Shown: piece after piece, positions 1 through 64,000 of the stretch
Layout: the number at the start of each line of letters is the position of its first letter
Numbering within the stretch: position 1 is the stretch's first letter
Assembly: GCA_030832185.1 (NCBI GenBank)
Contig: JAURJQ010000010.1
Coordinates: 102,032-166,031 of the forward strand
DNA: 64,000 nucleotides
From: Chitinophagales bacterium
GTDB lineage: Bacteria; Bacteroidota; Bacteroidia; Chitinophagales; JADJOU01
Reading direction: 5' to 3'
The notes under the pieces: generated by a model
What the model was told of the DNA's origin: nothing
Seen by the model: the letters and a program-made list of their open reading frames with translations, nothing else
The model's database searches: none
Program-made: the position numbers and the translations under genes

Positions 1-2
1 TG

Positions 3-509
3 ATAGAAATGAGTTACCAAGCTAGAAGGATGAAGCCTGTGACGATAAAAGCGGAAGTGGCAGCTAAGAAATCTGTACTCTATAATCCAAAGTATGACAG
101 CAGGGCGGCTGTATTTCTAGAGCCAGTTCGCCGAAGTGCGAAAGATTATAAAAAAATGTCAGGAATAGGCACTAGTAGTGATCCAAACAACCCAGGAGTA
201 GTAATGTCCCCCATATCTTTTTTCTATTACTCCAATAAAAAAGTACAGAGAAGGCTCAACGCCTTGGTAGATATCAATAAGCTGGATGCCAGTAATCAAA
301 AATATACCTTAGATTTTATATCATTAGTTACTAAGGTTGAAGATATCGATGAACTTAAAGATATTAAGGCCCATTGCTATTTCCCGCATGACGAGGTTTT
401 AAACTCTACCTTCTACGAATTAGGTCTTAAATTAAAAGATTGCTATATTGATTATTTAGAAGTAAAAAAGTCTATACCTGCTGTAGATTCTATACCAAAA
501 GCTGAATAG
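3..509 (+). CDS. hypothetical protein, probably the 3' part of a longer gene
   Basis: The frame is open to the left edge of the window, so the ATG at base 9 may be internal and the true start may lie upstream. The visible ~166 residues are charged and have no membrane segment. They include an SPISFFYYSNKK stretch followed by a predicted helical region with many Lys and Asp residues. This layout resembles the C-terminal region of Bacteroidota proteins that carry a carboxypeptidase-like regulatory domain at the N-terminus, but that is a weak impression and I assign no function. It converges on parE with a 26-bp gap and no clear terminator hairpin between them. Confidence 0.6.
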   Translation: MEMSYQARRMKPVTIKAEVAAKKSVLYNPKYDSRAAVFLEPVRRSAKDYKKMSGIGTSSDPNNPGVVMSPISFFYYSNKKVQRRLNALVDINKLDASNQKYTLDFISLVTKVEDIDELKDIKAHCYFPHDEVLNSTFYELGLKLKDCYIDYLEVKKSIPAVDSIPKAE

Positions 510-535
510 TTAGATATTTTACTAGGTACCAATCA

Positions 536-2401
536 TCATAAAACCTCTTCCTCCACCTCATCTATTTCGTAGATCAGATTGTCTAAAATAAAGCGTTGTC
601 TTTCTTTATCATTTCCACCCATATAGTATTTGAGCAATTCTTGTATTTTGATTTTATCATCTAGTATGATAGGAAGTAGGCGCATGTCTTTTCCTATGAA
701 TAAGGCGAACTCATCAGGCGATATTTCGCCTAATCCTTTAAATCGAGTGATTTCAGGCTTAGCTCCGAGTTTTTTCATTGCATCTTTTTTCTCCTGCTGT
801 GAATAGCAATAAATAGTTTCCTTTTTATTACGCACTCTAAAAATAGGTGTTTCCAATACCTTCACATGCCCGTTGATGACAAGTTCTGGAAAGAATTGTA
901 AAAAGAATGTGAGAAGTAATAAACGAATATGCATACCATCATGGTCTGCATCGGTAGCTATAATTACATTATTGTAGCGCAGATTTTCTATTCCTTCTTC
1001 TATATCCAGTGCATGCTGCAGTAGATTGAGTTCCTCGTTTTCATAGACAATTTTTTTCTTCATACCAAAGCAGTTCTGGGGCTTTCCTTTGAGTGAAAAG
1101 ACCGCCTGTGTTTCGGCATTTCTAGATTTGGTCATGGAGCCCGATGCGGAATCCCCTTCTGTAATGAAAATTGTTGTCTCTTTATTTTGAGCATATTTTT
1201 CATCCGTATAATGGTAGCGGCTATCTCGAAGCTTTTTGTTATGGATATTGGCTTTTTTAGCGCGCTCTTTGGCTATTTTTCGTACCCCTTCCATGTCTTT
1301 TCGTTCGCGCTCGCTATTTTGTATTTTCTTTAGCAGTGCCTCTGCTACCAGCGGATTTTTATGAAGATAATTGTCTAAATTTTGCTTCATAAAGTCAGCT
1401 ACAAATGCCTTCATAGAGCGTCCATCTCCTTCTAGAGACACCGTTCCTAATTTGGTTTTAGTCTGTGACTCAAACATTGGCTCTTGAATACGAACGCAGA
1501 TCGCCCCTACAATGGACATCCTTATATCTGATGCGTCAAAGTCTTTTTTATAAAAATCGCGAATCGTTTTGACGATAGCCTCCTTAAATGCACCTAGGTG
1601 CGTGCCGCCTTGGGTGGTAAACTGTCCGTTGACAAAGGTATAATACTCTTCACCGTATTTAGACGAATGGGTAAAGGCCATTTCTATTTCATCGTTTTTC
1701 AGATGGATAATAGGATACTGCTGTGACTCTATGTCTATTTTTTTATTGATTAAATCCTTCAACCCTTCTTTGGAGCTATACTCTTGTCCATTAAGAATAA
1801 TTTTTAGACCTGAATTGAGGTAGGCATAGTTCCACAGTTGCTCCTGCACATAATCAGGGATAAATCTATAATTGTGAAAAATGGCGTTATCTGGTCTAAA
1901 CCATATTGTAGTGCCATTGCCATCTTTAGAGGATTGAATTTTAGTCTCGTGTTTAATTTTCCCACATGCAAATTCAGCTATTTTTTCCTTGCCTTCTCGC
2001 ACAGATTTTACTTTGAAATAGGAAGAAAGGGCATTGACTGCCTTCGATCCTACACCATTCATCCCTACTGATTTTTTGAAGGCTTTGGAATCAAATTTAC
2101 CGGAGGTATTCATTTTTGAAATGGAGTCTACAACCTTTTCGAGGGGTATGCCTCGTCCAAAGTCTTGTATCATCACTTCGGCACTGTCGAGTTCTATCAC
2201 AACTTTCTTGCCATGTCCCATGATGTATTCGTCTACAGCATTGTCCATGATCTCTTTGAGAAGAATATAGATGCCATCATCTTGTGAAGTGCCATCGCCT
2301 GTTTTACCTATATACATGCCGGGTCTCAGCCGCATATGCTCTAGCCAGTCGAGAGTCTTTATGTCGTCTTTTGAATATTCTAATTCTAAATCGCTGCTCA
2401 T
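536..2401 (-). CDS. parE: DNA topoisomerase IV subunit B (ParE)
   Basis: ATPase subunit of the type IIA topoisomerase that decatenates daughter chromosomes together with ParC. The N-terminal GHKL ATPase shows EIMDNAVDE near residue 50 and DFGRGIP near residue 80. The transducer region follows, then a TOPRIM domain with EGDSASG near 417 and TDADHDG near 484. At 621 residues it has the length of Bacteroidota ParE and lacks the extra insert of longer GyrB proteins. The opening [13 protein letters not shown] and [18 protein letters not shown] fit ParE better than GyrB. No parC is adjacent in the window. The stop codon is TGA, which is relevant to judging in-frame TGA codons elsewhere here. Confidence 0.95.
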
Positions 2402-2518
2402 TTTTATTTCTAAATTACTTCAAGCAAATTTGAAGGAAAAAAAATGAATAGTCCTTCCCAAGTATTAACATACTATTTTATACAATAAGGTGAAATAAGG
2501 CATATTGGACAAAATGAG

Positions 2519-2550
2519 TTGCTAAATTGCTGATTTATCTTGTATTTTTG
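2519..2550 (+). promoter_or_regulatory. candidate Bacteroidota promoter for the repeat adhesin
   Basis: TTG at 2519-2521, a 21-bp spacer and TATTTTTG at 2543-2550 match the Bacteroidota -33/-7 pattern (TTG ... TAnnTTTG). The ATG lies only 8 bp past the -7 box, so the transcript would be almost leaderless. Confidence 0.35.
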
Positions 2551-2558
2551 TTCAGATT

Positions 2559-5324
2559 ATGATAATTCGTTTCGTACTAATTACCTTTTTAGTTTGGAAA
2601 ATTGGAGAAATTCAATCCCAGAATAACTGCGAAAATCACATACAGGTGTGTGGGAATCAATCTATTAGCTTAAACGTGTCAGGAGGGGGTAGTCAAGAAA
2701 TTAGCAATAGTAGTTGGTGTTTTTTTCAAGAGAATAATTCCTTATGGCTCAGATTTACCATACTTACAGGGGGTACATTAGGTTTTAATTTAATTCCATC
2801 TAGTACGAGTATTGTAGAAGATTATGATTTCATGGTCTTTGGTCCAAATGTGACCTGCACTGCTAAAGGGTCACCTATACGTTGCAGTTCCACCAATCCC
2901 CAAGCATCTGGGTCTGCAAATAATCACACAGGAATGAGAGCTTCTAGTACAGATGTATCAGAGGGACCGGGAAATTTAGGAGATAATTGGGTGAATTGGT
3001 TAAACGTTTCAGCTGGAGAAAGCTATTTTTTACTAATAGATAGACCCTTGGGCAATTCGGCCTTTACTCTAAACTGGACAGGATCAGCAGTTTTGAAAAA
3101 AACAAATGCTGGTCCAGATATAAGTCTATGCATAGGAAAAACAGCGACTATGGCTGCCACAGAGACAGGTAACTGGGTGCAGCATTCAACCAATCCGGCT
3201 TCGGCCACATTTTCATCCCTAACCAACCCTAATGCGACTGTTTCGGGATTGAACACAGTAGGTATTTATCGATTTACTTGGAGTTCGCTGGGTTGTGCGG
3301 ATACTATGCAGATTATGGTGAATAATACATCTAATTCCAGTGAGAATAAATCTATCTGTCAGGGACAGAGTTATCGGGGACATTCTTCAACGGGTGTTTA
3401 TTCGGATACTTTGAAAAATAAGGCAGGTTGCGATAGTATCATTACCTTGACTTTGACTGTGAAAAATCATCGCTCGTCTACTATAAATAAATCAATCTGT
3501 CAAGGAGAAAACTTTTTAGGATATACTACCAGCGGTACTTATGTCGATAAATTAGTAAGTGCGAATGGATGCGATAGTTTGAGAACTTTAAACTTATTAG
3601 TGAATCCTGCACATGCTCCTACAATAAATAAGAGTATTTGTGATGGCGAGAGTTTTATGGGAAAATCTTCAACAGGTACCTACACTTTTAATTATAAGAA
3701 TAGCTATGGCTGTGATAGTATCATTACATTAAATCTTAAAGTAAATAATTATTCCAATGTCATCATCAATACGGCTATTTGTCAAGGGCAATCGTATAAC
3801 GGTAAGACTGCAGCTGGAACTTATAAGGATAGCTTCAAGAGTATAGAGGGTTGTGATAGTATTCGTACTTTAAATTTAACCGTAAATCAGCATAGTCTAA
3901 GTACTATTTATGATACTATATGTCAAGGTCAAACTTCAGGTGGACATAGCACGACAGGCACTTTCTTAGATATACTAAGGAATTCAAAAAACTGCGATAG
4001 CACTCGTACCCTGCATCTCGTGGTGAAGCCTAATTCATTTTTTACGGTTAATAAAAAAATCTGTGAGGGGCAATCATTTCTCGGCAGATCGGTTTCGGGA
4101 AGTTATTCTGATAAATTTCTAAGTGCCAATGGTTGTGATAGCGCACGAACGCTTCTTCTATGGGTTTCAAAAAAGCAAACCATCTCTATATCTAAGAAAA
4201 TCTGTGAGGGGGAAAGCTTTATGGGCAGAAATCAGACGGGTTTTTACATTGATACCCTCAGAAATGATATTGGTTGCGATAGCATCATTACCCTTTTGAA
4301 TCTTAATGTGATATCTAAAGATTCTTTCCTCCAGAAAACAATCTGTGAAGGGGAGAACTTTCTAGGCTATGATTCTACAGGAATTTATTTCGATAATATT
4401 GTAGACGAAAATGGTTGTCCTCGATTGAGAAGACTCGACTTAACAGAAAATCCTATTACCTTTGGTAGTGAGATTAAAATTATCTGCTTCGGGGATTCTT
4501 ATAAAGGAAAAGCTAGGACGGGGAAATACTCGATAAAGTACAAGAATGTCAAAGGTTGTGATAGCTTCTTTAGTTTGGATTTGACGGTAAAGCCAGATTT
4601 TTTAGCTAAAACACTTCGCGATACAAATACCTGCACTGGAAATCCGATAGTCCTCAATGTCAAGGGCGGTTATAAGGCTTATGCATGGAGTGATGGAGTG
4701 ATGGATTCTATTCGCAGTGTTTTGAACTCTGGAAAATACACAGTTACAGTCACTAACATTGATGATTGCTTATCAACCGATGATGCCAAAGTGTTTTTTT
4801 ATCCTGTCCCTGAAGTTGAGATAGGTGAAGACACTATTATTTACGATGGAGAAGTGCTGAGATTTGAACCTAAAATTTCAGGAAGAATTAATTATAATGG
4901 ACTTCGCTGGACTCCAAATGATTTGTTTAAATGCGACTCCTGTCTTAAGCAATGGTTAGAAACTTCAGTGAATACCTTTGTCAAACTTGCATATAGGGAT
5001 GAATATACTTGCTATAATCAAGATTCCATCAATATAAAAGTATTGCCTGTGCAGAATGTAGGTTTTCCTACAGCATTTTCGCCCAATGGCGATGGGCTAA
5101 ATGATTATTTCGAATTGAATGGAGGCCCAGTTCGCACTCTGAATTTATCTATCTATAATCGATGGGGAGAAAAAGTTTATGATTATGCAGGTAAGACACC
5201 AATGTGGGATGGAAAATTTAAGGGAGAACAAGCTCCCACAGGAGTTTACACCTACTTCGTCCGCTTTAATTTATACAAAGGCGGCATTCAAGAAAAAATG
5301 GGAACCCTTACTATTATCCGTTAG
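2559..5324 (+). CDS. large secreted repeat protein with type IX (CHU_C, type B) sorting domain
   Basis: A 921-residue cell-surface or secreted protein. Residues 1-20 form a signal peptide ending near IQSQ. Residues ~22-260 form a non-repetitive N-terminal region with several Cys. Residues ~263-685 hold nine tandem repeats of ~47 residues with the pattern ICxGxSFxG...TGxYxD...GCDSIxTLxLxV, two Cys per repeat. After a PKD-like spacer, the last ~85 residues (FSPNGDGLNDYF ... GVYTYFVRF) form the gliding-motility-associated C-terminal domain used as a type B signal by the type IX system. The repeats suggest a stalk-like adhesin, with one disulfide per repeat as an inference. No T9SS machinery genes are in the window. 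It is transcribed alone, divergent from parE. Confidence 0.85.
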   Translation: MIIRFVLITFLVWKIGEIQSQNNCENHIQVCGNQSISLNVSGGGSQEISNSSWCFFQENNSLWLRFTILTGGTLGFNLIPSSTSIVEDYDFMVFGPNVTCTAKGSPIRCSSTNPQASGSANNHTGMRASSTDVSEGPGNLGDNWVNWLNVSAGESYFLLIDRPLGNSAFTLNWTGSAVLKKTNAGPDISLCIGKTATMAATETGNWVQHSTNPASATFSSLTNPNATVSGLNTVGIYRFTWSSLGCADTMQIMVNNTSNSSENKSICQGQSYRGHSSTGVYSDTLKNKAGCDSIITLTLTVKNHRSSTINKSICQGENFLGYTTSGTYVDKLVSANGCDSLRTLNLLVNPAHAPTINKSICDGESFMGKSSTGTYTFNYKNSYGCDSIITLNLKVNNYSNVIINTAICQGQSYNGKTAAGTYKDSFKSIEGCDSIRTLNLTVNQHSLSTIYDTICQGQTSGGHSTTGTFLDILRNSKNCDSTRTLHLVVKPNSFFTVNKKICEGQSFLGRSVSGSYSDKFLSANGCDSARTLLLWVSKKQTISISKKICEGESFMGRNQTGFYIDTLRNDIGCDSIITLLNLNVISKDSFLQKTICEGENFLGYDSTGIYFDNIVDENGCPRLRRLDLTENPITFGSEIKIICFGDSYKGKARTGKYSIKYKNVKGCDSFFSLDLTVKPDFLAKTLRDTNTCTGNPIVLNVKGGYKAYAWSDGVMDSIRSVLNSGKYTVTVTNIDDCLSTDDAKVFFYPVPEVEIGEDTIIYDGEVLRFEPKISGRINYNGLRWTPNDLFKCDSCLKQWLETSVNTFVKLAYRDEYTCYNQDSINIKVLPVQNVGFPTAFSPNGDGLNDYFELNGGPVRTLNLSIYNRWGEKVYDYAGKTPMWDGKFKGEQAPTGVYTYFVRFNLYKGGIQEKMGTLTIIR
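3345..4613 (+). repeat. nine tandem ~141-bp coding repeats
   Basis: Nine in-frame units of about 141 bp (47 codons) encode the ICQGQSF...GCDSI repeat. Protein identity between units is moderate and the DNA has diverged, so this is an old duplication, unlikely to be expanding by slippage now. Units 8 and 9 are the most divergent; unit 8 has GCPRL in place of GCDSI. Confidence 0.85.
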
Positions 5325-5433
5325 ATTTCTAATGTCATTTTGACTTTATTTAATCTTTCACAACTAGCCATTTCGTCTTCTAATTGTCTTAAAGTCATAG
5401 ATTTATTTTCACTTTGTTAAAACTAATGACAGC

Positions 5434-5465
5434 TTGTCTATTCTTTTGTTAAAGTATTAGATTTG
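5434..5465 (+). promoter_or_regulatory. candidate promoter for clpB
   Basis: TTG at 5434-5436, a 21-bp spacer and TAGATTTG at 5458-5465 match the Bacteroidota consensus. The leader to the clpB ATG would be about 85 nt. I saw no CIRCE-type inverted repeat. Confidence 0.35.
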
Positions 5466-5558
5466 AATATTTAATATTAAAAGAGTTGAGTTCTAACTAT
5501 ATGATGCTGTATATTAACATTTGTCATTATTTAAAATTCAAAATTTAAAATTAATAAA

Positions 5559-8156
5559 ATGGACATAAAGAAATTAACTATCAAATCTCAAGAGCTCGTT
5601 CAAAAAGCACAGAACAAAGCTATAGAACACTCACACCAGGCCATAGAAACTCAGCATATCGCTGCTGCTATTATAGAAGATGAGGAGAATCTAGTGCCGC
5701 AAATCATAAAGAAGTTAGGAATTCAGACGAGTCCTATTTTGAATAAACTAGAAGAATCATTTTCTAAAATACCTAAAGTTTCTGGCACAGAGACAGGACA
5801 ATATCTCAGTCGCACAGCGCAGACCGCTATGGTTAAAGCAGAATCATTAATAAAGGAATTCGGCGATAGCTATGTGAGTCCAGAATTAATTTTTCTATCC
5901 CTGTTAATGCAGAATGATGATACGGCAAAGCTGTTAAAAGAATATGGGCTCAAGGAGTCTGAGGTGCGCAAAGCGATGAAAGAACTTCGCGGTAGTCAGA
6001 AAGTAGACTCAAATACGACGGAAATGACTTATGATGCCTTAGGGAAGTATGCTATCAATCTAAACGAACAAGCGGAGAAGGGCAAATTAGATCCCGTGAT
6101 TGGTCGCGATGAAGAAATAAGAAGAGTACTGCACATTTTATCTCGCAAGACAAAAAATAATCCTATGCTGATAGGAGAACCAGGTGTTGGTAAGACGGCC
6201 ATAGCTGAAGGTATAGCTAAACGAATCGTTAATGGCGATGTGCCTGAAAATTTACTAGATTTAAAAGTATTCGCATTGGATATGGGATTACTAATAGCTG
6301 GGGCTAAATACAAAGGTGAGTTTGAAGAGCGTCTGAAAGCCGTCATCAAAGAAGTGGTTGATAGCGAAGGCAAAATTGTATTATTTATTGATGAAATACA
6401 TACGCTCATAGGTGCTGGAAAATCTGATGGTGCTATGGATGCTGCAAATATTCTAAAACCATCGCTAGCTCGAGGAGAGTTGCGAGCGATCGGGGCGACT
6501 ACTCTTGACGAGTATCAAAAATATTTTGAAAAAGATAAGGCGATGGAAAGAAGATTTCAGAAAGTTTTGATCGATGAGCCCGATGAAGAAGCTGCCATTT
6601 CTATTCTTAGAGGTCTAAAAGAGCGCTATGAAAGATATCACAATGTAGAAATAAAAGATGAGGCCATCATTTCTGCTGTCACTCTTTCCCAGAGATATAT
6701 AACGGATAGATTTCTTCCAGATAAAGCTATTGACCTGATAGATGAAGCTGCGGCTAAAATGCGGCTAGAAATAAATTCTGTTCCAGAAGCTCTGGATGAA
6801 TTGAATAGAAAAATAATGCAACTAGAAATAGAGCGTGAGGCTATTCGAAGAGAGAAAGATGAAGTGAAACTAAAAAATATTGAAGAGCAATTGTCGAAGT
6901 GGAGCATCGAGCGCAATGAGTTCAAAGCAAAATGGGACAAGGAGAAATCAATAGTAGATAAAGTACAAGATGCGAGATCGAATTTAGAATCCTTAAAACT
7001 GGAGGCAGAACAGGCGGAGAGAGCTGGAAACTATGCACGAGTAGCAGAGATTCGCTATGGGATGATGGCTTCGACACAGGCAGAAATTGAGGCTTGTGAA
7101 AAAGAGCTTAAATCCATTGAAGGAGGAGAAAAATTGATGAAAGAATTTGTGACTTCAGAAGATATCGCCGAGATAGTGAGCAAATGGACGGGTGTACCAG
7201 TGCAGTCTATGTTACAATCGGAGAAAACGAAACTACTTCACCTCGATGCAGAGTTGAGAAAACGAGTGGTAGGTCAGGAAGAGGCCATAGAAGCTGTCTC
7301 CAATGCTATATTGCGGAGTCGTGCAGGTCTTCAGAATCCAAATAGACCCATCGGTTCATTTCTATTTTTAGGTAGCACTGGAGTAGGTAAGACGGAGTTG
7401 GCGAAGGCATTAGCAGAATATCTTTTCAATGATGAAAATGCATATATCCGTATCGATATGAGTGAATATTCAGAGAAGCATAGCGTGAGTCGATTGGTGG
7501 GAGCCCCTCCGGGCTATGTTGGCTATGAAGAAAGTGGACAGCTAACCGAGGCGGTTAGACGCAGACCCTATTCTGTAGTTCTTTTAGATGAGATCGAAAA
7601 GGCGCATCCTGATACCTTCAATATCTTGCTTCAAATGCTAGATGACGGTAGATTGACGGATAATAAAGGTAGATTAATCAATTTCAAGAACACGATCATT
7701 ATCATGACATCCAATATGGGTTCGGATATAATTCTCAATGGATTTGACGATGTAGAAGATGAAAATGTAGCGAATGTAGCTCCTGTAGTCAAGCAAAAAC
7801 TCGTGGCACACCTCAAGACTATAATAAAACCAGAGTTTATCAACCGTATAGATGATATCGTCCTCTTCCTTCCATTGAGAAAATCGGTGATCAAAGCAAT
7901 TGTATCTATTCAGCTAAAGCAAATAGAAGAGCTTCTAGTACATCAAGACTTGAAATTGGAAATATTGCCTGACGCTATCGAATACTTAACCGAGCATGGC
8001 TATGACCCAGAACTGGGAGCGAGACCGCTAAAAAGACTTATTCAGCGAGATATAGTCAATCTAATCTCCAAGAAAATAATAGCAGGTGAGTTTACGAAAG
8101 GCATGACTATTTATATCGATGCGGTCGATGATATTTTAGTTGCCTACACCAAATAG
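5559..8156 (+). CDS. clpB: ATP-dependent disaggregase ClpB
   Basis: Cytosolic Hsp100 chaperone that threads aggregated protein through a hexamer, working with DnaK. Domains in order: Clp N-domain (~1-145); first AAA+ module with Walker A GEPGVGKT near 206 and LFIDEIHTL; the long coiled-coil middle domain (~400-525) that separates ClpB from ClpA/ClpC; second AAA+ module with GSTGVGKT near 604 and VLLDEIEKAH; C-terminal D2-small domain with GARPLKRLIQR. The length of 865 residues is normal. It stands alone with its own promoter-like sequence upstream and a strong terminator downstream. Confidence 0.97.
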   Translation: MDIKKLTIKSQELVQKAQNKAIEHSHQAIETQHIAAAIIEDEENLVPQIIKKLGIQTSPILNKLEESFSKIPKVSGTETGQYLSRTAQTAMVKAESLIKEFGDSYVSPELIFLSLLMQNDDTAKLLKEYGLKESEVRKAMKELRGSQKVDSNTTEMTYDALGKYAINLNEQAEKGKLDPVIGRDEEIRRVLHILSRKTKNNPMLIGEPGVGKTAIAEGIAKRIVNGDVPENLLDLKVFALDMGLLIAGAKYKGEFEERLKAVIKEVVDSEGKIVLFIDEIHTLIGAGKSDGAMDAANILKPSLARGELRAIGATTLDEYQKYFEKDKAMERRFQKVLIDEPDEEAAISILRGLKERYERYHNVEIKDEAIISAVTLSQRYITDRFLPDKAIDLIDEAAAKMRLEINSVPEALDELNRKIMQLEIEREAIRREKDEVKLKNIEEQLSKWSIERNEFKAKWDKEKSIVDKVQDARSNLESLKLEAEQAERAGNYARVAEIRYGMMASTQAEIEACEKELKSIEGGEKLMKEFVTSEDIAEIVSKWTGVPVQSMLQSEKTKLLHLDAELRKRVVGQEEAIEAVSNAILRSRAGLQNPNRPIGSFLFLGSTGVGKTELAKALAEYLFNDENAYIRIDMSEYSEKHSVSRLVGAPPGYVGYEESGQLTEAVRRRPYSVVLLDEIEKAHPDTFNILLQMLDDGRLTDNKGRLINFKNTIIIMTSNMGSDIILNGFDDVEDENVANVAPVVKQKLVAHLKTIIKPEFINRIDDIVLFLPLRKSVIKAIVSIQLKQIEELLVHQDLKLEILPDAIEYLTEHGYDPELGARPLKRLIQRDIVNLISKKIIAGEFTKGMTIYIDAVDDILVAYTK

Positions 8157-8184
8157 GAACATTTGGACGTATAGATATCTAAAA

Positions 8185-8224
8185 AAAAATAGCCTGTGGT
8201 TTTAAATCACAGGCTATTTTTTTA
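8185..8224. terminator. bidirectional Rho-independent terminator between clpB and tonB
   Basis: A stem AAAAATAGCCTGTG pairs with CACAGGCTATTTTT around a 9-nt loop, flanked by A-runs on the left and T-runs on the right. It can therefore end transcription of clpB (+) and of the tonB operon (-). Confidence 0.9.
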
Positions 8225-8240
8225 TCTACTTAAATTATTA

Positions 8241-9050
8241 TTACTCTATTTTGAAGTTCACTGGAACGTCAAAATAAACTGGCACTGGTTGCCCACCTTG
8301 TTTACCTGGTTTCCATTTCGGCATATTTCGAACGACTCTTGAAGCTTCTTCATCGCATCCGCCTTTGATTCCTTTCGTTACATTCACTTTGCTAATGCTA
8401 CCATCTGAGTTAACTACAAAGTTAACCATAACTACACCTTCTATTTCATTTTCCAGTGCAAATGCAGGGTATTTTATATTTCGCTGAAGATAAGCCATAA
8501 GAGCATCATCTCCACCAGGAAATTCCGGCATTTGCTCAGCAAAAACTAACGGTTCATCTGATCTCGGTGCTTCTACTCCAACTCCAGCATCTGTACCAGC
8601 ATCTAAATCATCTAAATCTTGACCTACTACCGTAGTTGTAGATATTTCGGCTTTAGATTCTTTAATTTCATCTACTGTTTTTATTTCCTCATCGGGTGGA
8701 GCTACTTCTACGATTTTTGGTGGTACAAACTGTATGGTCGCTTTCACTGGCGGTGGTGGCGGTGGTGGTGGTGGTGGTGGTGCTGTTTCATCCAATGGGG
8801 GAGGAGCTTTTAGTTCCGTCACTTTGCGTATCGGCGTTTCTGAATTGAAAATTACCTTATCCTTAAGCTTATCATAAACTACATATGCTGCTACAATGCC
8901 AAGTACAAGGAATAGAAATATAACCAAAGACTTTTTAAGGTGCTGTGGGTAGCTTTTTCTTAGGTCATAGGCACCATAGGATTTATTTTTTCCTCTGAAG
9001 AGAAGGTCATCCAATGAACCTTTCATGGCGATTACTTGATCTAAATTCAT
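8241..9050 (-). CDS. tonB: TonB-family energy transducer
   Basis: Spans the periplasm to pass energy from ExbB/ExbD to TonB-dependent outer-membrane receptors. The cytoplasmic N-terminus (~1-36) contains KNKSYGAYDLRKSY, typical of Bacteroidota TonB. One membrane helix follows (~40-60), then a Pro-rich periplasmic linker with an 11-Pro run near residues 97-107 and more PP motifs. The TonB C-terminal domain covers ~175-269, with YPAFALENEIEGVVMVNFVV and a conserved W in PKWKPGKQGG. It is the last gene of exbB-exbD-exbD-tonB, 14 bp after the second exbD. Confidence 0.93.
   Translation of the reverse strand: MNLDQVIAMKGSLDDLLFRGKNKSYGAYDLRKSYPQHLKKSLVIFLFLVLGIVAAYVVYDKLKDKVIFNSETPIRKVTELKAPPPLDETAPPPPPPPPPPPVKATIQFVPPKIVEVAPPDEEIKTVDEIKESKAEISTTTVVGQDLDDLDAGTDAGVGVEAPRSDEPLVFAEQMPEFPGGDDALMAYLQRNIKYPAFALENEIEGVVMVNFVVNSDGSISKVNVTKGIKGGCDEEASRVVRNMPKWKPGKQGGQPVPVYFDVPVNFKIE
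8748..8782 (-). repeat. CCA/CCG triplet run encoding the TonB poly-proline linker
   Basis: Eleven consecutive NGG triplets on the plus strand, six of them an uninterrupted TGG run, encode the poly-Pro stretch of TonB. Slippage here would change linker length without breaking the frame. Confidence 0.8.
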
Positions 9051-9064
9051 GTCTAATTTCTTAA

Positions 9065-9652
9065 TTATTTTTGAACCACTTTTTTCATTGAATTATCTAC
9101 TAAGGTCTTCTCTGGTTCCGAAATAGGAAGGATAGCATAAAACTTAATATCAGCTATGTGCATTTCATCCAGCACGTCAACCATATTCCCATAAACAGAA
9201 GAATCTACCGCTTTGATAAGAACCATTGTTTTGTTATTCTTCTTAGAATCAATTCCAAGTCCATTTGGCAAAGCAGCTACCGCTTTCTTCTTATCTAAAA
9301 TGACTTTTCGTATTCCACTTTCTTTATCAAATGTAGTTGATTTAATTCCATTAGGGTCAGCCGCAGCTTTCTCTGGAGATCCGAAGTAGTATAATACCAC
9401 ATTTTTCGGCGCAAGTAAAACTGTCATAACTACATCATCATCTACTGGTGGTGGATCTACTGGAATATTTTCCGTATCAGGCAGTGCTATTTCCATAGCT
9501 TTTGGTTTGGATAGGGAAGTAGTAAGCATGAAGAAAGTAATGAGTAGAAATGCTAAGTCTACCATGGGTGTTAAGTCTACACGGGGCGAGGGTTTTTTAC
9601 TTCTTCCTTTTTTGCCTCCCCCGCCCTGGGGATTTTCTGCTATTTCAGCCAT
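9065..9652 (-). CDS. exbD: ExbD/TolR-family biopolymer transport protein (second copy)
   Basis: Inner-membrane stator partner of ExbB. A basic cytoplasmic N-terminus precedes one membrane helix at ~25-48, with RVDLTPMVDLAFLLITFFMLTT carrying the essential membrane Asp (PMVDLAF). The periplasmic domain completes 195 residues. Bacteroidota ton operons commonly carry two unequal exbD genes, and this one follows the other by about 48 bp. Confidence 0.92.
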   Translation of the reverse strand: MAEIAENPQGGGGKKGRSKKPSPRVDLTPMVDLAFLLITFFMLTTSLSKPKAMEIALPDTENIPVDPPPVDDDVVMTVLLAPKNVVLYYFGSPEKAAADPNGIKSTTFDKESGIRKVILDKKKAVAALPNGLGIDSKKNNKTMVLIKAVDSSVYGNMVDVLDEMHIADIKFYAILPISEPEKTLVDNSMKKVVQK

Positions 9653-9700
9653 ATCTTATCTCTTTTGTTTCAGTTATTACCTACTTAAATATTATAATTT

Positions 9701-10318
9701 TTAATCTCTAGAACCTTGTGATGTCAACAGGCTAAATCGGCTGACACCTTGCTTTTCTAAAGTCTTCATTACCTGTTTGATAATAGCATAAGGCGCTTTT
9801 TTATCACCTTTGACTACCACTACCGCTTTTTGATTGGCCGCTCTCGCATTATATATCCACCACCTCAGTTCGTTGGCATCGGAATTTTCTACATCCGCAG
9901 GTATACCTTTGGTAGTTTCTATCATTTTCTTTTTAGCTTCAGCCTCTGCGGCTAGAAAAGTTGGAAGTTCCTTGGCGGATACAGGTATGACACCTCCATT
10001 GATAAAGTTATTTACCTGATTAGGAGCAGTGATATTCATCTTGAATTGTGTATTAAGATTGTCTAGCCATCGCTGACGTGCACCATCTACATTATCCATA
10101 CCCATAAAAATACGTCCAGCTTTATCTACCATTATTGTTATGACATTAACATCTGGCACAGGTATTTCTACAATAGAAGATGGCGTCATGACTTCTACAG
10201 GCTCCATAGGTTTAGCTTTGGCCGTGAGGATAAAGAAGGTCAGCAGTAGAAAGGACACGTCGCACATGGCGGTCATATCTACAAATACTGAGCCTTTTTT
10301 TACTTGGATTTTTGGCAT
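9701..10318 (-). CDS. exbD: ExbD/TolR-family biopolymer transport protein (first copy)
   Basis: A 205-residue protein with the ExbD plan: short N-terminus, a membrane helix with VDMTAMCDVSFLLLTFFILT containing the proton-path Asp (MCDVSF), then a periplasmic domain ending QGVSRFSLLTSQ. It lies 39 bp after exbB. It is clearly diverged from its neighbour, so the two probably have non-identical positions in the complex; this is inferred from the conserved pairing. Confidence 0.92.
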   Translation of the reverse strand: MPKIQVKKGSVFVDMTAMCDVSFLLLTFFILTAKAKPMEPVEVMTPSSIVEIPVPDVNVITIMVDKAGRIFMGMDNVDGARQRWLDNLNTQFKMNITAPNQVNNFINGGVIPVSAKELPTFLAAEAEAKKKMIETTKGIPADVENSDANELRWWIYNARAANQKAVVVVKGDKKAPYAIIKQVMKTLEKQGVSRFSLLTSQGSRD

Positions 10319-10357
10319 CTTGATTTATTTTCTTATTGAAAAATCTAATTTTTGCTT

Positions 10358-11152
10358 TTAGTTTCTAGAAGCAAAGGTCTGAGAAATTAAGAACTGAGCC
10401 TCATCCATTTTATAAGTCATACCATCTATGTTCGAGTTGAAATAGTTGTAAAACAAGATGGCAAAGAACGAAGTACCGATACCTAATGCGGTATTGATAA
10501 GGGCTTCTGAGATACCTACCGCTAACTGAGTCTGGTCAGGAGCTCCAGCAGCACCTAGAGCCGCGAAGGACTTTATCATACCGATTACCGTTCCAATAAG
10601 AGCCGCTAGAGTAGCTATGGTAGCTATGGTAGACAGTATAGACATATTTTTACTCAACATTGGAACCTCTAGAGCAGTAGTTTCTTCCATTGATTTTTGA
10701 ATAGAGAGAACTTTATGCTCTGCATCCAAGTGCGAATTTTTTGACATTTCATCATAAGCATCTACTCCAGAAAGTGTTACATTGGCTATAGTTCCTTTTT
10801 GAACATCACAAAGTCTTCTGGCTTCCTCTATATCATTACTCTCCAGAGACTGAACGATTTTCTTTAAGAAGCCGTCTACATCTTTTCCGCCAGCAGCTTT
10901 AGCCAGAGATAGCGCTCTTTCTATAGTGAATACGAAAGTAGAAATTAATAGAGTAAAAAGCACTGGTACCACAAATCCTCCCATGTAAATCATTCCCATA
11001 TAATTGCCCGGCTTAGCATGTCCATGCTCATCTAGATTACTAGAAGAACCAAAGACGAAGAAGAATAGCAATAGGGCTACAGCGAAAATTAGTACGAATA
11101 CAATAGCATTAGATATTGGTAATACGCTTCCTTGATTTTTTTGTGTACTCAT
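10358..11152 (-). CDS. exbB: ExbB/MotA/TolQ proton channel protein
   Basis: Inner-membrane proton-channel subunit that, with ExbD, powers TonB. Of 264 residues, a first helix lies at ~15-35, a second at ~55-75, a cytoplasmic region with ALSLAKAAGGKDVD follows, and two long helices lie at ~165-245, including TIATLAALIGTVIGMIKSFAALG and TALGIGTSFFAILFYNYF as seen in the family. First gene of the ton operon. Confidence 0.94.
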   Translation of the reverse strand: MSTQKNQGSVLPISNAIVFVLIFAVALLLFFFVFGSSSNLDEHGHAKPGNYMGMIYMGGFVVPVLFTLLISTFVFTIERALSLAKAAGGKDVDGFLKKIVQSLESNDIEEARRLCDVQKGTIANVTLSGVDAYDEMSKNSHLDAEHKVLSIQKSMEETTALEVPMLSKNMSILSTIATIATLAALIGTVIGMIKSFAALGAAGAPDQTQLAVGISEALINTALGIGTSFFAILFYNYFNSNIDGMTYKMDEAQFLISQTFASRN

Positions 11153-11206
11153 TGTTTTATTAATTTAAAAATTTTAATTTGATTTATATTGATAATTTAT
11201 CTAACA

Positions 11207-11214
11207 CAAAGATA
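11207..11214 (-). promoter_or_regulatory. candidate -7 element of the exbB operon promoter
   Basis: The minus strand reads TATCTTTG, a perfect TAnnTTTG -7 box 55 bp before the exbB start. I found no convincing TTG at the usual -33 spacing. Confidence 0.35.
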
Positions 11215-11279
11215 TATTTTTTATTTTATCCTCTATAAAAATCTTACTTCTTAACTTAAGGGTAATATTTGGCTATTAT

Positions 11280-12665
11280 TTAGGCGACAAAAAAGCTATG
11301 AATGAGCTGTAAAATAAGCTCTGGGAAGATGCCAAGAGTAATGGTACCCAAGGCTAAAATAGATACAATCCCTACAAATAAATTGTTGTTAATTGCAACA
11401 TTTTCTTGACTATTTTCATGAAAAAATATACGATTCAATATTTTTAAATAATAACCTATTGCTATAGCACTTGAAAGTAGTCCGATAGCAAATATCCAAA
11501 CATTGAGCTGATAGATTCCCATTAATACTCGATATTTAGCTATGAACCCTCCAGTAAAAGGAATGCCTGCCATTGATAAAATACCAATAGCTAGCGCCAA
11601 AGCTAATATAGGTTGATGTTTACTCAATCCATTAAGTTGGTCGAGGAAGATAGAATTGCCTTGCTCTAAATAATCTAGAATAAGAAATACTAGAAGACTA
11701 GCTATAGAATAGGTCATTAGATAAAACATAAAAATACCTTGATCATTCATAGCTACGCTTAGTATAATAGCCACTAATACAAAAGCAATATGTGAAATGC
11801 TAGAATAAGCTAACATACGCTTTAGATTATTCTGAACCAAGCCCAATATAGCGCCTAGCAGAAAGGAAAAGGCTATGATCGGTAGAAGAAATTTGGAGTA
11901 GTTTTCGAATTGTGATTTAAAAAAACCGGCGAGTAAAAAATACATAGCAATAGATGACCCTAATTTGACTACGGTAGTCATAAAGCTAGTAACTACTGTA
12001 GGTGATCCATCATATACATCGGGAGACCAAAAATGAAACGGGGCTACTGCCATTTTAAATAAAATAGAAACAATAATAAAAATATATCCAACATGGAAAT
12101 AGGCAGGTAATTGACCTGCATGATTTTCTTGTATGGACATAATTTCATCTAGAACGAAACTGCTGGTGCTGCCATATACCAGAGCTATGCCGAAAAGTAA
12201 AAAAGCACTAGCGAAAGATCCCAAAATAAAGTATTTCAAACCAGCCTCAAGAGATATAGCTTGATTTCGTTTACTAGCAGCTAATACATAGAGTGGGATG
12301 GACATAATTTCAATTCCTAGAAATAAAGTCAAAAGATTTCGCTGGCCAAAAAGTAAAATAACACCGCAAGTACTAAATAGCATTAAAGAATATACAGCAG
12401 ACCAATCATAGTCTTCTTCATACTTTCTATGCGCTAGAAAGATAACTAGCAAAAGAAATAAAGCAACTACACTGACGATTCTAGTTAGCGGAAACATAGT
12501 AAAAAAAGTTGGAAAATCCAAGCCTAACCCCAGGCGAAGATGTAAAGTGACTAAGGCAAGTATAATACCTGATACGCCGAGATACTTCGGCAGCTGCTTA
12601 TTAGGCATAAAACTGGCAAACATAGTGCAAAGCCCAGTGAGAAATAGAATAAGGATAGTTAGCAT
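11280..12665 (-). CDS. nuoN: NADH-quinone oxidoreductase subunit N
   Basis: Antiporter-like membrane subunit of complex I. The 461 residues contain about 14 hydrophobic segments. The conserved core is visible in SLEAGLKYFILGSFASAFLLFG, FHFWSPDVYDGSPTVVTSFM and NLKRMLAYSSISHIAF, with the Lys and Glu residues of the proton channel. Last gene of nuoIJKLMN, 9 bp after nuoM. Its stop is 127 bp before the exbB start. Confidence 0.95.
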   Translation of the reverse strand: MLTILILFLTGLCTMFASFMPNKQLPKYLGVSGIILALVTLHLRLGLGLDFPTFFTMFPLTRIVSVVALFLLLVIFLAHRKYEEDYDWSAVYSLMLFSTCGVILLFGQRNLLTLFLGIEIMSIPLYVLAASKRNQAISLEAGLKYFILGSFASAFLLFGIALVYGSTSSFVLDEIMSIQENHAGQLPAYFHVGYIFIIVSILFKMAVAPFHFWSPDVYDGSPTVVTSFMTTVVKLGSSIAMYFLLAGFFKSQFENYSKFLLPIIAFSFLLGAILGLVQNNLKRMLAYSSISHIAFVLVAIILSVAMNDQGIFMFYLMTYSIASLLVFLILDYLEQGNSIFLDQLNGLSKHQPILALALAIGILSMAGIPFTGGFIAKYRVLMGIYQLNVWIFAIGLLSSAIAIGYYLKILNRIFFHENSQENVAINNNLFVGIVSILALGTITLGIFPELILQLIHSFFVA

Positions 12666-12674
12666 ACGTCTTTC

Positions 12675-14123
12675 TTAATTATTTTTTAACTCTAACAAGT
12701 TGGTTAAATACTGAGAGCCATTGGCTGTGAGGTCTAGCACATACTGGGGATATATACCGAGAAGAAATACTAGAACGACTATAAGCCCTAAAGCATAAAG
12801 ATCAGCATTAGACACGGGTTTAAACTCAGATACATGATCAGATACTTCACCCATAAATGCTCTTTGGAATACGCGTAGCATATAAGCCGCTCCGAGTATA
12901 ATAGTTATACCTGCGATAGCCCCTAGGATAGGCTGATAAATAAATACAGACATGAGAAGCAAGAACTCCCCAGGAAATCCATTAGTGAGTGGCACAGCAA
13001 TACTGCCTAATATGATGATAAAAGCAAGCGTGGAGAAGACGGGAGCCTTAGAGGCGATACCTCCTAATTCTGATAGATAACGAGTGCCAGAACTTCGTTC
13101 TATGATATCAATAATATAAAATATCCCTACAATATTGATACCATGCACGAGCATTTGAAATACAGCTCCTTGAAAGCCAATATATTTATAAGAAAAAATA
13201 CCGGCAGCTATGAGTCCTACATGCGACAAAGAGGAGAAGGCAGCTATGAGTTTCAAATCATTTCTTCGCAAGGCTATCGCTGCGCCGTAGATAGTTCCAA
13301 AAATGGCTAGGGCCAAAATAATTTTTTGAATAATAGGTAAAGACTCTTCCTGAAAAGGAACTAACCAGCGAATTAGACCGAATAGACCCATTTTTAGCAT
13401 AATGCCAGATAGGAGAATTGTACCTTCCGCGGGAGCCTTTCTGTAGGTGTTAGCTTGCCATGAATGCAAAGGAAAAATTGGAATTTTTACACCAAAACCT
13501 ATAATAAGGAAAAGAGTATATAGTATTTGAGTAGGCCCAGTGAGTGAGTTTTTAGCCATTTCAGTGATTTCGAAACTAGTCGTCTTAGTCTCAATAGCAA
13601 ATAATATGAATGAGGTAAGAATAAATAAACTGCCTACGAAAGTATAAACAAAAAATCGCACAAATGCTTTGTTAAGTTCTTTTCCACTGCCCCATTGATA
13701 GACTATGTAGTAGATTGGAAGAAGTGCTAACTCCCAAAAGAAATAAAAGAGAATAGCATTAAGACTAGAGAATACGCCTATCAAGGCAAACTGCATAAGA
13801 AATATACAACCGTAAAAATCACTTGTATATGATTTATTTCTAGCTAGAATATTGACATAGAATACGACAAAATTGGTCAAGACGAACATAAGTACACCTA
13901 TACTATCTAATCCTAGGTGTAAACTGCCTCCAGTTCCTGCTAGGAAGCTCTCATTATAGTAGGTGAAATTATAATAGTTTAAAGGATTGTATTGAAACAA
14001 TACATAAAGTGATAGCAGAAAGAACGCGCCAGAAAAGGCCAGACTAAACTCTTTAACCAGCTTATGAGACATGAAGAAGGCTATTATAGCCACGACAAGA
14101 GGTAATATTAATATCAGATGCAC
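12675..14123 (-). CDS. nuoM: NADH-quinone oxidoreductase subunit M
   Basis: Second antiporter-like subunit of the complex I membrane arm, 482 residues, ~14 membrane helices. Diagnostic stretches are FFWELALLPIYYIVYQWG (channel Glu), IPIFPLHSWQANTYRKAPAEG and NDLKLIAAFSSLSHVGLI. It follows nuoL by 18 bp. Confidence 0.95.
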   Translation of the reverse strand: MHLILILPLVVAIIAFFMSHKLVKEFSLAFSGAFFLLSLYVLFQYNPLNYYNFTYYNESFLAGTGGSLHLGLDSIGVLMFVLTNFVVFYVNILARNKSYTSDFYGCIFLMQFALIGVFSSLNAILFYFFWELALLPIYYIVYQWGSGKELNKAFVRFFVYTFVGSLFILTSFILFAIETKTTSFEITEMAKNSLTGPTQILYTLFLIIGFGVKIPIFPLHSWQANTYRKAPAEGTILLSGIMLKMGLFGLIRWLVPFQEESLPIIQKIILALAIFGTIYGAAIALRRNDLKLIAAFSSLSHVGLIAAGIFSYKYIGFQGAVFQMLVHGINIVGIFYIIDIIERSSGTRYLSELGGIASKAPVFSTLAFIIILGSIAVPLTNGFPGEFLLLMSVFIYQPILGAIAGITIILGAAYMLRVFQRAFMGEVSDHVSEFKPVSNADLYALGLIVVLVFLLGIYPQYVLDLTANGSQYLTNLLELKNN

Positions 14124-14141
14124 AATGCTATAATTTAATAT

Positions 14142-16067
14142 TTAAAAAACAAACATACTTAAAGATAAGACGAGAACCGCACCTATGGATAAATATACTA
14201 GGTAATACTCTATATTTCCATTCTGTATTATACGAAGCAGCTGTCCTACGCTATATGCTATTCGAGAGCTACCAAAGGTGATAGGCTGTATGAAACAATG
14301 CTCTATATAGTAGAAGAAAAAATCAGCTAATGCTTCTAGTGGTTTGACAAAAAGGTTGTGATACAATTCATCTACATAAAACTTATGCTCACCCCATAGA
14401 GAAAAGCCCAGACGAGGCTGATTCAGTTCCGCATCGGTCTGCTTATTGTACTTGAAATAAGAAAGACTACCTAATATAACAACTAGCACTGTGGCTATGA
14501 GCATGAGCATGATTTCCATACTATGCGACAAATGACTCACATGAGCAGGAATCGCTTTTAAAGAATTTATTTTAGATAGCCAAAGACCCATTTTCTGACT
14601 AGAACCACCTCCTATGAGGTGAGGCAAATTTAAAACTCCTCCGAAAATAGAAAGTATAGCTAGTATAATCAAAGGAAGGGTCATACTACTAGGACTTTCA
14701 TGCAGATGGTCTTCCTGCTCCTTAGTTCCTCTAAATTTTCCACTAAAGGTCAAGGTATAGACACGTACCATATATATGATAGTAATTGCCGCACTCGCTA
14801 AGGCAAATCCCCAAATGATGAGAGAATGGTTATATAATTTCTCTAATATCTCATCTTTGGAGAAAAACCCAGACATGAGGGGCGCCCCAATAATGGCTAA
14901 CGTGCCGATAGCAAATGTTAAATGAGTTAATTTAATTTTGTTTTTCAAACCTCCCATGCTGAGTATATTCTGCTCGCCACTCATAGCGTGTATCACCGAG
15001 CCAGCTCCTAAGAAGAGTAGCGCTTTGAAGAAGGCATGCGTGGTCAAGTGAAACATAGCCGAAGTGTAAGCTCCTACACCGAGTGCTACGAACATAAGAC
15101 CTAATTGAGAAACTGTGGAGTAGGCTAGAACTTTTTTAATGTCATTCTGGAATAGCCCAATGAGCGCCCCGAGAATAGAAGTCGCCATACCAATGACCAA
15201 GATGAAATCTAAAGTAAACGGAGCCAATTCAAACAAAGCAGCATTGCGAACTACTAAATAAATACCAGCTGTAACCATAGTGGCAGCGTGTATTAGTGCT
15301 GAAACCGGAGTAGGTCCGGCCATAGCATCAGGTAGCCAAGTATAGAGAGGTAATTGAGCACTCTTACCCATGGCACCTATAAATAGACAAAGTGTAATAG
15401 CGGTGTAAATATATGGCTGAAACAAGCCTAGTTGGCCACTTGCTTTAAGTGCCAAATCTTCGGCAGCTATAGAATTGATTTCATTGAAATTGATGGTGCC
15501 AAAGGTCTGTATACATAAGAATATACCCAAAAGAAGACCTAAGTCGCCAATTCTATTCATGATAAACGCTTTGCGCGCGGCATGTCCATAATCCACATTC
15601 TTAAACCAAAAACCAATCAATAAGTAAGAACAAAGTCCTACACCTTCCCACCCGATGAATAGCATAATAAAATTGCCGCCAAGGACGAGCATAAGCATAG
15701 AAAATATAAAAAGATTGAGATAGGCAAAAAATCGACCTATGCCTTTATCGTGAGACATATAACCGATGGAGTATATGTGTATCAATGTACCTATACCAGT
15801 AATGATAAGCATCATCCATGTACTTAACTCGTCTACCCATAGATTGAAGCCTATATGAATGGTAGAAATATGCATCCATGTAAATAAAGGAACATCATAT
15901 GCACCTGTACTCACTACTTTTCTATACATAAGTAGTGCACAGATAAATGAAATGAAGACAGCCGCTGTGCCTATGATACCAGAAACTTTGCCTAGCTTTT
16001 TCCCTCCAATCAGATTGATGAGAAAGCCTATAATAGGAGATAAGATTAATATTTTAGCTAAAATCAC
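14142..16067 (-). CDS. nuoL: NADH-quinone oxidoreductase subunit L
   Basis: Distal antiporter-like subunit of complex I, 641 residues. It shows FIGWEGVGLCSYLLIGFW, QLPLYTWLPDAMAGPTPVSALIHAATMV and NDIKKVLAYSTVSQLGLM. The C-terminal part includes the lateral amphipathic helix and a final membrane anchor typical of NuoL, explaining its greater length than NuoM and NuoN. It lies 16 bp after nuoK. Confidence 0.96.
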   Translation of the reverse strand: MILAKILILSPIIGFLINLIGGKKLGKVSGIIGTAAVFISFICALLMYRKVVSTGAYDVPLFTWMHISTIHIGFNLWVDELSTWMMLIITGIGTLIHIYSIGYMSHDKGIGRFFAYLNLFIFSMLMLVLGGNFIMLFIGWEGVGLCSYLLIGFWFKNVDYGHAARKAFIMNRIGDLGLLLGIFLCIQTFGTINFNEINSIAAEDLALKASGQLGLFQPYIYTAITLCLFIGAMGKSAQLPLYTWLPDAMAGPTPVSALIHAATMVTAGIYLVVRNAALFELAPFTLDFILVIGMATSILGALIGLFQNDIKKVLAYSTVSQLGLMFVALGVGAYTSAMFHLTTHAFFKALLFLGAGSVIHAMSGEQNILSMGGLKNKIKLTHLTFAIGTLAIIGAPLMSGFFSKDEILEKLYNHSLIIWGFALASAAITIIYMVRVYTLTFSGKFRGTKEQEDHLHESPSSMTLPLIILAILSIFGGVLNLPHLIGGGSSQKMGLWLSKINSLKAIPAHVSHLSHSMEIMLMLIATVLVVILGSLSYFKYNKQTDAELNQPRLGFSLWGEHKFYVDELYHNLFVKPLEALADFFFYYIEHCFIQPITFGSSRIAYSVGQLLRIIQNGNIEYYLVYLSIGAVLVLSLSMFVF

Positions 16068-16083
16068 TTGACTACGTTTAAGT

Positions 16084-16392
16084 TTAACCTTTTAATTTGT
16101 CCAAAAAACTACTATCTATAGTTCTGAATTTTCTATAAATCAATACGATAAGAGCTAGTCCTACTGATACTTCAGCTGCTGCCACTAGCATAGAAAAAAA
16201 TACAAAGATATGTCCGTTCATATTGCCAAACATTTTAGCAAACACAACAAGTAAAAGATTGGAGGCATTGAGCATGAGCTCTATACACATAAGGAGTATT
16301 ATCACATTTCTGCGCACGAGTACACCCAGCAGTCCGATGCAGAAAAGCGCCGAGCCGAGCCATAAATAATTTTCAAATCCAATCAAGTTCAT
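16084..16392 (-). CDS. nuoK: NADH-quinone oxidoreductase subunit K
   Basis: A small three-helix subunit of 102 residues in the membrane arm. The conserved helix-2 Glu is in CIELMLNASNLLL, and a second acidic position is in AAAEVSVGLALIVLIYR. Length and helix order are normal. It lies 54 bp downstream of nuoJ, the longest gap in the operon. Confidence 0.95.
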   Translation of the reverse strand: MNLIGFENYLWLGSALFCIGLLGVLVRRNVIILLMCIELMLNASNLLLVVFAKMFGNMNGHIFVFFSMLVAAAEVSVGLALIVLIYRKFRTIDSSFLDKLKG

Positions 16393-16446
16393 TTTATCTC
16401 GCTTATTTTAATTATCAGCTATTAGTTCTTACTTATTCGTTATTCC

Positions 16447-16989
16447 CTATTGGTTATTAGTTGATTTTTCACGACTACCTAAAAAGACTGCACCTACCAT
16501 GGCCGCAATAAAGAGAATAGACGCTATTTCAAATGGAAAAACATATTCTGTAAATAACAAATTGCCAAGAGGTTTTATATATCCAAAATCTGCCGGAAGA
16601 GCTTGTCCTACAGCACTATTCGTAGTAGGCACAATCGGCATATCGCCCATATTTTTAATATAAACCAAGAGAATACTCATCAGCATGCCACTAGTAACTA
16701 GGCCAGCTAGGACTTTCCATAGAAAAGACTTATTGGGTTCATTGTTGGCATTCATATTCATTAGCATTAATACGAAGAGGAATAGCACCATGATAGCGCC
16801 AGCATACACTATAATATTAATAATGGCTATAAACTGTGCATGCAATAAAACATAATGCCCTGTGAGGCTAAACATTGTCAGAATTAGAAAAATGACACTA
16901 TAAATTGGGTTTCTAGCAAGAACAACCATGAGCGCACAAATAAGGGTTATGGCAGAAAAAGCTATAAATGCAATATTGGTTAAGTCCAT
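16447..16989 (-). CDS. nuoJ: NADH-quinone oxidoreductase subunit J
   Basis: A five-helix subunit of the complex I membrane arm (180 residues). The conserved third helix is visible as INIIVYAGAIMVLFLFVLMLMN. The C-terminus ends in EIASILFIAAMVGAVFLG. It starts 3 bp after nuoI, so the two are probably translationally coupled. Confidence 0.94.
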   Translation of the reverse strand: MDLTNIAFIAFSAITLICALMVVLARNPIYSVIFLILTMFSLTGHYVLLHAQFIAIINIIVYAGAIMVLFLFVLMLMNMNANNEPNKSFLWKVLAGLVTSGMLMSILLVYIKNMGDMPIVPTTNSAVGQALPADFGYIKPLGNLLFTEYVFPFEIASILFIAAMVGAVFLGSREKSTNNQ

Positions 16990-16992
16990 AGG

Positions 16993-17595
16993 TTAAGATT
17001 GTATTCCTTCGAAAACTTGATTATGCTTGTGTTTGGGATCTTTTTTAAATTCTAAGACTTCTGGGGTTTGTCTCTTACTCACATCTATAGGATTATTTAT
17101 GGACTCTACCAGAATATCTTTTCCGTAGATGAAGTCTTTACGCATGAACTCAGCATCTACTATTTTATCAGTCAAGAAAATAGCTTCTTTAGGGCAAGCA
17201 TCTTCGCAGAGGCCGCAATAAATACAACGCAACATGTTGATTTCATAGGTTTCAGCATACTTCTCTTCACGGTATAGATGTTTTTCATTGGATTTTCTTT
17301 CAGCAGCCACCATAGTGATAGCTTCGGCTGGACAAGCTAGAGCGCAAAGACCGCATGCCGTGCATCGCTCAGCTCCTTTGTCATCGCGCTTCAATACATG
17401 CTGACCTCTATAGATTGTTGAAAATTCCTTGATCTCTTCTGGATAGCGCACAGTCGCTGGCCTTCTGAAAAGGTGACTAATTGTAGTCGCCATTCCTTTG
17501 AATATAGCAGGAAGATATAGACTCTCCATGAAACTCATTTTGGTCTCAGTGACTACTTTCTTCCTTTTAGATAGGTTAAATAACTGCTCGTCCAT
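16993..17595 (-). CDS. nuoI: NADH-quinone oxidoreductase subunit I (two 4Fe-4S clusters)
   Basis: Peripheral-arm ferredoxin-like subunit carrying clusters N6a and N6b, which pass electrons toward NuoB. Two CxxCxxCxxxCP motifs are present: CTACGLCALACP near residue 80 and CIYCGLCEDACP near residue 125. The 200-residue length is at the long end because of N- and C-terminal extensions. It is the first gene of the local nuo cluster. The gene upstream is divergent and unrelated, so nuoA-H must be elsewhere or absent. Confidence 0.95.
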   Translation of the reverse strand: MDEQLFNLSKRKKVVTETKMSFMESLYLPAIFKGMATTISHLFRRPATVRYPEEIKEFSTIYRGQHVLKRDDKGAERCTACGLCALACPAEAITMVAAERKSNEKHLYREEKYAETYEINMLRCIYCGLCEDACPKEAIFLTDKIVDAEFMRKDFIYGKDILVESINNPIDVSKRQTPEVLEFKKDPKHKHNQVFEGIQS

Positions 17596-17725
17596 GTATC
17601 AAACTTGAAAGTGCAAGTTTAGCGAATTATTGATAATTAAGAATGAATAATTTTAAGAGAAAAATTGACGAAAAATTAAAGAATTGTGACATGAGAAAAA
17701 GATTGATTTTAGAAAAAAGATATTT

Positions 17726-19084
17726 ATGGCTAGATTTGCGTTAAAGTTTATCTTATTGAAAATTAGACTACTATTGTTTTTTATTTTTACTTTTTGCACA
17801 TTCGCTCAGAGTCAGAAACCATTTTCTTCCAGAGCCTTGGACTATTTTTGGTTATATAAGAGTTTTGTTTGGGCGCAAGTATCTAATCGTTATTCTTCCA
17901 AGCTAGACACCCCTATAGCCAATTTTAATGGAAAGGACTACTATAGTTTTGAAAATTTCAAAATAGCGGACTCTGGCACTAAGGTTTTCGCACTTACAGG
18001 AGCAAAAGAATATCTTCTTATGGATTATTCTCTAAATTTAGGAGATACGCTAGTCTCTAATTATACCAGTAGTCCATATAAGCTGCGGGTTATTGCAAAA
18101 TCGAAGGTAAAAATAGAAAATGATAGTTTATGGCGAATGGAGCTAAAGTCTGTGGCTTATCCTACGAATGTTCCTGGATTAATATGGATTGAAAGCCTCG
18201 GGTGTTTGAATGCTTTCCACCCCATAAACTGGCCTAGTAAGTTCAATTTTTCAGATCTAGGGTTCAATTTAGATTGTGTGATTCATACGGATACTAGCAT
18301 TTTGAGAATATTTGGTAAGAATTGTGCCATAGATAATTCATTAACTAATTCAAACAAAATATGGCACACCTGGGCATATAACCATAGCGGTGATTTGAAG
18401 TTTTCAGTTCCTTACTATTTCACAAATCACGATACTACTTTATTTGGAAAAAAGTACGGAACTATGAATCAAATAAATCGATTTGTGCGCTATGATTATT
18501 CATCGGGCAAATATTTCATTCTTTCAAATTATAACAATGGTCAAGAATTATTGGTATATTCTGATAAAGTAAAAATCGGTGATACAATGGCTATTTATGG
18601 AACAATTTCTGATACCGTTACTAAGATAGAATATAAATGGATAGAAGATGATTATCGAAAAGTGATAACTACAGTATATGATGTTTATATTTCAGGCATA
18701 GGCTCTGTGAAAAGAATTATGTGGAATAATCATCTGACGACCTTTCCAGAGTTTACTTCTGGAAATATTTGTTTTGAAGAGAATAGCACTATTCGTTACC
18801 ATTATCCATTTTTTTATCAGAATAGGGAACAGTGTGAAATCACCTCCAGTATTCAAAACGCCTCTATTAGATCTATTTCCTTTTTTCCTAATCCAGTTCA
18901 AACTAATTTCAATTTCAATACTTCAGATAAAAAAGAATTTAAAATTAGAAATAGTCTAGGGGTATTGGTTTTAGAATGAGAATGCGAAGAGAAAATTGAT
19001 TTGGTAATACTTCCGAAGGGGATATATTTTATAGAGCTGCAATCTATGAATCTGACTAGTCAGTTTAAGTTTTTGAAAGAATAA
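17726..19084 (+). pseudogene. type IX secreted protein with an in-frame TGA inside its C-terminal sorting domain
   Basis: The ORF runs from ATG 17726 to TGA 18977-18979 (417 residues). It has a signal peptide (LLLFFIFTFCTFAQSQ) and a globular body I do not recognise. The C-terminus begins a type A sorting domain (ISFFPNPVQ ... NSLGVLVLE) and then meets TGA. Reading on in the same frame for 34 codons to TAA 19082-19084 gives ECEEKIDLVILPKGIYFIEL and then NLTSQFKFLKE, which is exactly the missing end of a Por sorting domain. A single nonsense change or a sequencing error explains this. Without read-through the product would lack its export signal. TGA is a normal stop in other genes here, so recoding is unlikely. 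Confidence 0.75.
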
Positions 19085-19173
19085 TTAATACCATTTATAT
19101 TTATATATGTTGTTTATATAAAAGGTGCTTTAGTGGGCGAAGCCCTCTCCCCGTGGTCTCGGCAGAAAAATTT

Positions 19174-19202
19174 AGAATAGGTAAAAAAACATGACTTATT
19201 CT
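19174..19202 (-). terminator. weak candidate terminator after the DASS transporter gene
   Basis: An imperfect hairpin (AGAATAGGT / ACTTATTCT, 11-nt loop) lies about 40 bp past the transporter stop. On the minus strand it is followed by AAATTTTT. The stem is short and A+T-rich. Confidence 0.25.
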
Positions 19203-19243
19203 GACTTCCCTGAGGAGTTGAAAGCGTTATGCAATCAGATTTT

Positions 19244-20704
19244 TTAGAATTTATGATCCATAAACATCGGTATCAAAAACCAACAAAAAATGGAAATCAA
19301 AATGATCGAAACGATATTCATGATGAAGCCGGAATAAGCCATTTGTTTGAGTTTGATATGACCGCTAGAGAATACAATTGCATTGGGCGGAGTTCCCATA
19401 GGCAGCATACTCGCGCAGCTTGCAGCCATCGTCATAGGTATGCCGAGCATCAATGGATTCATTCCGAGAGCTATAGCCAAACTCGACACTACAGGTGCGA
19501 AAATAATGACTTGAGCCACATTACTGGTCAGTTCACTGATAAATATGGAAAGGGTGGTAACAATAACTACGAGCAGAAATCCATTTACTTGATAACTCGC
19601 TAACCAATGTCCTAGCATTTGAACTAATTTAGCTTCTTCCAAGCCTCTTCCCAATGCAATACCTCCACCAAAAAGCAATAAAATACCCCAAGCCATTTTT
19701 TTAGAATCTTCCCACTCAAGTAGATTTTCAGATTTTGAATTCTCTTCAGTTGATTTTAAGCCTGATGGAATAGCAAACAAAAGTATCGTCGACATCAAAG
19801 CAATCATCGTGTCATCGAGTTGAAAATTTGGATGGATTTTGTTTATCAAATCTTTTGTTATCCATAGCAAAGACGTGGATATGAAAATAATAAAGACTCT
19901 TTTTTCAGCCGTTGAGAATCTGCCTAATTCTTTGTATTGATTATGAATTAAATCTTTGGTGTCCTTGTTTGCTTTGATATGATTTGGATAGAGCCATTTC
20001 ACTAAAATAAAATACATGGATATCATCAACGCAATAGACAAGGGTGTACAAACCATCATCCATTCTAAAAATCCGATTTGGTGAAGGAATTTATTTTGAA
20101 TATGACTCACATAAGCAATATTGGGTGGTGTACCTATGACAGTACCCACACTCATATTGGATGCCATTGCGATGACGAGTAATAAGACCAGTGAGAAATT
20201 AGCCAAATTACCTTCTCCTATGTGATTCTCTTTCATTAAGTGAATAATGGATAACGCGATGGGAAGCATCATGATTGTAGTAGCTGTATTGCTCAGCCAC
20301 ATACTAAGTATTCCGGTAGCGATAATAAATCCTATTATAATCTGGTCACCACTCGTTCCTGTTATCTTCACTATACTTAGCGCTATCCTGCGATGTAGAT
20401 TCCACTTCTCTATCGCCAAACCCAGCATAAATCCTCCGAGAAATAAAAAAATAATGGGATTGGCATAGGCCTCATACACTTTTTCTATTTTTAAAATTTT
20501 CAATAATGGAAATAAAATCAATGGTACAATGCCCACGACAGGCATAGGTAGCGCCTCTGTAATCCACCATGATATCATTAATATGGCCACAAATAAAGTA
20601 CGATTGGCAAGCTCAGAAATGGCTAAGGGATTCGTCCAATAGAATAATGTAGCTAGTATTATTCCTATGATGATTTTGGCGGGCTTGGAGTAGAAATGTG
20701 TCAT
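19244..20704 (-). CDS. DASS/SLC13-family sodium:anion symporter
   Basis: Inner-membrane transporter of 486 residues with ~11-12 hydrophobic segments. Two family signatures are visible: MWLSNTATTIMMLPIA near residue 135 (the SNT substrate/Na+ motif) and VGTVIGTPPNIAY near 190. A second copy appears in the C-terminal half, as ELTSNVAQVIIFAPV and MLPMGTPPNAIVFSSG. Likely substrates are C4-dicarboxylates, citrate or sulfate; the sequence does not decide. It starts 8 bp after the proS stop, so co-transcription is likely. Confidence 0.88.
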   Translation of the reverse strand: MTHFYSKPAKIIIGIILATLFYWTNPLAISELANRTLFVAILMISWWITEALPMPVVGIVPLILFPLLKILKIEKVYEAYANPIIFLFLGGFMLGLAIEKWNLHRRIALSIVKITGTSGDQIIIGFIIATGILSMWLSNTATTIMMLPIALSIIHLMKENHIGEGNLANFSLVLLLVIAMASNMSVGTVIGTPPNIAYVSHIQNKFLHQIGFLEWMMVCTPLSIALMISMYFILVKWLYPNHIKANKDTKDLIHNQYKELGRFSTAEKRVFIIFISTSLLWITKDLINKIHPNFQLDDTMIALMSTILLFAIPSGLKSTEENSKSENLLEWEDSKKMAWGILLLFGGGIALGRGLEEAKLVQMLGHWLASYQVNGFLLVVIVTTLSIFISELTSNVAQVIIFAPVVSSLAIALGMNPLMLGIPMTMAASCASMLPMGTPPNAIVFSSGHIKLKQMAYSGFIMNIVSIILISIFCWFLIPMFMDHKF

Positions 20705-20712
20705 TTCATAAA

Positions 20713-22194
20713 TTAATGCGCCCTTGCAAACAATACCCGATGTTTTGTTTCTTTACCAGAATAGATACATTTTCCGGCGGTCTGCTCGTAGTCATAAGGA
20801 ATACAACGGATAGTAGCTTTTGTTTCTTCCTTGATTTTTTCTTCGGTCTCTGCAGTTCCATCCCAGTGCGTGATCACAAATCCTCCTTCGGCTATTTTGG
20901 ATTTGAAATCTTCGTAGTCGGTGCATTCGCGTGTATTGGTGTTGCGATATTCTTTAGCTCTGTTGTAGATATTGGCTTGAATTTCTGTCAATAAATTCTC
21001 TACATGATTGACTAATTTATCCTGTGATATAGATTCTTTGCTTAAGTTATCTCTGCGAGCTACCTCCGCTACATTTTCTTCTAAATCACGAGGTCCGAAT
21101 ACGATGCGGACAGGTATACCTTTCATCTCATGCTCGGCAAATTTAAATCCAGGACGCTTCATAAGGTCGGTATCGATTTTGCAGCGGATACCTTTGGCTT
21201 TGAATTGTGTTACGAATTCATTGCATTTATCGATTAAGATTTGGTTCTGCTCTGGTTTTTTTTCATGGAGGAATGGGACAAAAACTACCTGATGTGGCGC
21301 CACTTTTGGCGGCATCACGATTCCTTTATCATCCGAATGCGTCATCAATAAGGCTCCTATCAGTCGAGTCGAAACTCCCCATGACGTAGCCCAGACGTAT
21401 TCGTCTTTTCCTTCGGTGGTTTGGTATTTCACGTCAAATGCTTTCGCGAAATTCTGCCCTAAGAAATGAGAAGTGCCACATTGTAGCGCTTTGCCATCTT
21501 GCATCAAGCCTTCTATGGTATAGGTGTCAACGGCTCCTGCGAAGCGTTCAGACTCTGATTTTACTCCTTGATACACAGGTATAGCCAACCAGTTTTCTGC
21601 AAAATCGGCATATACGCCTAACATTTTTTTGGTTTCTTCTATAGCTTCTGCTTGCGTAGCATGTGCAGTGTGTCCTTCCTGCCAGAGAAATTCGGCTGTG
21701 CGGAGAAATAGTTTCGTCCGCATTTCCCATCGGACTACATTCGCCCATTGATTGATCAATAATGGCAAATCTCGATAGGACTGAATCCATGTCTTATAGG
21801 TATTCCAGATGACGGCTTCGGATGTAGGGCGCACCACCAGTTCTTCTTCTAGCTTGGCTTCTGGGTCCACTATGAGTTTTCCCTTATTGTCTGGGTCATT
21901 TTTTAGTCTATAATGAGTCACGACTGCGCATTCCTTAGCGAAGCCTTCTGCATTCTTTTCCTCTGCTTCAAAAAGTGATTTTGGCACGAATAGCGGGAAA
22001 TAGGCATTTACATGCCCTGTATCTTTAATCATTTTGTCAAGGGCATCTCTCATATTTTCCCAAAGGGCATATCCATAAGGCTTGATAACCATGCAGCCCC
22101 GCACGGAGCTGTAGTCTGCTAGCTCTCCTTTAATGACTAGGTCATTGTACCATTGATTGATGTCTTCTGCTCGTTTGGTGATAAAATCGCTCAT
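20713..22194 (-). CDS. proS: prolyl-tRNA synthetase, archaeal/eukaryotic type
   Basis: Class II aminoacyl-tRNA synthetase charging tRNA-Pro. It is the short form of 493 residues, without the bacterial-type editing insertion between motifs 2 and 3. Motif 1 region: [17 protein letters not shown]. Motif 2: [18 protein letters not shown] and [26 protein letters not shown]. The anticodon-binding domain starts near 290 (PHQVVFVPF). A Cys-containing C-terminal zinc-like domain ends [20 protein letters not shown]. This type is common in Bacteroidota. Confidence 0.95.
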
Positions 22195-22214
22195 AATCTG
22201 TTTTATAAAGTCAA

Positions 22215-22222
22215 CAAATGTA
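22215..22222 (-). promoter_or_regulatory. candidate -7 element for proS
   Basis: The minus strand reads TACATTTG about 20 bp before the proS ATG. There is no clear -33 TTG at standard spacing. Confidence 0.3.
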
Positions 22223-22332
22223 CATCAAAATTTTTATTCAGTTATATTCCCAAGAATGAATAAAAATTTCATGGAAAATCAATTATATCAATGAAATCAA
22301 TCATTAATAATGAGAATAAGATAAGAAAATGC

Positions 22333-22340
22333 TATTTTTG
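22333..22340 (+). promoter_or_regulatory. candidate -7 element for corA
   Basis: TATTTTTG fits TAnnTTTG and lies 17 bp before the corA ATG. There is no TTG at the expected -33 position, so this is weak. Confidence 0.25.
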
Positions 22341-22357
22341 GTATTTTAAAGTTTGAA

Positions 22358-23257
22358 ATGGCTATATCCGAATATATACAGAGTGCTATGGGTTTTCAAT
22401 GGGTAGATGTAGTCTCTCCCGATGAAGCTGAGCTTTTAGCCTTGGGTGAAAAATTTCAGATACACCCATACTCAATCAAAGATTGTTTAGAGCCCGATCA
22501 TCTGCCGAAGTACGAATCTCAAGAAGATTATCATTTTATAATCACTCGGTTAATGATAGAGCATCCGCATAGTTCAAAAATTCATACTATACAGCAGGCT
22601 ACATCTAAATTAGCTTTTTTTTATAACGAAAAATTTATCTTGACTATTCATAGATTGCCTTTAGATTTCATAGCTACTACCAAGGCAAAATATTATGACT
22701 CAGGAAAGTGCCAAACGCCGACTGATATAGTAGTAAGACTGCTATGGAATGTGCTTAAAACCTACGAACAACCTTCCCTAGAATTAGCTAAGGAAATAGA
22801 TATCTATGAAGAGCGTATCTTTTTGAAAAATTTATCGCCACTGCTGATGCAGAATCTCTATTTTCTAAAGCGGAGAACGCATATAGCTCACAAATTACTC
22901 CAAATGACGGGTGGGATAGCGCAGAGTATTCAGTCCAAAGATAAAATAGCGCTTAATGATATGCGAGATATGCATGTTCAGCTCCTATCGGTTTATGCGC
23001 AGAATCTAGAAGATGTCAATAATTTATTACATTTCTATATGTCTATTTCTTCTCAAAAGACCAATGAAGTGATGCGCATTCTGACTGTTTTTTCTGCATT
23101 TTTTCTGCCCTTGACGTTTCTCGCGGGAGTCTATGGAATGAATTTTAAATATATGCCAGAGCTAGATTATATTCATGGATATAAGCTGACTTGGCTCTTT
23201 ATGATATTAATTACCATCTTTATTTTACAATGGTTCTGGCGAAAGAAGTGGTTATGA
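22358..23257 (+). CDS. corA: CorA-family divalent cation channel
   Basis: A 299-residue pentameric Mg2+ (or Co2+/Ni2+) channel. A large cytoplasmic N-domain of alpha/beta fold is followed by a long helical stalk (~150-235). The two C-terminal membrane helices flank the diagnostic GVYGMNF motif near residue 258. The C-terminus ends FWRKKWL. It is followed 55 bp later by an NRAMP-family gene on the same strand, suggesting a metal-transport pair. Confidence 0.9.
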   Translation: MAISEYIQSAMGFQWVDVVSPDEAELLALGEKFQIHPYSIKDCLEPDHLPKYESQEDYHFIITRLMIEHPHSSKIHTIQQATSKLAFFYNEKFILTIHRLPLDFIATTKAKYYDSGKCQTPTDIVVRLLWNVLKTYEQPSLELAKEIDIYEERIFLKNLSPLLMQNLYFLKRRTHIAHKLLQMTGGIAQSIQSKDKIALNDMRDMHVQLLSVYAQNLEDVNNLLHFYMSISSQKTNEVMRILTVFSAFFLPLTFLAGVYGMNFKYMPELDYIHGYKLTWLFMILITIFILQWFWRKKWL

Positions 23258-23312
23258 TTATTAAGTGATTTAGTAGACAGTTAGAAGGAATAGTCAAAAT
23301 AAAATAAGTAAC

Positions 23313-24566
23313 ATGCGGTACTACAGAAAGATAAAAGGCTATTTTAAATTGATAGGACCAGGATTGATAACAGGCGCTAGCGATGATGATCCATCAGGAA
23401 TAGCCACCTATTCTCAAGCAGGAGCCATGTTTGGTTTGAGTACCTTATGGACTTCCATCCTTGCATTCCCCTTGATGGCTGCTATTCAGCAAATGTGTGC
23501 TAGAATTGGCTTAGTAACTTCTCATGGCTTAACTCGTACACTCAAAATTCATTATCCTAAGCCTATCTTATATTTAATGCTACTATTCAGCGCACCAGCT
23601 ATCGTTTTAAATATTGGATCAGATATTGCTGGGATGGGTGCTGTTGGCAATTTATTGTTTCCCAGTATAAATTCATCCTTATTTAGTTTATTTTTTACCG
23701 TCTTATTGATAGTATTAATTATTTATCTCCCATATAAGAAAATTTCTAGCATATTAAAGTGGCTCTGCTCAGTCATGATAGTTTATTTAATGGTGCCTTT
23801 TTTCTATAAGCAAGATATATGGTATATTTTAAAATCTACCTTTGTTCCAAAGATTATTTGGGATAAAAATTTTCTACTAGTATTAGTAGGTATTTTGGGT
23901 ACGACGATTTCACCTTATTTATTTTTTTGGCAGACGTCTGCAGAGGTAGAGGAGATGCGGCAAAGTAAGACGCTTATAGTATTGAATAAAAAGCTAATAA
24001 GCGATGTCAATATGGATATAGATTTCGGAATGATATTTTCGGGTGTTATTATGTTTTTTATAATCCTCACTACCGGTACAGTTTTGTTTGACCAAGGTAT
24101 ACATCAAATAGACACAGTAGAGCAAGCGGCAGTAGCCTTGAAACCTGTAGCAGGAAATCTAGCCTATTTGTTATTTTCCATTGGAGTGATTAGTACTGGT
24201 TTGATTGCTATTCCAGTTTTGAGCGGTTCACTTTCTTATATTTTTGCAGAATCATTTGGTTGGGAAGAGGGATTGGATAAGAAATTTCATGAAGCGAAGG
24301 GTTTTTATGCTATAATTATCGTTTCGCTGATTGTAGGTCTTGGTCTTAATTTTATTGGAATTTCACCTGTCAAGGCATTGATATATACTGCAGTTTTATA
24401 TGGCATATCCACGCCTGTATTGATATGTATTATTCTCCATATTGCAAATAATAAGACGATTATGGGCGAATATACAAATGGCTTCTGGGCAAACCTGCTA
24501 GGAGTATTTAGTTTACTAATAATGCTTTTAGCAGCATTCGGATTATTGTATTTTCAATTTACTTAA
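23313..24566 (+). CDS. NRAMP (SLC11)-family metal transporter with atypical binding-site motifs
   Basis: A 417-residue, ~11-helix transporter. Helix 1 carries GASDDDPSGIATYSQAGA, where canonical Mn2+/Fe2+ NRAMPs have DPGN. In helix 6 the canonical MPH motif (whose Met ligates soft metals) is replaced by ISPY in GTTISPYLFFWQTS. The Asp is kept but the Asn and Met ligands are not. Loss of the Met is a known feature of NRAMP-related Mg2+ transporters, so Mn2+/Fe2+ transport cannot be assumed. The neighbouring corA makes a Mg2+ role plausible; this is inference. It is not safely named mntH. Confidence 0.85.
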   Translation: MRYYRKIKGYFKLIGPGLITGASDDDPSGIATYSQAGAMFGLSTLWTSILAFPLMAAIQQMCARIGLVTSHGLTRTLKIHYPKPILYLMLLFSAPAIVLNIGSDIAGMGAVGNLLFPSINSSLFSLFFTVLLIVLIIYLPYKKISSILKWLCSVMIVYLMVPFFYKQDIWYILKSTFVPKIIWDKNFLLVLVGILGTTISPYLFFWQTSAEVEEMRQSKTLIVLNKKLISDVNMDIDFGMIFSGVIMFFIILTTGTVLFDQGIHQIDTVEQAAVALKPVAGNLAYLLFSIGVISTGLIAIPVLSGSLSYIFAESFGWEEGLDKKFHEAKGFYAIIIVSLIVGLGLNFIGISPVKALIYTAVLYGISTPVLICIILHIANNKTIMGEYTNGFWANLLGVFSLLIMLLAAFGLLYFQFT

Positions 24567-24590
24567 TATATTTTTAAAGTGTATTTAACG

Positions 24591-25730
24591 ATGCAAACTT
24601 TTCACAGATTCAATATTGTAGTTTTTTGTTTTTTATTTTTTGGACAGCCAATGGCTTCCCAGCAATTTAGCGTGCTGACCTGCAGCCGAGGAGACGAGAT
24701 TTATAGTACCTTTGGTCATTCAGCTATTCGTTACCAAGATATTTCGCAAGGGATAGATTGGGTTTACAATTACGGTTTATTTGACTTTCAGGATCCCAAT
24801 TTTATCCCTAAATTCTGTATGGGTAAGTTAGATTATATGGTGGGAAAGGAATCTATGAATGATTTTATGGGGCAATATGTCTATCAACAGCGGGAGGTCA
24901 AGGAACAAGTTTTGAACCTATCTTCAGCGCAAAGAGATAGTCTATTTCAGTTCCTAGAATGGAATATTCAAGATGAAAACAAATACTATCGCTATGATTT
25001 TTTATTTAACAATTGTGCGACCAAAATAATCGATGTCATCGAGAAGAATTGTAAAGGTATACAGATGAAATTTTATGAGGAGGAGGATAAGAAGACCTTC
25101 CGTGAGCATGTTCATAGCAATGCTGAAAATTCAGTGCCTTGGATTGACTGGGGCATGGATGTGGCTTTGGGTATGCCAGTGGATAAAAAATCAACGGCAC
25201 GGGAATATTGTTTTTTGCCAGAGTTTGTAGCGAAGTCTATTGCATTAAGTCAGATTAATGGACAAGCACTTGTAGTCAAAGAATCTGTGATAATACCAGA
25301 GACCCCTAGGATAAGATCGAGCTGGGATTGGTTGTTTAATCCCAACATTTTCGGAATTTTGATTATGTTAATTGTGGTCATGTTAAAATTTAAACCTCAA
25401 TCATGGTCTAATATTTTTTTCGGTACATTCTATTTATTATTGGGCCTAGGTGGATTAGTTATAGGCTTTGAGTGGTTTTTTACCGAACATTTCGTGACAA
25501 AGAATAACTTAAATTTACTTTGGTTGAACCCGCTTTTTATTCCTTACGGATATTTCATTTTAAGAGGAAAGACTTTGCAAATATTGACATTAATTGTCAA
25601 ATTTTGTTTGACTATTGCCTTGATTATTGCCATATTGGGGCTTCAAGATTTGCATAGTGCTAGCAGAAGTTTAATTCTTGCAGCTTTCATAATGAATTAT
25701 TTGATTACAAATAAAGAAACAACTAATTAA
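24591..25730 (+). CDS. DUF4105 (Lnb N-terminal periplasmic domain) membrane protein
   Basis: The track ORF opens with GTG at 24579. I chose the ATG at 24591 because a clean signal peptide starts there ([19 protein letters not shown]). The exported domain (~25-235) contains [18 protein letters not shown] and [16 protein letters not shown], the conserved His and Cys regions of DUF4105. Four or so membrane helices fill ~245-375. The family is widespread in Bacteroidota and has a papain-like look (conserved Cys/His), but no reaction is established to my knowledge. It lies 12-24 bp after the NRAMP gene and ends 7 bp before ppa. Confidence 0.82.
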
Positions 25731-25737
25731 TGTAATA

Positions 25738-26289
25738 ATGAAGATAGACAAAACAAACCCATGGCATAAAGTGAGTCGAGGAAATTCGGAGCCGAATTCA
25801 GTAAATGGAATCATTGAGATACCCAAGGGAACTCGAGCTAAATATGAAGTGGATAAGGAAAGTGGACTTCTGCGCCTAGATAGGGTTATATACTCTTCTA
25901 TGTATTATCCTGCCAATTATGGTTTTATCCCGCAAACCTATTGTGGAGATAGAGATCCTCTAGATATTCTGATCTTAACTCAGATAGAAGTGGTTCCACT
26001 TTGTATAGTCCCTGCAAAGGTAATTGGTGTCATGCGAATGGTGGACAGTGGAGATACAGATGATAAAATAATAGCCGTATGCGCTGGAGACCCTAGTGCA
26101 AATCATATTCAAGATATTTCTGAATTGCCCGAACATTTTATACTAGAACTGAGAAATTTCTTTGAAGAGTATAAAAAATTGGAGAAAAAGCATGTGGTCG
26201 TCGCTGAATTTTTAAATCGAGATGCAGCTATGGAAATCGTGGAAGAGAGTTTTAGGATGTATGATGCCTTATTAGAAGCAAAAAATTAA
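25738..26289 (+). CDS. ppa: soluble inorganic pyrophosphatase, family I
   Basis: Hydrolyses pyrophosphate to two phosphates in the cytosol, pulling biosynthetic reactions forward. The 183-residue protein shows the family I active site: [14 protein letters not shown] (Lys/Glu/Tyr), [12 protein letters not shown], and the metal-binding [10 protein letters not shown] near residue 75. The later acidic residue of the signature is in [13 protein letters not shown]. It starts 7 bp after the DUF4105 gene. Confidence 0.95.
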
Positions 26290-26346
26290 ACTAATTTTAG
26301 TATGTTGATTCCCTAATATGCTCTATCTTAGCTAAAAAATTAGAGT

Positions 26347-27048
26347 ATGAATAAATTATTGTTACTAACGTCCATTTTGTGCATGTCTTTTGCACTTCAT
26401 TCGCAATCAGTTGACGAAATCATAGCATTGAATCTCAAAGCGAGAGGTGGTGAGGACAAAATACGTGGACTGAAAACTATGGTTATGGAATGCGTATCGA
26501 ATAGACAAGGTATGGAATTTCCAGTGAAGCTTTCATTTGCCAATAAAGTAGGATTCAGATTGGATATGCAAATCATGGGAATGGATTGTTTTATGCTCAT
26601 CAATGAAAAAGCGGCTTATAATTATTTTCCAATGCGTGGTCAGGCCAAGCCAGAAGCTATGCCAGAGGAGTTGCATAAGGGAATGCTTTCTAGATTGGAC
26701 ATTCAAGGAGATTTTATTGATTATAAGGAAAAGGGTGTCAACTTCAAATTATTACCAGAAGAGAAATTAGATGATCAGCCATGCTATGTATTATTGTCAA
26801 CCAATAAAGCGGGAAAAGAAAAGACGATTTATATCGATAAAAAGACTAATCTGGTCATAAAAGATATTTCTAAAACAGAAGTTGAAGGCGAAGAAAGAGA
26901 AGTGGCTAGTACCTATAGTGATTTTCAAACTGTAGATGGCTACGTGCTCCCCATGACCTTATCTAGTCCAATGAATGGAGATATGAAGGTCACTAAATAT
27001 AGTCTTAATACTGATTTGAAGCCAGAGATGTTTGAAGTTAAGAACTAA
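26347..27048 (+). CDS. LolA-like outer-membrane lipoprotein-sorting family protein
   Basis: A periplasmic 233-residue protein with signal peptide MNKLLLLTSILCMSFALHSQ. The body has the half-barrel beta pattern of the LolA/LolB-like superfamily: GGEDKIRGLKTM near 35, repeated amphipathic strands, and DGYVLPMTLSS near the end. In Bacteroidota such proteins are usually annotated as outer membrane lipoprotein-sorting protein. It is not necessarily the true LolA. It lies 57 bp after ppa and precedes an LtaS-like gene. Confidence 0.75.
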   Translation: MNKLLLLTSILCMSFALHSQSVDEIIALNLKARGGEDKIRGLKTMVMECVSNRQGMEFPVKLSFANKVGFRLDMQIMGMDCFMLINEKAAYNYFPMRGQAKPEAMPEELHKGMLSRLDIQGDFIDYKEKGVNFKLLPEEKLDDQPCYVLLSTNKAGKEKTIYIDKKTNLVIKDISKTEVEGEEREVASTYSDFQTVDGYVLPMTLSSPMNGDMKVTKYSLNTDLKPEMFEVKN

Positions 27049-27081
27049 GGTTAAACTTCTACTCCTCCGTGCTATTGAAAC

Positions 27082-28923
27082 ATGAAGTATCTAGTTTTTT
27101 TACTAAAAATTCTTTTTGTACAGCTAGTTTTTTGCCAAGTTTTTCGCATCCTATTTCTGATATTATCTTCAGATAAATTCGAATTTACTCTTTTTCTAGG
27201 GAGTCTGATTTCAGGCTTTCAATTTGATTTAGGCATCAGTCTTATTGTTTTAGTATTACTTAGTCTATTCCATTGGTTGATTTCGTTTGTAACCACTTTG
27301 CGATATCATAAATTGTTTTTAGGATTTTTCTTTGTACTTACAGTCTTTCAGGCTATGATTGCTGCAGGTGACATAATACTTTATAAATACTGGGACTGTA
27401 TATTTAGCGTGCGAGCTTACCCTTATTTGAAGAATATTTCTGAGTTATTCAAGAATGTATCTACGTTCAATTTTGTCTTTGTCGTCTTCTATTTCGGCTT
27501 GATTACCATTCTTTTTTTCTATGTAAGTAATAAAATGAAGTTATTTGCGGTATTTTCTATCAAATGGTTTCAAAGGGGTCTAGTTATAATATGTTTAATT
27601 CCGCTTGCTTTTTTAGCTATCAGGGGAGGTTTTCGCGAGATTCCGCGCAATCAAAGTGATGGTTTTTTCTGTGAAAATAGGACGTATAATATTTCCTCTA
27701 TTAATAGTACATGGAATTTTTTCAATGTATTAGTGGAGAATCAAAAGTTCTTAGAAAAAAATCCATATAAAAAGCTATCTGATACTATGATGCTGATTAG
27801 GGTAAATGAGATGCAGAGACCAGGAGCAATTAGCGATGTCCAGTTATTTTCATTTTCTAGTCAACCTAATATTGTCCTTATAACCATGGAAGGAGTAAAT
27901 GCAGAAGTATTTAAAATACATAATGGCCAGACTTCACATATGCCTTTTTTAGAATCTCTTCTAGATTCCTCTTATTATTTTATGAGAGCATTTTCTGTAG
28001 GTTCTAGAACTGAGCAAGGTCTTGCAGCTATGCTTTCAGGCTCTTTAGCTACCCCTTATAATAATATTACAGATAATATAAGCACTCTCTCTGATATTCC
28101 AAGTATCCTCACTGCGATGAATAAGAGAAAATATCATACACAATTTGTCTTTGGAGGCAATGTAGAGTTTGCTAATATGAGGGCATATCTTAATCAAATA
28201 GGATATGATACCGTGCTTGACATTACCAGTTTTGATACGAAGCATGGTTTACAAAGTCTAGGTTTACCTGATGAATATTTGGTCGATGCACTCATAGATC
28301 AATATGAAAAATTAAAACCACCTTTTTTTCTGCATACACTCACCTTGAGTACGCATGAGCCTTTCGATATACCTGGTTTGAAAACCTACTCTTCAGAAAA
28401 GAAAATGTATTTGCAAAGTGTGACTTATTTAGACAATCAGTTGAAGAAATTATTTTCTAAACTAGCTACAAATAAGAAATTTGACAATACAGTTTTTATT
28501 ATTACTTCTGATCATGGGCATAAAATGCCTCATGACTATGATATTGCTAGTAAGGAGCGCTATCATATTCCGATGATTATATATTCAAAAAAGTTAAATT
28601 CAGTGTATAGAGGCTATCAAGATACGAGCTTATTTGCACAGCACAATTTTCCAGCCACTTTATCATATCTTCTCGGCTGGAAAGAAAAAAACTATTTAAA
28701 ATTTTCTAGGAACCATTTTACATCTATGAATAGATATACAATGAGCGCCTTTGTCAATGGTTATCTTTTTCAGACAGATACGAGTTCTATCTCTTATGAC
28801 TATGTATGGCGACCCTATGATACTGCGAATAAAGAACTCGTGAGGCAGCATAGCTATCCTCAAGCTTTACTGCAGTATTTAGCCGATCAAATACGAGGCG
28901 TGCGCCCCATTAAAGAAAAATAA
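27082..28923 (+). CDS. LtaS-like sulfatase/phosphoglycerol transferase family membrane protein
   Basis: A 613-residue protein with ~5 N-terminal membrane helices (residues 1-~195) and an extracytoplasmic alkaline-phosphatase-superfamily domain (~260-580). Active-site features: NIVLITMEGVN (metal Glu), GSRTEQGLAAMLSG with the likely nucleophile Thr, and FIITSDHGHKMP (metal Asp/His). In Firmicutes this fold makes lipoteichoic acid from phosphatidylglycerol. In a Gram-negative, transfer of phosphoglycerol or phosphoethanolamine to a glycan or lipid is more likely, but the substrate is unknown. Its 3' end overlaps the opposing glycosyltransferase gene by 37 bp. Confidence 0.85.
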   Translation: MKYLVFLLKILFVQLVFCQVFRILFLILSSDKFEFTLFLGSLISGFQFDLGISLIVLVLLSLFHWLISFVTTLRYHKLFLGFFFVLTVFQAMIAAGDIILYKYWDCIFSVRAYPYLKNISELFKNVSTFNFVFVVFYFGLITILFFYVSNKMKLFAVFSIKWFQRGLVIICLIPLAFLAIRGGFREIPRNQSDGFFCENRTYNISSINSTWNFFNVLVENQKFLEKNPYKKLSDTMMLIRVNEMQRPGAISDVQLFSFSSQPNIVLITMEGVNAEVFKIHNGQTSHMPFLESLLDSSYYFMRAFSVGSRTEQGLAAMLSGSLATPYNNITDNISTLSDIPSILTAMNKRKYHTQFVFGGNVEFANMRAYLNQIGYDTVLDITSFDTKHGLQSLGLPDEYLVDALIDQYEKLKPPFFLHTLTLSTHEPFDIPGLKTYSSEKKMYLQSVTYLDNQLKKLFSKLATNKKFDNTVFIITSDHGHKMPHDYDIASKERYHIPMIIYSKKLNSVYRGYQDTSLFAQHNFPATLSYLLGWKEKNYLKFSRNHFTSMNRYTMSAFVNGYLFQTDTSSISYDYVWRPYDTANKELVRQHSYPQALLQYLADQIRGVRPIKEK

Positions 28924-29960
28924 ATTTCAGCTAGTTTGTAATAACTTTTTTCTTCGGTAAATTGTTCTAATCTTAATCTTCCGTGTTCAATTAGAATTGC
29001 TTTATTTGCAGAATTTACATAGAGTAGTTTCTGGGCCAAATCCATTCCAGAATTATTCTGAAAATAATATGCGGCGTCTCCAGCCACTTCTCTATGAATA
29101 GGCGTATCACTTAGAAGTATAGCTTTTTTCGCTAGAAAGGATTCGAGGATAGGTATGCCAAAGCCCTCTCCTTTACTAGGGTACACTGAAAACAGACAAT
29201 GATGTAAATAATTAAATTTTTCATTATCACTTATGCCTGAAATAAAGTGAATGCGATGACTATGATGACTTGCTTCGGCTAGCATCTTTACCATTTTTCT
29301 TTCAGGACCAGAACCAATATGTATCAAATCAAAGTCAACCTTATCTGCTATTTTAAGATAGGCATCTAGTAATAATGCTTGATTTTTTCTACCGAGAAAA
29401 GAAGAGATACAGAGAATGTAATTCTTATTATGCGGTCTATTGGTTGCTGCTATAGGTGATTTAGTAGCAGCTATGGGTATGATTTTTATCTTTTGTGGAG
29501 CTATTCCGTAATGGGATATTATATCCGACTTGGTGACTTCACTTACTGCTATGATGACATTCGCTCTTTTACATGCATATCGAGCCTTAAAGTTGTAGAT
29601 AAATCGGTCTATCCAAGGGTAGTCTTCTGGGAATTTTAAAAATAATAGATCATGAATCGTGACGATTGTCTTAAGCTTATTAGGAAGAAGAAAAGGCAAT
29701 TCTCCAGCCAAACCATGATAGACATCGATTGCATATTTCTTTAAATCAAAATAGATGAAAAATGAACGCCAGAGCACTCCAAAAGGATTAATAACTGTAG
29801 TTATGCTAGAATTCCAGATTTTCTTTTTAGGGGTAAAGAGGACTATATTTTCTGTAGAAATATTTTTTTCCACAGCCTCAATCACACCTCTACTATACAC
29901 CCCTAGCCCAGAGTGATTATTAAATGCGCGTTTAGCGTCAAGACCTAGTTTCATAGCCAC
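28887..29960 (-). CDS. glycosyltransferase family 4-type (GT-B) enzyme
   Basis: A 357-residue cytosolic enzyme transferring a sugar from a nucleotide donor. The N-terminal Rossmann half has the acceptor-side loop SGLGVYSRGV. The C-terminal half has ILCISSFLGRKNQALLLDAYL and the nucleotide-binding SKGEGFGIPILESFLAKKAIL, with the second Glu of the EX7E motif. It opposes the LtaS-like gene tail to tail with a 37-bp coding overlap; the pairing suggests, but does not prove, a shared cell-envelope glycan. Donor and acceptor cannot be read from the sequence. Confidence 0.87.
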   Translation of the reverse strand: MAMKLGLDAKRAFNNHSGLGVYSRGVIEAVEKNISTENIVLFTPKKKIWNSSITTVINPFGVLWRSFFIYFDLKKYAIDVYHGLAGELPFLLPNKLKTIVTIHDLLFLKFPEDYPWIDRFIYNFKARYACKRANVIIAVSEVTKSDIISHYGIAPQKIKIIPIAATKSPIAATNRPHNKNYILCISSFLGRKNQALLLDAYLKIADKVDFDLIHIGSGPERKMVKMLAEASHHSHRIHFISGISDNEKFNYLHHCLFSVYPSKGEGFGIPILESFLAKKAILLSDTPIHREVAGDAAYYFQNNSGMDLAQKLLYVNSANKAILIEHGRLRLEQFTEEKSYYKLAEIYFSLMGRTPRI

Positions 29961-29975
29961 GAATTCACGAATTTT

Positions 29976-30296
29976 TTATAGAACTATTCTTTTATGAACA
30001 AGACTCTTTTTTCCAAAATTAACCAATAAAGCGAGTTTACATTGAGAAACTTTTAAATAAATTAGGCATTGTGCTATATCAGCATCGCAAAGATTTGAAG
30101 CGCATTTTATATCTAAAATTATTCCTTTATAGTTTACTTCAAATTTTTTCTCTTTCGTATAAGGAATGTTTCCTTTTTTGAATTCATATTCTATAGCATC
30201 TTTATAGACTATTTCTAAAAATCCATCGCCCAGATGGTTGTGCACTTCCATACACCATCGAATTATCTTAAAACTCTCTCTCTTCTTTAAGAAAAA
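29976..30296 (-). pseudogene. decayed GxxExxY (PDDEXK_3-like) gene
   Basis: The open frame from ATG 30251 (91 residues) has the family signature GDGFLEIVY near its start. The homologous N-terminus continues upstream in the same frame (ESFKIIRWC, then MEVHNHLG) up to a stop at 30297-30299, without any ATG, so the original start is lost. In the middle, YKGIIL runs straight into DIKCASNL. Family members have ~16 more residues here, including the acidic residue of the PD-(D/E)XK site. A deletion between short IIL-coding repeats would explain it. The C-terminus (DADIAQCLIYLKVS, LALLVNFG) is intact. Probably non-functional. Confidence 0.65.
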
Positions 30297-30324
30297 TCAT
30301 AAAAGGAAACTCGTGAATTAGTGG

Positions 30325-31686
30325 CTACCTCCCCATTTCTTCATAAAAACAACAAAGTGTTTCAATCCCTTTTAAATAATTCCATACATGATAATGCTCA
30401 TTGGGAGAGTGAATTGCATCGGTATCTAATCCGAAACCAAGGAGAACTGTATCAATTCCCAATACGCGTTTAAACATAGTGACGATAGGTATAGAACCTC
30501 CCGTTCTCAATGGAATGGGCGTTTTTCCATAAGTTATTTCTACTGCTTTTTCAGCCGCTTTATAGGCATTGCTTTCGGTAGGTGTTACAGCTGGTTCACC
30601 ACCGTGATGAGGAGTCACTTTCACTTTTACATACTTGGGTGCTATGGACTTGAAGTGAGCTTCAAATAGTTTTGAAATTTCATTGTAATCTTGATTCGGA
30701 ACTAAGCGCATAGATATTTTAGCAAATGCCTTTGAGGGTAAAACAGTCTTAGCACCCTCTCCTATGTAGCCACCCCATATTCCATTTACATCGAGCGTTG
30801 GTCTGATACTCACTCTTTCCAATACAGAATATTCCTTCTCACCAAAGACCTCATCTATATCTAAATGTTTTTTATATTCGGTCATATCAAATGGCGCTTT
30901 AGACATAGCGGCTCTTTCCTCTGCGCTAACTTCTAGGATTTTATCATAAAAATGTGGAATAGTAATTGTTCCATTTTCATCTTGTAGGGAAGCTATCATC
31001 TTGCAAAGGGTATTGATAGGATTTCCTACGGCACCGCCATATACGCCCGAATGCAAATCTCTATTGGGTCCAGTGACTTCTACTTCCATATAGGCTAGAC
31101 CTCTTAAACCTGTGGTGATAGATGGGTGCTCATTGGATATCATTGATGTATCAGAAATGACGATGCAGTCTGCTTTTAATTTGTCTTTATAGGTATTGAC
31201 AAATTCTTCGAGATGCTCAGAACCTATTTCTTCCTCTCCTTCTATAATACATTTTACATTGCAGTTGAGTTTATTTTCTGAAAGTAAAATCTCCAAAGCT
31301 TTAAAATGCATATAAAATTGTCCTTTGTCATCTGCTGAGCCCCGTGCAAAGATTTTCCCATCTTTAATCACAGGTTCGAATGGTGGGGAAGTCCATAGCT
31401 CTATCGGATCTGCTGGCTGCACATCGTAATGTCCATAAGCTAGAATTGTAGGTTTACTTGGGTCAATTATTTTTTCTCCATAGACTACAGGATATCCTTT
31501 GGTAGAAATGATTTCTACTTTGTCTAATCCAAGGGCGTTCATTTTATCCGATACGAATTGGGCACAGGACATGACGTCTACTTTATAGGCTGGGTCTGCA
31601 GATATAGATGGAAATTTTAATAAGTCGATTAACTCTTGGAGATAAGTTTCTTTATTTTTTTCAACGATGGATTGGTAATTGCTCAT
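30325..31686 (-). CDS. M20-family dipeptidase/metallopeptidase
   Basis: A cytosolic zinc peptidase of 453 residues. The first metal site is TILAYGHYDVQPAD and the bridging Asp lies in FARGSADDKGQFYMH. The catalytic Glu is in IIEGEEEIGS near residue 150. The dimerisation lid domain follows (~205-360), with the conserved His near HSGVYGGAVGNP. The C-terminal metal His is in DAIHSPNEH. The family includes carnosinase-like dipeptidases and acylases; dipeptidase is the best general call. It stands alone, 73 bp from the GxxExxY relic. Confidence 0.92.
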   Translation of the reverse strand: MSNYQSIVEKNKETYLQELIDLLKFPSISADPAYKVDVMSCAQFVSDKMNALGLDKVEIISTKGYPVVYGEKIIDPSKPTILAYGHYDVQPADPIELWTSPPFEPVIKDGKIFARGSADDKGQFYMHFKALEILLSENKLNCNVKCIIEGEEEIGSEHLEEFVNTYKDKLKADCIVISDTSMISNEHPSITTGLRGLAYMEVEVTGPNRDLHSGVYGGAVGNPINTLCKMIASLQDENGTITIPHFYDKILEVSAEERAAMSKAPFDMTEYKKHLDIDEVFGEKEYSVLERVSIRPTLDVNGIWGGYIGEGAKTVLPSKAFAKISMRLVPNQDYNEISKLFEAHFKSIAPKYVKVKVTPHHGGEPAVTPTESNAYKAAEKAVEITYGKTPIPLRTGGSIPIVTMFKRVLGIDTVLLGFGLDTDAIHSPNEHYHVWNYLKGIETLCCFYEEMGR

Positions 31687-31761
31687 TGCTTGAATGTAGT
31701 TATTATGATATAGGCAAAGTTAGTGAAAAACAAACTATAGCCAAAGGCAAGTTTTTTAAAG

Positions 31762-33201
31762 TTAGAAACTTTCAAAAGCTCCAATATCCATACCATTGCC
31801 ATTCGGTCTTGGATTGCCGAGAATATCGGTACTGAGGCTATTAGATATTCCTTTGTCTACGCAAGGCGAGGTAGCCTTTAGTTTCAAATTTTCTTTATCT
31901 ATCGAGGTATTGGTAAATAGTGGATTTTGATTTAACTGACAATTGATAAAACTCGAAGAGGTTAGATTTCCTTTTGAATTGTAATTACAATTTCTAAAGC
32001 TGCAATCCGCCTCTAGATTCAGGGCTTTATCTATATCTAACAGAATACTTTCATCGGTATTGGAGTTGATTATACAATTTTCAAAAAAGCAGGTATTTTC
32101 CAGTTTATTTTTAAAGGTTTGCTTACTGCTCTCATCGTAAAATTGATTTGTTAAAATGAGGTTGCCTTTTTTGTCTTTACTTTGGATATTAAATAAGGTA
32201 CAATTTCTAAACTGATATTCTCCGCCTAAAAGCAACTGTACCAGATAATCCGTCGATGTAAAAAACTGACAATTATCGGCCAATACTTTACAATTCATGC
32301 TGCGCAGAGTCCAATAAAATGCGTTAGAAATTGTTGAGTTCTTAAGGTATATTTCTGTTCGGGTGGCATTTGTCATTTGTCCAAAGTTGGTCGTGGATTG
32401 ATATCCTGCCCAAACTCCAAAAGCAGACTCGTCTAGTGTGGTATATTCTACGAGATTATTTTTACTATTTCTTTCGAATAACAAACCCAGCCATTGTCCA
32501 GCTACTTTTAAGAATACTTTTTCTAGTCTTAATCCGCGCATTTTTATAGGCTTATCCTTGGTTCCATTGCATTTGAGACTACCTTGGACTATTATCCCAG
32601 AGCTATTGGAGAAGTGAAGCTGAGTGCCTGCTTCGATATTTAAGGTAGCTCCTGGAGCAATGATGAGACCAGGAATTGTTCCACTATTCGTAGTTTTATC
32701 TATGATCACATGTGGCTTATCACTCAGAAAAGTGGTGTTGGATTGTATAACTTCTCCATAATGAAAATAGGCATTCTGACCTAAGGCGCGCATGATCATT
32801 ACTTGTCTACTGCCATTGGTCTCTAGTATAAGTGAATCTAGAATAAGAACGGGATTGCTAGGATTAGGATTGACCGTCACCTCTGAAAATACCCAAAGGC
32901 TATCATTAGGTAAAATCCTAATTTTTTCTGCCTGTGTGCCCGGCAAGCCATCAATATTAAATCTGAATTGCGAGTTAGTACCTCGGGAGAGAAAAGCTCT
33001 CGAAATAATCAGCGTATTCGACGATCTATTGTAAATGCGAAAAGAGCGGGTAGCTGACCCCAAGGTCTGAAAAACCGTATCAAAGGTGAGGGTATCTGTA
33101 GAAAATTTGAGAGGAAACTTTGAGGTAGTATCTAGGCTTTCTTTCTGACAGGAAGAAAAAACAATAAAAGAAACGACTAATAAAAATGAGAATCTAATCA
33201 C
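31762..33201 (-). CDS. outer-membrane lipoprotein with parallel beta-helix (choice-of-anchor Q type)
   Basis: A 479-residue predicted lipoprotein. The signal peptide ends in a lipobox (VSFIVFSSCQKE), with Cys19 as the lipidated residue. An Ig-like/anchor domain (~30-140: FDTVFQTLGSATRSFRIYN) precedes a right-handed beta-helix (~165-440) with many short NXXF and NC turns. The end DILGNPRPNGNGMDIGAFES matches the choice-of-anchor Q motif. It probably faces the cell surface or periplasm and may bind or cleave glycans, though I see no catalytic signature. It is 26 bp after the glutathione peroxidase gene, so they may be co-transcribed. Confidence 0.8.
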   Translation of the reverse strand: MIRFSFLLVVSFIVFSSCQKESLDTTSKFPLKFSTDTLTFDTVFQTLGSATRSFRIYNRSSNTLIISRAFLSRGTNSQFRFNIDGLPGTQAEKIRILPNDSLWVFSEVTVNPNPSNPVLILDSLILETNGSRQVMIMRALGQNAYFHYGEVIQSNTTFLSDKPHVIIDKTTNSGTIPGLIIAPGATLNIEAGTQLHFSNSSGIIVQGSLKCNGTKDKPIKMRGLRLEKVFLKVAGQWLGLLFERNSKNNLVEYTTLDESAFGVWAGYQSTTNFGQMTNATRTEIYLKNSTISNAFYWTLRSMNCKVLADNCQFFTSTDYLVQLLLGGEYQFRNCTLFNIQSKDKKGNLILTNQFYDESSKQTFKNKLENTCFFENCIINSNTDESILLDIDKALNLEADCSFRNCNYNSKGNLTSSSFINCQLNQNPLFTNTSIDKENLKLKATSPCVDKGISNSLSTDILGNPRPNGNGMDIGAFESF

Positions 33202-33227
33202 GAAAGATAAACGGACGAAGGGCTAGA

Positions 33228-33791
33228 TTATTTCAATAATCCCTCTATGAACGAGATGTTTTCAGCACTATTGATATGATCTCGTGGAGATACAACTTTA
33301 ACTATTTTACCTGTTTTATCCACGACAAATTTCTGAAAATTCCACTTGATGTCAGCATCTTCTAATTTGTTATACTTTTTCTGGGTCAGAAATTGATAGA
33401 AAGGATGCATCTCTGGACCCTTGACTACTATTTTAGAAAACATATCGAAGCTCACACCATAGTTTAGCTGACAAAATTCGGCAATTTGCTTATTATCGCC
33501 AGGTTCTTGTGAAAGAAATTCATTGGCAGGAAATCCCAATATGACCACACCTTGATCTTTGTATTTTTTATAAACATCTTCGAGTTCTTTGTATTGTGGC
33601 GTGAGTCCGCATTTACTTGCTACATTGACTATGATGATCACTTTGCCTCTATAGTCTGCTATGGCCTTATCTTTACCTTGAATCGTCTTCATAGTAAATT
33701 CGTATACAGAGCTTTCTTTCAATTCTGGAAAATTGTTTTGACCATTAAGTAGTCCAAATGAATTAAGAAGGGAGAATAGCCATTTTTTCAT
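33228..33791 (-). CDS. glutathione peroxidase-family thiol peroxidase
   Basis: A 187-residue peroxide-reducing enzyme. The peroxidatic Cys is in NVASKCGLTPQY near residue 62 (Cys, not Sec). The Gln-like second tetrad position is in GFPANEF, and the Trp and Asn are in IKWNFQKFVV. The CxxxxC-type resolving position is present as FCQLNYGVSF. Bacterial Cys-GPx enzymes usually use thioredoxin rather than glutathione. The N-terminus (MKKWLFSLLNSFGLLNG) could be an export signal, giving a periplasmic location; uncertain. Confidence 0.92.
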   Translation of the reverse strand: MKKWLFSLLNSFGLLNGQNNFPELKESSVYEFTMKTIQGKDKAIADYRGKVIIIVNVASKCGLTPQYKELEDVYKKYKDQGVVILGFPANEFLSQEPGDNKQIAEFCQLNYGVSFDMFSKIVVKGPEMHPFYQFLTQKKYNKLEDADIKWNFQKFVVDKTGKIVKVVSPRDHINSAENISFIEGLLK

Positions 33792-33860
33792 GTGTATGTA
33801 GTTTAATTTTGTTAGCTCATTGGAAATTAGAAATCAAATATAGTTTGAATTTATTGGCCC

Positions 33861-35096
33861 TTATTTAAAAAACTTTAAAATGCCTTCCGCTTTGATCAAG
33901 CACTCTTGATATTCTTTTTCTGGGTCGCTCAATAAAGTAATAGCACCGCCTACCGCCAGAGAAATTTTCTCCGCTTTTTCATCATAATAGAGACTTCGAA
34001 TCACTACATTAAAGTCAAAATTGCCATCTGGGGCGAAGTAGCCTATATTTCCAGCATAGAGGCCGCGACCAAAATTTTCTATCTTTTCTATAAATTGAAT
34101 CACTTCTTTTTTAGGAGCGCCTGTCATAGAACCTGCTGGAAGCAGAGCTTTTAGCGCATTATGGCTATCGTTTATATCCTGGAGTTCTGCTGAGATAGTT
34201 GAAATCATCTGATGTACAAAGGGGAAGCTATATACTTTGCACCATTCCTCTACACGAATACTGCCAGTATGCGCATAGCGTGTCATATCATGGCGAACTA
34301 GATCTACAATCATAGTATTCTCTGCCCGTTCCTTTATGCTATGGGCTAATTCTTGTTTGATTTGTTCATCATGGGTTACATTGAATAGGTCCCGCCTCGC
34401 TGTTCCCTTCATTGGCTGACTGATGAGTTTATTATCATTGAGTTTTGCAAGTCTCTCAGGGCTGAATGAAAGCACCCACTTATCATTATATTTCACCAAT
34501 GCGGACATCGGAGCAGCTGCAGCCTGGTTGATTTCTAGAAAGGTTTGAACAGGATGGATATGCACCTTCTCTTTATAAAACTCTATACAATAGTTGAGTT
34601 CATAGAACTGTCCATTCCGAATTGCTTGTTGAATTTCTAGAATATTTTCCGAATATTGATTCTCTGATGTTCTGGCATAAAAGTCGATCTTAGGTAGCCT
34701 ATTATCCACCAAAGTCTGCGCTAAAATGATATCGAGAATCTCTAAACTTTCAGGTGCATTTCTATTGAAGTAGAGTCGTCCTTGCCGGGCATAAATAACG
34801 TATCGAGGTTCGAAAAAATGGCATTTTCTATAGTCAATGAAGGGTTCTCTGCTCTTATGCTCTGTATTGAAATGGTAGCCAAAATGTCCGAAGAGAAATT
34901 TGTCTTTTGGAAGCTCCTCAAGACTATTATAAATAGCCAGTGCATCTGCTGCCAGTATAAAATCATATCGGCTATGTGCATCTCTGGTATCATTAGAATC
35001 AAGAAAACTAAACGTGGAGAACTTTGAAGCCCATTGTAGTAGTTGAGTTTTAAACGCTTGATTTATCTCCAGCTGAATAGAAAAAAAATCAGACAT
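33861..35096 (-). CDS. pabB: aminodeoxychorismate synthase component I-like (PabB)
   Basis: A 411-residue chorismate-utilising enzyme, first committed step to p-aminobenzoate and folate. The key residue is the Lys in SQPMKGTARRD: PabB enzymes have KGT where anthranilate synthases have AGT, so PabB is preferred over TrpE. Other core motifs are ERAENTMIVDLVRHDMTR, LLPAGSMTGAPKKEVIQFIE and GNIGYFAPDG. The Mg2+ Glu is in EYQECLIKAEGIL. No pabA or pabC is adjacent, so the glutaminase must be supplied elsewhere, for example by an amphibolic TrpG/PabA. Confidence 0.9.
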   Translation of the reverse strand: MSDFFSIQLEINQAFKTQLLQWASKFSTFSFLDSNDTRDAHSRYDFILAADALAIYNSLEELPKDKFLFGHFGYHFNTEHKSREPFIDYRKCHFFEPRYVIYARQGRLYFNRNAPESLEILDIILAQTLVDNRLPKIDFYARTSENQYSENILEIQQAIRNGQFYELNYCIEFYKEKVHIHPVQTFLEINQAAAAPMSALVKYNDKWVLSFSPERLAKLNDNKLISQPMKGTARRDLFNVTHDEQIKQELAHSIKERAENTMIVDLVRHDMTRYAHTGSIRVEEWCKVYSFPFVHQMISTISAELQDINDSHNALKALLPAGSMTGAPKKEVIQFIEKIENFGRGLYAGNIGYFAPDGNFDFNVVIRSLYYDEKAEKISLAVGGAITLLSDPEKEYQECLIKAEGILKFFK

Positions 35097-35176
35097 GTCT
35101 AGTGGTTATATTTTATACTGCGCGTATTATTTTAAAGTCTAAATCAGAATATATGGTAAAAAATGGGCTTGAATGC

Positions 35177-36403
35177 TCAGATGTCACTTAAAAAAATTAG
35201 ATCTAAATCTATATGTTTCTCGCCTAGTATCTGACTAAAATGCTGATTGCACACATTCCCTGTAAATAAATAGGCTCCATGGCGCACACCTTTGGAAAAT
35301 TGAATAAGGGTTTTAATTCCTCCTGATTTCTGAAGTTGAATCATGGTATTAGCCAGTATATTACTCAGTGCGATAGATGCCGTGCGAGATACTCTAGATG
35401 GTATATTCGGCACACAATAATGAATGACGTCATGTTTGATAAATGTAGGTTGGTCATGATTCGTCATTTCACTAGTTTCAAAGCAGCCTCCCTGGTCTAT
35501 CGATACGTCTATAATGACGGAGTTTGGCTTCATATTCATGACCATGGATTCAGATATGAGTATCGGCGTGCGGCTTGTCTTTGAATGTAGAGCCCCAATG
35601 ACCACATCCGCATTTTTTAGCTCCTGAGAAAGTGTAATAGACGAAAGGACAGAGGTGTATACTCTGCTTCCTAGATTATTTTGAATGCGCTTTAATTTAT
35701 ATAAAGAATTGTCGAAAATCTTGACGGTCGCTCCCAGACCAATCGCCGCTCTAGCTGCAGTCTCGCCTACAATTCCAGAACCTAAAATGACGACATTCGT
35801 AGGTGGTACACCTGTAATACCTCCGAGTAGGATACCCGCTCCTCCTTTGACTGTGCTGAGGTATTCTGAAGCTATCAATACTACTGCTCCACCTGCGATC
35901 TCACTCATAGCGCGCACTATAGGATAGGCCCCCCATTCGTCTTGCAAATATTCAAAAGCAACGGCAGTGATTTTCTTTTCCATCATTTTCTCAATCACCT
36001 TTTTTTTCATACTAGGGAGGTGGAGGGGAGAGAATATAGTCTGGTGTGTTTTCATATGTTCTACCTCATCCATAGTAGGCGGGGTGACCTTAAGAATTAC
36101 GTCTGCTTCGAATATTTTATTTTGTTCGTAGATGATTTCTGCACCAGCCTCCGAATAATCCCTATCTGTAAAATGACTGAAATTTCCAGCACCGGTCTCT
36201 ATTTGAACATTAATCCCTTGATGAACAAGCATATGCACCGATTCTGGTGTTAATGCTACTCTATGTTCTTGAAAAGTTTTTTCGCGGGGAATACCTATGC
36301 TGAAACTATCTTTTTTGCTTACTACCTTAGCAGGAATCTCCTGTGTAGAGTATTCATACTTCGTTACATTTTGTGATAAATCAGTGACTTGACTCAAGGC
36401 CAT
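35177..36403 (-). CDS. ald: alanine dehydrogenase
   Basis: NAD-dependent oxidative deamination of L-alanine to pyruvate and ammonia. The 408-residue protein contains the N-terminal substrate domain (IGIPREKTFQEHRVALTPESV, with the conserved Arg and Lys) and a Rossmann domain with ILGSGIVGETAARAAIGLGATVKIFD. The active-site region is DVSIDQGGCFETS and HYCVPNIPSRVSRTAS. The N-terminus has ~30 extra residues before the conserved start, as in several Bacteroidota homologues. It has a good promoter upstream and stands alone. Confidence 0.94.
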   Translation of the reverse strand: MALSQVTDLSQNVTKYEYSTQEIPAKVVSKKDSFSIGIPREKTFQEHRVALTPESVHMLVHQGINVQIETGAGNFSHFTDRDYSEAGAEIIYEQNKIFEADVILKVTPPTMDEVEHMKTHQTIFSPLHLPSMKKKVIEKMMEKKITAVAFEYLQDEWGAYPIVRAMSEIAGGAVVLIASEYLSTVKGGAGILLGGITGVPPTNVVILGSGIVGETAARAAIGLGATVKIFDNSLYKLKRIQNNLGSRVYTSVLSSITLSQELKNADVVIGALHSKTSRTPILISESMVMNMKPNSVIIDVSIDQGGCFETSEMTNHDQPTFIKHDVIHYCVPNIPSRVSRTASIALSNILANTMIQLQKSGGIKTLIQFSKGVRHGAYLFTGNVCNQHFSQILGEKHIDLDLIFLSDI

Positions 36404-36427
36404 ATAGGTAAAATACTTAGTGCATTA

Positions 36428-36458
36428 CAAATTTAGTTCATTTTAGATAAATGACAAA
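36428..36458 (-). promoter_or_regulatory. candidate promoter for ald
   Basis: On the minus strand TTTG (36458-36455), a 19-bp spacer and TAAATTTG (36435-36428) match both Bacteroidota promoter elements at normal spacing. The leader would be ~20 nt. Confidence 0.5.
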
Positions 36459-36533
36459 CTTTGAAAATGGGGACTAAATAAGTCATTCATATTATATCCT
36501 ATAAAATATGCAGACTTGAATTAATTTTTAAGC

Positions 36534-36561
36534 TTGTAATTAAATTTTATTTTTATATTTG
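36534..36561 (+). promoter_or_regulatory. candidate promoter for tRNA-Asp
   Basis: TTG at 36534-36536, 17 bp, then TATATTTG at 36554-36561, followed by GCACTCG, a context typical of strong Bacteroidota tRNA/rRNA promoters. The tRNA begins about 97 bp downstream. Confidence 0.45.
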
Positions 36562-36658
36562 CACTCGCTTTTGAAAGAAAGCAATCGTCATTTATATCTA
36601 ATTTATTTATTATTTTAGATTGCTCTCAGAGATAATATCAATGAAGCTGTGAATAAAT

Positions 36659-36732
36659 GGTCTGGTAGTTCAGTTGGTTAGAATGCCGCCCTGTCACGGC
36701 GGAGGTCGCGAGTTCGAGTCTCGTCCAGACCG
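36659..36732 (+). tRNA. tRNA-Asp (GTC)
   Basis: A complete cloverleaf of 74 nt. The acceptor stem GGTCTGG pairs with CCAGACC. The anticodon arm is CCGCC-CTGTCAC-GGCGG with anticodon GTC, and the T-arm contains GTTCGAG. The discriminator base is G, and CCA is not encoded directly after it. A terminator follows 12 bp later, so it is a single-tRNA transcription unit. Confidence 0.97.
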
Positions 36733-36744
36733 CACCAATTATTC

Positions 36745-36780
36745 AAAAAGCCCTAATTGTATTCAATTAGGGCTTTTTAG
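36745..36780 (+). terminator. Rho-independent terminator after tRNA-Asp
   Basis: A perfect 15-bp stem AAAAAGCCCTAATTG / CAATTAGGGCTTTTT with a 4-nt loop and a terminal T-run. Confidence 0.92.
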
Positions 36781-36929
36781 TTTTAATTCTTGTATGTATC
36801 TAGTTTATAATTTTATACTCCAGTAACTGATGTTCATAACACAAAGGGTTTACAGCGATTATAGAAAAAGGTGTTCAAGGCCATAATGCATTTAGGCGCA
36901 GTTATACTTCCCAGCTTTTTTTTGGTAAA

Positions 36930-36960
36930 AGCAAAAAAAAACCGAGCCTAGGCTCGGTTT
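36930..36960 (-). terminator. terminator of the small outer-membrane protein gene
   Basis: The hairpin AAACCGAGCC-TA-GGCTCGGTTT is followed on the minus strand by a long T-run (TTTTTTTT). It lies just 22 bp past the stop of the gene at 36983. Confidence 0.9.
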
Positions 36961-36982
36961 CTTTATTTTAATTGTTAAATGA

Positions 36983-37558
36983 TTAGTTTAATACCCAAGT
37001 AACACCCAATCTCACTGTGTTCAAATTAAAGTCAAAACCGAAATCTGAAGTTTTAGTCTCAACATTAGTTGTACTAGTTTGAGTTTCTGTAGAATAACCT
37101 AAACTACCAAAAGAAGCATTGATTGCCAATCTTTTAGTTAAAAATGCGTTCACGCCTGGGAAAACATTTAATCCCATGGTTGATGTTTTTGCTTCAGGAG
37201 CAGTAGCACCTGCTTTGGTTGAACCTGAGCCGAAGCCTATACTAGCTCCAACGAAAGGAGTAAATCTACTTTTTGAAAAATAATAGTTTGCACCAAAGTT
37301 TACTCCAAAAGCTGAAGATTCGCCAGTAGAAACTCCAGCAACTGTTGTTGAAGAATTGCCAAAAGTTAAGCCGCCTCTAAGAGCAATGTTATCAGTAACA
37401 AAATACATCATACTTGGACTTACGTTTGCGTCTAAAATTTTAGTAGTTAGGTTGCCTACTTCGCCACTTAAAGCCACATTTCCTTTAGAGAAACTTCCAT
37501 CTTGAGCATTCATTGCTAGTGTACCTAGTGCAAAAATTGATAAGATAATTTTTTTCAT
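36983..37558 (-). CDS. small outer-membrane beta-barrel protein
   Basis: A 191-residue protein with signal peptide MKKIILSIFALGTLAMNAQ. The body is a series of alternating amphipathic strands (NIALRGGLTFG, FGVNFGANYYF, FTPFVGASIGFGSG) and ends in an aromatic/hydrophobic strand LGVTWVLN. This is the plan of OmpW/OmpX-like 8-strand barrels common in Bacteroidota. It has its own promoter and terminator at close spacing, as expected for an abundant envelope protein. Specific function unknown. Confidence 0.82.
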   Translation of the reverse strand: MKKIILSIFALGTLAMNAQDGSFSKGNVALSGEVGNLTTKILDANVSPSMMYFVTDNIALRGGLTFGNSSTTVAGVSTGESSAFGVNFGANYYFSKSRFTPFVGASIGFGSGSTKAGATAPEAKTSTMGLNVFPGVNAFLTKRLAINASFGSLGYSTETQTSTTNVETKTSDFGFDFNLNTVRLGVTWVLN

Positions 37559-37918
37559 GTTGTTTAAAATTTTTGGTTTAAAATTAATTACTTAAGCAAA
37601 GTTATGTGGTTTAAGTAATGTGTCAAGTCTTTTTTTACAGTTTTTTCCGATTTTATTAACATTTTAATAATATTTGGTTTTTCAAATTTTGGCGAATAAT
37701 CGAGTGGAATGGTTGTATTTAATACAAATACAATGGTTTATGTCTCTAAATATAATAAAAACTATCTAAATGAATTTGTATGTTCGTCTGTACATATTTC
37801 AGAGGACTATCTTGGTCTCTTTACAAATTTCAGGCTAAGATAAGCTAGAATTCTAGCCTAGGATATTAGTTCTAGGCGCTGCAAGGCTATGTTTAGTGAC
37901 AGTTTTTTAAATTACATA
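37559..37918. other. 360-bp intergenic region with nested palindromes
   Basis: No coding frame is supportable. The right-hand part (37832-37876) contains a perfect 14-bp palindrome GCTAGAATTCTAGC, an enclosing AGGCTA/TAGCCT pair, and a CCTAG/CTAGG pair. There is no T-run after them. The left end holds the promoter of the outer-membrane protein gene. Confidence 0.5.
37597..37626 (-). promoter_or_regulatory. promoter of the small outer-membrane protein gene
   Basis: On the minus strand TTG (37626-37624), 19 bp and TAACTTTG (37604-37597) match both Bacteroidota elements. The start codon is ~39 bp downstream of the -7 box. Confidence 0.55.
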
Positions 37919-38278
37919 CTAGTGAATAGGCAATGGTAAGTTGTGAATTTTCAGAAAACTCAATCGATCCCAGTATCCTCTCTGGAAGATGATTTTTCCA
38001 TCACGAAACTGGAAGAAACCGCAGCCTCTCAATCCATAGGGGTCCTTCCATTCTAGTATTCCCCAGTTCCCATCTTCAAATACATTCTCTGTTTCACAAA
38101 TCATATTCGCCTTTGAAAATTCCTCTGTAAACATCTGACGAATAGCTTCTCGACCATATAGGGGCTCTGTATTGACCTGGTGGTTGATCGCATCTTCATG
38201 ATACATGTTCACTAGTCCCTCTATATCTATGCGGTTAAATGTTTCTACCCATTGATAGATGAGTTTTTTTGGAGTCAT
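37919..38278 (-). CDS. SnoaL-like / NTF2-fold protein
   Basis: A 119-residue soluble protein with the cone-shaped NTF2-like fold. It opens with a helix TPKKLIYQWVETFNRIDIEGLVNMYHEDAINH, followed by GREAIRQMFTEEF and C-terminal strands GCGFFQFRDGKIIFQRGYWD. This is the SnoaL-like polyketide-cyclase-type domain found in many small enzymes and binding proteins. No catalytic residues can be assigned. It is 74 bp downstream of the aminotransferase on the same strand. Confidence 0.82.
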   Translation of the reverse strand: MTPKKLIYQWVETFNRIDIEGLVNMYHEDAINHQVNTEPLYGREAIRQMFTEEFSKANMICETENVFEDGNWGILEWKDPYGLRGCGFFQFRDGKIIFQRGYWDRLSFLKIHNLPLPIH

Positions 38279-38352
38279 GGTGTGAAGATTGAAGTTAAAA
38301 GTATAAAGTTTGATTCATTCCTATCCACCGCTCGCAGACGACTAATTGCCGC

Positions 38353-39663
38353 TTAATACTTCACCTTTCTAAATACCGCTTCTACCACTTGACCTTTCAA
38401 AGCCGAAGTTACAGTATTAGAATCGATGAGTTGTTTAAAGGCAGGGAAGATATCATCGTAAGCATCTAATGTGAATTGAACATCGGCATCGCTATGAGAG
38501 AAGCACATGTTATGGAAGCTAGACCAAAGAATTCCACGTTTAATCATTTCTTGCTGCAGATAGGTCTTAAGAACTAAGGCATCTCCTGCTTTTTCGCTAA
38601 AGTTGACAATAGAGCGGCAAGGGTAGCCTCCTATACTAATATAATCTTTCATTCCATATTTTTCACTTAGGGCATTGAATCCATCCTTAATTTTTTGGCC
38701 TTGTGCGGCTAGATATTGAGGTACGTTTTTCTCCTTCATCTCCTCTAGAGTAGCTAGCGTAGCGGCGAGAGACAAGGCCTCTCCACCGAATGTGGTGAAA
38801 TAAAAAACATCTGATTCGAATAAACTCATGACATCATCTCTTCCTGTTAAGAAGGCTATTGGCATACCATTTGCGCAGGCTTTTGAATAGACGGCTAAAT
38901 CTGGTTTGATACCAAAGAATTGTTGAGCTCCACCTAGCGCCAGTCTAAATCCAGTCCACATTTCATCAAAAATGAGCAAGGTGCCATTCGCTTGACACAG
39001 AGCCTGAACTTCATGTAGGAAATTGTCTTTTGGCTCCTCGAAAATGATTGGTTCTAATATTAAGCAAGCCAAATCCGGTGTCATAACTGCCTTGACGCTT
39101 TCGATATTATTGTATTGTATCATCACTGTTAAATCCTTAATTGCTTGAGGGATTCCTGCATCGCGTGAAGTAGTGCCGATATACCAGTCATGCCAGCCGT
39201 GATAGCCGCAGACGGCTACTTTATCCCTTTTAGTAAAGGCTCTTGCTATTCGCACCGCTGCGCTGCAGGCATCTGCGCCTTGTTTGGTGATACGAATACT
39301 CTCTGCATTGGGTATAATTTCATGCAATTTCTCAGCCACTTCTAGCTCTAAACGATGCATCAATGAAAAAGTAATTCCTTTTTCCAATTGTTCTTTGATA
39401 GCATTATCCACCTTGTCATAGCCATAGCCAAGCGAAATAGGGCCAATACCCATACAGTAGTCTAGATATTCATTGCCATCTACATCCCATAATTTAGATC
39501 CTTTGCCGCGCTCTACATATATTGGAGATACGCCATAAGTAAACTGTCCAGGACCTTTTGCAAGGGTCTGTGTGATAGGATGCATGAGCTTTTTAGCTCT
39601 ATTATACATTTCTAATGATTTCGATATATTGGGAAACTCCGCTTTCATTTTTGATTGATTCAT
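38353..39663 (-). CDS. class III PLP-dependent aminotransferase, glutamate-1-semialdehyde aminomutase-like
   Basis: A 436-residue fold-type I PLP enzyme. It shows the N-terminal GSKLWDVDGNEYLDYCMGIGP, the cofactor loop CGYHGWHDW, the Asp in LLIFDEMWTGFRLALGG, and the Schiff-base Lys in LAVYSKACANGMPIAF. The overall order matches HemL-type aminomutases. However, HemL proteins normally begin with a PGGVNSPVR motif, here replaced by KGPGQFTYGVSP, a form seen in aminotransferases of glycan or secondary-metabolite loci. I therefore avoid naming it hemL. The substrate is open. Confidence 0.82.
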   Translation of the reverse strand: MNQSKMKAEFPNISKSLEMYNRAKKLMHPITQTLAKGPGQFTYGVSPIYVERGKGSKLWDVDGNEYLDYCMGIGPISLGYGYDKVDNAIKEQLEKGITFSLMHRLELEVAEKLHEIIPNAESIRITKQGADACSAAVRIARAFTKRDKVAVCGYHGWHDWYIGTTSRDAGIPQAIKDLTVMIQYNNIESVKAVMTPDLACLILEPIIFEEPKDNFLHEVQALCQANGTLLIFDEMWTGFRLALGGAQQFFGIKPDLAVYSKACANGMPIAFLTGRDDVMSLFESDVFYFTTFGGEALSLAATLATLEEMKEKNVPQYLAAQGQKIKDGFNALSEKYGMKDYISIGGYPCRSIVNFSEKAGDALVLKTYLQQEMIKRGILWSSFHNMCFSHSDADVQFTLDAYDDIFPAFKQLIDSNTVTSALKGQVVEAVFRKVKY

Positions 39664-39686
39664 GATTTAATAAACATTATCTAGTA

Positions 39687-39694
39687 CAAAGATA
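39687..39694 (-). promoter_or_regulatory. candidate -7 element for the aminotransferase gene
   Basis: The minus strand reads TATCTTTG 24 bp before the ATG. There is no -33 TTG at normal spacing. Confidence 0.3.
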
Positions 39695-39741
39695 TTTTCA
39701 AAATCTTAAATCTTTATTATTAAATTCCTAAATTTGAACTC

Positions 39742-40407
39742 ATGTTCCAATTTCCTAAAAATTCATGGCTACCTATCTTTCATCAGGCTATGCAGAGTGG
39801 CTTACTTGATTCTGTGTCGGATAAACTGGAAGCAGATAGTACTGCCGGAAAAACGATATTTCCGGCGAGTAAAGACATATTTAAGGCTTTTGATCTCTGT
39901 GATTTGGATCAATTGAAGGTCGTCCTATTAGGTCAGGACCCCTATCATGGAGAAGGCGAAGCCAATGGATTGTGCTTCTCCGTATGTGAGGGTATTCGCA
40001 CACCTCCTTCGTTGAGAAATATTTTTAAAGAGTTAAAGAATGAATATCCATCTTTCGATGAGAAACGAAGCACAGATCTATCGGACTGGGCAGAGCAGGG
40101 TGTATTACTCATTAATTCGGTTCTCACTGTAGAGAGAGATAAGCCAGCGAGTCATTCTGAATATGGTTGGCAGGCTTTTACTGACTATATTATATCTGAG
40201 ATCTCTAAGCATAAAAATTATGTCGTTTTCATTTTACTTGGGAAATTTGCTCAGTCAAAAGTTCAGTTGATTGATATTGGTAAACATGTTGTGATCGCTG
40301 CGGCTCATCCTTCTCCTTTCTCGGCCCACAGAGGATTTCTGGGCTCTGATGTATTTAGAAAGTGTAATTCTTCTATAGCATTCAGTGGGGAGGAAATTGT
40401 GTGGTAG
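39742..40407 (+). CDS. ung: uracil-DNA glycosylase, family 1
   Basis: Removes uracil from DNA to start base-excision repair. At 221 residues it shows the water-activating motif VLLGQDPYHGEGEANGLCFSV near residue 62 and the DNA-intercalation loop AAHPSPFSAHRGF near residue 190. The central Asn lies in GVLLINSVLTVERDKPASH. It is divergent from the aminotransferase gene and stands alone. Confidence 0.97.
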   Translation: MFQFPKNSWLPIFHQAMQSGLLDSVSDKLEADSTAGKTIFPASKDIFKAFDLCDLDQLKVVLLGQDPYHGEGEANGLCFSVCEGIRTPPSLRNIFKELKNEYPSFDEKRSTDLSDWAEQGVLLINSVLTVERDKPASHSEYGWQAFTDYIISEISKHKNYVVFILLGKFAQSKVQLIDIGKHVVIAAAHPSPFSAHRGFLGSDVFRKCNSSIAFSGEEIVW

Positions 40408-40447
40408 AAAAGTACATTATAGAAAAGCGCCTCTAGCCTAGTTCCTA

Positions 40448-40996
40448 CTAGAAATTTATACCCATAAAAAAGGGTAAACTTAAATTTCTATCCTCGGATT
40501 TCGATGAATAAAAATACTTAGATTCTAATCCTAAAAATATATGGTTTTTAAACGTATGCCTATAGCCTAGTCCGAAACTGATATCCGCCGTAGAGAAAGT
40601 ATGTGTTATTTGTTCCCCTTTAGCAGCAACTATATTATTTCTAAAAAAAGATGGGCCGAAAGTAAAGCTAGCAAACAAATGATTACTTAACTTCATTTCA
40701 ATAGCAGCATGTATAGGGATAACTGTCATATTTATTGCAGAATTGTCATTAGCTGTAAAATCATTTAATCTGTAGAGCTGAACGTGGCCAGATTCTATGC
40801 CAAATGATAGTCGATATCTTGTATTCCACATAAGTTTGGAATAGATAGAATGATTTAAGGGCTCCAGATTTTCATGGAATATCACCAAATTATTAAAATA
40901 ATAATTGGGTCCGGCACCTAGCTGAAAACTAAAATCCTTCTGAGCTAACAGCAGCTTTGATATGGCAATAAAAAATAAGATGACAATCTTTTTCAC
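40448..40996 (-). CDS. outer-membrane beta-barrel protein, unknown function
   Basis: A 182-residue protein with signal peptide MKKIVILFFIAISKLLLAQK. The rest is a set of amphipathic strands (YRLSFGIESGHVQLY, LFASFTFGPSFF, ADISFGLGYRHTF) ending in FFMGINF, with the C-terminal Phe typical of barrel insertion signals. It starts directly after the GDPD lipoprotein stop (zero spacing) and is the last gene of a three-gene set. Confidence 0.72.
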   Translation of the reverse strand: MKKIVILFFIAISKLLLAQKDFSFQLGAGPNYYFNNLVIFHENLEPLNHSIYSKLMWNTRYRLSFGIESGHVQLYRLNDFTANDNSAINMTVIPIHAAIEMKLSNHLFASFTFGPSFFRNNIVAAKGEQITHTFSTADISFGLGYRHTFKNHIFLGLESKYFYSSKSEDRNLSLPFFMGINF

Positions 40997-42250
40997 CTAT
41001 TCTTGGGAGTAAAATTCATAAGCTAAAATAGAAGGATAATTGGTCAATATCCCATCGAAATTCCCTACTTGTATATATTTTTTCATGACAGTAGAGAGAT
41101 CTACCGTCCAGCAAACTACTTTCATATTGAGTGCATGAGCTTCGGCTACCTCATTATCTAGTGTGCCTAATGTCCAACGCGGAGCATAGACTGCCGAGTT
41201 TAATTCCTTAGATCTTGCGAAGCTAATTTCGCATAGATTTGGTCTATCTTTATTGTTCGGTACTTTAGAGAATTCGGTGGCTATCTCCTCGGTAGGAAGT
41301 CCATTGAGAATCAGGATAGAATTGTTACGTCCTCGAGCTTTGAGAAGTGCTTTATACATTACAGGAAGTGTATAGCTGAAAAATCGCTCGTTTCCGCCTT
41401 TATTATCTAGCCATACAAATCTTATATCTGTAGAATCTATAATCGTATTGAGCATTTCCTCTAAGGTAGGTATAGTCTGCCCGTCTACTAATCGCACATA
41501 ACGCCTTAGAAATTCAAAATTAAAATCTTCAATATTGCCGACTACGGGTCCTTTTTGAGTCAATCTAATATTGATATCATCATCGTGATACACTACAGGG
41601 ATATTATCTTTCGTGAGTTTAATATCAATTTCTACTCCACTAGCACCCATCTCTGAGGCTCTCTTTACTAATTCAATTGAGTTTTCTGCAAAGGGGATAT
41701 TATCAGAATTTCGACCGCCAGCCCTATGGGCTATAATGGAGAATTTTATATTGTTCAACACTTTATTGGAAAAAAAACGTTCAAAGCTTAATTCTACTTC
41801 CGCAGTTTTACCGTCTATAGAGATATTTTGTCCTATTAGCTTGGAAACAGTAAATTTTTTAGAAATAATATCGTCCGCACCGTTTTGTTTGGTAATAGTT
41901 AGGTAAAGTTTCCCTTCTTCATTATTCATTGGGGAGCGCCAATAACCTGCCATTTTGATACTAGAGTCACTTAAATTAACGCCTACATCCATTACAGCAT
42001 AGTTGCCATTGCGATTGGAAAATAAGGTGAGCTTGTTCTGATTCCATTTCATGACAAATCTATATCCAAGTCCAGCGGTCGAACTTTCACTGCTATAAAT
42101 ACCTATGAGGTAAGGTCTCATGTCGCTAGGAAGTGGAATTGTACCTGCCAGATAGGTTTTGTCATAATCTGGATTAAAATTATAATCATTTTTTTCGCAT
42201 CCTAACACTAGTAATAGAAAAATGGAGTAAACTAAACTCTTTATCCGCAT
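40997..42250 (-). CDS. glycerophosphodiester phosphodiesterase-domain lipoprotein
   Basis: A 417-residue predicted lipoprotein (lipobox LLLVLGCEK, Cys18). The N-terminal part (~25-165) is an all-beta domain of unknown role. The C-terminal GDPD TIM-barrel (~172-410) shows IIAHRAGGRNSDNIPFAENS (catalytic His and Glu), GVEIDIKLTKD (metal Glu/Asp) and VVYHDDD (second catalytic His). This family splits glycerophosphodiesters to glycerol-3-phosphate and an alcohol. An outer-membrane location fits scavenging of phospholipid head groups. It is coupled to the flanking barrel genes by gaps of 0 and 2 bp. Confidence 0.87.
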   Translation of the reverse strand: MRIKSLVYSIFLLLVLGCEKNDYNFNPDYDKTYLAGTIPLPSDMRPYLIGIYSSESSTAGLGYRFVMKWNQNKLTLFSNRNGNYAVMDVGVNLSDSSIKMAGYWRSPMNNEEGKLYLTITKQNGADDIISKKFTVSKLIGQNISIDGKTAEVELSFERFFSNKVLNNIKFSIIAHRAGGRNSDNIPFAENSIELVKRASEMGASGVEIDIKLTKDNIPVVYHDDDINIRLTQKGPVVGNIEDFNFEFLRRYVRLVDGQTIPTLEEMLNTIIDSTDIRFVWLDNKGGNERFFSYTLPVMYKALLKARGRNNSILILNGLPTEEIATEFSKVPNNKDRPNLCEISFARSKELNSAVYAPRWTLGTLDNEVAEAHALNMKVVCWTVDLSTVMKKYIQVGNFDGILTNYPSILAYEFYSQE

Positions 42251-42252
42251 AG

Positions 42253-43050
42253 TTAGAAATTAAATAAGGTAGTTAACTCAGGCACGTAGTATAGGTTTTT
42301 TGTATAATTAAATGCAGGCCAGCCGAGGATATGAAATTTCATAAAATTGCTCGTATAACCTACAGAAAAGGATTTGTTCTTAAACATTCGCTGCTCCATA
42401 AATAGTGATAGATGATAGCCATTGAGAGATTCAATATTTCCCGAAAGACTCGTACTTCCCGCTTCAAAATTTATACTATTGGAAAAATCTACACCTCCTT
42501 TCATAGTAAAAGTTAAATTGTGCCATATGTAACCCAGCTTGAAAAAAGGTCTATGCCCCCATACAGTTAATGTATTGTCATAGCCAAGGTCATAAAGCAT
42601 ACCCACGCCAAAACTTGTTTGATAGCCAAGTCCTAAAAATAGTTTTTTACTTAGATCCACATTCCAAGATGGCCCTATGGCAATGTCCGAAGCAGCTATC
42701 ACGCTTCGAATGTCCGTATTTACCATAAACCCTTTTTTTAAAGAAAAATTGGATTTGTAATAAATCATAGGAAGGCTATAGGCTGATTCCAACCAATCTT
42801 TAGGGAGGTAGACTAAGGAAAAACCAAGAGCTTGTCGGTATTTCCAGTCTTTAAATGAATTTGGGAGATGGATAGAATGCTCTAAAATGTCGAAACTCTC
42901 CCTCTGGGTTTCCTGAGCAGACGAGGTCAAGGCAAATAGAAGCAGAGTCGCAAAGAGGAGTCGGTACACGGAGGTTATTAGGTTGTGGATTTTCTTTAGA
43001 ATCAAAATTAGCAGATTATAATTAATAATTCTAGTATATTTGCATCCCAT
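42253..43050 (-). CDS. predicted outer-membrane protein, unknown function
   Basis: The ORF gives 265 residues from ATG 43050. A cleaner signal peptide starts at a GTG at 42969 (VYRLLFATLLLFALTSSAQ), and the longer form runs into the tRNA-Leu promoter region, so the GTG may be the real start. The mature part has alternating strands (FFKLGYIWHNLTFTMKGGVDF, KSFSVGYTSNFMKF) and ends LTTLFNF, a typical barrel C-terminus. First gene of a tight three-gene set with the GDPD lipoprotein and a second barrel. No family recognised. Confidence 0.65.
   Translation of the reverse strand: MGCKYTRIINYNLLILILKKIHNLITSVYRLLFATLLLFALTSSAQETQRESFDILEHSIHLPNSFKDWKYRQALGFSLVYLPKDWLESAYSLPMIYYKSNFSLKKGFMVNTDIRSVIAASDIAIGPSWNVDLSKKLFLGLGYQTSFGVGMLYDLGYDNTLTVWGHRPFFKLGYIWHNLTFTMKGGVDFSNSINFEAGSTSLSGNIESLNGYHLSLFMEQRMFKNKSFSVGYTSNFMKFHILGWPAFNYTKNLYYVPELTTLFNF
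43035..43042 (+). promoter_or_regulatory. candidate -7 element for tRNA-Leu
   Basis: TATATTTG followed by GCAT lies 34 bp before the tRNA. There is no -33 TTG at normal spacing. The element overlaps the 5' end of the divergent ORF at 43050. Confidence 0.4.
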
Positions 43051-43076
43051 TCTTTAAAAAAATGGAATTCATTATT

Positions 43077-43157
43077 GGCCTAGTGGAGAAACGGTAGACT
43101 CGCCATCTTGAGGGGGTGGTGCCGCAAGGCGTGGTGGTTCAAATCCACTCTAGGTCA
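43077..43157 (+). tRNA. tRNA-Leu (GAG)
   Basis: An 81-nt type II tRNA with a long variable arm (TGCC-GCAA-GGCG). The acceptor GGCCTAG pairs with CTAGGTC (one G-U). The anticodon arm is CCATC-TTGAGGG-GGTGG with anticodon GAG, and the T-arm is GTGG-TTCAAAT-CCAC. The discriminator is A. CCA is not encoded. Confidence 0.96.
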
Positions 43158-43160
43158 CAC

Positions 43161-43197
43161 ATACTAGCAACTAAATTATGGTTGCTAGTATTTTTTC
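43161..43197 (+). terminator. terminator after tRNA-Leu
   Basis: A stem ATACTAGCAAC / GTTGCTAGTAT (11 bp, 9-nt loop) followed by TTTTTT, starting 3 bp after the tRNA. Confidence 0.9.
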
Positions 43198-43296
43198 CCA
43201 AGCTTGTAGTTCTGAGTTGAAAGCATTTCAATTAATAAAAAACTAGAAATGATTTTCAATCTAAACTAACAAACTCAAGAGACTATTATTGAGATA

Positions 43297-44901
43297 TTAG
43301 TTTTGCTCCACCTTGAGCATTCCCTTGATTATATTTTTAGGTTCTAAGATAATTTCATACAGATAGACTCCAGTCGCTAGTCCTTCTGCATTCCAATCAT
43401 TCTGGTAAGCATTCGAGCTACGGTGGACTATTTTGCCATCTAGGCTCATGATTTGCAGCTGCAACAGAGGAAAGTCTTCTAACATAGAGGTAGGGAGAAC
43501 CCAATAGTCGTTTTGTCCGTCATTATTTGGTGTCAGAATAGTTTGAATGTTTTCACCTTTAAACTTCTCGTTTAGCTTTATGATATAACGTGTGGTGTCT
43601 AGTTTCTGAATCCCGAGTGTATTGTAATCTGCCTTAACTATATAGAGTAAAGTATCGGTTGCATTTTTGATTTTGGAGGTATAATCGTAGAGTCCTTTCC
43701 CTATATCTAAATAGCTTCCTCTCTGAGTTTTTATACTATGCACTACAGCCACTTCGTCTCCTATTTCTAGTTTTTTACCTAGTGTCAGGGAGGAGCGATT
43801 ATTCATAGCTAGCTGTGTATCATTTTGGTGATATTGGACTAATACTTCATTGTAAAATGTATCATAGCTCAGCACAAATGTAGGCTTATTCAGAATAACA
43901 GCAATAGTGCGAATGGTATCGATACCAATATGGAAATTAGAGGCCTTATAGGAATAGCCTTCATTCGTGATATTAGTAAGAGTTCCATATTTAGGCTCAG
44001 AATGATGTAGCGATATATCAAAGTCTGGGTTTTTCATCATATCATTGTCTGCATCGTAAAGAACAGAAGTTGATCTAGTTTCTTTAACTTGTTTTTTATC
44101 AGATTTGGAATAGAAAAACTGAAATTTATCTGGTATTAATCCAGCTAGGGTATATACGGAGTAGGCATTAAGATCGATTTCATCTTTTGTAGTAATGGAT
44201 CCAAGATTGATTCCAGAGCCCACGCCAAAAACAGACATGGCATCTATATTGGAAGAAATAATTTCCCATTCATTACCATTCCATCCTACTATGGTCAGGT
44301 TTTTCAAACCGCCATTAGTCAGCCTCTTTATATCACTCTGACTATTCCAGCTGAGTGTCAGTCTTGTGAGTATATTGCCATTGACATCCCAGTATTCTTT
44401 GTTACTTACCTGGTAAAGCAGGGGTTGTTTATTTTTGGTAGGAAATGGTCCGTCAATTGGGAGAACCTGGCTTACTGTACCTACGAAGGGACTCGTAATG
44501 GCTAGATTAGGACTCACAGAGTAATATGCCGCTTCGGCCGGACTAGTTAGCGATGCTTTTTCTACGGCTGCAGGTTTGAATTGATTATTGTCTCCAATAG
44601 GAAATATAAATTTTTGAGATTGAAAACTACGTACATAGCCATCTACAAATGCTTGATCACTGACTCCAGACCATGATGAGCCGGGCATAAAGCTGATATA
44701 ACTTTTATTCAGTCTGCGTTCAGTCCCTAGTATTCCTTTGTGAGTATTCATGGCAAGGCTTCTAAAGCTATAGTCTTTATATACCTTCATATCGCCTGTA
44801 TTTTCAATGATGGTTCGCCCATAAGATTTTATCTGCGCCTGACTGGTCAGCGTGCAGATAAGAAGGGTAATATTGAAAAATAAAAGCGTCGTATATCTCA
44901 T
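43297..44901 (-). CDS. secreted protein with gliding-associated type B (CHU_C) C-terminal domain
   Basis: A 534-residue protein with signal peptide LLFFNITLLICTLTSQAQ. The N-terminal half has beta-rich repeats often seen in Bacteroidota surface proteins (SFMPGSSWSGVSDQAFVDGY, FIFPIGDNNQFKPAAVE). The last ~85 residues, starting ILTPNNDGQNDYWVLP and ending GVYLYEIILEPKNIIKGMLKVEQN, form the CHU_C domain that directs type IX export. It is last in the DUF1800-DUF1501-tail-like-CHU_C gene set, 11 bp after the previous gene, so the four products are probably made together. Confidence 0.82.
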   Translation of the reverse strand: MRYTTLLFFNITLLICTLTSQAQIKSYGRTIIENTGDMKVYKDYSFRSLAMNTHKGILGTERRLNKSYISFMPGSSWSGVSDQAFVDGYVRSFQSQKFIFPIGDNNQFKPAAVEKASLTSPAEAAYYSVSPNLAITSPFVGTVSQVLPIDGPFPTKNKQPLLYQVSNKEYWDVNGNILTRLTLSWNSQSDIKRLTNGGLKNLTIVGWNGNEWEIISSNIDAMSVFGVGSGINLGSITTKDEIDLNAYSVYTLAGLIPDKFQFFYSKSDKKQVKETRSTSVLYDADNDMMKNPDFDISLHHSEPKYGTLTNITNEGYSYKASNFHIGIDTIRTIAVILNKPTFVLSYDTFYNEVLVQYHQNDTQLAMNNRSSLTLGKKLEIGDEVAVVHSIKTQRGSYLDIGKGLYDYTSKIKNATDTLLYIVKADYNTLGIQKLDTTRYIIKLNEKFKGENIQTILTPNNDGQNDYWVLPTSMLEDFPLLQLQIMSLDGKIVHRSSNAYQNDWNAEGLATGVYLYEIILEPKNIIKGMLKVEQN

Positions 44902-44912
44902 CTGGTTCTAAT

Positions 44913-45716
44913 TTATTCGTGGAGACTCACCCATGATGTTCCATTATAACCTTCGAATCTCCCTAGAATTTTATTATATCGGATCATTCCTTCTTCTGGA
45001 GAATTGGTCGTTTTCGATTCGTCTCCTAGTTTTAGGGCACCATTGATTACAAGTTTTACAGGTGCTGTAGTTGTTCCGATAGCCAAATTTCCACCAGTAA
45101 AAACGTGATGTTTTAAGGTATCCTCTGTATGGTAGTTCATGTGGTTAGGCAAAATTCCGATGGCACCTACTAACTGATTTGCCGGATTAGTTATTTCTAT
45201 CGAGCCACTATTGCTAGAACTCCCTTGTTTCACAAAAACTTGTCCAGTGCCAGTGCCACCACCTACTTTTATATTCCCATTGACATCGATAGACTCAGAA
45301 GGATTATTGACACCTATTCCTATTCTACCATTGCGATATACATTAGGTGTTGCGGCAGTCGCAGGCGATCCATCTGATGCATTGAGCCATACTTTATTGA
45401 TTTCTTGTTCCGACAATACTCTATTCCATTTGGTACCATCGTTATAATAATAACCTGGAAATACTTTGAACGGATCTGACCCAGAAGTGCTTGTATTGTA
45501 TACAATCATGCCGGCTACATGCGCACCAAGGGGAGCAAAGCTATTCGTGGAGAATAATCTAAGCCTCGGCATTAGTAAACCTTTGCGAGTGCCATCGGCA
45601 GTATCTATCTGCACTACAGCACTAGGGTCTAATACATCTCCAGTACCAAAGCGCATTTGAGCCTTGGTCATGGATATACCACTTAATAAGAATAGAGTTA
45701 GGAAAAGCTTCTTCAT
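44913..45716 (-). CDS. secreted tail-fibre-like protein
   Basis: A 267-residue protein with signal peptide MKKLFLTLFLLSGISMTKAQ. The body has the GIGVNNPSESIDVNGNIKVGG and NLAIGTTTAPVKLVINGALKLG pattern, shared with trimeric phage-tail-fibre and adhesin stalk proteins of Bacteroidota. The C-terminus is EEGMIRYNKILGRFEGYNG then TSWVSL. The same motif closes the DUF1501 protein encoded just upstream. Probably an extracellular trimeric stalk; no enzymatic motif. It lies 54 bp after the DUF1501 gene. Confidence 0.72.
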   Translation of the reverse strand: MKKLFLTLFLLSGISMTKAQMRFGTGDVLDPSAVVQIDTADGTRKGLLMPRLRLFSTNSFAPLGAHVAGMIVYNTSTSGSDPFKVFPGYYYNDGTKWNRVLSEQEINKVWLNASDGSPATAATPNVYRNGRIGIGVNNPSESIDVNGNIKVGGGTGTGQVFVKQGSSSNSGSIEITNPANQLVGAIGILPNHMNYHTEDTLKHHVFTGGNLAIGTTTAPVKLVINGALKLGDESKTTNSPEEGMIRYNKILGRFEGYNGTSWVSLHE

Positions 45717-45770
45717 CTTTATTTGATTAATTTATGATCAATTGATTCGTAATTTTATATATTTTCTGTC

Positions 45771-47870
45771 TTAGTTATCTAATATCACCCACTCAAATCC
45801 GTCAAATCCCTCAAAATGCCTATTGACTTGATTGAAGCGCATCGTGCCTTCTAAGAAGGGCGGTGTAGCTGGCTTCTTTGTATAATTTCCTTCATCTTGA
45901 TTGGTTACTCGAATCATACACCCACCACTATTTCTATCTATATTGGTCTGATTGTCCCATTGCTTGTAGAGCACTCCATTTATAGCTCCAGATGTTATCG
46001 GACCAAGGGGATATATAGGAATAAACAATCCTTGAGCTCTTAAATCATTGGGTACACTGAGTGGGGTCAATGTTTTAAACCATAGTTGAGGACTAATAAA
46101 ATTAGCAGAGACTGAATTTTTAAATTTAGTTGCTTCATCTAAAGTATCAGCTAACATTCCTGAATTTTGAAAAAATCGAATATTGACAAATCCATCTTGG
46201 GTTCCAGATATGATTTCTATTGTCCATGTAATTCCCATCACGAAACTTCCATCTTGACCGTCTATTCTACTAAATGATTTGGTTCCGTTCGGAGAACATA
46301 GACATTTTCTGATCTTTACCTGGGCTGTAAACGCTGTTGTATTGGCTCCAGATCCTGATGGGTTATGCTCTATTCCGAAGAAATAACTGTTATTGACGGT
46401 CCCTGCTAGACCATAATATGACCATCCATTAACCTCAAAGATCTTAACACAATTCACGTCATCGTATGGAAATTTATGACAATCTATCAAATGAGTAGTA
46501 AGGCAGTCTGGCGAAGCATTCAAAGTAGTCTTGACCAGGTCCAACTTGGTGGCTGCTTGGGTTCCGATACTCGATGTATCTAATTTCGTTTCTGAAATTA
46601 CGGAGCTATCCGCACCCAGCCAATCTTGCAATAAAGTTGCATAAATTTGTCTATAATCATACTTTCGCTCACTGCTAGGATAGTAATAAGCTGTCGAACT
46701 AGCTTGATTGGCATTGGCTGGTACATTAAGGCTAGGGTGAGCGCCGATAATACCACTTTGCACTCCTTTTCCAATCACAAAAAATGGAGCAATATTCCCA
46801 TGGTCCGTTCCGGTGCTGCCATTTTGTTTTACTTGTCTTCCAAATTCACTGAAGGTAACTGTCATGACCTTGTCATCAAACCCAAGCGACTCAATATCAG
46901 CTTGAAATGCAGCTATCGAATTCGACACATCAGATAGTAGATTGGCGTGACCCCCAGTATGAGCACTACCAATAACTGCCTGTGTATCATGCGTATCAAA
47001 TCCACCTATGGTCACCATAAATATCTTGGTCTTAGAACCTCCGCGAATAAGCCTCGATACGGTTTTTAATTGTTTACCTAGATTAGTATTAGGATAGCTT
47101 ACAGAACTATTGTTTCCAGCATTGAATACTGTCATGATTCTGTTATAATAAGTATCCATACTTTTTTCTACACCTCTTAAAAACTCCTGTATTCTACCAT
47201 AGTCACTGTCATCTGGCAAAAGAATAGCAGGGGCAAGCATACCAAACAAGGTGCCTTGCATGGATGTAGCATTGTATTCGATATTTCTATTATGTGTATG
47301 GTTGAATATAAGACAAGGATTGGAATTGCCAAAGTGCAACGCCACAGGATCTTCCATGAGTCTATTAGGTGAACCAGCCATACCCGGCAATACTTTTTCC
47401 AGATACCTTCCCATGATTCCATCCTCTAAATTTGAAGGGTTATTTCCATCTCTACCCGCAAACATCATATTTTCCGAATCGAAATGCGAATAGTTTGGCT
47501 TCGGATAACCTACTCCATTTATCACAGCTAATTTTCCCGCGTTTAAAAGGTCTGAAAAGGCAAACATAGACGGGTGAATTCCTATATCTGAATTGAGTGG
47601 AATTATAGAATTCGGGCCCGTATTATTTAATTTGATATCGGGTCTTAAAAAGCTATATTGATCGTATTCGTTTAATGGGATGATAGTATTTAATCCATCA
47701 TTGGCTCCTGCCATACGCACAATAACAATGACCCTGTCAGATATAGGGTCGCAGTCAGCAAATGGCGCAGCTGAAGCCCACGCATATGAATTGTTCAAGA
47801 TTAAGGGGCTTGTCAATCCTAATGTGCCAGAAACTTTTAAAAATCCTCTTCTTCCAATTCCCATATTCAA
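45771..47870 (-). CDS. DUF1501 protein with long C-terminal extension
   Basis: A 699-residue exported protein. The N-terminus GIGRRGFLKVSGTLGL is a twin-arginine signal, so it is folded before export. The DUF1501 domain (~35-430) shows VIVRMAGANDGLNTIIPL, FSEFGRQVKQNGSTGTDHG and HPSLNVP, consistent with the sulfatase/phosphatase-like fold proposed for the family; no activity is established. About 250 further residues follow, containing several Cys (CHKFPYDDVNC, KCLCSP) and ending GTMRFNQVNRHFEGFDGFEW. That end resembles the neighbouring tail-like protein. It is partnered with the DUF1800 gene 4 bp upstream. Confidence 0.87.
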   Translation of the reverse strand: MNMGIGRRGFLKVSGTLGLTSPLILNNSYAWASAAPFADCDPISDRVIVIVRMAGANDGLNTIIPLNEYDQYSFLRPDIKLNNTGPNSIIPLNSDIGIHPSMFAFSDLLNAGKLAVINGVGYPKPNYSHFDSENMMFAGRDGNNPSNLEDGIMGRYLEKVLPGMAGSPNRLMEDPVALHFGNSNPCLIFNHTHNRNIEYNATSMQGTLFGMLAPAILLPDDSDYGRIQEFLRGVEKSMDTYYNRIMTVFNAGNNSSVSYPNTNLGKQLKTVSRLIRGGSKTKIFMVTIGGFDTHDTQAVIGSAHTGGHANLLSDVSNSIAAFQADIESLGFDDKVMTVTFSEFGRQVKQNGSTGTDHGNIAPFFVIGKGVQSGIIGAHPSLNVPANANQASSTAYYYPSSERKYDYRQIYATLLQDWLGADSSVISETKLDTSSIGTQAATKLDLVKTTLNASPDCLTTHLIDCHKFPYDDVNCVKIFEVNGWSYYGLAGTVNNSYFFGIEHNPSGSGANTTAFTAQVKIRKCLCSPNGTKSFSRIDGQDGSFVMGITWTIEIISGTQDGFVNIRFFQNSGMLADTLDEATKFKNSVSANFISPQLWFKTLTPLSVPNDLRAQGLFIPIYPLGPITSGAINGVLYKQWDNQTNIDRNSGGCMIRVTNQDEGNYTKKPATPPFLEGTMRFNQVNRHFEGFDGFEWVILDN

Positions 47871-47874
47871 TACT

Positions 47875-49599
47875 TTACATCACTTGGTATTCAGTAGATT
47901 TAGCCATGGCTAAAATTAATCTATTCAAAGCTGTTCTTACTGCATTTTTCTTTGTATTATTTGCGACATCTGCTACCCATGTATTCCATGTGGCAGCCCA
48001 ATTTGCTTTGGAAAGTCCGTTTAATAGTGCATTCTCAAAAAAACCATATCTCAATCCCTGTGGTTTCGAGGGAAAGAGGATTTCCATTAATTCATCAATA
48101 AGTATATCCGTATTAGCAGGATCTGTGAAATAGCCGGAAGTTCGAACAAATTCAGGGCTATCCAATCGAGTGGTAAAACCATTATTTGTATAACCATTGA
48201 GCAAGGTTTGTATCCACCCTGAATTATATCGCTGATTGAGTGTAGCTATTGTTACCCAATTTTTGTCATAATTAGGTTTAGCACTGTAGCCAGGATATCC
48301 ACTCACATCTACTGAATTGAAGAGCTGCATACCTGCTATCCATATTCTGCTGCGTAATGTGTTGAAGTAGTTATGAAAATGAAGAGGATTAGCCATGGGA
48401 TTTACCATGGCTATATTTGTTTCCGCTAGTGGATTTAATAATAAATCAGTCGATGACTTGATTTTGCTTCCTAAGTGCTCGTCACCGATAATACTATCTT
48501 CTTCATCATAAAAATGCCAACTTTTCAATAAAAGTTTGACGGCGGATTCTAGATTATATGTGACTCCATTCTGTGTGCTCATTAGATTCGCAGCCAAAGG
48601 AGTTATGATATCAGTTTCTGCTTCTTGGCTAATATTAGAATTGACGAAAAATCGGTAGAGTCTTCGTGCATAGTTGCGTGCCGTCTCCTGCTGATTAAAT
48701 ATCATGTTTATAAATGCCTGTAACTCGTCATATGCAGTATAGGCTCCTGTCAGCACACTAGAGCCACTGATTGTTTGATTGCCAAAGGCAGCACTAAAAG
48801 TCTTATTGCCAGTATCGTGCTGGGCTATGTTGCAGAGTCCAGTTGGCAGATTAGTCGCAGCATAGGTCCATCCTGCATTGGTAGGATTGGGTGCATGACC
48901 TGCTATATTAGTTGTCAAGCCTTTATCCAGATAGTTCATTCTTACATTTCCCCCATAAGTACCTGTAAATCCTGTGAGTACCCTGGCTGCTTGCTGTACA
49001 TCGTGCTCTGTATAGTTCGTATAGTCACCTTCGGCTACTTGTTCGCCTTTTAGAATGGTAAATAATTCTAAAAACTCCCTGCCATAGTTTTGATTGGGAC
49101 TGTTTTTTACATTGAGATAATTACTCAAAAAATAAATCATACGCTGATTGAGCGTCATCTTATAAGCTAATTCCTTGAGACTTTTATTGGTATATTGAAG
49201 TAGCAGCGCCATATTGTCCCACTGCATGTATACTGAAGTGTAGGTAGTAATATATATGCTATGCAGAAACATTGAGAGTTTCCACTGGATAGTATCACTT
49301 TTATGTGCATTAAATAACCAATAATTTATAAATTCGTAACTAAAGTCATTATTGTATGTAGCATCAAATGTTACCCCCGGATTGTCAAAATCTGGAAAAT
49401 ATTGAGAACCATCTGTGTTTTTAATAGGCTTAGGCATAGCCGGCGCCGTGAAGGTAAACAACTGGTCCAAAGCCTGCGCAGGGGTGAGGCTAGCTAAGGC
49501 ATTAGCTCGAGCCTTGGTAGGTCTATATGTGGTCCTCCGAAGCAAGTGCATTGCACCTGCGAAACCTAATGGTGTAGTTTTTTCACCTATAGAAGCCAT
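47875..49599 (-). CDS. DUF1800 protein
   Basis: A 574-residue protein with the DUF1800 signatures: AMHLLRRTTYRPTKARANAL at the N-terminus, FWLFNAH-like YWLFNAHKSDTIQWKLSMFLHSIYIT near 90, and NYGREFLELFTILKGEQVAEGDYTNYTEHDVQQAARVLTGF near 170. The function is unknown. It is almost always encoded next to DUF1501, as here, with a 4-bp gap. I see no signal peptide in this copy, whereas DUF1501 carries a Tat signal, so export as a pair (hitch-hiking) is one possibility. First gene of the four-gene set. Confidence 0.9.
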   Translation of the reverse strand: MASIGEKTTPLGFAGAMHLLRRTTYRPTKARANALASLTPAQALDQLFTFTAPAMPKPIKNTDGSQYFPDFDNPGVTFDATYNNDFSYEFINYWLFNAHKSDTIQWKLSMFLHSIYITTYTSVYMQWDNMALLLQYTNKSLKELAYKMTLNQRMIYFLSNYLNVKNSPNQNYGREFLELFTILKGEQVAEGDYTNYTEHDVQQAARVLTGFTGTYGGNVRMNYLDKGLTTNIAGHAPNPTNAGWTYAATNLPTGLCNIAQHDTGNKTFSAAFGNQTISGSSVLTGAYTAYDELQAFINMIFNQQETARNYARRLYRFFVNSNISQEAETDIITPLAANLMSTQNGVTYNLESAVKLLLKSWHFYDEEDSIIGDEHLGSKIKSSTDLLLNPLAETNIAMVNPMANPLHFHNYFNTLRSRIWIAGMQLFNSVDVSGYPGYSAKPNYDKNWVTIATLNQRYNSGWIQTLLNGYTNNGFTTRLDSPEFVRTSGYFTDPANTDILIDELMEILFPSKPQGLRYGFFENALLNGLSKANWAATWNTWVADVANNTKKNAVRTALNRLILAMAKSTEYQVM

Positions 49600-49633
49600 A
49601 CCTTAAATTTTTTTATTTCGGTTTTTCCAGTTA

Positions 49634-49641
49634 CAAATATA
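49634..49641 (-). promoter_or_regulatory. candidate -7 element for the DUF1800 operon
   Basis: The minus strand reads TATATTTG 34 bp before the ATG. There is no TTG at the usual -33 position. Confidence 0.3.
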
Positions 49642-49806
49642 GAGTTAAAAAAATAAAATTCTTAAAAAAATATGAAAATAGTCGATTTGGCAATATATTT
49701 ACGTGCTATTTTTTTTGCAAATTAATGATAATTAGATATATATGTTATTGTTTTATATTTTTTTCATTTTTTTTGGATTATTAAAAAAAATATATTCGGT
49801 ATTAAA

Positions 49807-49836
49807 TTTGACGAAGAAAAATTTTGTGTACATTTG
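49807..49836 (+). promoter_or_regulatory. promoter of sdhC-sdhA
   Basis: TTTG (49807-49810), an 18-bp spacer and TACATTTG (49829-49836) match both Bacteroidota elements. The leader is about 53 nt. Confidence 0.5.
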
Positions 49837-49895
49837 CAATGTCTAGATAATTTAGACTAAAAGACTATTATTAAAATTAAATTCTAATATTTTAT

Positions 49896-50558
49896 ATGAG
49901 CACTAAAGGGCTTTCTTCATTGACTAAAAAGTACATCATGGGACTTTCTGGTCTCTTTCTTATTCTTTTTCTTATAGTACACTGTGGGCTAAATTGTTTA
50001 GTATTTCTAAATGACGGCGGTAAAACGTTTTCTAGTGCTGCTCACTTTATGGGATCAAATATTCTGATGCGTACCCTAGAGATCGGACTCGTTCTTGGTT
50101 TTTTGGTTCATATTTTCGATGGATTTATACTATGGTATCAGAATGCAAAAGCTCGTCCTCAGGGATATGCTAAAGTTGACGCCTCTAAAAATTCACCTTG
50201 GTATTCGAGAAGTATGGGTATCTTAGGCACATTGCTTCTTATGTTCTTAATCATTCATGCAGGAGATTTCTGGATACCTAATAGAGCGAATCAATTCGCT
50301 ACGGGCCTAGAAAAAGATTTGTTCGCTATGATGAAAGAGGAGTTCTCTAATCCATTTATCGTTTTGTTATATGTATTGTCATGCTTTTCTTTGTTTTGGC
50401 ATTTATTGCATGGCTTTAAATCCGCATTTCAGTCTTTAGGTATGAATCATAGCAAGTATAATGGGATAATAGAGAAAACAGGTGTCGCTTTCTCCATCAT
50501 CGTGCCTGCCCTTTTCGCGCTCATGCCTATCGGCTTTTATCTAGGATTTGTAAAATAA
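49896..50558 (+). CDS. sdhC: succinate dehydrogenase cytochrome b558-type membrane subunit
   Basis: A 220-residue membrane anchor with five hydrophobic helices that binds heme b and menaquinone for complex II. Candidate axial His residues are in LIVHCGLNCLVF, LVHIFDGFILWYQ, LIIHAGDFWIP and LLHGFKSAF. The single-subunit b558 form (no separate SdhD) is standard in Bacteroidota. sdhA follows after an unusually long 158-bp gap. Confidence 0.92.
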   Translation: MSTKGLSSLTKKYIMGLSGLFLILFLIVHCGLNCLVFLNDGGKTFSSAAHFMGSNILMRTLEIGLVLGFLVHIFDGFILWYQNAKARPQGYAKVDASKNSPWYSRSMGILGTLLLMFLIIHAGDFWIPNRANQFATGLEKDLFAMMKEEFSNPFIVLLYVLSCFSLFWHLLHGFKSAFQSLGMNHSKYNGIIEKTGVAFSIIVPALFALMPIGFYLGFVK

Positions 50559-50716
50559 ATGTCGACTTTGAATCTTTATTTCTATCACCATCAATGTCAA
50601 ACGCAACCTTGCCTTCCTAATTCGCTGAAGAGAATTCTGTTCCTGGGGTACACCGTTTTAAGATAATTGAAAAATCAAGTAAATAATATATATTAATTAA
50701 ATTTTAACCTAACCAT

Positions 50717-52717
50717 ATGGCTCTCGACAATAAAATACCAGCAGGGAATATAGCAGAAAAATGGACCAATTTTAAATCTAGCTGTAAACTAGTGAATCCA
50801 TCTAATAAGCGCTCAATCGATGTGATTGTCGTCGGTACTGGATTGGCAGGTAGCTCTGCAGCCGCTTCTCTAGCAGAAATGGGTTATAATGTGAAAGCAT
50901 TTTGTTTTCAAGATAGTCCACGCAGAGCGCACTCAATAGCTGCTCAGGGTGGTATTAATGCTGCAAAGAATTATCAAAACGATGGTGATAGTACCTATCG
51001 TTTATTTTACGATACTATAAAAGGAGGAGATTATAGATCCCGAGAAGCCAATGTATACCGATTGGCAGAAGTATCAACTAGTATCATAGATCAATGTGTA
51101 GCGCAGGGTGTGCCATTCGCAAGAGAATACGGAGGACTACTAGATAATCGTTCTTTTGGGGGTACACAGGTTCAGCGTACATTCTATGCTGCAGGTCAAA
51201 CAGGTCAGCAGCTTTTACTTGGAGCTTATTCTGCACTTTCGCGCCAGATAGCTAAGGGAACTGTAACCATGTATCATAGACATGAAATGCTAGACCTAGT
51301 CGTAATAGATGGCAAGGCAAGAGGTATCATAGCTAGAAATCTAATGACTGGAGAATTAGAGAGACATTCGGCTCACGCGGTGCTTTTATGCACCGGTGGC
51401 TATGGCAATGTTTTCTTCCTTTCTACCAATGCTATGGGAAGTAATGTGACCGCTGCATGGAAAGCTTACAAAAAAGGTGCTCATTTTGCTAACGCCTGTT
51501 TTACTCAGATTCACCCTACTTGTATTCCAGTGAGCGGTGATCATCAGTCCAAATTGACACTCATGTCAGAATCCTTAAGAAATGATGGCCGCATTTGGGT
51601 GCCAGCTAAACTAGAAGATGCCAAAGCTATTCGGGAAGGCAAATTGAAACCGACACAACTCAAAGAAGAAGATAGAGATTATTTTCTAGAGAGACGATAT
51701 CCCGCTTTTGGAAACTTAGTGCCGAGAGATATCGCCTCTCGTGCTGCCAAAGAGCGCTGTGATGCTGGCTTTGGTGTCAATAAAACAGGTGAAGCGGTTT
51801 ATTTAGATTATTCGGCGGCTTTCGTTCGCTATGGAAAGACTCAAGCCAAACTCAAGAATATGGAAAACCCTTCTGAGGACGAAATATCGACTCTAGGTAA
51901 AGCGGTCGTAAAGGAAAAATATGGTAATCTCTTCCAGATGTACGAAAAAATCGTAGATGAAAATCCGTATGAAACACCGATGATGATATACCCAGCAGTT
52001 CACTACACTATGGGAGGTCTTTGGGTAGATTACCATTTGATGACTTCTATCCCTGGATGTTATGCCCTAGGAGAGGCCAATTTCAGTGACCATGGAGCTA
52101 ATAGACTAGGTGCTTCTGCATTGATGCAGGGCTTAGCCGATGGATATTTTGTGATACCATACACCATAGGAGAGTATTTGTCTGATGAGATTAGGACTGG
52201 ACATATATCGGAGGATATGCCAGAATTTATCGAGGCAGAAAAAAACGTGCTAGATAGATTAAATCAGTTTGTAAATAATAAAGGAACTCATTCGGTAGAC
52301 TATTATCATAAAAAACTAGGTAAGATTATATGGAATAATTGTGGTATGGCTAGAAATGAGGCAGGATTGAAACAAGCTATCCTAGATGTGCAGGCTCTGC
52401 GTAAAGATTTCTGGGCTAATGTAAAAGTACCAGGTAAAATCAATGAGCTCAATCCAGAACTAGAGAAAGCCAACAGAGTAGCTGACTTTATAGAGCTAGG
52501 CGAACTTATGTGCAGAGATGCCCTTATGAGAAATGAAAGCTGTGGTGGACATTTCCGTGAAGAGTACCAAGATACTGAAGGTGAAACCCTCCGCGATGAT
52601 GAGAATTATAAATTTGTAGGTGCATGGAAGTATAATGGTGTAGATACAGAACCTACATTGCATAAAGAAGATCTCGTCTATGAAAATATCAAGATAGCAC
52701 AGCGAAATTATAAATAA
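50717..52717 (+). CDS. sdhA: succinate dehydrogenase/fumarate reductase flavoprotein subunit
   Basis: A 666-residue FAD subunit of complex II. It shows the dinucleotide fold [21 protein letters not shown] near 40, and [15 protein letters not shown] with the FAD-linking His region ([11 protein letters not shown]). Substrate-site motifs include [28 protein letters not shown] and [44 protein letters not shown]. The C-terminal segment contains [22 protein letters not shown]. Normally the iron-sulfur subunit SdhB follows directly; here it does not. Confidence 0.97.
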
Positions 52718-52728
52718 AATTTGATAGC

Positions 52729-52760
52729 AAAACTAAACTTGAGGGTCTAGTTTTTATTTG
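52729..52760 (+). terminator. weak candidate terminator after sdhA
   Basis: A 7-bp A+T-rich stem AAAACTA / TAGTTTT with a 12-nt loop and a following T-run, 12 bp past the sdhA stop. Weak because of the low-G+C stem. Confidence 0.3.
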
Positions 52761-52777
52761 CTTGTTATAGACTTCCG

Positions 52778-53110
52778 TTAAGCATACCTAGCTATCAATA
52801 ATCCCGTGCGGATGCAAAGTAGGCAGATGATAAAGGTGCTAAGACTATAGATAATGAGCTGAAGCCATGCTCCCGACTCCATTTGTCGAAACACTTCGTA
52901 GCTAAAGCTACTGTAGGTGCTGAGTCCACCGCATATGCCAATAGCCACGAGATATTTTAGCTGACCATTTTCAGAATGCTGCAGAAGATAGCCCATTGTG
53001 ATACCTAAGACTAGGCAGGCTATAACATTCGCAGAGAGCGTATGAATAGGTAGGGTGAAATTATATTTATTCATTACTAGGCTGAGCGCATACCTGAGCG
53101 TTCCACCCAA
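52778..53110 (-). CDS. crcB: CrcB/Fluc fluoride channel
   Basis: A small four-helix dual-topology fluoride exporter. The conserved features are GGTLRYALSL, LSANVIACLVLGITMGY and CGGLSTYSSFSYEVF (Phe-box and pore region). The track ORF starts at a TTG (53110) inside helix 1. The homologous N-terminus continues upstream in frame as IKHLAIVFIGSGLGGTLRY, with ATA at 53146-53144 where an ATG is expected. That ATA overlaps the rocD stop as ATAA. The true start is therefore probably near 53146, using a rare codon or an altered ATG. Coordinates given are the TTG form. Confidence 0.85.
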   Translation of the reverse strand: MGGTLRYALSLVMNKYNFTLPIHTLSANVIACLVLGITMGYLLQHSENGQLKYLVAIGICGGLSTYSSFSYEVFRQMESGAWLQLIIYSLSTFIICLLCIRTGLLIARYA

Positions 53111-53142
53111 TCCACTGCCTATAAATACAATAGCTAGATGTT

Positions 53143-54375
53143 TTATACTATACTTTTTAGAGATGTTTCTATGATGGCTACCGCTTCTTTTATCTGGGCT
53201 TCATTGATCACTAACGGTGGCGCAAATCGGATGATATTGCCATGCGTAGGCTTGGCTAGTAATCCATTTTCAGCCATTTTCATGCAGATATTCCATGCAG
53301 TTTTACTATCTTGAGTATCGTTTATTTCTAGTGCATTGAGGAGCCCTCTCCCTCGTATGACTTTGATCCATTTTGATTGAACTTTGCTCAATTCTTTTCT
53401 GAAAAGCTCGCCCATTAGAGCAGCGTTTTCTGCTAGTTTTTCGTCTAGTACGACTTGCAGAGCAGCTGTGGCTACTGCGCATGCCAGTGGGTTCCCGCCA
53501 AAGGTAGAGCCGTGCTCACCTGGCTTTATGCATAGCATGATGTCATCACTAGCCAGGACTGCAGATACTGGCAGCACGCCACCTGAGAGGGCTTTTCCTA
53601 GAATGAGCATATCTGGGTGAATGCCTAAATGATCACAAGCGAGCATTTTTCCTGTGCGGGCGATTCCAGTCTGGATTTCGTCAGCTATAAAAAGTACATT
53701 GCTTTCTTTGCATAATTGAAAACAAGATTTCAAATAATGATCGTCTGGTATGACAATACCAGCCTCTCCTTGAATTGGTTCTATTAAGAATCCTGCTATA
53801 TTTTTATTTTGCGATAATACTGTCTGCAAAGCGGCTAGATTCCCATACTCTACCAGCTTTAGATTGGGTAGGTAAGGTCCGAACTCATTTTTGCTACTTT
53901 CTTCTGTACTGCCAGATATGATAGCGATTGTGCGGCCATGAAAATTCCCTGTAGCGAATAAAATAATGGCTTCATTTTGAGGAATTCCCTTTTTTAAGTA
54001 CCCCCATTTTCTGCATAACTTCAAGGCTGTCTCCACTGCTTCGGCTCCCGAGTTCATCGGTAGAAGCTTATCATAACCGAAGAGCTTGGTTACGAATTTT
54101 TCAAATTTTCCCAATTCACTGTTATAAAAAGCACGTGAGGTTAGGGTTATTTTCTGTGCCTGCTCTGTGAGAGCTTTAATAATTTTAGGATGACTGTGTC
54201 CTTGATTTACGGCAGAATAGGCAGAGAGAAAGTCGAAGTATCTTTTTCCATCAACATCCCACACATGCACGCCCTCTCCACTCTCTAGCACCACAGGTAT
54301 AGGGTGATAGTTATGCGCACCATAGCGGTCTTCGAGCGCTATCAATTCTTGACTTAAGGACATAGTTTGATTCAT
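53143..54375 (-). CDS. rocD: ornithine aminotransferase
   Basis: PLP enzyme converting L-ornithine and 2-oxoglutarate to glutamate-5-semialdehyde and glutamate. The 410 residues are a class III fold: YGAHNYHPIPVVLESGEGVHVWDVDGKRYFDFLSAYSAVNQGH, LPMNSGAEAVETALK, FHGRTIAIISGS, LFIADEIQTGIARTGKML, and the Schiff-base Lys in MLILGKALSGGVLPVSAV. The Tyr/Gly pattern in the N-terminal loop supports OAT over acetylornithine aminotransferase. It sits next to glutamate dehydrogenase, and proline dehydrogenase is 7 kb away, consistent with arginine/proline breakdown. Confidence 0.93.
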   Translation of the reverse strand: MNQTMSLSQELIALEDRYGAHNYHPIPVVLESGEGVHVWDVDGKRYFDFLSAYSAVNQGHSHPKIIKALTEQAQKITLTSRAFYNSELGKFEKFVTKLFGYDKLLPMNSGAEAVETALKLCRKWGYLKKGIPQNEAIILFATGNFHGRTIAIISGSTEESSKNEFGPYLPNLKLVEYGNLAALQTVLSQNKNIAGFLIEPIQGEAGIVIPDDHYLKSCFQLCKESNVLFIADEIQTGIARTGKMLACDHLGIHPDMLILGKALSGGVLPVSAVLASDDIMLCIKPGEHGSTFGGNPLACAVATAALQVVLDEKLAENAALMGELFRKELSKVQSKWIKVIRGRGLLNALEINDTQDSKTAWNICMKMAENGLLAKPTHGNIIRFAPPLVINEAQIKEAVAIIETSLKSIV

Positions 54376-54443
54376 ATTATGTTGTACTATCTAATCACTA
54401 TTTACATAACACTGGCCACTGACGACTGCTCACTGCTCACTAA

Positions 54444-55865
54444 TTACGGCCATATACCCATCTGCTCATAGTCGCTAGCGACTTTATTGAGTGCTACGAT
54501 AAAGGCAGCTGTTCGCATATCATATTGACCATTACCTTCTTTCCACTGCTGGCGGATAGTGACATAGGCCTTAGCCATTGTATCTGCTAATCCAGAGTTG
54601 ACTAAATCTACCTCTTCTGGACCTTTGACAAATAGCTTGCGCTCCAAGTCATCCATTTTTTTACCAGTCATCTTTTCTAGAAGATCGGCTAATTCTAGAT
54701 TATGATCTTCTTCGTGTTTTTTCTGCATTCTTCCGAATCTTACGTGTGATAGGTTTTTTAACCATTCGAAATAAGAAACGGTCACTCCGCCCGCATTGAT
54801 ATACATGTCTGGGATGATTAACACTCCTTTTTTAAATAATATCTCAGAAGCTTCAGCGGATACAGGTCCATTGGCTGCTTCTCCAATGACTTTGGCTTTG
54901 ATATTTTCTACATTAGCCATCGTGATCTGGTTTTCTAAGGCAGCTGGTATCAAAATATCGCAAGGTAATTCCAACGCATCCGAGCTTTTAGCTAAGTTGG
55001 TAGCTCCTGCGAAATTTAAAATAGACCCTGTTGCCTTTCTATGCTGAAATACAGACTCTATATCCAATCCATTTTCATTGAAAATAGCACCTTCGTATTC
55101 TGCAATAGAAACTACTTTGCAGCCATACTGCTGCATGAATAAAGCGGAGTAATAACCCACGTTTCCCAGGCCTTGCACTACCACAGTTTTTCCTTCTAGT
55201 CCAGCAGTCAGACCTAGTGCTTTCATATCATCCTCGAAGCTAAATACTTCTTTCAATGCATAGGATACTCCACGACCTGTAGCAGCTGTTCTGCCAGCTA
55301 CACCACCCAGGCTCACAGGCTTACCAGTGACACAACCTAGACCATCTAGTTCTCCATTATTAAATGCCATATACGTATCGACGATCCATGCCATCTCTCT
55401 CTCTCCCGATCCATAATCTGGAGCGGGGACGTCGAGACCCGGACCTATAAAATTTTTCTTGATGAGTTCAGAAGCATATCTTCTGGTTACTTTCTCTAGA
55501 ATATCGAGAGACTCTTTTTTAGAATCTATTTTAATTCCCCCTTTGGCACCGCCGAAAGGTACATCTACTAGGGCACATTTGTATGTCATAAGTGATGCTA
55601 AGGCCATGACCTCTTCCTGGTCTATGTGCTCGCTATATCGTATGCCACCTTTTGTTGGCATTCTATGATGGCTATGCTGCACTCTATAAGCCTCAAAGAC
55701 TCTCACCTTGCCATCATTTCCTTTTACAGGAAACTTCAAACGAAGCACATTGTTGCATACTTTGATTTGTTCTAATAATCCTTCTTCCATATTGATAAAT
55801 TTGGAAGCTTTGTCGGTATAGTAGCCTACACCTTCAAAAAAACTTAGTTCTTTCTTTTCTGACAT
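54444..55865 (-). CDS. gdhA: Glu/Leu/Phe/Val-type glutamate dehydrogenase
   Basis: NAD(P)-dependent oxidative deamination of glutamate to 2-oxoglutarate (hexamer). At 473 residues it shows the substrate site GGIRYSEHIDQEEVMALASLMTYKCALVDVPFGGAKGGIKID, with the catalytic Lys in DVPFGGAKGG. PAPDYGSGEREMAWIVDTY and the Rossmann VVVQGLGNVGYYSALFM follow. The C-terminal region includes INAGGVTVSYFEWLKNLSHVRFG. 68 bp upstream of rocD on the same strand, so the two may be co-transcribed and sequential in glutamate formation and use. Confidence 0.94.
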   Translation of the reverse strand: MSEKKELSFFEGVGYYTDKASKFINMEEGLLEQIKVCNNVLRLKFPVKGNDGKVRVFEAYRVQHSHHRMPTKGGIRYSEHIDQEEVMALASLMTYKCALVDVPFGGAKGGIKIDSKKESLDILEKVTRRYASELIKKNFIGPGLDVPAPDYGSGEREMAWIVDTYMAFNNGELDGLGCVTGKPVSLGGVAGRTAATGRGVSYALKEVFSFEDDMKALGLTAGLEGKTVVVQGLGNVGYYSALFMQQYGCKVVSIAEYEGAIFNENGLDIESVFQHRKATGSILNFAGATNLAKSSDALELPCDILIPAALENQITMANVENIKAKVIGEAANGPVSAEASEILFKKGVLIIPDMYINAGGVTVSYFEWLKNLSHVRFGRMQKKHEEDHNLELADLLEKMTGKKMDDLERKLFVKGPEEVDLVNSGLADTMAKAYVTIRQQWKEGNGQYDMRTAAFIVALNKVASDYEQMGIWP

Positions 55866-55877
55866 GTTTTGGGGAAA

Positions 55878-56078
55878 TTATTTTTTTAGTTGTTTGGTTA
55901 TATGCAATAAGGAGGCACTAATGCCAATGAAAATAATAGATAACACGATAACGACTACCGCAAATTTATCACTATTGACGACCCAATGATTGAGACTTTC
56001 CATATAAACGCTTATTACATTGTATAAAGTAGCAAAAATAAGACTTTTGATATGCTCTATAGAATCTTTTTTCCACAC
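55878..56078 (-). CDS. small CcmD-like membrane protein
   Basis: The ORF gives 66 residues. The likely core starts at the internal ATG 56003 (MESLNHWVVNSDKF), giving 41 residues: a single membrane helix AVVVIVLSIIFIGISASLLHI followed by KQLKK. This matches the SxKxxVVVxVLxxIFIG pattern of Bacteroidota CcmD-family proteins, which assist heme delivery in cytochrome c maturation. No ccmB, ccmC or ccmE is present in the window. It lies 12 bp upstream of the glutamate dehydrogenase gene. The assignment rests on a short helix and is tentative. Confidence 0.45.
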   Translation of the reverse strand: MWKKDSIEHIKSLIFATLYNVISVYMESLNHWVVNSDKFAVVVIVLSIIFIGISASLLHITKQLKK

Positions 56079-56556
56079 ACATATTCTAGATAATAGAATG
56101 TCAGTGAATTAGGGTGTATTGCGCGATAGACTTTTACAAAGTATGAGGTTTCCGCATTCTTGATATTATTCGCCAATAATCCAAGACTAGACAACTTTAA
56201 TTATTATCATGGGATGTAACTTTAAAATATATCCTTTATTCGGTATACTGTGCAGCAGTGTTCTACGAAGTCTTTGACTTCCTCTTGGTTTGTAAATTTA
56301 TAATCTATAAAATAAAATGCAGGTCTATAGAGAGAATCAAAATAGCGAAACTATGTAAATTTTATCAGAGATTTTAATATACTAAGAACGAGTCATAATA
56401 GATTCTGTCGAACGTGTCAGAGACATAGTCTAAAGGGGATTGATTTGAAATTGATGTATAGATTAGAAAATGTATTTGATGTATTGCTTGTGCTATATTA
56501 TAATGAATTGACTTCTTTGCTTTCTTCGCGAAACCCCAAGTCTCTTCGCATTGAAT
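56079..56556. other. 478-bp region without supported gene
   Basis: No long ORF. The minus strand has one 43-codon open stretch ending at 56222 (RYFDSLYRPAFYFIDYKF and on), preceded by a stop and with no start codon. Its protein-like composition could be a gene remnant, but I do not recognise it. No hairpin terminator is convincing. Confidence 0.5.
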
Positions 56557-57177
56557 TTAATTTACTGAGGTTAACTTTTCATTTTCTATCAGTATTCTCT
56601 TTGTAGCAATTTCATTTATGTCATCGGTATAGTGATCTGTAATTAGAATGCCTTTCGTTTTACTTTTTTCTAGAATCAGTTTTTTGAATACTTCTTTATG
56701 CAAAGGGGCTAAGAGAGAAAATGGCTCATCTAGTAGAATAAATGGATGCCAAAGGTGAAGAACTACTATGATTTCAATATAGCGCGCAGCGCCATGAGAG
56801 AGCTCGCTCATTTTTTTAAGTGAATAGTCTGAAACATAAGGAACGGAAAAGAGAGGTTTTTGATTTTTATGCGTCTTATACATCATAGCTATGATTTTGC
56901 TAGGAGTGAGGTTTCGTGGTAGAAAACTGTCTTGAGGTAGCATGGCTATGATTTCGTTTTTTGGGCTTGGCTTCCCTTGCTCTTTATTATTTAATGTCCA
57001 CTCAAGCTTATTCGCCTTATACGTTCCAAATAGCGACTTTATTAGGGTCGATTTTCCGCTGACATTTTTACCTTGAATAGCCAAGATATCTCCCGTTTGA
57101 ATAGAAAAATTTCAATTCTAAATGAGTTTGTGTTTTCCTTGGCAAAGACTTATATTATGAACATCAATTTGGAGCAT
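56557..57177 (-). pseudogene. ABC transporter ATPase interrupted by two nonsense codons
   Basis: The track ORF (TTG 57084) begins just before Walker A (QGKNVSGKSTL). It continues with the Q-loop MLPQDSFLPRN, a degenerate signature ELSHGAARYIE, Walker B FILLDEPFSLL and H-loop LITDHY. Reading the same frame upstream restores the usual ABC N-terminus from ATG 57177: MLQIDVHNISLCQGKHKLI, TAG, N, TGA, NFSIQTGDILAIQG. Both stops sit where the fold needs a hydrophobic strand. The start ATG overlaps the 3' end of the membrane gene by 28 bp, as in an operon. Either a pseudogene or sequencing errors; less likely, a truncated ATPase re-initiating at TTG. Confidence 0.72.
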
Positions 57178-57434
57178 TGGATAGATAAAAAAAGAATTAA
57201 AGTAAAAATCGCATTTAAAACTAATGTTTTTATCATAAGTTCTAATTTGGTGTAGCCATAGTTATGATAAAAATAATATTCATTCCCTTTATGATACTGA
57301 TAGGCGATAAAAGACACTAGACTACCATAGGTTAGAAAGCAGATGAAAAAATTACTCGCTATGCTAATGAAAATAGAAAATACAAGATTGTATAAAAAGG
57401 TGTCTCGGTAGTATTGGAGGAAGACGATGTGCAT
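57150..57434 (-). CDS. small membrane protein, probable partner of the ABC ATPase
   Basis: A 94-residue protein with two to three hydrophobic segments (LYNLVFSIFISIASNFFICFLTYGSLVSFIAY and MIKTLVLNAIFTLILFLSI) separated by a Tyr-rich loop HKGNEYYFYHNYGYTKLE. It overlaps the ATG of the ABC ATPase gene by 28 bp, so the pair was one operon. Too short for a normal ABC permease. It may be a reduced subunit or itself a relic. Family not recognised. Confidence 0.55.
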   Translation of the reverse strand: MHIVFLQYYRDTFLYNLVFSIFISIASNFFICFLTYGSLVSFIAYQYHKGNEYYFYHNYGYTKLELMIKTLVLNAIFTLILFLSIQCSKLMFII

Positions 57435-57541
57435 GAATAGATATATTTTAGGTCATTAACGTCGTCTAATATAAATTAGTATCTATTGCAATTTATACAT
57501 TATAAACAAAGCAATCATAAATCCTATAAAATTTGAAAGCA

Positions 57542-58288
57542 CTATAATCTTATTCCTACCCATATACTCCTTGGGGAGGTCTGTGAATAAGCCCCTAAAT
57601 CGTAATCTCCAAAATGCTCGCTCATCTGAAAGCCTTGAGCACCAAGCATAGATTCTAGCTCGTTCGATTCAAAAAGCTGGACTTGTTCCCTAAAATGAAA
57701 AACGCCATTTTGGTCTATGACTTTGATTTCTTTCTTGACGAAATCTCCTTCAAAATATTTATGAATTTCAAATTGTATAGAATCGATGACTTTAGTGTAT
57801 GATTCTTCACCTTTAGCTCTTACTAGCTGGCTATTGAGATAGTCTATGACTACAATCCCCCCTTTCGCTTGATGTTTTTTGATACTTGCTAGGACATCTA
57901 GATTCTCATTTTTATTTTCAAAGTATCCAAAGGAGGTAAATAAATTGAAGACAAAATCAAACGAAGTCTTTAGATCAAAATCTCGCATATCGGCTACTTG
58001 AAATTCTATGTTTAATTTTTCAGGGAGCTCTATGACTTTTGCCTTAGCTTCAGCTATGGAGTTGCTAGCCAGATCCAGGCCTGTGACCGTATTTCCTTTA
58101 CTAGCCATGTAGATAGCGTGTCTGCCTGCTCCACAGGCTAGGTCCAATATCTTATGTGAAGGCTGAATTTCGAATTTAGCGTATAGGTGATCTATGAAAT
58201 ACTGAGCTTCCCGATTATCTCTATGCTGATAGAGAAGGTGATAGTATGGACTATCAAACCATGATTCAAACCAATTCATGCCTACCAT
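57542..58288 (-). CDS. class I SAM-dependent methyltransferase
   Basis: A 248-residue protein with the Rossmann-type SAM fold: motif I KILDLACGAGRHAIYMASKG near 50, the acidic strand-2 end in VTGLDLASNSI, and motif IV FDFVFNLFTSFGYF near 115. The second half has an insertion of beta-strands (KYFEGDFVKKEIKVIDQNGVFHF) seen in small-molecule methyltransferases of the type-11/25 groups. The substrate is unknown. It is 40 bp from the phosphoribosyltransferase gene on the same strand. Confidence 0.85.
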   Translation of the reverse strand: MVGMNWFESWFDSPYYHLLYQHRDNREAQYFIDHLYAKFEIQPSHKILDLACGAGRHAIYMASKGNTVTGLDLASNSIAEAKAKVIELPEKLNIEFQVADMRDFDLKTSFDFVFNLFTSFGYFENKNENLDVLASIKKHQAKGGIVVIDYLNSQLVRAKGEESYTKVIDSIQFEIHKYFEGDFVKKEIKVIDQNGVFHFREQVQLFESNELESMLGAQGFQMSEHFGDYDLGAYSQTSPRSIWVGIRL

Positions 58289-58328
58289 TTGAGATTTTAT
58301 ACCAAAGAAAACTAATCAATTTTTTGGA

Positions 58329-58823
58329 TTACACGAGCTCTATGCCCACTAGTTTTTTATTTTTCACTATGACTTCTATTTTTTCCAGTAGCGTCGTATT
58401 GAGCGATATGCCTACATAGTCAGCCATAATGGGAAATCGCTTGTACTTTCTTTCTACTAGAATCAGGGTATGCAGTGCATCTATCTTTAAATCAAAAAAA
58501 GGTTTGAGTGCATAAAAAAGCGTTTTGCCGCTATTGATGACATCATCTACTAAAATAATTGCGGTATCCTTGGTCTCAAGTGTTTTGGAAAGTTTGATTT
58601 CACTTGTTTGAGGATTCTTTTTGTCTATTTCCAATGAAATGACATCGGTTTCTATCTTCAGTAGAGGTCCTAGATAGCGAACTATTTCTTGCGCCAGCAC
58701 AAACCCACTTTCCTGAATACCTACGAAGATTATTTTCTTGCGATGACAGCAGTTTTCTGCCACTTGATAGGCTATGCGTTCTAGTATTCGCTCTATTTTT
58801 TCTCTATTTGCTATTTGGGCCAC
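58329..58823 (-). CDS. PyrR-like phosphoribosyltransferase-family protein
   Basis: A 164-residue type I PRTase fold with the PRPP-binding motif TAIILVDDVINSGKTLFYAL near residue 90. The N-terminal region is RILERIAYQVAENC followed by FVGIQESGFVLAQEIV. Length and order resemble PyrR, the bifunctional uracil PRTase/regulator, but no pyrimidine genes are nearby and I see no attenuator-like leader. Phosphoribosyltransferase is the safe call. Probably in an operon with the methyltransferase downstream. Confidence 0.83.
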   Translation of the reverse strand: MAQIANREKIERILERIAYQVAENCCHRKKIIFVGIQESGFVLAQEIVRYLGPLLKIETDVISLEIDKKNPQTSEIKLSKTLETKDTAIILVDDVINSGKTLFYALKPFFDLKIDALHTLILVERKYKRFPIMADYVGISLNTTLLEKIEVIVKNKKLVGIELV

Positions 58824-58923
58824 GGAATATAATTTTAAGTTACAAGTGTTAAGTTTTAAATTGTGTTTACTTTATATGAAAGACGGTTAAATTGGAAAAT
58901 TATTAGTTATTCGCTATTCATTC

Positions 58924-59580
58924 TTAGTTTATCCCCTTCAGCATCGGCACAAATTGGAATCCGTCAAATCGCTCCTCATAGTATTCATCATCGGACAGTT
59001 TTAATATTCGTTTCATATAATTGGTTTCGGAATCATTGAGTGGAATTATCATTTCCCCACCTATTTTTAGCTGAGAAAGTAGGGTCTCAGGCACGTAATC
59101 CGCACCGCAGGTTATGATGATTTTGTCAAAGGGGGCTTCATTTGCCAATCCTTCAAAGCCATCTTTTAAAAATGGGTATACATTTTTTAGTTTGATATCT
59201 TTAAAAAAACTTCGTGCTTTTTCATGGAGAATTTTATGGCGCTCTAAGGTATATACTTTATCGCATAATAGGCTCAGCACACTAGCCTGATAGCCAGACC
59301 CTGTTCCTATTTCTAATATCTTATCACTCGGCTGAGGGTGGAGTACTATAGTCTGAATAGCTACGGTAAGGGGGGATGACATAGTTTGATCTTCGTCTAT
59401 AAGCACAGGGGCTATTTCGTAGGCTATGCGCTCAAAGCCTATCGGAGCGAATATATGACGCGGAATAGTGCTCATGACTTGCATGACTTTTTCATAATCG
59501 CTTATTCCCATTTTAGTTAGTTGGACTATGAGCTCATCGATCATATTGCGCCTTAACCCTATCGTTATATTACTATCCAT
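58924..59580 (-). CDS. pcm: protein-L-isoaspartate O-methyltransferase
   Basis: Repairs isomerised Asp/Asn residues by methylating L-isoaspartate using SAM. The 218-residue protein has the family opening MIDELIVQLTKMGISDYEKVMQVMSTIPRHIFAP, the substrate loop DEDQTMSSPLTVAIQ (SxPxxVA), motif I ILEIGTGSGYQASVL near 95, and DKIIITCGADYVPETLLSQLKIGG. Length and motif order are complete. Confidence 0.95.
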   Translation of the reverse strand: MDSNITIGLRRNMIDELIVQLTKMGISDYEKVMQVMSTIPRHIFAPIGFERIAYEIAPVLIDEDQTMSSPLTVAIQTIVLHPQPSDKILEIGTGSGYQASVLSLLCDKVYTLERHKILHEKARSFFKDIKLKNVYPFLKDGFEGLANEAPFDKIIITCGADYVPETLLSQLKIGGEMIIPLNDSETNYMKRILKLSDDEYYEERFDGFQFVPMLKGIN

Positions 59581-59616
59581 TCGTCAAAAAATCGTTCAAA
59601 AGTAGGCATTTAACCT

Positions 59617-59624
59617 TAGATTTG
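59617..59624 (+). promoter_or_regulatory. candidate -7 element for the phosphohexomutase gene
   Basis: TAGATTTG lies 62 bp before the ATG. There is no convincing -33 TTG. Confidence 0.25.
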
Positions 59625-59686
59625 TAAACTTTTTCTGACCACCGGATTTGGTTAGAATTAATTAATTAGAAAACTTAAATAATATA

Positions 59687-61090
59687 ATGTACAAGATAAA
59701 GTTTGGTACAGACGGTTGGAGAGCTATCATAGCTAAGGATTATACCACAGATAATGTGGCTCGCGTGGCCGCAGCCACTGCAGATTTTATATTAAAATCG
59801 AATCTAAAGCCTACGATTGCCTTGGGTTTTGATTGTCGATTTGGTGGAAAAATATTCGCAGAGACCATCATTCAAGTGATGTACTCAAAAGGCGTTAAGG
59901 TTATTTTTTATGACAATATTTGCACCACGCCTATGTTATCATTGGCTTGCAATGAGTATAAAGCTGATATCGGAGTTATGGTGACTGCTAGCCATAATCC
60001 TCCATCCTATAATGGGTATAAATTAAAGTCTACCTTTGGAGGACCTACCCCGCCTAGCGAAGTTCAGGAGGTGGAAAATAGGATCCCAGAATCTTATTCT
60101 TATTCAGAAGTTTCGCTTGATAATATAAAGTCAGAAGGATTTTTAAACTATCAGGATTTTAGAACGCTTTATTTAGATAGAGTTCGAAAGGGGTTTGATT
60201 TAGCTACCATAAACAACTCTAAGCTTACATTGGGCTATAACGCCATGTTTGGAGCTGGTCAGTGCATAGTTCCCGATATATTGCCTAAGGCAGTTCATTT
60301 TAACTGTGAGTGGAATCCGAACTTCAATCATATAGCACCGGAGCCGATTCCAGCAAATTTGAAAGATTTTTCTGATTATTTGAAATCAAGAGGAGACGTC
60401 GATATTTCTTTTGTCAATGACGGCGATGCCGATAGAATTGCATTGATGGATAGACAAGGAAATTATATAGATGCGCATATGATTATACTAATGCTCATTT
60501 ATATTCTTCATAAAGATAAAGGGATGAGTGGCAAGGTGGTTGTGGCTTTCTCTGTTTCACCTAAGATTAAAAAAATGTGTGAAGCATTCGGATTACCTAT
60601 CGAAGTGACCAAAATTGGCTTTAAATATATAGCTGAAATTATCCAGGAGGGTGGCGTGCTCGTAGGAGGTGAAGAAAGCGGAGGAATATCTGTTGCAGGT
60701 CATATTCCTGAACGCGATGGTATATGGGATGCATTGATTGTTATTGATTATTTAGCCAGAACAGGTAAATCATTAGAACAATTTATCGAAGATATCAATG
60801 GCGTTGTCGGTGCGTTTTCTTATGGTAGAAGTGATTTGAAATTGACCGAAGAGAAAAAACAAGCGATACTGAAATATTGTGAAACGACAGATATCAAGTT
60901 TCTAGCGGACATTCCTGTGGAGTTAACTGAAACGATAGATGGCTTTAAATATCACCTCGAAGGTGAGAGAGTTCTTATGATCAGAGCTAGCGGAACGGAA
61001 CCAGTGTTGCGTGTATATTGTCAAGCAGAGTCGAACGAAAAGGTGAAAGAAGTTTTAGATAAAGTTTGCTCATTTTTACAGTCTATCTAA
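59687..61090 (+). CDS. phosphoglucomutase/phosphomannomutase family protein
   Basis: Interconverts hexose-1-phosphate and hexose-6-phosphate (alpha-D-phosphohexomutase). Of 467 residues, the N-terminus is IKFGTDGWRAIIAKDYT. The phosphoserine loop is VTASHNPPSYNGYKLK near 105. The metal-binding loop is FVNDGDADRIALMD near 245, the sugar-binding loop GGEESGGISVAGHIPERDG near 330, and the phosphate-binding loop IRASGTEPVLRVYCQA near 435. Glucose versus mannose (or glucosamine) specificity cannot be decided; the FGTDGWRA start is seen in PGM/PMM forms rather than in GlmM. Confidence 0.93.
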   Translation: MYKIKFGTDGWRAIIAKDYTTDNVARVAAATADFILKSNLKPTIALGFDCRFGGKIFAETIIQVMYSKGVKVIFYDNICTTPMLSLACNEYKADIGVMVTASHNPPSYNGYKLKSTFGGPTPPSEVQEVENRIPESYSYSEVSLDNIKSEGFLNYQDFRTLYLDRVRKGFDLATINNSKLTLGYNAMFGAGQCIVPDILPKAVHFNCEWNPNFNHIAPEPIPANLKDFSDYLKSRGDVDISFVNDGDADRIALMDRQGNYIDAHMIILMLIYILHKDKGMSGKVVVAFSVSPKIKKMCEAFGLPIEVTKIGFKYIAEIIQEGGVLVGGEESGGISVAGHIPERDGIWDALIVIDYLARTGKSLEQFIEDINGVVGAFSYGRSDLKLTEEKKQAILKYCETTDIKFLADIPVELTETIDGFKYHLEGERVLMIRASGTEPVLRVYCQAESNEKVKEVLDKVCSFLQSI

Positions 61091-61122
61091 TGCAAAAGCA
61101 AGAATTTTAAATTTATAATTAA

Positions 61123-62298
61123 ATGTACGACACAAAAATCTCCTTTGAAAATACTGAAGTAGCCTATGCTTCTCTATCTGACAAGGAATTAAAAAAAGCT
61201 TACTGGTTATTTAGAATGATGAGTATACCATGGCTAGTGAATATAGGAAATTCTATGATTACGCTTTGTTTAAAGTTAAATCTGCCGATACAAGGCATAA
61301 TAAAAAATATGGTGTTTTCTCATTTCTGTGGGGGCGAGTCTTTAGACGAGTCCATTCCATTAATTTTTCGATTGAAAAAAAGTAATATCGAAGTATTATT
61401 GAATTATAGTGTGGAAGGATTAGAAGATACTTCAGGTTATAGAGATACGTATGAAAAAACGCTCAATGCCATTCATTTCGCCAAAGAAAATCCTTCTGTA
61501 CGCGCTATGTGTGTTAAATTTACTGGTTATGCGCATACGGATATTTGGGTGAAGCTACAAGCTAAACAAGAATTGACACCAGCAGAGCAGCAGGAATTTC
61601 TTCAAGCGAAGTCATACATAGAAAAACTGTGTAGCGAAGCTGTGGACTGTAATGTGCATTTGTATGTAGATGCAGAGGAGAGTTGGTTTCAAGATAGCAT
61701 CGATACCTTAGTGGATGATATGATGGAGAAATACAATAAAGAAGAAGCCTTTATATTCAATACTTATCAGTTGTATCGCAGTGATAAATTAGAGGACTTT
61801 AAGAAAGCACACCAGAGAGCTTTAGAAAAGGGCTATATCCTAGGAGCTAAAATTGTTCGAGGGGCTTATGTAGAAAAGGAAAACGACTACTATGTAAAAC
61901 TAGGAACGAAATCTCCAATCAATAATACCAAAGAAGCTTCAGATCGAGAATTCGATGGGGCTGTTCGATATGCTGTGGAGAATGTAACAACTATTTCCTT
62001 GTGTTGTGCATCTCATAATGAAGCCTCCAATAAACTCTATTTTGAACTATTGACCGAGAAAAATATTCCTCTTAATCACAAGCACGTCAATAGTTCCCAG
62101 CTGCTCGGCATGAGTGATAATATAACTTATAATCTGTCAGCTACGGGTATGAATACAGCTAAATACATGCCCTTTGGTCCAGTAAAAGAAGTGATTCCTT
62201 ACCTTATCAGACGAGCACAGGAGAACACTTCTGTCGAAGGCCAGACGAGTCGTGAACTTTTACTACTTGAAAAAGAATTGAAGAGAAGGGGAATATGA
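61123..62298 (+). CDS. proline dehydrogenase
   Basis: FAD-dependent oxidation of proline to pyrroline-5-carboxylate, passing electrons to quinone. A 391-residue monofunctional enzyme (no P5C dehydrogenase domain). The TIM-barrel shows LLNYSVEGLEDTSG near 93, VRAMCVKFTGYA, LYVDAEESWFQ, YILGAKIVRGAYVEKEN near 245, and CCASHNEASNKLYFEL. The FAD/proline-binding tail is KYMPFGPVKEVIPYLIRRAQEN. With ornithine aminotransferase and glutamate dehydrogenase in the window it forms a proline/ornithine-to-glutamate route; the genes are not in one operon. It lies 32 bp after the phosphohexomutase gene. Confidence 0.95.
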   Translation: MYDTKISFENTEVAYASLSDKELKKAYWLFRMMSIPWLVNIGNSMITLCLKLNLPIQGIIKNMVFSHFCGGESLDESIPLIFRLKKSNIEVLLNYSVEGLEDTSGYRDTYEKTLNAIHFAKENPSVRAMCVKFTGYAHTDIWVKLQAKQELTPAEQQEFLQAKSYIEKLCSEAVDCNVHLYVDAEESWFQDSIDTLVDDMMEKYNKEEAFIFNTYQLYRSDKLEDFKKAHQRALEKGYILGAKIVRGAYVEKENDYYVKLGTKSPINNTKEASDREFDGAVRYAVENVTTISLCCASHNEASNKLYFELLTEKNIPLNHKHVNSSQLLGMSDNITYNLSATGMNTAKYMPFGPVKEVIPYLIRRAQENTSVEGQTSRELLLLEKELKRRGI

Positions 62299-62506
62299 AT
62301 GCGAAAGGCGTATAGATTTCAATAGATATTTTTTAGTCTTTTTCGATTTAATATCTTTTTCAAGAACATCCAAAGACTATGGTAATGTCTTAAATTTAAA
62401 ATAACTTAATCATAATTAGCACATAGAGCATAAGCCTTCAGTGAAAATCCAAATGAAGTTGTTTCTTGGAGATTAGTGAAGTATCATTTAGGATAAATAG
62501 CCTTAG

Positions 62507-63763
62507 CTAAAACCGCCTATCTCGCCTATTTTTATTAGATCCAGGTTTGTCTCTAGCTGGCGGTCTTTCATTTCTAGTAGGTCGCTGAGCTTGTTTCGGC
62601 TTAGGTTCGATGACAAATACCTCCATAGGATATGGGTGATCGTCTATGACTGGTATTTTCTTACCTATCAGTTTTTCGATGTCTTTTAAGTAGGCTTTTT
62701 CCTCAAAATCACAAAAGGAGAGGGCCGTGCCATTAGCGCCAGCTCGACCAGTTCTACCTATTCGATGCACGTAGGTTTCCGCTATATTCGAAGTCTCATA
62801 ATTAATAACATACTCCAGTTCGTCTATATCTATACCACGTGCAGCAATATCCGTGGCTACTAATACACGAGTCGTCTGATTCTTAAAATTAGTCAGGGCT
62901 TTTTGTCTGTTATTTTGGGTTTTATTGCCGTGGATAGCCTCTGCGGTTACTTTGTGACTTTGAAGATATTTCACCACCTTATCAGCACCGTGCTTAGTTC
63001 TAGTAAATACTAAAACGGTTTTTATTTTGGGGTCCTTTAATATATCTAGTAGGAGCGAATTCTTATTTTTTCTATCTACGAAATATAGAAATTGATTAAT
63101 CGTATCGGCGGTGGAGGAGACTGGTGTCACTTCTATCTTCACAGGTTGAACGAGTATGGTATCGGCTAGCTTCACTATTTCAGGAGGCATAGTAGCAGAG
63201 AAGAAGAGGGATTGCCTTTTTTCTGGTAGTAGTTTTATGAGTCTTTTTACATCATGTACAAACCCCATATCGAGCATTCTATCCGCCTCATCTAGCACGA
63301 ATAATTCTATACTATTCAAGTGTATGAATCCTTGACCAATAAGGTCTAGGAGTCTTCCTGGAGTAGCAATCAGAATGTCGACTCCTCTCTGCAATGCATC
63401 TGTTTGAGCTTTTTGTCCGACACCACCGAATATAACAGTTGAATAGAGTCGAGAAAATTTTCCATATGCCTTGAAACTCTCTTCTATTTGTATTGCTAAT
63501 TCACGTGTTGGCGTTAAAATTAGGCTTCTTATTTTGCGTCTCTTTTCATTGATAGACGTTTGACTGAGGAGTTGTATGATAGGTATGGCAAAAGCAGCGG
63601 TCTTTCCGGTACCTGTCTGGGCACAGCCCAGCACATCTTTTCGGGCTAACATAGCAGGTATAGCCGCCTCTTGTATTGGCGTCGGGTGTGTGTATCCTTC
63701 TGCGTCGAGGGCTTTCAGTATGTTTTCGTCTATGCCGAGTTGCTTAAAAGTAGTGTGTTCCAA
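62507..63763 (-). CDS. rhlE: DEAD-box RNA helicase, RhlE type
   Basis: ATP-dependent RNA remodelling enzyme (418 residues) with complete DEAD-box motifs. These are the Q-motif GYTHPTPIQEAAIP, motif I AQTGTGKTAAFAIPI, Ia LTPTRELAIQ, Ib TPGRLLD, II VLDEADRMLDMGF, III FFSATMPPEI, IV VLVFTRTKHGADKV, V VATDIAARGIDI and VI YVHRIGRTGRAG. The basic C-terminal tail (RPTRNERPPARDKPGSNKNRRDRRF) is the RNA-binding extension of RhlE-like proteins. Monocistronic here. Confidence 0.93.
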   Translation of the reverse strand: MEHTTFKQLGIDENILKALDAEGYTHPTPIQEAAIPAMLARKDVLGCAQTGTGKTAAFAIPIIQLLSQTSINEKRRKIRSLILTPTRELAIQIEESFKAYGKFSRLYSTVIFGGVGQKAQTDALQRGVDILIATPGRLLDLIGQGFIHLNSIELFVLDEADRMLDMGFVHDVKRLIKLLPEKRQSLFFSATMPPEIVKLADTILVQPVKIEVTPVSSTADTINQFLYFVDRKNKNSLLLDILKDPKIKTVLVFTRTKHGADKVVKYLQSHKVTAEAIHGNKTQNNRQKALTNFKNQTTRVLVATDIAARGIDIDELEYVINYETSNIAETYVHRIGRTGRAGANGTALSFCDFEEKAYLKDIEKLIGKKIPVIDDHPYPMEVFVIEPKPKQAQRPTRNERPPARDKPGSNKNRRDRRF

Positions 63764-63925
63764 TGATAAAATTAAATTAAATTAGCCTGCAAGGTACAAC
63801 ATTATTGAAAATAGTCTCGGTCTCTTTTAAATTGTATCATTAAACTGAAAAATATTTTTTTTATACATCTAACCCTTTGATAATTAAAGGGTGTCAGGAG
63901 GTATAAAAAATATTTTGTAAAATAC

Positions 63926-63957
63926 TTGCATAGTTAAAAAAAATAAGTTTATCTTTG
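63926..63957 (+). promoter_or_regulatory. strong outward promoter at the right edge
   Basis: TTG (63926-63928), a 21-bp spacer and TATCTTTG (63950-63957) followed by GCACTCCG match the strongest type of Bacteroidota promoter, seen before tRNA, rRNA and translation genes. The transcribed gene begins beyond or at the window edge and cannot be identified. Confidence 0.55.
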
Positions 63958-64000
63958 CACTCCGTTTCAGGAAAATCATAGCATGAAAATGATATGAAAG

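Follow-up and report, generated by a model that had tools for sequence, protein, structure and literature searches.

Two adjacent genes in the window (the whole 64,000 nt stretch of DNA that was analysed), one encoding a DUF1501 protein and the other a fibre-like secreted protein of 267 aa, end in the same short module, which profile similarity identifies as a probable phage tail-fibre/virion structural module. The fibre module itself is common, but this use of it is uncommon and is conserved in one genus: a building block of phage fibres appears to be reused to form the extreme C-terminus of a cellular exported protein, at the position that a T9SS tail occupies in relatives. The host is a freshwater Bacteroidota bacterium, the genome containing the window is 2.2 Mb in size, and the MAGs nearest to it among named relatives bear the labels Saprospirales and Sphingobacteriales.

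The two genes lie within a set of four on the minus strand, and the short gaps between them (4–10 nt, 54 nt and 11 nt, respectively) fit a single operon, presumably co-transcribed. The first gene (47875–49599) encodes a 574 aa DUF1800 protein (PF08811, E=1.4e-50) with no obvious signal peptide. It is followed by the DUF1501 gene (45771–47870; 699 aa), which starts at a TTG or at an ATG two codons on, and directly downstream is the gene for the 267 aa protein (44913–45716), which has a Sec-type leader. The last gene (43297–44901) encodes a 534 aa protein with a C-terminal T9SS sorting domain (CHU_C/type B) that matches PF13585 at 41.1 bits (cut-off 27). Past it lie a stem-loop (43161–43191) and a tRNA-Leu gene on the plus strand (43077–43158), and downstream on the same strand as the operon a glycerophosphodiester phosphodiesterase-like gene is directly followed by a gene for a small outer-membrane beta-barrel (40448–42250).

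The DUF1501 ORF ends in EGTMRFNQVNRHFEGFDGFEWVILDN and the 267 aa ORF in EGMIRYNKILGRFEGYNGTSWVSLHE. Within these, the C-terminal fibre motifs are GTMRFNQVNRHFEGFDGFEW (45789–45848, minus strand) and GMIRYNKILGRFEGYNGTSW (44931–44990, minus strand), both of which match PHROG virion structural families, and in both proteins the distance from the W of the motif to the stop is 5 residues. The pattern of the module is PxxGxIRFNxxxxxFEGYxGxxW. The last ~25 residues of the two proteins are alike and align locally with a score of 71, while the best scores in the shuffle controls were 67 over 500 whole-protein shuffles and 56 when the last 60 residues were shuffled 20,000 times; no control reached the observed score. 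These comparisons support homology of the two tails and confirm the claim of a preliminary description of this DNA that the same C-terminal pattern ends both proteins. In the best local alignment, no further similarity between the two proteins was found. The motif contains no hydrophobic anchor, and no sequence relatives of it were found in the PDB.

When the 43-residue tail was used in a tblastn search, 184 phage records were recovered, 172 of which cover at least 80 % of the tail. Most are from Synechococcus and Prochlorococcus phages, and the proteins are annotated as virion structural, tail fibre or hypothetical. The best PHROG matches were to phrog_25721 (E=4.1e-9), phrog_2803 (E=5.1e-7) and phrog_6005 (E=6.8e-6; virion structural), each matched by all eight of the eight sequences from the genus. 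A profile of the tails matches 44 of the 199 genomes of the order, and a phylum-wide sample added a few matches, including a protein (genome G398) with four spaced internal copies. A secreted protein at the end of contig C1 of the host genome contains related internal repeats that are weakly matched by the profile (E 0.36).

Outside the genus, 39 of 41 complete ORFs carry the motif internally, the two exceptions having it at the exact C-terminus and 14 residues before it; in the remaining ORFs it lies 104–1,079 residues from the stop (median 287; n=41). These carriers mostly end in coiled-coil, phage-collar-like or T9SS-like tails. In most of the phage records sampled, the motif lies close to the N-terminus or mid-protein. 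Strict C-terminal placement is special to the DUF1501/267 aa pair and is not a property of the module. The preliminary description had proposed a dedicated C-terminal module, to be sought by a profile search for strict C-terminal placement, and had named mostly internal occurrence as the outcome that would speak against it; mostly internal occurrence is what was found.

The 267 aa protein matches PHROG tail fibre and virion structural families (E 6e-6 to 4e-4), and its N-terminal half is a module common to many secreted proteins of the order. A second, degenerate copy of the motif, GMIVYNTSTSGSDPFKVFPGYYYNDGTKW (45426–45512, minus strand; self-alignment score 31), lies inside the protein at aa 69–97, reading GMIVYNTST..FPGYYYNDGTKW. 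A fibre repeat, GRIGIGVNNPSESIDVNGNIKVGG (45258–45329, minus strand), has a pattern common in tail-fibre-like proteins and was weakly matched by phmmer to myelin regulatory factor 7dc3 (E=0.04). The AlphaFold monomer, built from a shallow alignment, is of low confidence (pLDDT 35); its best-scoring part is the last ~30 residues, which form three beta-strands at a pLDDT that is itself only about 50–56. Neither this model nor that of the C-terminal extension of the DUF1501 protein is good enough to reveal a trimer or an interface. Loci with a DUF1501 gene outside the genus seldom have a fibre-like neighbour. Tail-fibre-like secreted proteins were seen near distant DUF1501–DUF1800 pairs at L042 (5961–7481 and 11346–13244), L069 (13956–14750) and L072 (2–1096) only, which is too few for an association; beyond these, fibre-like proteins were not seen to accompany DUF1501 loci outside the genus in any general way.

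The match of the DUF1501 protein to PF07394 (77.2 bits against a curated cut-off of 27, with the best stretch at aa 279–425), together with the adjoining DUF1800 gene, places it in the DUF1501 group. Its core is predicted to adopt an alkaline phosphatase/sulfatase-like fold (Foldseek E down to 4.5e-5), on the basis of a model that is confident in parts only and in which TM-scores are low because much of it is poor. The leader, MGIGRRGFLKVSG, includes RRGFLK and is Tat-like, as published work notes for other members of the DUF1501 group (PMC5122149); the DUF1501–DUF1800 pair and its Tat motif have been described for other bacteria (PMC5122149). TatC and SprA are encoded in the genome. A DUF1800 protein with no evident leader beside a DUF1501 partner with a Tat-like leader suggests that the pair may be co-exported as a folded complex. 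The earlier view that both motif-bearing proteins are exported holds, as judged from the Tat-like leader of one and the Sec-type leader of the other, and most Bacteroidota carriers of the motif likewise start with a Sec-type leader. In the literature collection searched, no paper treated DUF1501 and type IX secretion together.

The PF07394 match ends at residue 425 of 699, and the ~270 residues that come after it are close in number to the ~250 said earlier to have been added, but they consist mostly of a separate ~200 aa domain and not of the motif. This extension domain, at aa ~452–660 (45891–46517, minus strand), belongs to no Pfam family. A Pfam search with it returned nothing credible, PDB matches to Ika8 (E 0.007) and Ika4 (E 0.43) are weak and were taken as chance, and its AlphaFold model, again from a shallow alignment, has a pLDDT mostly below 50. 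The domain is homologous to one that precedes the C-terminal T9SS tail in secreted proteins of 1,967–2,508 aa from other genera, and its profile (A5) matches 28 of the 199 genomes of the order. Four other proteins of the host genome carry it (some as partial matches) upstream of an in-frame T9SS tail, for example on contig C1, where the domain (36175–36726, minus strand) is followed by the tail (35872–36099). It was also seen at C26:147235–147615, C4:12133–12297 and C3:83892–84050 in the host genome (G000), and at L047, L048 and L049. In this order, an unannotated domain of ~200 aa is, then, often found directly before the T9SS tail of large secreted proteins.

Other DUF1501 proteins of the order, and the second DUF1501 copy of the host genome (contig C2), carry a T9SS-like or dockerin-like tail at the C-terminus, as judged by eye, and those examined lack the motif, as the preliminary description had supposed of DUF1501 proteins in general. 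Searches with PF18962, PF13585, TIGR04183 and TIGR04131 gave no match at the C-terminus of either the DUF1501 protein or the 267 aa protein. Hence, in the genus, the extension domain leads into the putative fibre module and not into the sorting tail that one would expect there.

Gene order and both motifs are kept in three further members of the genus (G001, G002 and G003), and the pair, its adjacency and the motifs are thus found in four genomes of the genus, the host included. Both features are also conserved in the MAGs L062 and L063, while no copy of the locus was seen in G004, which is 62 % complete. In G001 the DUF1501 gene (L038:8050–10141) is split by a frameshift into two overlapping ORFs, as it is in L063; the frameshift in G001 either is an artefact of assembly or means that the gene is broken. 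Within the genus, the tails evolve under purifying selection (NG86 dN about 0.03–0.11, dS 0.7–2.1 or saturated).

Fibre modules of the tail-fibre kind normally trimerise, and an oligomerisation or joint-assembly role is on this ground our best guess for the two tails. They would be beta-rich end-pieces of fibres that let the exported DUF1501 protein and its fibre-like neighbour oligomerise, each alone or joined, a reading that we consider about evenly balanced between right and wrong. One short beta-structured fibre module, reused in exported fibre-like proteins of Bacteroidota, would have become the last residues of two adjacent genes, and in the DUF1501 protein a ~200 aa surface-protein domain plus the fibre module would have replaced the usual T9SS tail. 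The DUF1501 protein, with its predicted phosphatase/sulfatase fold, would leave the cytoplasm via Tat, possibly with its leaderless DUF1800 partner, and the 267 aa protein via Sec. The terminal modules would then act as folding or oligomerisation end-pieces, which either keep the two proteins in separate oligomers or bring them together in one. The DUF1501 protein would in this way stay part of a complex in the periplasm or at the surface although it has no T9SS tail of its own, and the 534 aa product of the fourth gene, which has such a tail, may link the complex to the surface. Of the docking, trimerisation or anchoring role first proposed, the part concerning oligomerisation fits a fibre module, but a private docking or sorting tag does not. 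A narrower version, in which the DUF1501 protein is displayed on the small fibre of its neighbour by pairing of the homologous C-termini, in place of T9SS sorting, appears distinctly unlikely. If the tails do assemble together, an exported enzyme could be retained or displayed by simple means, with no need for the standard sorting tag.

That the motif is instead a novel C-terminal signal for export or surface anchoring, standing in for the T9SS tail, might be argued from its strictly C-terminal position in both genes of the genus and from its occupying the place of the T9SS-like tail of relatives and of the second DUF1501 copy in the genome. However, the genome has only two clear motif genes and 43 standard T9SS tails above cut-off, the module is mainly internal elsewhere and is present in the virion proteins of cyanophages, it is not matched by the T9SS families, and it has no anchor. 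We consider this explanation very improbable; the motif was rejected as a T9SS sorting tail, and the earlier suggestion of a T9SS-linked sorting signal falls with it. A recent origin of one tail from the other, by gene conversion or partial duplication between neighbours, is also extremely improbable. Though the genes adjoin and the tails are homologous, the tails share only ~38 % identity and each has some higher-scoring matches among copies in unrelated proteins than in its neighbour: the DUF1501 tail scores 84 against a protein of genome G147 and 60 against the neighbouring tail, and the 267 aa tail scores 93 against a P-SSM3 phage protein. A direct duplication between neighbours is accordingly disfavoured, and a transplantation of the module from one gene to the other finds no backing. 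As the tails are no closer to each other than to copies elsewhere, a specific pairing also lacks sequence support.

The same comparison sits well with neutral modular inheritance, whereby both genes drew a common fibre module from the repertoire of the genome and share its position without sharing a function. The module is promiscuous and widely distributed, each tail has closer relatives than its neighbour's tail, and the N-terminal half of the 267 aa protein is likewise a common module. The genes are, however, adjacent, on the same strand and separated by short gaps, with their motifs at an equal distance from the stop, and all of this is kept in the four genomes. Moreover, as about 5 % of copies elsewhere are near a C-terminus, finding them there in both of two adjacent genes would be unexpected (0.25 % by a rough estimate). 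We consider neutral inheritance somewhat unlikely, and continue to prefer a role of the tails in oligomerisation or joint assembly.

The locus resembles other DUF1501–DUF1800 pairs (PF07394 and PF08811) in gene order, in the Tat-like leader and in the predicted phosphatase/sulfatase-like core; it differs from other DUF1501 copies in the order, which have T9SS-like or dockerin-like ends, in finishing with a surface-protein domain and a fibre module. With T9SS substrates (PF18962 and PF13585) it shares the extension, which in large T9SS proteins of this order and of the host genome stands ahead of the sorting tail, but the tail of such substrates is present on the product of the fourth gene of the operon and on neither of the motif-bearing proteins. 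The closest likeness of the tails is to the fibre modules of T4-like cyanophages (phrog_25721, phrog_2803 and phrog_6005) and to tail-fibre-like secreted proteins of Bacteroidota, which contain the same GxIRFN...FEGYxGxxW module in exported or virion proteins. In those proteins the module is usually internal or N-terminal, whereas here it forms the last residues of two neighbours, one of them a DUF1501 protein and thus no fibre protein itself.
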